Part shown: one piece after another, positions 1-22,298 of the stretch
Numbering within the stretch: position 1 is the stretch's first letter
How the letters are laid out: every line of letters begins with the position of its first letter
Origin: a virus
Virus record (IMG/VR): IMGVR_UViG_3300044825_000270
Location: 1 to 22,298 of that record
Strand: one strand, 5' to 3'
DNA length: 22,298 nt
The notes under the pieces: model-generated
Told to the model about the DNA's origin: nothing
The model's input: only the letters and a program-made list of their open reading frames with translations
Databases searched by the model: none
Program-made: the position numbers and the translations under genes

Positions 1-60
1 CCGTATGTGGTAGACATGATCGCCGCGCTGGAGGCAAGACTAAAGGAGAAGAACACATGA
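1..60 (+). CDS. 3' end of an unidentified phage gene (partial)
   Basis: An open frame enters from the left edge and ends at the TGA at 58-60. The visible residues are PYVVDMIAALEARLKEKNT, an amphipathic, probably helical C-terminus. Its stop overlaps the start of the next gene in an ATGA arrangement, and that gene's ribosome-binding site (AAAGGAG, 42-48) lies inside this frame. This suggests co-transcription and translational coupling. Too little is visible to assign a function. Confidence 0.6.
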   Translation, partial: PYVVDMIAALEARLKEKNT

Positions 61-407
61 GCGGAGACCACAACATGTACGCAAACTGGGAGCCAAGGCA
101 CGAACGACTGTACAAAGACGGAGTGCTGATACACCACAAAGTTCAACGCACACCTAATGGAGAGTGGGAAGACTACGTTCCTGAAGAACCACCGCCGGTG
201 AAGAAGCCGCAGCCGAAAGCATTCCCAAACATGACGGGACAAACAGGCATGGACTTGCGGGATTACTTTGCTGCGCAGGCGATGCAGACACTGATCCAGA
301 TTTTTGCAGAAGACCCAACTGTCGATAGCCCCGATGAGCGTAGGGAAATAGTAGCAAAATCAGCATATGAGCAAGCAGACGCAATGATGAAAGCGAGAGA
401 AGAATGA
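57..407 (+). CDS. Small conserved phage protein, unknown function
   Basis: A 116-residue protein. AAAGGAG at 42-48 sits eight bases before the ATG. The first half is polar, with a Pro/Lys-rich linker around residues 43-56 (VPEEPPPVKKPQPK). The second half is probably helical and contains GMDLRDYFAAQAM (residues 64-76). From memory, this GM-x-LRDYFAAQAM block recurs at the C-terminal side of many small phage and prophage proteins, usually followed by a stretch ending in a YxxADAMMxARE-like helix, as here (residues 104-115). Its role is unknown. The position ahead of the replication genes suggests an early gene. The stop overlaps the next start (ATGA, 404-407), so the two are probably translationally coupled. 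Confidence 0.8.
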   Translation: MSGDHNMYANWEPRHERLYKDGVLIHHKVQRTPNGEWEDYVPEEPPPVKKPQPKAFPNMTGQTGMDLRDYFAAQAMQTLIQIFAEDPTVDSPDERREIVAKSAYEQADAMMKAREE

Positions 408-625
408 ACTGTCCTGAGTGTCAAAGCAGCAAGCTAAACATCTACGACTCCCGCCACATTGGGGATCACGTAGTGCGTAAAAGAAAATGTTTAGCGTGTG
501 ACGAACGGTTCTACACCATCGAGAGTTACATGTCGGCAGAAGAACTGGAAGCAATCGAAGCAATTAGACGGGGGCAACATGACACCGGAAGCGAAAGTCA
601 AGAAACAAGTGAGGAGGCTGCTTGA
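404..625 (+). CDS. NrdR-like zinc-ribbon protein
   Basis: A 73-residue protein whose first 40 residues resemble the zinc ribbon of the ribonucleotide reductase repressor NrdR. It has two CxxC knuckles (C3/C6 and C29/C32), the central DSR (residues 15-17) and the basic RKRKCLACDERFYTIE stretch (25-40), close to the family pattern. NrdR proper is about 150 residues and carries an ATP-cone after the ribbon. That domain is absent: only an acidic tail (44-73) follows. It may bind nucleic acid without nucleotide sensing. No ribonucleotide reductase is present in this window, so regulation of nrd genes cannot be supported. The start overlaps the preceding stop, and the last 47 bases overlap the nuclease gene that follows. 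Confidence 0.8.
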   Translation: MNCPECQSSKLNIYDSRHIGDHVVRKRKCLACDERFYTIESYMSAEELEAIEAIRRGQHDTGSESQETSEEAA

Positions 626-929
626 TGATTTACAAATCTACTACTTCTTTCCCGCAGCCAATGGCTACGGTCGGGCGGGTATCCCGGACATTATTGGGTG
701 CGTCCTCGGCAGGTTTATTGCGATTGAATGCAAGGCAGGTAAGAACACCACAACCGCACTACAAGATCGTGAGATCGAGAGTATTCAAAACGCTGGAGGC
801 TATGCGTTCGTGGCCAACGAACATAACCTCGATCAATTACAGGAGGAACTAACATGTTTGATCCGAGCGGATTTGCCAAACGCGTGGACTCGATGGACGA
901 AGACGACAGAGACCACTTCAGACGAGTAA
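579..929 (+). CDS. VRR-NUC family nuclease
   Basis: A 116-residue protein matching the small phage VRR-NUC group (PD-(D/E)XK superfamily). The catalytic signature is visible: GIPD (residues 34-37) then IECKAG (49-54), giving D37, E50 and K52 as likely metal and catalytic residues, preceded by a conserved NGYGRAG loop. VRR-NUC enzymes are typically structure-specific DNA nucleases acting on junctions or flaps. I chose the ATG at 579 because the protein then starts just before the conserved VKKQVRRLL helix; the frame is open upstream to an ATG at 498, but that segment overlaps the zinc-ribbon gene and is not VRR-NUC-like. The last 76 bases overlap the next gene in another frame, so the tail after about residue 92 may be unimportant. 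Confidence 0.85.
   Translation: MTPEAKVKKQVRRLLDDLQIYYFFPAANGYGRAGIPDIIGCVLGRFIAIECKAGKNTTTALQDREIESIQNAGGYAFVANEHNLDQLQEELTCLIRADLPNAWTRWTKTTETTSDE
840..845 (+). promoter_or_regulatory. Ribosome-binding site for the gene at 854
   Basis: A full AGGAGG lies eight bases before the ATG at 854. It is the strongest Shine-Dalgarno match in this part of the operon and supports the small gene at 854 as real even though it overlaps the nuclease gene by 76 bases. Confidence 0.6.
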
Positions 930-1123
930 TCGAAGCGTTGTCTTACTGCTACGTACGAGATGGTATGAGGGCTTTAGTTGTCATCGACAATCCATCAGGA
1001 CGCGTGGATACTATTACGATTAACTGTGACGACATGGAGGCTTACGAAATATCAAACGCTACAACACAATGGTTTGAGTTTGTAAATACAAAAGACGCAC
1101 CACCCAAGGAGAAATTTAATTGA
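854..1123 (+). CDS. Small hypothetical phage protein
   Basis: An 89-residue acidic protein I cannot assign to a family. It has a predicted N-terminal helical part (DDRDHFRRVIEALSYCYV, about residues 17-34) followed by alternating hydrophobic strands (ALVVIDN and VDTITINC), so a small alpha/beta fold is plausible. There is no signal peptide, membrane segment or recognisable catalytic motif. A full AGGAGG supports the start. The stop TGA overlaps the TTG start of the DNA polymerase (TTGA, 1120-1123), tying its expression to replication; the reading of the polymerase start may depend on ribosomes finishing here. A role as a replication accessory would be inference only. Confidence 0.65.
   Translation: MFDPSGFAKRVDSMDEDDRDHFRRVIEALSYCYVRDGMRALVVIDNPSGRVDTITINCDDMEAYEISNATTQWFEFVNTKDAPPKEKFN
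1106..1122 (+). promoter_or_regulatory. Ribosome-binding site and TTG start of the DNA polymerase
   Basis: AAGGAGA at 1106-1112 lies seven bases before a TTG start at 1120. No in-frame ATG occurs before the exonuclease motif at residues 12-14, so TTG must be the initiation codon. The TTG shares two bases with the upstream gene's TGA stop, so re-initiation is likely. Confidence 0.65.
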
Positions 1124-3093
1124 GTAAACCCTACGACAGAGTCATCGTACTCGACTTCGAAACGGCATGGGGGAGAGAAGTCAAGCTAGGCTTCTCATGC
1201 CAGACAAACGAAGAGTACGTGCGTGACCCGCGCTTCAAGGCGTGGGGGCTGTGCTGGAAAGACTACAACGATCCGCTGCCAGCAACGTGGATCAGGGGCA
1301 AAGACATCGTCTCGTGGGCTAGAGACTTTGACTGGTCACGCACAGCCATCATCGCGCAGAACGCGCAGTTTGACGCCTCCATACTAGCTTGGCACTACGA
1401 CGTACATCCAACGTTTATCTTCGACACACTGTCGATGGGTCGGGCGCTGCGTGGTGTTGAGGTAGGCAACAGCTTGAAGAAGTTGGCCGAGGCGTTCGAG
1501 TTGCCGCCCAAGGGAGAGGGGCTGCACTCATCGGAGAACTATCTGGATGAGTTGCCGTTCCATGTAGAGCAGGAGTTGGCCGACTACTGTCGGCACGATG
1601 TGTTCCTGTGCGAAGAAATATTCAAGCGGTTGGTGGATGGTTACCCGGCAAGTGAGTTGCGGTTGATCGACATGACGCTGAAGATGTATACAGAACCCAA
1701 GCTGGTGCTGGACAGGGAGATGCTGGCGCTGGCCATTGATGAGGAGAGAAAGAGTCGTGAGGAACTATTGGAGAGACTTGGGGTGGACGATGCGACGCTA
1801 TCGAGTAATCCTAAATTCGCGGATTTGTTGGCTTCACTGGGCTGCGATATACCGTACAAGACAAGCAAGACTACGGGCAAGCAGACTCTGGCGCTGGCTA
1901 AAAATGACGCGCTCTTCCAAGCCTTACTCCATAGTGAACGAGACGACATATCAACGCTGTGTGAAGCACGGCTGCGAGTCAAGTCTACAACTGAGCGAAC
2001 ACGAGCGCAGCGTTTCCTTGATATCGCACACCGGGGTGCGCTACCCGTACCCCTCGCCTACTACGGTGCCAAGTCGGGTCGATGGTCGGCAGCAAAGGGA
2101 AGCGCGATCAACATGCAGAACCTAAAGCGCGGGTCGTTCTTGCGCAAGGCAATCATGGCACCCGATGGGCATGTCGTAGTGGCGGGGGACTTGTCGCAGA
2201 TCGAGCCGCGTGTGCTGGGTTGGTTGTCAGATTATGAAGACCTGCTGGAGATATTCCGCTCAGGTCAGGATGCGTACTCGATGTTCGGGCGGCAGATGTT
2301 CAACATCCCGGACTTAACAAAAGACTCACACCCTGACCTACGGCAGAGCGCGAAGTCGGCGTTGCTGGGCTGTGGGTATGGGCTAGGCTGGGCATCGTTC
2401 GCGTCGCAGCTTCTGGTGGGGTTTCTGGGTGCGCCTCCGGTGCGCTACGACATGGCGTTTGCCAAGAAGCTGGGCGTGACCAAGGAGTACGTGGACGAGT
2501 TCCTAGCGTGGGGCGACAACGCGGTCAAGCTGGAGGCCATACCCCATACGTGCACGCTGCGGGAGTTATTAATCCATTGTGTTGCCGCAAAGAAAATCAT
2601 CGACATCTACCGCAGCACGGCATACCCCGTTGTTGGCTTTTGGGAAATGTGTTCCGGCCTGCTGGAGCGGAGTCTTTACGGCGGCAAAGAGTTCGCGTAT
2701 AAATGTCTAATCTTCCGCAAGGAAGAGATCGAACTACCGAACGGCATGAAGCTGCTGTACCCCGATCTGCGCATCCAAAAAGATGATCGCGGAAGGAACC
2801 AGTTCGTGTACGGCCCAGAGGCAACCAAGCTGTACGCAGGGAAGATCACCAACAACGTGACACAAGCGTTGGCAAGAATCGTGATGACCGATGGGATGCT
2901 GAGAATCAGCAAGCGTTACCCAGTAGTTGGCACGGTGCATGATGAAGCGTGGGCGTTGGCTCCCGCAGCAGAAGGTGAAGAAGCAAGAGAGTGGATGCTT
3001 GAGCAGATGATCAAGGAGCCGAAGTACATGCCCGGCATACCACTCAACGCAGAAGTTGGTTACAACCAACGATACGGACTAGCAAAAGGATAA
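1120..3093 (+). CDS. Family A DNA polymerase with 3'-5' exonuclease
   Basis: A 657-residue replicative DNA polymerase. N-terminal DnaQ-like exonuclease: Exo I DFE (D12, E14), Exo II NAQFD (D85) and Exo III YCRHD (Y156, D160), so proofreading should be active. Polymerase domain from about residue 300: motif A GDLSQIEPR (D357, E362), motif B RQSAKSALLGCGYG (R408, K412, Y420, G421) and motif C VHDE (H607, D608, E609). There is no 5'-3' exonuclease domain, as is common for phage enzymes (T7 gp5 is about 700 residues). Motif A has Pro where E. coli Pol I has Leu (DYSQIELR). Translation starts at TTG. The stop overlaps the next gene's ribosome-binding site. Its partners are probably the candidate SSB and the primase-helicase downstream. 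Confidence 0.95.
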   Translation: MSKPYDRVIVLDFETAWGREVKLGFSCQTNEEYVRDPRFKAWGLCWKDYNDPLPATWIRGKDIVSWARDFDWSRTAIIAQNAQFDASILAWHYDVHPTFIFDTLSMGRALRGVEVGNSLKKLAEAFELPPKGEGLHSSENYLDELPFHVEQELADYCRHDVFLCEEIFKRLVDGYPASELRLIDMTLKMYTEPKLVLDREMLALAIDEERKSREELLERLGVDDATLSSNPKFADLLASLGCDIPYKTSKTTGKQTLALAKNDALFQALLHSERDDISTLCEARLRVKSTTERTRAQRFLDIAHRGALPVPLAYYGAKSGRWSAAKGSAINMQNLKRGSFLRKAIMAPDGHVVVAGDLSQIEPRVLGWLSDYEDLLEIFRSGQDAYSMFGRQMFNIPDLTKDSHPDLRQSAKSALLGCGYGLGWASFASQLLVGFLGAPPVRYDMAFAKKLGVTKEYVDEFLAWGDNAVKLEAIPHTCTLRELLIHCVAAKKIIDIYRSTAYPVVGFWEMCSGLLERSLYGGKEFAYKCLIFRKEEIELPNGMKLLYPDLRIQKDDRGRNQFVYGPEATKLYAGKITNNVTQALARIVMTDGMLRISKRYPVVGTVHDEAWALAPAAEGEEAREWMLEQMIKEPKYMPGIPLNAEVGYNQRYGLAKG

Positions 3094-3101
3094 GGAGAAG
3101 C

Positions 3102-3428
3102 ATGAACAAAACAAAACTAAGAGCCACTTTGCCGCGCACCATCCGCATAGGGAAGCAACGATACTCCGTCGATCTGGTGGAGACGATGCTGAACAAGGGC
3201 GACATGGCGCGGGTGTTCTACGACGAGAGAAAAATTCAGATCGGTAAGAAGAGCGGCGTCACTGGTCGGCGTTACTCAAAGAAAGAGATGAATGATTCGT
3301 TCTGGCATGAGTTGGTGCACGCCATCTTGTACGACATGGATGAGCACCGCTTGAACCGCAACGAGAAGTTCGTCACCGAGTTTGCCAACCGACTAGCTGA
3401 AGCAATTGACTCTGCGAGGTTTGAATGA
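3102..3428 (+). CDS. Small HExxH putative zinc metallopeptidase
   Basis: A 108-residue protein with a clear zincin signature, FWHELVHAIL, giving zinc ligands H69 and H73 and catalytic E70. A third ligand could be E88 or E93 in NEKFVTEFANRL. The layout (short strands, then HELxHAxL, then a C-terminal helix) resembles the minimal ImmA/IrrE- or SprT-like peptidases common in phages. Substrates are unknown: phage relatives are usually annotated only as hypothetical or as putative metallopeptidases. The ribosome-binding site AAGGAG (3092-3097) is only four bases from the ATG. The stop overlaps the start of the next nuclease gene (ATGA, 3425-3428). Its place between polymerase and nuclease suggests a role in early takeover or replication, which is inference. 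Confidence 0.75.
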   Translation: MNKTKLRATLPRTIRIGKQRYSVDLVETMLNKGDMARVFYDERKIQIGKKSGVTGRRYSKKEMNDSFWHELVHAILYDMDEHRLNRNEKFVTEFANRLAEAIDSARFE

Positions 3429-4090
3429 ATAAGGTTGTGTGGTCACACAGCGCCCTGAAAGATTACGAGGGTTGCCCACGCCGATACCAAGAGGTACGGG
3501 TCTTGAAGAACTACGCGTTCCAAGAGACCGAGGCTACCAAGTACGGCACACAGTTACACCTCGCTGCGGAGGAGTACATCAGGGACGGCAAGGAGTTGCC
3601 CGAACAGTTTGCGTTCATCAAGGACACGTTGGATGCGCTCAACAAAAAGCCCGGACGCAAACTGTGCGAACACAAGATGGCGCTGACCCAAGACTTGAAG
3701 CCTTGCGATTGGAAGGCCAAAGAGGTTTGGGTCAGGGGCATCGCTGACTTGCTGATTGTTGACGACGATAACTTGACAGCGTGGGTAGCGGACTACAAGA
3801 CAGGCAACAACCGTTACCCAGACCGTGAGCAGCTACAGTTGATGGCGTTGATGGTGTTCGCACACTTCCCACACATTCGCAAAGTCAACGCAGCCCTGCT
3901 GTTCGTCGTCAAGAACGACATGGTGAAAGCATCGTATACGCTCGACGATGTAGAGCCTGCGTGGTGGGAGTACAGAGAGCGCGTTGCACGGATCGAGCAA
4001 GCACACGAGGTTAATGTGTGGAACCCAAGACCTTCACCGTTATGTCCGTGGTGTCCCGTCACCACTTGCGTCAACCATCCACGACACTAA
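3425..4090 (+). CDS. Cas4/AddB-like PD-(D/E)XK nuclease, probably Fe-S
   Basis: A 221-residue single-domain nuclease of the RecB/Cas4-like PD-(D/E)XK group. Visible motifs: N-terminal SALKDYEGCPRRY (C17), GTQLHLAAEEY (H45), GIADLL (D108), ADYKTG (D123, K125) and QLQL (Q136, Q138). The C-terminal CPWCPVTTC gives C207, C210 and C215, which with C17 form the four-cysteine pattern that holds a 4Fe-4S cluster in Cas4 and AddB nucleases. Such enzymes resect single-stranded or double-stranded DNA ends, so a role in phage recombination or DNA-end processing is likely. This is not a CRISPR gene in context: no cas1, cas2 or repeats are present. GAGG at 3416-3419 precedes the ATG, which overlaps the upstream stop. 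Confidence 0.88.
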   Translation: MNKVVWSHSALKDYEGCPRRYQEVRVLKNYAFQETEATKYGTQLHLAAEEYIRDGKELPEQFAFIKDTLDALNKKPGRKLCEHKMALTQDLKPCDWKAKEVWVRGIADLLIVDDDNLTAWVADYKTGNNRYPDREQLQLMALMVFAHFPHIRKVNAALLFVVKNDMVKASYTLDDVEPAWWEYRERVARIEQAHEVNVWNPRPSPLCPWCPVTTCVNHPRH

Positions 4091-4099
4091 GGAAAGATC

Positions 4100-4330
4100 A
4101 TGACACGCAATTACAAATCTGAGTATCAGAACTACCACGCCCAGCCAGAGCAGATCAAGAAGCGTGGGCAACGCGTCAAGGCGCGTCGCATGCTGGAGAA
4201 AGAAGGCGCTGTCACCAAAGGTGACAACAAAGATGTTGACCACAAAAAACCTTTACGCTCTGGTGGCAGTACCACTAGAAGCAACCTCAGAGTTCGCAGT
4301 GTGAAGGCAAATAGAAGCGATAATAAATAG
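4100..4330 (+). CDS. Mini HNH endonuclease-like protein
   Basis: A 76-residue very basic protein with an HNH-type core, DVDHKKPLRSGGSTTRSNLR, followed by VRSVKANRS. Likely metal and catalytic positions are D47/H48, N62 and N71. The first half (residues 4-35) is rich in Lys, Arg and Gln and probably contacts DNA. There are no CxxC zinc knuckles. Small free-standing HNH proteins of this kind are frequent in phages and may nick DNA during replication, recombination or packaging; here no terminase is adjacent, and the replication setting favours a DNA-processing role. AAGGAAA at 4089-4095 overlaps the previous stop and serves as the ribosome-binding site. Alternatively it could be a DNA-binding protein with little nuclease activity. 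Confidence 0.78.
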   Translation: MTRNYKSEYQNYHAQPEQIKKRGQRVKARRMLEKEGAVTKGDNKDVDHKKPLRSGGSTTRSNLRVRSVKANRSDNK

Positions 4331-4339
4331 GAGAAGCCA

Positions 4340-5902
4340 GTGCAGATCGTTGAAGACAAAGCGTTGTTGTTCAAGACGCGCAACCCCAGTAAGTATTCAA
4401 TCATTCCTAAACATAAGGTCATACAAAAATATGAAGACGGGAGCGCAGAGATCGCCGTTTATTTCGGGTTGGACGAGGCGCGCGTACTCAAAAATCTTGG
4501 AGTCAAAAATGTCCCGTCTCCGATTAGTTGCCGGTATAACTGGCCGGGCAAGTTTAAGCCCATGTCCCACCAGATTGAGACTTCGGCGTTCCTCACTCTT
4601 AACAAGAAAGCGTTTGTTTTCTCCGAGCCGGGAACAGGTAAGACCCTCTCGGCTCTTTGGGCTGCGGACTACCTTATGGAGCGCGGCGAAGTAAGACGCT
4701 GCTTGATTCTCTGCCCACTATCGATCATGCAAAGCGCATGGTTGAATGACTTGAACAACAGCATTATTCATCGCTCTGCCATCATCGCGCACCATTACCA
4801 AGCTAGTCGGCGTATCGAGATGGTTCAGGAGAACTACGACTTTGTCATTACGAACTACGACGGTCTGAACCTGATCGCTGACGAAGTTAACAACGACGGA
4901 CGGTTTGATCTTGTCATCGTCGATGAAGCCAACGCATACAAGACGATCACCACCAAACGCTGGAAGGCGTTGCAGTCCATCTTGAAACCGACGACGCACC
5001 TCTGGATGATGACGGGTACACCCGCATCGCAGTCCCCTGCTGATGCGTACGGCTTGGCGCGGCTGGTAAATCCTGCGGGTGTGCCGAAGTTCTTCACTGG
5101 TTGGCGCGACAAGGTCATGTACAAAGTCACGCAGTTCAAATGGATGCCCAAGCCCTCCGCTGCCGAGGAAGTACACGAGGCGCTGCAACCAGCGATACGC
5201 TTTACCAAAGAGCAGTGTCTTGATCTGCCACCCGTTATCACACAGGCGCGGGACGTACCGCTCACACCACAGCAAGCCAAGTATTACAACCTGCTGAAAG
5301 AACGCATGATGGTGCAGGCAGCAGGCGAGACGATCACCGCAGTCAACGCCGCCGCAGGCGTCTCCAAGCTACTACAGATTTCCTGCGGTGCCGCATACAC
5401 CGACGACAAAGAAGTCATCGAGTTCGACGCTGCGCCAAGGCTGCATGTGCTGGAAGAAATTCTGGAGGAGACATCACGCAAGGTTATTATCTTTGCATTG
5501 TTTCGCAGCACCATCGACACCATTCAGACACACTTGACCAAGCGCAACATTACTAACGAATGCATCCACGGCGATGTCTCGCCCAACAAACGCGCTGACA
5601 TCATCAGACGTTTCCAAACAGAGAAAGACCCGCGTGTACTTGTCATGCAGCCGCAGGCTACGGCGCATGGGATCACACTAACCGCAGCGGATACGGTTGT
5701 CTTTTATGGTCCATTGATGTCTGTTGAGCAATACATCCAGTGCATCGCTCGTGCTGATCGCAAGGGGCAGAACTCCGACAAGGTGACAGTCGTACACATT
5801 CAAGGCAGTCCGATTGAGCGCCGCATGTTCAAGGCGTTGGAAAGCAAAGTGACAGATAACACTCTGCTAACTGACATGTTTACAACTGAAATTCGTTCGT
5901 GA
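4340..5902 (+). CDS. SNF2-type superfamily 2 DNA helicase/ATPase
   Basis: A 520-residue helicase starting at GTG with AGGAG at 4329-4333. Residues 1-70 form a small N-terminal region. SF2 motifs follow: HQ at 77-78, Walker A EPGTGKT (96-102), motif Ia LCPLSIM (124-130), Walker B VDEAN (194-198, in place of DEAH), motif III TGTP (225-228) and motif VI QCIARADRKGQ (467-477, arginine fingers R471 and R474). The QxxxRxxRxGQ form of motif VI is characteristic of SNF2-family translocases. SNF2 proteins move on double-stranded DNA to remodel protein-DNA complexes or drive branch migration; phage versions are thought to help replication or recombination. It follows two nuclease genes and may act with them on forks or junctions. 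It is longer than T4 UvsW-type minimal cores need, but complete. Confidence 0.92.
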   Translation: MQIVEDKALLFKTRNPSKYSIIPKHKVIQKYEDGSAEIAVYFGLDEARVLKNLGVKNVPSPISCRYNWPGKFKPMSHQIETSAFLTLNKKAFVFSEPGTGKTLSALWAADYLMERGEVRRCLILCPLSIMQSAWLNDLNNSIIHRSAIIAHHYQASRRIEMVQENYDFVITNYDGLNLIADEVNNDGRFDLVIVDEANAYKTITTKRWKALQSILKPTTHLWMMTGTPASQSPADAYGLARLVNPAGVPKFFTGWRDKVMYKVTQFKWMPKPSAAEEVHEALQPAIRFTKEQCLDLPPVITQARDVPLTPQQAKYYNLLKERMMVQAAGETITAVNAAAGVSKLLQISCGAAYTDDKEVIEFDAAPRLHVLEEILEETSRKVIIFALFRSTIDTIQTHLTKRNITNECIHGDVSPNKRADIIRRFQTEKDPRVLVMQPQATAHGITLTAADTVVFYGPLMSVEQYIQCIARADRKGQNSDKVTVVHIQGSPIERRMFKALESKVTDNTLLTDMFTTEIRS

Positions 5903-5981
5903 AAGGGGGTTGCATTCAAATTCAATTCGCAGTAATCTGTCTAACCCTAGACAAAAAAGCAGCTAATAACAGGAGAAGCAA
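5903..5981 (+). promoter_or_regulatory. 79-base gap with possible promoter and operator palindrome
   Basis: One of the few non-coding gaps in the left arm. It holds TTGCAT (5910-5915), 17 bases, then TAATCT (5933-5938), a weak sigma70-like arrangement. Overlapping the last base of the possible -10 box is a perfect 6-bp palindrome, TGTCTA-ACCC-TAGACA (5938-5953), followed by six A residues. On the plus strand an A run cannot serve as a terminator tail, so an operator is a better guess than a terminator. AGGAGAAG (5971-5978) then serves the next gene. A second promoter here would let the SSB-like gene be expressed separately. This is seen only as sequence patterns. Confidence 0.3.
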
Positions 5982-6386
5982 ATGTCAGATGATCTTGTTC
6001 CACTGGACAAGCTTGCAAAGATTTATCGCAAGATCAAGTCCGAGATCGATCAACTCACCCAAGAGTACGACACCAAGCTGGAAATGCTCAAAGCACAGCA
6101 AGATGAATTGCGCTTTGCAATGAAAGACCAGATGAAGGCGCTCGGTGTGAGATCGGTCAATACCGCCTTCGGGACGGTGACGATGGTCACCAAGACGCGA
6201 TACAACACCACCGACTGGGACTCGTTCAAGAAGTTTATTGTCGAGCACGATGTCGTTGATCTGTTGGAGAAGCGTATTGCACAGACCAACATGTCTACGT
6301 TCCTTGAAGAGAATCCGGGGCTTGTACCGCCCGGTTTAAATTCGAACACTGAGTTCGAAATCCGTGTAACCAAACCGTCTAAGTGA
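5982..6386 (+). CDS. Conserved coiled-coil phage protein, unknown function
   Basis: A 134-residue protein. Residues 8-52 are strongly helical with a heptad-like pattern (LAKIYRKIKSEIDQL, then QEYDTKLEMLKAQQ), suggesting a dimeric coiled coil. Residues 55-134 form a globular part with VNTAFGTVTMVTKTRYNT, DWDSFKKFIVEHD and EENPGLVPPGLN. From memory, the combination of an N-terminal coiled coil with a DWDSFxxF block and NPGLVPPGLN recurs in phage proteins encoded beside SSB-like and recombination genes, but no function is established that I can name. The Mu Gam family also has an N-terminal coiled coil, but I do not see its other features. AGGAGAAGCAA precedes the ATG. The stop lies 8 bases before the next ATG. 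Confidence 0.78.
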   Translation: MSDDLVPLDKLAKIYRKIKSEIDQLTQEYDTKLEMLKAQQDELRFAMKDQMKALGVRSVNTAFGTVTMVTKTRYNTTDWDSFKKFIVEHDVVDLLEKRIAQTNMSTFLEENPGLVPPGLNSNTEFEIRVTKPSK

Positions 6387-6394
6387 GACTACCC

Positions 6395-7339
6395 ATGAGC
6401 AATGTATCTTTATTCAATCCGTCCCAAGTCCCGGCCTTCGCTCGTAATAATGAACTGTCGGATACCGCCAAAGCCCTAACCGGTGGCGGCGCTGGCGCTG
6501 GTATCAAGCGCATCAGTATCAAAGGTGGTGTGTTCCGTCTTGTCTCTGGTGGCAAGGAGATCGCATCCATCGATGAGCGCCATCTGGATGTCATCATTGT
6601 TAAAGCTGCACCCAAGGTCAGCCGTGTGTTCTACATGGCGAAGTACGATGCAGAGAATCCTGCTGGCCCTGATTGCTGGTCGAACGATGGTGAGAAGCCA
6701 GACGCTTCGATTGATTCACCACAAGCAGTAACGTGCATGTCCTGCCCACAGAACATCGCTGGCAGCGGCAACGGTAACAGCCGTGCATGTCGGTATCAAC
6801 AACGCCTTGCAGTCGTGCTGGAGAACAACCCAGACGGCGATGTCCTACAGCTAACGCTGCCAGCGACATCGATCTTCGGCAAGGAAGAAGGCGACAAGCG
6901 TCCGCTGCAAGCCTTCGCTCGTTATCTGGCCGTGCAGTCGCCCCCGATTAACCCGGAGCAGATTGTCACTCGCATGCGGTTCGACACCAAAGCAGAAGCG
7001 CCGAAGCTGTTCTTCCAACCGATGCGTTGGTTGACTGACGACGAGTATGCGGTTGTGCAGCGGCAAAGTACGACTGCTGATGCACAGCGTGCGGTGGTGA
7101 TGACCGTGGCTGCTGCGGACGGTATCCAGAAAGCTGCGCCGGTTGCCCTGCCGGGTAAACCACCTGCGGTGGAAGAAGACGAAGCACCGGCAAAACCGAA
7201 GGCCAAGAAAGCCAAGGCAGAAGTTGTTGAGGACGATGGTTCCGAACCAGAAGTTCGCAAGGACTCGGCCAAACCTTCGGCAGTACCGGAGAAGAAGTCG
7301 AAGCTGGCCGACATCGTGGCTGACTGGGACGACGAGTAA
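6395..7339 (+). CDS. Putative single-stranded DNA-binding protein with zinc-type cysteines and acidic tail
   Basis: A 314-residue protein, counted from the ATG at 6395; a GTG at 6383 in frame would add MRLP, but MSNVSLF is the more typical N-terminus. Residues 35-245 form the core, with several beta-type stretches (IKRISIKGGVFRLV, LDVIIVKAAPKVSRVFYMAKYD). Four cysteines, C94, C114, C117 and C132, could bind one zinc ion. Residues 255-300 are a low-complexity Lys/Ala/Glu linker, ending in ADIVADWDDE. A flexible linker with an acidic, aromatic tip is the hallmark of phage SSBs such as T7 gp2.5 and T4 gp32, and gp32 also binds zinc. The neighbours (nucleases, helicase, polymerase, primase) fit. 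SSB function is inferred from this architecture, not from a clear family match. Confidence 0.6.
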   Translation: MSNVSLFNPSQVPAFARNNELSDTAKALTGGGAGAGIKRISIKGGVFRLVSGGKEIASIDERHLDVIIVKAAPKVSRVFYMAKYDAENPAGPDCWSNDGEKPDASIDSPQAVTCMSCPQNIAGSGNGNSRACRYQQRLAVVLENNPDGDVLQLTLPATSIFGKEEGDKRPLQAFARYLAVQSPPINPEQIVTRMRFDTKAEAPKLFFQPMRWLTDDEYAVVQRQSTTADAQRAVVMTVAAADGIQKAAPVALPGKPPAVEEDEAPAKPKAKKAKAEVVEDDGSEPEVRKDSAKPSAVPEKKSKLADIVADWDDE

Positions 7340-7454
7340 AACCGAACAGCCCAGCCGGAGGTGGCGCATATAACACCGGCAGCGGGGGCTGGCATCCTTT
7401 CAGGTACGACACTTTATGCCAGTGACCCCGCACCCTACTTACAAGGAGAAGCAA
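7340..7454 (+). promoter_or_regulatory. 115-base intergenic region with possible stem-loop
   Basis: This is the longest gap in the left arm and lies between the SSB-like gene and the small HTH genes. CCAGCC (7351-7356) can pair with GGCTGG (7387-7392), and within that loop GGTG (7360-7363) can pair with CACC (7374-7377). No T-run follows, so it is not a classical terminator. TATAAC at 7369-7374 could be a -10 element but lacks a matching -35. A leader structure, an attenuator or a weak promoter are all possible; nothing here is decisive. Confidence 0.2.
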
Positions 7455-7457
7455 ATG
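7444..7457 (+). promoter_or_regulatory. Ribosome-binding site fixing the start at 7455
   Basis: AAGGAGAAGCAA immediately precedes the ATG at 7455. The open frame extends upstream to an ATG at 7416, but no ribosome-binding site precedes that codon, so 7455 is the better start. The 14 bases AGGAGAAGCAAATG are identical to those at 5971-5984. Confidence 0.6.
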
Positions 7458-7790
7458 CGATTCGGAACCGATCCCAAACATCTTGTGCGTCCCGACGATC
7501 CTGACACAAGTCATGAAGCTGCTGAACACGTTGATACAACACGGCTGGAACAAATGGTTTATGAGGCCATTAAAAGTTTCGGTGAGCGTGGGTGCATCAG
7601 CGACGAAGTTCGCGCCAAGTTTAGCGGCTACCCATACTCGTCAATTACCGCCCGATACCGTGCGCTATTAGATAAAGGCTACATCGAAGACACGGGACAA
7701 CGGCGGCAAGGAAAATCGGGCAGAAACCAGCGCGTCATGCGCATACTTAACGCAGACAAACTACATGGCCTACTCTCAAAAAATAATTGA
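7455..7790 (+). CDS. Small winged-helix DNA-binding protein, putative regulator
   Basis: A 111-residue basic protein. It opens with a DPDTSHEAAEHVD block (residues 15-27), then a winged-helix-like unit: helix LEQMVYEAIKSFG (31-43), GCISDEVRAKF (46-56, the usual position before the recognition helix), PYSSITARYRALLDKGYIED (60-79) and a basic wing GQRRQGKSGRNQRVMRIL (81-98). The SSITARYRALLDKGYI stretch reads as a recognition helix followed by the beta-hairpin of a MarR/ArsR-like fold. Similar small proteins with a DPxTSHEAA opening are common in phages and prophages. It probably binds DNA to control phage genes; the target is unknown. It overlaps the next gene by 26 bases. Confidence 0.75.
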   Translation: MRFGTDPKHLVRPDDPDTSHEAAEHVDTTRLEQMVYEAIKSFGERGCISDEVRAKFSGYPYSSITARYRALLDKGYIEDTGQRRQGKSGRNQRVMRILNADKLHGLLSKNN

Positions 7791-8046
7791 CGCGATAACT
7801 AAAGCGCCAAAAAGTCCCGGTGTTGTGCTGGGTCGATGGGCAATCTATCTGGACTTTCCAGTAACCAAGATTGCCAAGGCGCTGGGTGTGACTCGCCAAA
7901 CCGTGTACAACTGGTTCACAGGTGAGACGGAAGTATTCGTCGGCTACCAAGAGCGAGTTGAACTGATGACCAAAATCATGGCGTCTTCCAAGACTGCCGA
8001 AGAAGCATGGAGGAAAATATGCGATCTGTACAACCTACCAGCCTGA
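7765..8046 (+). CDS. Small helix-turn-helix protein
   Basis: A 93-residue protein with a canonical helix-turn-helix, FPVTKIAKALGVTRQTVYNWFTG (residues 31-53). The turn GVTRQTVYNW matches the recognition helix of XRE/HTH_23-type domains. The preceding SPGVVLGRWAIYLD (17-30) is the first helix, and the C-terminal part (60-90) is helical and may dimerise. It overlaps the previous HTH gene by 26 bases, has no obvious Shine-Dalgarno site, and is probably translated by coupling. Two adjacent DNA-binding proteins just before the primase-helicase gene suggest a control point, or proteins that mark a replication origin; both ideas are inference. It could be a Cro-like repressor, but no divergent partner or lysogeny gene is seen. 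Confidence 0.75.
   Translation: MAYSQKIIDAITKAPKSPGVVLGRWAIYLDFPVTKIAKALGVTRQTVYNWFTGETEVFVGYQERVELMTKIMASSKTAEEAWRKICDLYNLPA
8009..8021 (+). promoter_or_regulatory. Ribosome-binding site fixing the start at 8019
   Basis: GGAGGA (8009-8014) is five bases before the ATG at 8019. An in-frame ATG at 8007 overlaps this site and has no ribosome-binding site of its own, so the 59-residue version from 8019 is preferred. Confidence 0.55.
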
Positions 8047-8198
8047 CAACAGAAGAACTCATCAAGCATGCTGACCTGATGCTGCTACGTGGTGAGCTGC
8101 CTGAAGACTGGCAGAAAGAAATACTGTCACGCTTAGAAAAACTTATTTACGGCGGCAGCACCGTCGCCCATGACCCGCGCCAACTCTCCCTGTTCTAA
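8019..8198 (+). CDS. Small hypothetical phage protein
   Basis: A 59-residue protein from the ATG at 8019, overlapping the end of the HTH gene by 28 bases. The recognisable part is a helical block LTTEELIKHADLMLLRGELPEDWQKEILSRLEKLI (about residues 8-42), followed by a short polar tail ending HDPRQLSLF. It has no cysteines, membrane segment or catalytic motif. Similar short proteins with a TxEELxxHADxxLxRGELP-like helix pair occur upstream of phage primase or helicase genes as I recall, but the function is unknown. The terminal QLSLF resembles the QLxLF clamp-binding motif of proteins that bind the DNA polymerase sliding clamp, so it may dock on the host beta clamp; this is a guess from the motif alone. 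Confidence 0.6.
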   Translation: MRSVQPTSLTTEELIKHADLMLLRGELPEDWQKEILSRLEKLIYGGSTVAHDPRQLSLF

Positions 8199-8207
8199 AG
8201 GACTCCT

Positions 8208-11159
8208 ATGCAACCGCTTGACTTCATGGCGGCGGTTCTACCTCCGCAGGGGAGTGGTTTCTTCTGCGTCGTGGAACTTACAACAAGAAAAAAGGAACAC
8301 CAATACAAGGAGACTTTACAAGAACTTGAACCTTTCATTGAGCGTTGCAAACTAAACGGTCACGATACGTACTTCGCACTGGGTACATTCAAAGAGGCCG
8401 ACAGCCGCACATCAGGCAACGTCAACATGGTGAAGTGCATTGCCATCGACGTTGACTGTAATCATCCGCAAGACATACCGGATGCGGAAGGTGTAATCAA
8501 AACTAAGGCATACCCATCGCCCAAGGCAGGCTTTGAAGCAGTCATTAAGTTTGCCGAGGACGTTGGGTTGTCTGGTCTTGGTCAGCCGTGGTTCATCCAT
8601 TCAGGCGGCGGGGTACACGCATACTGGCCACTGAAGGAAGCCATACCTGCATCGGAGTGGAAGCCTGTAGCGGAGCGGTTTAAACGCCTGTGCTTCGTCA
8701 ACAAGCTGCACATTGATCCGAATGTCACGGGGGATTCGTCACGCATACTGCGTGTGCCCGGTACCACCAATAACGGCGTGAAGAACGGCGTCAAGGTGCG
8801 CGGCACAACCAACGTGCGCTTCATGAACGAAGGCGACTTCTTCGACTTCGAAGATATCAAGGCGCTGGTAGACAAGGGACTGCTTGGTACAGCGTATGAA
8901 GCCAAACCGCTGCCGCCTGCGAACGTCATCGAGCTTCCCGGTCAACGGCCTACCGCACCTGCACCTACCGGTACAGCGGTCAAGCTGTTCGAGAACAGTG
9001 TCACGAAGTTCAAGACCATCCTTGAGAAGACCAAGCAGGGCACAGGCTGCGGTCAGCTTTCATACTACATCGAGAACGCGTCAGACGATGGCATGGAACC
9101 GTTGTGGCGTGGGCTGCTGTCGATAGCGCAGAAGTGTGAGGAAGCGCCCAAGGCTGTGGTGTGGCTGTCCAAGATGCACCCTTACTCCGAAGACCGGATG
9201 CAGACCAAGCTGCGGGAGATCAAAGGGCCGTACCCCTGCACCAAGTTCGACTCCGAGAATCCGGGCGTGTGTACGTCGTGTGTACACTGGGGCAAGATCA
9301 CCAACCCCTTGGCGCTGGGGCGGCAGTATGCTGTCGAGGTTGCCGAGAAGGTGATCGAAGTCACGGTAGACGACAAGGCACGCAAGATACTGCGGCCTGA
9401 ACCGCCACGCGGCTATGCCTACGGTGCGCACGGCGGCGTGTTCATCGAGAAAGAAGACGAGGATGCTGACGGTAACAAGATGAAGCGCCAAGTCATGCTG
9501 CTGCCGTACGACTTGTTTCCAGTGGACATCTTGCAGAGCGGAACCGAACACACCGTACACATGATGGCTATCCGTGGGAACCAGACGTTTCAGATCACGA
9601 TGCCGCAGAAGTCAACGGTCAGCAAAGACGAGACGTTAAAGAGTCTGGCCAGCCAAAACATTCTGGCTTCGTTCGGAGCGGGTAACGACAAGAACCTGTA
9701 CGACTACATCCGCGCTTGCGTGGAGAAAGTCAGCGTTGAGAAGACACCGATCAAAGTGCCCACCAGCTACGGCTGGCAGGAGGACGACACGATGGTGTTC
9801 GCTGGCAAGATATACACGGCTAACGGTAACTTCGAAGTGCCGATGCCGGGGCTTGAGAACATCATCGCCAACACACAGCCCACAGGCAGCATCGAGGCGT
9901 GGCGCGACTTCATTAACCTGCTGATCCACAAGAAAATGTGGAAGCACCTGTGCATCCTGCTGGCAGGCGCGGGGTCACCGCTGATGCGCTTCACCGGTAT
10001 CTACGGGCTGACTTACCACGTTGGCTCAACCTACTCCGGTACAGGTAAGTCTCTGGCGCTGGAGGCTGCGGCTTCAATCTGGGGGCATCCGGTTCACTAC
10101 CGTACTGGTAAAGGCACATCGCCTGTGGCCATGCAGCAGCGTCTGGGGTTGCTCAACAGCTTCTCGTTGATCACCGACGAGATCACCAGCAAAAACCGTA
10201 AGGACTTTGATTGGTTCGCAGCACACGCTCTGGACATGACAGAAGGCCGAGGCAAGGAGCGTATGGAGTCCGGCTCCAACAAGGAACGGATGAACCTGTC
10301 TACGTGGATGTCGAACGCCATCATGTCATCTAATACGCACGTTGTGGACTACTTCACCGGGGCACAGGATCATGCTGCGGAAGGTGAATTGCGACGCGTG
10401 TTGGAGTTCATCATCGATGATGTGCTGACATGGGAGCCGCACGAGATTGAGATTCTCAAATCGCTACAGCAGAACTACGCAGTAGCGGGGCACATGTTTG
10501 TTGAGTTCATGGTGCGCAACGTCTCGACGCTAAAGACCTTTGTACCGCAGGTAGTACAGCGCATGTACACGGAGTTCAAGGCTACGAACGACGAGCGTTT
10601 CTGGATGGCAGGTATCGGTGCCAACATCGCTGCGGGTATTCTCTGGAGTGATTCGCATGCAGGGATAGCTAACATCCCGTTGGAACCCATCATCGGCGCG
10701 TACAAGGAAGTCGTAGCGTACATGCGCAACAGCATCAAGGACGGTAGCCGCAACGCCGAGGATGTGCTGAACAGCTTTACACGTACATACTACGGCAACT
10801 TCATCATCGTTAAATTCAACCCAGTAGACGGTGTGCTGGCAGAGCTTGGCAACGGTGGGGCTATCGATGCGTCAACGACACGTTCTAACATCATGGGACG
10901 CATCGAGCATGGGGTGACGGTGGGCTGCGTGGACTACTACATCGAGGAACGACTGCTCAAAGCGTTCTGTTCTAGCCTCAGTTTTGGCTATGCGGATTTC
11001 AAGCGCCAGCTTGAGCAAGAATTCAACGTCGCATACATGCCGAAGAAAGACATGATGTCACGTACCAAGGGGCCACAGATGCGCGTACCTGTGCTGAAGA
11101 TTACCCGCAGAATCGATGAAGAAGAACTTACGAATCAGCTATCCGTGGCCGCAGCTTAA
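8208..11159 (+). CDS. Primase-helicase: AEP/PrimPol-type domain fused to DUF927-like ATPase
   Basis: A 983-residue replication protein. N-terminal archaeo-eukaryotic primase-like domain (about 1-225): IDVDCN (D81, D83, metal ligands), HSGGGVHAYW (131-140, H137) and DSSRILRVPGTTN (176-188), the usual three-motif order of RepB/PrimPol-type primases. A cysteine cluster follows, C281, C344, C355 and C358, possibly a zinc module. From about residue 395 to 800 it resembles the DUF927 helicase-like ATPase: Walker A GSTYSGTGKS (606-615, K614), Walker B LITDEI (D657, E658) and a sensor-like WMSNAIMSSN. One chain could therefore prime and unwind, as T7 gp4 does with unrelated primase and helicase folds. 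AAAGGA precedes the ATG. It is the last gene of the plus-strand arm. The C-terminal 180 residues are unassigned. Confidence 0.85.
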   Translation: MQPLDFMAAVLPPQGSGFFCVVELTTRKKEHQYKETLQELEPFIERCKLNGHDTYFALGTFKEADSRTSGNVNMVKCIAIDVDCNHPQDIPDAEGVIKTKAYPSPKAGFEAVIKFAEDVGLSGLGQPWFIHSGGGVHAYWPLKEAIPASEWKPVAERFKRLCFVNKLHIDPNVTGDSSRILRVPGTTNNGVKNGVKVRGTTNVRFMNEGDFFDFEDIKALVDKGLLGTAYEAKPLPPANVIELPGQRPTAPAPTGTAVKLFENSVTKFKTILEKTKQGTGCGQLSYYIENASDDGMEPLWRGLLSIAQKCEEAPKAVVWLSKMHPYSEDRMQTKLREIKGPYPCTKFDSENPGVCTSCVHWGKITNPLALGRQYAVEVAEKVIEVTVDDKARKILRPEPPRGYAYGAHGGVFIEKEDEDADGNKMKRQVMLLPYDLFPVDILQSGTEHTVHMMAIRGNQTFQITMPQKSTVSKDETLKSLASQNILASFGAGNDKNLYDYIRACVEKVSVEKTPIKVPTSYGWQEDDTMVFAGKIYTANGNFEVPMPGLENIIANTQPTGSIEAWRDFINLLIHKKMWKHLCILLAGAGSPLMRFTGIYGLTYHVGSTYSGTGKSLALEAAASIWGHPVHYRTGKGTSPVAMQQRLGLLNSFSLITDEITSKNRKDFDWFAAHALDMTEGRGKERMESGSNKERMNLSTWMSNAIMSSNTHVVDYFTGAQDHAAEGELRRVLEFIIDDVLTWEPHEIEILKSLQQNYAVAGHMFVEFMVRNVSTLKTFVPQVVQRMYTEFKATNDERFWMAGIGANIAAGILWSDSHAGIANIPLEPIIGAYKEVVAYMRNSIKDGSRNAEDVLNSFTRTYYGNFIIVKFNPVDGVLAELGNGGAIDASTTRSNIMGRIEHGVTVGCVDYYIEERLLKAFCSSLSFGYADFKRQLEQEFNVAYMPKKDMMSRTKGPQMRVPVLKITRRIDEEELTNQLSVAAA

Positions 11160-11194
11160 ACGCGGCATGGGGTTCTTTGTTCCCTGCTTGGATA

Positions 11195-11222
11195 CGGAGG
11201 CCGTCAGAATAGACGGTCTCCG
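11195..11222. terminator. Candidate bidirectional terminator hairpin
   Basis: CGGAGGCCGTC (11195-11205) pairs with GACGGTCTCCG (11212-11222) in 11 base pairs with one G-U pair and a six-base AGAATA loop. It sits in the 110-base gap between the convergent arms, the expected place for a terminator serving both. Neither side has a T-run, so classical intrinsic termination is uncertain; it may instead protect 3' ends or block read-through. The minus-strand gene also has a tiny CACC-GTA-GGTG hairpin just past its stop (11259-11269). Confidence 0.55.
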
Positions 11223-11269
11223 GGATGCCTTACGCTACCGCATCTTCCACGCCAAAGCCACCGTAGGTG

Positions 11270-14200
11270 TTAAGGGCGGGCGGCTTGGGGTTTGGTTTCA
11301 CCTGTGATGCTTAAAAACTTTTGAGCAATCAATACCTGTTGATCGTCAATGCGTTCCAGTATTTTGTCTTTCTGTTCTTGCGACAGGTTTGGCAGGCCGA
11401 TGACACGCCTGCGCACCGTAGCTAATTCACCTAGCTTCTGTTGCACCGCACCTGAAAGCGAAGAAGCGATCAGTTTGTTGCGGTAGGTATCCAAGAACTC
11501 AAGCGCCTCTTTCTTACGCCCTTCCTCTACCAGCCGGTTGAACGTACCCTTGGCCTGCTGAATCTCCAACATGCGCTCGTATGCCGCATCGAGCGTGCCT
11601 CTACCTTCCACCGGCTGGAACAGACCGCCAATAAACGGTTGCTGATGCAGTTTTTTACTTGGCTGTTCCACGGCGCTGGCTTCGGTATTTAGTATCGGGT
11701 TAGCCAACGATATCAGCGCAATCCCTAAACCACCTGTGTAACCGCGAATCAAATGGTCCCAACCAATCGGCGTAATACCTGCATCGCCCGTCGCACCGCC
11801 CAACACTTTCGACAACTCCGTTGTCGTTGAACGGAAGCGTTCGGTCGGCAGCATATTTGTAATCTCACGTTGAGATTCGATGTCACCGCCAAAGAACGAC
11901 TTGCCCAGATACAACTCAGTCACCGGCTTGACCGCCTGTGGCAGCGCAAACGGGTTGGATAGCATCATCAGCTTACCCATGCCCTTGGTGATGTCCTGTG
12001 ACTTCTCGTCTGCGGCACCCATATTGAACACGGCTTCCGGCAAAGACTTAAACAGGTAACCCAATTCAAACGGGATCGGCACCTTCAACGGCTGGTCCAT
12101 GCCGGGGATGTAGACGAACCAGTTGGCCAGACGCTCTTCTGGCTTGGCGCGTTTGTATGCCTCGTCATCCTGCATCATGGCAGCGTAGGCCAAGGTTGCA
12201 GCGCCCATCAACAACCCACGGGCAATCAACTTCTCCCGAATCTTTAGCTGTTCGCTGTACGGCATCTTGTTGGTAAACGCCCGATACAGCACATCCAGAC
12301 CTTGAACCTGCGCGTTGAAGAACGGGATCAGAGTGTTCAAGTAGTACATTGTGGGTGACAAACCGCGTCGCCCGAAGTTCATCGACTCCAGTGTACGCAG
12401 CAGCGCCTGCTGCTCAGACAGCCCTTTGGCTATCGAATCTTCGTACACCACCGCACGAGTCGCGGCATCGCCCTGCATTGCAAAGGCATCGGCCTTCGCC
12501 ATCAACTTTTCCCAGCCAGACTTACCTGCACTGATATCCCGCAAGAATCGTTTGAAATCCTCTGGACCCCCAGTAAACACGTTACTGGAGATAGCGCCGG
12601 TCTCCATCAGCTTGCGCTCAGTTTCGCTGCGCCCGGCCACCATACTAGATAGCTGCTTGAACGAATTAAAGATCGGCACACCGTCGGTGCCAGTAGTCAT
12701 CCAAGCAGTCAACGGGTCACGGATGGCCTGACGAATTGCATACGCTGGGTTGCGCGTAACGAACTTGCGTAGGATGTCAGCAGGCACGCCCATCATCTTG
12801 ACGGCCATCGGCAGCGAAGTCTTGATACCTTCCATGCCCTTGACAATCAGGTCTGCTGGGATGCCATACAGATCGGTGTCGATGATGGCGTAGTACGACT
12901 CGCCCTTGACCTTGAAGCGCACGGTGTCGCGGTTGGCAGGGCCTTCGCCCTTGGCCAACGTCTTGGCAAAGCCAATCTTGTGCAGCAGGAACGACGTATC
13001 TTTTACGCGCTGGTTGCGCAGTCCCATGTCAATCAACATGAAGGCGTTCTGCACAGAGCTAACCGACAGTGGCAGTATCTGGGTGTTGTCGCCAACAAGC
13101 TGTTGTAGCTGCGGCTCGTCCTTGATGTTACCAATACGGATCGGTACTTCCTTGTCGGTGAACAACTCCACATCACCGCTACCTTTGTTGACACGGTAGT
13201 ACGGTACGTAGTCAATAGACTTCAGCTTGTCAGCTTGATCTTTGGTCATCGCGCCGGTCTGCACAACAAAGTCAATCAAGCCGTCGTTAAACTTCTTGTA
13301 CTCAACGGATGCGGCTTCAAACGCATCGCGCATCTGCGGATTGCTCTTCAACTGCGCCATCACAGCGTCGTACTCTGCCTTGGCTTTGGCAGGGTTACCC
13401 ACCCACAACTTCTCCCAACCCACCTGCTTGGCACGCTTACCTGCTTGATACACCGTAAACATACGGTCAAGCTCTGTGCTGTTCTTAATTCCCGCGCCTT
13501 CCAAAATCTCGAATACACGCATCAAGTTAGCACCAGCTTCGCTGCGGTAAATGTACTCCTTACCTTCGGGCGTTTCACGCGACACCACACGGCTAAGTGG
13601 GCCGTTAGTCAGCGCCTGTTGTGCATACTGGCTGCGGTTCTCGCCAAAGCGTAGGTAGTACTCGCCGTTGCTGGCTTCAAGTTGCGATATTTTCTTAGCG
13701 TCCATGCCCTTCTTGAACGCCTCGGAGATGGCAGCAAACTTATCAACAAACTGTACGCGCCCAGCGATGCCGAGGAAGTTAGCTTTCAGTGTGTCAATCG
13801 TGCGCGGCTCATCTGCCACAATGGACGACGGCGTTGCCCCCGGCTGTACGTAGGACTTAAACGAGAACACACCGGGCTTCTCTTCCTTAACCCCAATGTT
13901 TTTCGGCATAGCCTTGGCAGTTTCTTTTACTTCTGCACGAGCCACACTGGTCGGCACCATCAACGCTTCAACAGATGCTATTGATGCTTCCATCATGTTC
14001 TTGACGTTCTTCACGCCAATCATCTGCAAAATGTAACTGACAAAACTACGAAACGCGTTGCCTAATGTCCACGGCTTACTGCGCAGTTGGTTCTGTAGCT
14101 TTTCGTTCGACAGTGCTTCAGCAGCAAACTCCGAAATGTCGCTCTTGGCGTTTACACTGGTGATCGTTGGGTCTTTTTGAATCGCCTTAAACAGACGTTC

Positions 14201-17200
14201 CAGTTCGCGGTACGCAGCCTGCTGTGTAGGCGACAACTGTGTGATGTCTTCCTTGGCCATCTGAATAACGCGCTCGGCCGCAGAGTGCACACCCTCGTGC
14301 AGCAACGTCTCTTGCGTCAAACCTAACCGACTAATATCAATCTGGCCTGCGGTGGCCATACCCAGAACTTCTTCTCCGGTTGGGGGGTAGTACACACGGT
14401 CACTGACTGTGACATTGGTCTCATCTACATACACCTCAAGCGCCGCAGCCACTGCTCGATTAATAGGCGTATTGGTGTCGTCTTCAACGATAGAAGCAAA
14501 CGCGGTTTTAAGATCGTTGTTCTTCAGCGCCTCAACTTCTTTTTCGCTTAAATCTTTGCTTTCAATTTCAGATCCACGTTGTAGCTTGCCGGTTTCTTTG
14601 AGCCGTTTAGCAGCCGCAGCTTGGAATGCCGACAGCATGGCGCTGGGTGACTTGGGTTCTGCTTTTGGTTTGAACGGCACTTCAGGCTTCTCGCCTGCTT
14701 GCGACGGCAGCAGCCCCGGCTCCCGTTTTTCTTGAATCGTACGTGTGCGCGCACGGCTCTCTTCCGAAGCCGTTTGCATTCTGCTCAGTTTAGCTATCTT
14801 GCGGGTCGCTTGCGTAGTGCGAAGCGATGCCGTGTTTTCAAGATTAAAGTTTGTTAAATTAGTTTGAGCAACTGCAAGTCGTTTTTCAACCGCTTCTTTT
14901 TGTTTTGGGGTGAGTGTTTTATCTTTGGCTTTTGTCTCCAAAGCTTTAACAGCGGCTTCCAACTCGGCTTTCTTTTCCTGTATAGGAGCCGTAACTGTTT
15001 CTTTTAGTTCTGCGGTTGCTTGTATTTTACGGCTACGGTACTCTGGGCTGGCTTTGCCAAGCTCTTCAGCTTTAGCATCCATCGCCTTGGTTGCGGCTTT
15101 CTCAAAGTTCTTCCACGCGTCGAGTTTTTGCTTGGCACCTTTGGTGTATTCATTAACGCGGTTCTTATAGTCCTCAGACGTTTCGCCAACCCGCGCTTTT
15201 AATTTAGCCAGTTCAGCTTTAGCGTCGGCCTCGTACTTCTCGTACGCTGCTTTACGCTTGGCAATTTCTTTTTCTTTAGGTGCGGCAAACTTTTTGTACT
15301 CGTCCGTCTCGCGGCCAATCTCCATAGCAACACGCTTGGGGCTGGCGGTTATGCCTTTACCTTCGATGATCTTCTTGTACCGCTTGTACTGCGGCGACAT
15401 CTTGACCGACAGATTCTTCTCAACAAACTCCCGCACCTGCGGGCTTTCTGGCCCGTAGTTTTCTACGCGCTCTTCAAACTCTTTTAGCAAGTCTTTGCGT
15501 GTTTTTTCGGCTTGCTCTGCCAGCATCTTTTCAGCACTGCCAACAGGCCCCACCTCTTTAACGGTAAACATGCTGCGATACAGCGCAAAGATTTCATCCC
15601 GCGCCGGTACCATGACGTTTTCAATTAGGTGGTTGTACTCTTTGACTTTGGCGTTGCGGCTCTTGCTGGCACCCTGCCGTGTAGCGGGTGGAAGGTCTTT
15701 GTTCTTGAGGGTCTCTGTTAGCCCTGCAATCTCGCGGCCTAGCTTTTCTACTTTGTCTTTGACTGACAGTTTTGCCCGACCTACAGGCTTGTCGATCATA
15801 TCCATCAAGTAGCTAATGCGGTCTGCAATCCGCTGATACTCTTCTTCAGTTACTGTGCGCTCCGAAATCCGCCCCGGCAAACCAAGCCGCTGGCCCAAAG
15901 TCTGAACCAACTTATCTTTTTCTGACATGCCGCGCTGCGCACGTTCACCTGCTTTCTTTTCCGCACGCTCCCGCGTTGCTTCTGGCAGTATTTTGCGTTC
16001 TTTCTTTAGCTGGTTAATGATCGCCATAATTGCTTTGGGATCATTGTTTAGCGTAGCGGTGCGAAGCTGATTGGCATAATCAAAAATGTCAACCGGCTGT
16101 TTTGTCTGTTCAACAGGCGCAGCATTTAGCGCGTCAATCTCACCGTATATTTTGTTTAGCTGGGTGCTCTTGTCGTAGTAGTCTTTTAAAAACTTTCTGT
16201 TGACGTTACGCGGAGCCATGCGCTCAAGCTCTTGCTCAAGCGCAGTAATTTGACGACGCACACTGCTTTTAGCGGAGTCTATGTTGTCATAGAACCCCGG
16301 CTGCGCCGATGCCTCAGACAGTCTGCCTTCTTGTTCTTGCAGGTCACGGTACTTCTGACGCGCTTCGTTCAGCCGAGTTAAAACACTTTGACGCTCGGTA
16401 TCTGTGGCGCGTTTTGGGCCACCAATCTCTACATTTTCTGAACTAACACGCGGACTCATTGCCACAATTTGTTTGAGCAAATCATCGGCCTGCGCTTGCT
16501 TCTGCGCAATCTGATCTTCAGTTTCTTTCGACAATGCCGTAGGTTGTACCGGCCCTTGCGTCATTCTTTCAATATCTGCCGCAGTAAACGTACCGGTTAC
16601 TTTTCCGGTTGCTTTACCTTCTTCACGCGTTTCAAACTTCAAAACTTCTTCGGCTTTGGGCTGCTGCTCTTCAGTATCAAACAGCGGTATCTGTTCGTCT
16701 TTAGGTGTTTCTTTCACGCGTAACACATCGCGCTTACGCTGGAACTCTTCCTCGGCTGCGCTGCGCTCGGCCTGCAACTTAGCAAGGCGCTTCTCGGCTT
16801 TGTCCACGGCATCGTAGTCGCGCACATCGGCGCGGCTCATCTCCCGTATGGTGTTTTCTTCTTTGGCAATCTTATTGTCCAGCGTCTTTAGCTGCTTGTT
16901 ATACGCAGCCTCGGCTTCTTCTGCCGACTCCAGCACACCACCTGCTTCCGTGATCTGGGTAGCCAGCGCATTCATCGCCGCTTCGTTGTCGCGGTATTCC
17001 TGCATCAAAGACCGAGCGGTCTCGTTGTCGCCCTCTTGACGGGCTTTCTCAATCCGGTCAGCCAACGGGTCCAGTGACGACTTTAACGTGTCGTAGCTGT
17101 CCATCATTTTGAAGATGTCTGCTTTTTCGGGCGCTGCAAAAATCGCAGGTGCTGCGGGGATCGGGGTGATGTCGCTAAAACGACGTTCAGCCGTAGGCGC

Positions 17201-18298
17201 ACCGGGCACCGGCGTAATGTCCTTAAAGCGCCGTTCTTCGATGGGGATTTCTGCTGCTACTTGTGGAGCTTCTGTGGGGGCAGCCGTAATAGGTGCGGCT
17301 GTTGTGGTTGTTGTAGCTGTTGTTGGGGCTGCTTGTTGCGCTGCCAGTTCGTCTCGCGCTGCACCTTTTTCAGAAAGCCGACCCGCAGCACCCAATGGTC
17401 CCAACAAGCTGACACGGTAGGCTGTCTCGCCGTATTCGGCAAACGCTTCAGGGCCAGTTAGTGGCAATCCCGCCTGCTTGCGTTCCAGCATTTGCTGGAA
17501 TATTTCGGTAGGGACTTCAACCGCGACACCGGTTGCCGTACCTTTAGTTAGTGTTGCCAGCAGTCTTTCATTTGCTAACTTCTCAGCTTGAGCAGCACTA
17601 CGTCCAAAAAATGCTTTAACGGGGATGCCGGTTAGCTTACTAACAAGCTGTCCACCAAGAGGTACTAACGTACTTGCAAGTTCTGCGGCGGTGCTGGGAG
17701 CGGTTGTTTTGAGTAACTCACCTCGATCAATACTGACAGGTTCTCCCCGCGCTGCTTGTTCTTGCGCACGACGCTCAGACTGCGAACCTGCGGTACTCAA
17801 GAATAACGGAACAGACGCAGCGCCCAACCCACCAACCACAGCCCCGGCAGGTCCTAACGGGGCACCAGCCATTGCGCCTAGTCTACCGCTGCCAATTGCC
17901 GCACCCATCTGCGGAATTTGTTCTGCTATTGCAAGAGGCATTTGTCGTGCGGCTTCTTTTCCGGCAGCTAAAAGCCCCTTCTCTTCGTAAACTTTCTTTA
18001 GACGATCCAGACCAATCTGATCTTCATATCGGCGACTAATGTCTTCCTGTCGTGCCAAGCCTGCTCTGGCAGCTTCCGCAGCTTCTTCGGGCGTGCCAGC
18101 AAACACTCCAACACCTGTACGCCCCGAAGAAAGCTGTGACTCCAGCCCTCGCTGAAACGCTGCGCCAATCCCACGTTTGCGTGGTTGGGCTTCCTCCATC
18201 AACCGTCTAATCTCATCCGCAAGAATTTGAGCAGCGGCGGTATCTCCCGCACGATCTGCGGCAATCATCGCTTGTTCAATTTGCTGGATTGTCGGCAT
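11270..18298 (-). CDS. Giant polyvalent/ejection protein with HExxH zincin motif and LPD38-like region
   Basis: A 2342-residue protein, the largest in the window. The N-terminus has an AADRAGDTAAAQILADEIRRL block (residues 13-33). Residues 119-170 are Gly/Ala-rich hydrophobic segments, possibly membrane-inserting. A Thr/Ala linker (319-350) leads to two copies of a 16-residue ERRFxDITPxPxAP repeat (355-386). About 395-1290 is highly charged and largely coiled coil. LLHEGVHSA gives H1334, E1335 and H1338, a zincin motif, with EFAAEA (E1390/E1394) as a possible third ligand. From about 1840 to 2150 (NPAYAIRQAIRDP at 1850, NFGRRGLSP at 1974) it resembles LPD38 of large polyvalent proteins. These families are injected with phage DNA. 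By position it corresponds to T7 gp16. No good Shine-Dalgarno site precedes the ATG. Confidence 0.82.
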   Translation of the reverse strand: MPTIQQIEQAMIAADRAGDTAAAQILADEIRRLMEEAQPRKRGIGAAFQRGLESQLSSGRTGVGVFAGTPEEAAEAARAGLARQEDISRRYEDQIGLDRLKKVYEEKGLLAAGKEAARQMPLAIAEQIPQMGAAIGSGRLGAMAGAPLGPAGAVVGGLGAASVPLFLSTAGSQSERRAQEQAARGEPVSIDRGELLKTTAPSTAAELASTLVPLGGQLVSKLTGIPVKAFFGRSAAQAEKLANERLLATLTKGTATGVAVEVPTEIFQQMLERKQAGLPLTGPEAFAEYGETAYRVSLLGPLGAAGRLSEKGAARDELAAQQAAPTTATTTTTAAPITAAPTEAPQVAAEIPIEERRFKDITPVPGAPTAERRFSDITPIPAAPAIFAAPEKADIFKMMDSYDTLKSSLDPLADRIEKARQEGDNETARSLMQEYRDNEAAMNALATQITEAGGVLESAEEAEAAYNKQLKTLDNKIAKEENTIREMSRADVRDYDAVDKAEKRLAKLQAERSAAEEEFQRKRDVLRVKETPKDEQIPLFDTEEQQPKAEEVLKFETREEGKATGKVTGTFTAADIERMTQGPVQPTALSKETEDQIAQKQAQADDLLKQIVAMSPRVSSENVEIGGPKRATDTERQSVLTRLNEARQKYRDLQEQEGRLSEASAQPGFYDNIDSAKSSVRRQITALEQELERMAPRNVNRKFLKDYYDKSTQLNKIYGEIDALNAAPVEQTKQPVDIFDYANQLRTATLNNDPKAIMAIINQLKKERKILPEATRERAEKKAGERAQRGMSEKDKLVQTLGQRLGLPGRISERTVTEEEYQRIADRISYLMDMIDKPVGRAKLSVKDKVEKLGREIAGLTETLKNKDLPPATRQGASKSRNAKVKEYNHLIENVMVPARDEIFALYRSMFTVKEVGPVGSAEKMLAEQAEKTRKDLLKEFEERVENYGPESPQVREFVEKNLSVKMSPQYKRYKKIIEGKGITASPKRVAMEIGRETDEYKKFAAPKEKEIAKRKAAYEKYEADAKAELAKLKARVGETSEDYKNRVNEYTKGAKQKLDAWKNFEKAATKAMDAKAEELGKASPEYRSRKIQATAELKETVTAPIQEKKAELEAAVKALETKAKDKTLTPKQKEAVEKRLAVAQTNLTNFNLENTASLRTTQATRKIAKLSRMQTASEESRARTRTIQEKREPGLLPSQAGEKPEVPFKPKAEPKSPSAMLSAFQAAAAKRLKETGKLQRGSEIESKDLSEKEVEALKNNDLKTAFASIVEDDTNTPINRAVAAALEVYVDETNVTVSDRVYYPPTGEEVLGMATAGQIDISRLGLTQETLLHEGVHSAAERVIQMAKEDITQLSPTQQAAYRELERLFKAIQKDPTITSVNAKSDISEFAAEALSNEKLQNQLRSKPWTLGNAFRSFVSYILQMIGVKNVKNMMEASIASVEALMVPTSVARAEVKETAKAMPKNIGVKEEKPGVFSFKSYVQPGATPSSIVADEPRTIDTLKANFLGIAGRVQFVDKFAAISEAFKKGMDAKKISQLEASNGEYYLRFGENRSQYAQQALTNGPLSRVVSRETPEGKEYIYRSEAGANLMRVFEILEGAGIKNSTELDRMFTVYQAGKRAKQVGWEKLWVGNPAKAKAEYDAVMAQLKSNPQMRDAFEAASVEYKKFNDGLIDFVVQTGAMTKDQADKLKSIDYVPYYRVNKGSGDVELFTDKEVPIRIGNIKDEPQLQQLVGDNTQILPLSVSSVQNAFMLIDMGLRNQRVKDTSFLLHKIGFAKTLAKGEGPANRDTVRFKVKGESYYAIIDTDLYGIPADLIVKGMEGIKTSLPMAVKMMGVPADILRKFVTRNPAYAIRQAIRDPLTAWMTTGTDGVPIFNSFKQLSSMVAGRSETERKLMETGAISSNVFTGGPEDFKRFLRDISAGKSGWEKLMAKADAFAMQGDAATRAVVYEDSIAKGLSEQQALLRTLESMNFGRRGLSPTMYYLNTLIPFFNAQVQGLDVLYRAFTNKMPYSEQLKIREKLIARGLLMGAATLAYAAMMQDDEAYKRAKPEERLANWFVYIPGMDQPLKVPIPFELGYLFKSLPEAVFNMGAADEKSQDITKGMGKLMMLSNPFALPQAVKPVTELYLGKSFFGGDIESQREITNMLPTERFRSTTTELSKVLGGATGDAGITPIGWDHLIRGYTGGLGIALISLANPILNTEASAVEQPSKKLHQQPFIGGLFQPVEGRGTLDAAYERMLEIQQAKGTFNRLVEEGRKKEALEFLDTYRNKLIASSLSGAVQQKLGELATVRRRVIGLPNLSQEQKDKILERIDDQQVLIAQKFLSITGETKPQAARP
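17141..17236 (-). repeat. Two-copy 16-residue repeat within the giant protein
   Basis: Residues 355-386 read ERRFKDITPVPGAPTA then ERRFSDITPIPAAPAI, a direct tandem repeat. The DNA copies have diverged, so the protein sequence is what is kept. It follows a Thr/Ala/Pro-rich linker (17253-17344) and resembles a peptide-binding or spacer element between the membrane-like head and the coiled-coil body. Confidence 0.6.
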
Positions 18299-18304
18299 TT
18301 TTAT

Positions 18305-20752
18305 TTATTGCTTCGGAAAGTACTTATTGAAGATTGACTGCCCTTGAGGAGTAAGCCCGCCTGACGGTTCCATCAAGCCCTGATCAAACAGTGATGCAAA
18401 CGGGTTGCGCAGTCTTGCGGCTTCCAGCGCCGTCTCTCCACGCGAAGCGTACTTGGCCTCGTAAAGACGGCGTACAGCTTCATCGTAACGAATGCCGGGA
18501 TTTTCTTTCAGGATTTGTGCAATCTGGCGTTCTTCCGCTTCTGGGCGTCCGTACAGTTCCGTCAGTTTGCCATAGTACCCCTTCATTACGTCTTTATATT
18601 CTTTTTCTTGTTGACGCAGTTCGCGTTCACGACGCGCTCCCAACGTGGCAATACCCGAACGACCCACGTTAGAGAGCAATTGCGACAGAGCACCGCCGGG
18701 TTGTCCGGGTTGCGCCATCATCATGTTTAGGCCCATCGTCAGAATGTCTTCGTTGGAGAAGCCTTCAGCCTTGGGTGCCACTTGTTGTGCCAGTTCTTTA
18801 GCGGCTTCAAGTTTGTCGGGCGTAGGTTGCGTTTGTCCTTGGCCGTAGTCCGAACCGTACGAAAACGGCTGCATATATTTATCAGGAACTTCTTCAGCAG
18901 ACGGTTCTGGCACTGGCGCTTTAACACCTGCTCCTGCGCCAATGACGCCGGGAGCAAGAATGTTTCTACGCGCTTCAGCTTGTCTGCGGGCAGTTGCAAA
19001 TACTGCGTCGCGTGTATCCAGCGCACCTTCTCTTTCCGCCAACCCTCTGGCTTCTGCGGCTTTCTTTTCAGCGGCTGCGGCAGCTTCTTGGGCTTTACGC
19101 ACATCTGCTGACTGTTCACGACGACGGCGCTCCAACAGCGCTTGTACACCCATCTGCTGTGCTTCTGGGCTGGGCGTAAATTCTTTAGGTCTTTGCAGTC
19201 CTTCACGTAACCGTGCCGCCTTCTCTGCATCTCCCGCAGCTTCTGCTGCTTGTGCAGCACGTTCTTGCGCTTCCGCAAAACGCTGTCGAATATCTAAAAC
19301 AGGGCTTGGTTTACCTGCTGGTTTTGGCCCTTCAAGTCGTGGTGCTTTAGCAGTCTCAACGGCTTGTGCTGCTCTTGCTGCTTCGGCTTCTGCCAGTTCT
19401 GCGGCAGTAATTGCTTTGCCTGCTTTGGGTCTGGCGCTTGCGGTGCCTACGCCGGGAATAAACGGCGGGATTTTAAAATCCTCAAACGCCCTTTGCATTT
19501 CAGCCAAAGACTCTTTACCGTATTCTGAGCGCGGGGCAAACGTCGTCGCACCAAAACCCTCTTCTGCTGTTGTCGGAGTTCCTGCTAATGTGCGGCCTGC
19601 GGCATACAGCGTGCCTGTTAGCGGAGAAATTGCGCCCGTAAGTGCAGACAGTCCTGCTTCCGGCGCTCCTGCCAGTTCGCGTCCACGTTTTGTTAGCCAA
19701 GACGGTTGTTCTTTTTCTCTTGCCTTTTCTTCCGCACGAAGCCGCTCTGGTGTCGGCACACTAGTATCCGTATACAACGCAGCATCGCTATACGGTGCGG
19801 ACACTGTGGGTTTTACTTCAGCAGGTCTTGGCACAACATCTGCGGCTGCGGCAGAACTAAACGGCAACATATCAAATATGCGCCTAGATAAGTCAGGCTG
19901 TCTTGCTTGTGTAGCTTTTGCAATCTGCGTTGATGGCATCAACTTAACCGGCGCTTGCTCTCTTTCTACCATGCGCGTAGGGGACGGCGTAGGTGTTTTT
20001 AACATGGCTTCGGCTTGAGGTTTAAACCGCGCTTTCTGCCCTGTAGCCTCACCAATAGTGCTGCCCGGAATACTTGCCCAGATGTTTGATGCTTTTTTCT
20101 TGGCAGTATCAAAGTCACCTTTAACCACCGCTTGTAAAGCGCCTCTGTCTTTTAGCAAGCCAATTGCCGCACGCTTTTGATTTTCGGGGGAGAAGTCGGT
20201 CAGTCCTAGCTTCTTTTTCTGTTCATCCCATGTTTTGCTAAGAAGCTGGTACATACCCGCAGCGGTGCTCTTATCGCCGCGTTTGTTGAATTTAACGGCT
20301 TTGCGTGGATGATCTTCAAGGCTATCAAATCTTCTGTAACCCACCAGATGGTTTGCCTGCGGGCTACCTTCGTACGCATTAATGTACGCCAAGAATTTTT
20401 CTACGTTGGGATTGCCAATATACTTGTCTGGATCAAAGACGTCCTTGCCTTTAGCGTACCCAGCAATACCGCCATCCGCCATCGTTGCCAGACTTGTCTC
20501 AGGCAACACACCAATGCCTTGTTCTTCCGGCAACTGCATCGACGCAATGTTCTGATCCGCAATGGTTGGCTTTTGTCCTGCTTGTGCAGCTTGCTGACCT
20601 GCTGCGGCTAGGCGATTTTGTTGACGGCGTTTGGCTTCGGCTGACGCTAGTGGCAGGATATATGGATCGTCTTTATGTAGCTCTGCATAATGCGCCAACT
20701 GCGCATCCGACATCATGGACAGCCGAGAAGTTATCTGCTGAACATTAAACAT
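18305..20752 (-). CDS. Virion-associated protein with GH104 (lambda R-like) lytic transglycosylase
   Basis: An 815-residue protein. Residues 119-250 match the lambda endolysin R / glycoside hydrolase 104 family: FLAYINAYEGS (catalytic E128), GYRRFDSLEDHPRK, STAAGMYQLLSKTWDEQKKKLGL, DFSPENQKRAA, KDRGAL and ASNIWASIPGSTIG align block for block with lambda R. This domain cleaves peptidoglycan between MurNAc and GlcNAc, forming anhydro-MurNAc. The remaining 560 residues are Ala/Glu/Lys-rich and largely coiled coil or disordered, unlike an endolysin. Before the domain lies ATMADGGIAGYAKG (90-103). Its place between a Gln-rich protein and the giant protein suggests an internal virion protein that opens the cell wall during DNA entry. 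The start is the ATG at 20752; a TTG at 20758 is less likely. Confidence 0.88.
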   Translation of the reverse strand: MFNVQQITSRLSMMSDAQLAHYAELHKDDPYILPLASAEAKRRQQNRLAAAGQQAAQAGQKPTIADQNIASMQLPEEQGIGVLPETSLATMADGGIAGYAKGKDVFDPDKYIGNPNVEKFLAYINAYEGSPQANHLVGYRRFDSLEDHPRKAVKFNKRGDKSTAAGMYQLLSKTWDEQKKKLGLTDFSPENQKRAAIGLLKDRGALQAVVKGDFDTAKKKASNIWASIPGSTIGEATGQKARFKPQAEAMLKTPTPSPTRMVEREQAPVKLMPSTQIAKATQARQPDLSRRIFDMLPFSSAAAADVVPRPAEVKPTVSAPYSDAALYTDTSVPTPERLRAEEKAREKEQPSWLTKRGRELAGAPEAGLSALTGAISPLTGTLYAAGRTLAGTPTTAEEGFGATTFAPRSEYGKESLAEMQRAFEDFKIPPFIPGVGTASARPKAGKAITAAELAEAEAARAAQAVETAKAPRLEGPKPAGKPSPVLDIRQRFAEAQERAAQAAEAAGDAEKAARLREGLQRPKEFTPSPEAQQMGVQALLERRRREQSADVRKAQEAAAAAEKKAAEARGLAEREGALDTRDAVFATARRQAEARRNILAPGVIGAGAGVKAPVPEPSAEEVPDKYMQPFSYGSDYGQGQTQPTPDKLEAAKELAQQVAPKAEGFSNEDILTMGLNMMMAQPGQPGGALSQLLSNVGRSGIATLGARRERELRQQEKEYKDVMKGYYGKLTELYGRPEAEERQIAQILKENPGIRYDEAVRRLYEAKYASRGETALEAARLRNPFASLFDQGLMEPSGGLTPQGQSIFNKYFPKQ

Positions 20753-20764
20753 AATCAACCTCTC
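20750..20764 (-). promoter_or_regulatory. Ribosome-binding site fixing the start at 20752
   Basis: On the minus strand GAGAGG lies six bases before the ATG at 20752. The alternative TTG two codons upstream overlaps the preceding TGA stop and sits too close to the site. The stop of the preceding gene lies between the two, so ribosomes can re-initiate. Confidence 0.5.
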
Positions 20765-21816
20765 TTGATGTCATGTAGTAGCAACTCTGCCAGACCTGCT
20801 GGACGGTTTGCAATATCTTCAGTACTACCGCCTTCTTTACCCCGGTTTAAGTTAATTAACGGATTCTGCCCACCAAACAGAGCGTAACCAGTCAGACCTA
20901 AACCGCCAATCTGAGAAAGCATCGACGGCGGAGCTTGATACATTGTTTGTGCTTGTTGAGACAGAGGTAAGCCGCGCAGCATGTCGGACATAAACGATAG
21001 TTGCTGATACGGATACTGCCGCTGATTCTGGAAGTCTTGATACGCTTGCGACAGTCGTTGTTGTTCCAACGCGCGTTGCTGCTCTCCGGCGGACAACTGC
21101 CCTTGGATAATATCTTTCTGCTGTCCAAACTGTGCTTGGCCTAATTGCCCCAGTGTGTTAGCCGCTTGCAGGCCAGTTGCGGCTCCGCGCAAACCAAGAT
21201 CAGCACCGAACTGCTGCGCCTGACGAGCTTGCTCAAACGCGGTCTGCATACCACGACCATAGATGTCAGACTGAAGCTGGCCTAAGTTACGCTGACGTTC
21301 TGCTTCCATAATCCCAAAGCGCGACCCACCAAACGCACCGGCGCGGGCGGCTTGCCCTGCCATTTGCTGACCTTCAATAGATGAACGTCGTGCAGCTTCT
21401 CGCATCTGTGGCTCAAGTGCCAACTGCGTATACGGCGACATGTACGCCCGCATAGCCCCCGGTGATGTGGCTTGTTGTGCGTATTGCTGACCTGCACCAA
21501 GACTTTGTAACCCTGCAATACCGCCCATTTGTGTAGCGGTGCCAAGTTGTTGCGCTGGGGTGAGATTCGCTACACCTTGAAACGCTTGTTGTTGAAGTGG
21601 GGTGAAACCAGCAAGGCGTTCCCCGCCATAGGCTTGATAAGGCGTACTCGTCAGTGCCTCGGTTTTACCCAGCATGCGTTCGACATACGGCCTCGCGTAC
21701 GCAGGAACTTCTGTCGTTGCCATTTGTTGTTGCGTGGGTTGCGGCGCTGGCTCGTCTCCGCCAAGGCTAAACGTAAACCAGCGGGGGGAGAAAAAGAATT
21801 TTAGAACTTCAAGCAT
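20755..21816 (-). CDS. Gln/Ala-rich putative internal virion (ejection) protein
   Basis: A 353-residue protein rich in Gln, Ala and Gly, with many QQ and AGQ stretches and a long probable helix from about residue 135 to 270. The conserved-looking part is YARPYVERMLGKTEAL (40-55) and YGGERLAGFTPLQQQAFQG (63-81), seen in proteins located just before ejection proteins in many environmental podovirus-like genomes, as I recall. It has GGSRFGIMEAE (163-173) and a short hydrophobic tail LSQIGGLGLTGYALFGG (around 306-322) that could touch a membrane. Its place and size class are those of T7 gp14, so a core or ejection role is inferred. AAGGAG lies seven bases before the ATG. It overlaps the previous gene by 8 bases, and its stop falls 2 bases before the next ATG. 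Confidence 0.7.
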   Translation of the reverse strand: MLEVLKFFFSPRWFTFSLGGDEPAPQPTQQQMATTEVPAYARPYVERMLGKTEALTSTPYQAYGGERLAGFTPLQQQAFQGVANLTPAQQLGTATQMGGIAGLQSLGAGQQYAQQATSPGAMRAYMSPYTQLALEPQMREAARRSSIEGQQMAGQAARAGAFGGSRFGIMEAERQRNLGQLQSDIYGRGMQTAFEQARQAQQFGADLGLRGAATGLQAANTLGQLGQAQFGQQKDIIQGQLSAGEQQRALEQQRLSQAYQDFQNQRQYPYQQLSFMSDMLRGLPLSQQAQTMYQAPPSMLSQIGGLGLTGYALFGGQNPLINLNRGKEGGSTEDIANRPAGLAELLLHDIKRG

Positions 21817-22255
21817 TTATATGCTCCTTGCGGTAATCATCAAACCGCTCAATAACTAAAGCCTTCCAAATTTCAGGCAGATATTCCGCAGCCTTCTCTG
21901 GCCCTACACAAACATGTACGGCGTAAGCAATAATGTTTCCAGCGGCATAACGTAATCCGTGCGCTATCTCTATTCCGTGCGCGTCTTTGTTTTTTTCGTA
22001 GTAATTTGCGGTTTTGTACGCAGACACCACCGTTATCCACAAAGGCATGACATCACGTTGAATAAGTTGATAAAACGGATTCATTGGTAAATACACAAGA
22101 CAAATCATAAACGCATTATTTATCTTGGCTTCTGCAACATCTTTGTCTTTGTCAACTAAGTCGTCCCACGTATGTGCCAAATCAATTAGCATGTCAAACA
22201 AATTTATGGCATCTTGATTGCCATCAAACCAATCTGGGTTTGCTTGTGTTTTCAT
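21809..22255 (-). CDS. Helical phage protein with conserved DDLVDKD motif, unknown function
   Basis: A 148-residue protein, almost entirely helical in appearance, with no signal peptide. It opens with NPDWFDGNQDAINLFDML (residues 6-23) followed by HTWDDLVDKDKD (28-39). Middle segments are hydrophobic (NAFMICLVYLPMNPFYQL), but they look like buried helices rather than membrane spans. From memory, proteins with NPDWF and HxWDDLxDxDK blocks recur among structural genes of uncultured podovirus-like phages and have no assigned role. The DDxxD pattern resembles the metal-binding motif of isoprenoid synthases, though the second such motif is not obvious. The ATG overlaps the upstream stop (ATGA), so coupling is likely. 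The Shine-Dalgarno candidate (GAGAAG) is about 11 bases away. Confidence 0.72.
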   Translation of the reverse strand: MKTQANPDWFDGNQDAINLFDMLIDLAHTWDDLVDKDKDVAEAKINNAFMICLVYLPMNPFYQLIQRDVMPLWITVVSAYKTANYYEKNKDAHGIEIAHGLRYAAGNIIAYAVHVCVGPEKAAEYLPEIWKALVIERFDDYRKEHINA

Positions 22256-22298
22256 GCGGGTAATAACTTCTCTGCTCTACTATCAACAGCTACCTTCT
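22252..22298 (-). CDS. 3' end of an upstream minus-strand gene (partial)
   Basis: On the minus strand an open frame enters from the right edge and ends at TGA (22252-22254), with residues KVAVDSRAEKLLPA before the stop. The TGA overlaps the ATG of the 148-residue gene as ATGA, the arrangement used throughout this genome, which supports it being the end of a real gene. Identity cannot be determined from 14 residues. By position it would be a structural gene. Confidence 0.5.
   Translation of the reverse strand, partial: KVAVDSRAEKLLPA

Follow-up and report, generated by a model that had tools for sequence, protein, structure and literature searches.

Why a giant protein encoded at the end of an ejection gene cluster should carry a metallopeptidase motif, and what such a peptidase would cut, are the questions raised by a 2342-residue ORF in a 22.3 kb viral contig (IMG/VR record IMGVR_UViG_3300044825_000270, whose 22,298 nucleotides are called here the window). 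Replication proteins are encoded in the + strand half of the contig and include, by Pfam and the ORF list, a DNA polymerase of family A together with an SNF2 helicase and a DUF927 protein. In the − strand half, a compact cluster encodes proteins of 148, 353, 817, and 2342 aa, whose genes overlap or are separated by a 6-nt gap. The ORF at 11270..18298 (−) does encode 2342 aa, as the original prediction had it, and is the largest and last gene of the 353-817-2342 series, all on one strand. This order matches phiKMV gp35-36-37, PhiM1, and N4 gp52-51-50. The 353-aa protein (20755..21816, −) is a DNA ejection protein (phrog_4287, E = 7e-21), and the 817-aa protein in the gp15/OEP position (18305..20758, −) matches an endolysin family (phrog_90, 6.6e-31) through an exchangeable peptidoglycan-hydrolase domain at about residues 113–272. 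The 148-aa protein (21809..22255, −; phrog_21390) is a conserved member of the same cluster.

A close relative, locus L016, encodes the cluster in identical order, including the 148-aa protein, downstream of tail-fibre and virion structural genes. The hydrolase domain of its gp15-position gene (L016:7577-9994) is of the SLT type (PF01464), whereas that of the window is of the endolysin type, and the flanks on both sides of the hydrolase part are about 70% identical between the two genes. Recombination within the ejection cluster is common. A terminator scan between the convergent genes found none, and bacterial genomes searched for related prophages yielded three weak loci only, so that we assigned no host. 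A second small metallopeptidase may be encoded elsewhere in the window, where a 108-aa protein (window:3102-3428) contains HELVH and has a SprT-like match that stays below threshold (E = 0.12).

The 2342-aa protein was compared with those of 79 related IMG/VR loci, and the resulting HSP map delineates conserved N- and C-terminal modules flanking a variable middle. The N-terminal module (residues 35–318; 17345..18196, −) has a mean column identity of 58% and 31 invariant columns in an alignment of 27 rows; compared with the PDB, it gave only a weak tape-measure match (E = 0.005). Where membrane-like N-terminal segments had been predicted, we found by Kyte-Doolittle analysis one Gly/Ala-rich hydrophobic stretch (residues 140–172; 17783..17881, −), which lies inside the N-terminal module and is conserved in relatives, but its 19-residue maximum of 1.5 is borderline for a transmembrane helix. 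It is possibly a membrane-active segment. The middle (residues 390–1245; 14564..17131, −) is variable, charged, and helix-rich according to the HSP map, hydropathy, and a heptad test. The predicted coiled coil of about 900 residues was overstated: the region of about 390–1250 is indeed charged and helix-rich, but strong heptad periodicity, as measured by a home-made test rather than a standard coiled-coil predictor, is confined to about residues 428–530. Pfam scans of the variable middles of 43 relatives detected FtsK-gamma in one member and otherwise sub-cut-off noise.

The C-terminal module (residues 1487–2342; 11273..13840, −) has a mean column identity of 49% across 62 aligned rows. An LPD38-like region had been proposed to start at residue 1840; the region is real, but the conserved module to which it belongs begins near residue 1487, about 350 residues earlier. 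LPD38 itself (PF18857) was matched over the full length of the Pfam model at residues 2045–2223 (11630..12166, −), with E = 3.2e-29 and a score of 102.8 bits (cut-off, 27). We assigned no fold-based function to the C-terminal module, because its structural model was of middling confidence (mean pLDDT 68) and had no counterpart among PDB folds. Homologs of the module are found in annotated phages, including PTXU04 and Vibrio, Bacillus, and Pelagibacter phages. A conserved hydrophobic helix (residues 2024–2042; window:12173-12229; hydropathy 1.5), which lies directly before LPD38 and leads into MMQDDEAYK, may contact the membrane. The conserved linker ahead of the C-terminal module was inspected as a possible cleavage site and was too variable for one to be proposed. 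The proteins of L002, L003, L007, L008, L011, L012, L019, and L063 contain an insert of about 700–800 residues between the zincin and the C-terminal module, with a GTxWCTG...FYxYF segment and no Pfam match; the window protein is without this insert.

Between the middle and the C-terminal module is a zincin-like metallopeptidase domain (residues 1249–1449; 13952..14554, −), recognized by AlphaFold2 (AF2) and profile matches. The HEGVH motif is located as predicted at residues 1334–1338 (14285..14299, −, read from nt 14299 to 14285). A five-letter motif can arise at random, and HEGVH might thus be an accident in a structural protein. By composition, however, only 0.0014 motifs of the HExxH type were expected and 4 of 5000 shuffled sequences contained one; moreover, H1334, E1335, and H1338 are invariant across 35 aligned sequences, and the domain is homologous to zincin-bearing proteins, so that chance is already contradicted and its probability is negligible. 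Also invariant in the 35 sequences are E1390 and F1391, so that the five invariant residues include all four that a zincin should have, and E1390 (14129..14131, −), in SEFAAE, is the candidate for the third zinc ligand that the original prediction had thought possible.

The AF2 model of 283 residues has a mean pLDDT of about 95 in the zincin core. H1334, E1335, and H1338 share one helix (1329–1354), so the clustering of these residues holds at the level of secondary structure only, and E1390 is found in a separate, later helix (1388–1397). The elements in model numbering are H74-86, E91-95, E105-107, E109-111, E115-119, H125-150, and H184-193, an order of helix, strands, HExxH helix, and Glu helix that fits the MPTase core as described in PMC5512222. 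Against solved structures, the zincin profile matched 9sfn (“Internal virion protein”; E = 3e-13), 8vb2 (“Tetrameric ejection protein gp48”; E = 1e-8), and 23sg gp10 (E = 5e-7). It also matched residues 2175–2384 of the N4 virion RNA polymerase (vRNAP) with 26.3 bits (at most 5.0 for shuffled sequences, which were scored with a combined profile), and the matched region includes HELVH2228 and a later NEF. A viral fold library (BFVD) gave 16 matches below 1e-3, including a virion RNA polymerase and a phiKMV-type internal core protein. A PDB fold search with the zincin model returned nothing at E below 0.8, and no Pfam or NCBIfam zincin family reached its own cut-off on the domain. We consider that the domain almost certainly has a zincin fold and that it is probably catalytically active.

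Zincin motifs are present in all 56 complete sequences, the window included: 32 have HExxH, 23 have HExxxH, and one has HELGH. The idea that relatives without HExxH are zincin-free was rejected, since HExxxH is present in them instead. Sequences of the HExxxH type show an H, E, and H of their own that never vary and, further on, an E that hardly varies, and the two types align by profile comparison (probability 87%, E = 4e-6). The distance from the motif to the reference point at which the C-terminal module starts is 155–197 residues in 42 of the 56 and 155–233 in 44; in the remaining 12, the motif is found further upstream owing to inserts. When mapped onto a tree of C-terminal modules, zincin type changes nine times, and seven of these changes are forced by well-supported branches, although this is a quick tree and the counts may shift with more sequences. 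Loci L026 and L027, for instance, have near-identical C-terminal modules and different zincins. No loss of the zincin was seen among the 56 complete sequences, and at least seven replacements of type without loss suggest that it is the peptidase chemistry that is needed. Additional features were observed in a few relatives: an ART-like segment (WHGS/T...), recognized by motif only, downstream of the HExxxH motif in L026, L048, and L058, and HExxH together with HExxxH in the same protein in L066 and L070, possibly swap intermediates or tandem zincins.

This pattern bears on a nonproteolytic role, in which the zincin fold would be structural or regulatory, serving as a packing or autoinhibition domain. 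A precedent is the N4 vRNAP, in which the polymerase is bound and inhibited by the C-terminal part, HExxH subdomain included (PMC12633501). Such a role is nevertheless quite unlikely for the 2342-aa protein: the predicted metal-binding and catalytic residues are all invariant in the 35 sequences, and the replacement type brings its own complete H, E, and H, which structure would not demand.

The original prediction suggested that the protein may be a virion-delivered anti-host enzyme, its ejected zincin cleaving a host protein, for example one of defence or of the envelope. Polyvalent proteins are proposed as injected conflict effectors, some of their MPTases targeting host proteins (PMC5512222), and the frequent exchange of zincin type and the ART-like segment added nearby in three relatives are consistent with such a weapon. 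However, the peptidase is never lost and is mostly fixed beside the delivery module, unlike dispensable host-specific cargo, and the neighboring peptidoglycan-hydrolase gene also swaps analogues while its substrate is unchanged. Since swapping occurs in a hydrolase gene with a constant substrate too, it does not by itself point to an arms race. We therefore consider the host-directed effector rather unlikely as a complete account; an anti-host enzyme is possible but unproven, and is no more likely than processing of the ejected proteins.

Placement of the protein in the gp16 position is well supported by the profile matches of its zincin to phiKMV-type, PhiM1, and N4 proteins and by the identical gene order, and we conclude that it very probably serves a short-tailed phage as its terminal ejection protein (T7 gp16 position), of the polyvalent type. 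The homology to proven ejection proteins (9sfn, 8vb2, 23sg, and N4 gp50) is confined to the zincin. By analogy with the N4, phiKMV, and PhiM1 proteins and with JC1 gp69, an LPD38 protein described below, we infer that the 2342-aa protein is packaged in the capsid and would be driven into the cell before the DNA. The N-terminal module may assist entry into or passage through the membrane, the C-terminal module with LPD38 may provide a constant body with a structural or packaging function, and the intervening zincin would be an active zinc peptidase working during or just after entry. In the role that we prefer, the zincin would cut one or more of the ejected proteins themselves, leading to release of cargo or disassembly of a transient conduit. 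That the zincin acts during or just after entry, preferably on ejected proteins, is the best full explanation and one in which we have moderate confidence. Processing is favored over a host-specific weapon because the zincin is constantly present beside the delivery module. If the enzyme is active, we infer a substrate among the ejection proteins, itself included, with slightly better than even chances, and a host substrate has chances just short of even.

Cleavage could instead take place in the head before release, the zincin trimming the giant protein or its partners and lying idle afterwards. Phage P1 DdrB, which bears an MPTase, is processed prior to packaging, but the N4 vRNAP and the conjugative ArdC/TraC1 proteins, with similar domains, travel unprocessed (PMC5512222 for all of these), and the literature covered assigns no capsid protease role to the zincins of phiKMV- or N4-type proteins. 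Such a maturation protease is highly unlikely. The unprocessed packaging of N4 vRNAP also counts against the self-processing that we prefer, and no proteolytic role for the N4 zincin was found in PMC12633501.

As a giant ejection protein, the 2342-aa protein is of a kind already known, and what is most interesting is that one peptidase is common to three ejection systems and persists despite exchange. A conserved peptidase within a terminal ejection protein offers a direct, mutable handle on how giant ejection proteins traverse a narrow tail, act in the envelope, and are dismantled.

Among polyvalent proteins, those of the phage type described by Iyer et al. in 2017 combine a zincin MPTase with LPD38 and are encoded near virion genes, and both HEXXH and HEXXXH variants of the MPTase are described (PMC5512222). 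The window protein likewise joins a conflict-type enzyme domain to an LPD, and its gene lies among virion genes. A link to phiKMV/PhiM1-type ejection proteins or a repeated swap of zincins at one position was not found in the parts of that paper examined. Escherichia phage PTXU04 gp25 (2197 aa) contains a homolog of the C-terminal module (E = 1e-78), LPD38, and a motif of the HExxxH type, and its gene is downstream of head-closure and tail genes; it differs in zincin type and is only distantly identical (about 25%). Burkholderia phage JC1 gp69, an LPD38 protein of a podovirus, was detected in virions by mass spectrometry (PMC9144972). This DarB-like protein of 4515 aa also has LPD38 near its C terminus but, unlike the window protein, contains LT, methylase-, and helicase-like parts, and the likeness is through LPD38, not through alignment with the 2342-aa protein.

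N4 gp50 (Schitoviridae) is, like the window gene product, encoded by the giant last gene of an ejection cluster, and consists of an N-terminal region, a central part, a homologous zincin (C1), and a mostly alpha-helical C-terminal body. The difference is in the middle, where the N4 protein carries an RNA polymerase; Pfam, PHROGs, and NCBIfam gave no match to a T7-like RNA polymerase domain in the 2342-aa protein, and homology of its N- or C-terminal module to the N4 protein was sought and not found.

In its zincin, the protein also resembles phiKMV gp37 and PhiM1 gp48, gp16-type ejection proteins of the Autographiviridae (phrog_342; PDB 9sfn and 8vb2). Each is encoded at the end of an ejection cluster of three genes, after a gene whose product carries a lysozyme-like domain, and each has a homologous zincin in which HExxH is followed later by a conserved E; they differ in being about 1260–1340 aa long and in having no LPD38 C-terminal module by profile search. 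At the matching place, HEAVH423 is found in the phiKMV protein (1337 aa, the chain length of 9sfn) and HEAAH385 in that of PhiM1 (1263 aa, as in the 8vb2 chain). Of 12 phiKMV-type relatives sampled, 8 (among them phiKMV and PhiM1) have HExxH with the later conserved E; the other four are without the domain, so the zincin is not essential for ejection in general. Residues 268–528 of the PhiM1 terminal protein have been named an endolysin/exotransglycosidase-like domain (PMC11440229), and the phiKMV gp37 record is annotated with an “endolysin domain.” The PhiM1 stretch that aligned to our zincin (381–517) falls within 268–528, and because the domain has HExxH homology, the endolysin label is doubtful and probably wrong; we take the domain in both phages to be a putative zincin. 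Tentatively, and with somewhat less than an even chance of being right throughout, we propose that one peptidase family occurs in the terminal ejection proteins of N4-type phages, phiKMV/PhiM1-type phages, and the uncultured LPD38 lineage; that in this lineage the peptidase is required, being swapped between HExxH and HExxxH forms without ever disappearing, since its task is to cleave the ejected machinery while the DNA is delivered or afterwards; and that the phiKMV/PhiM1 “endolysin” would be the same peptidase rather than a peptidoglycan enzyme. The zincin link suggests a re-reading of the endolysin-like domain in solved podophage structures, which is testable in standard phages.
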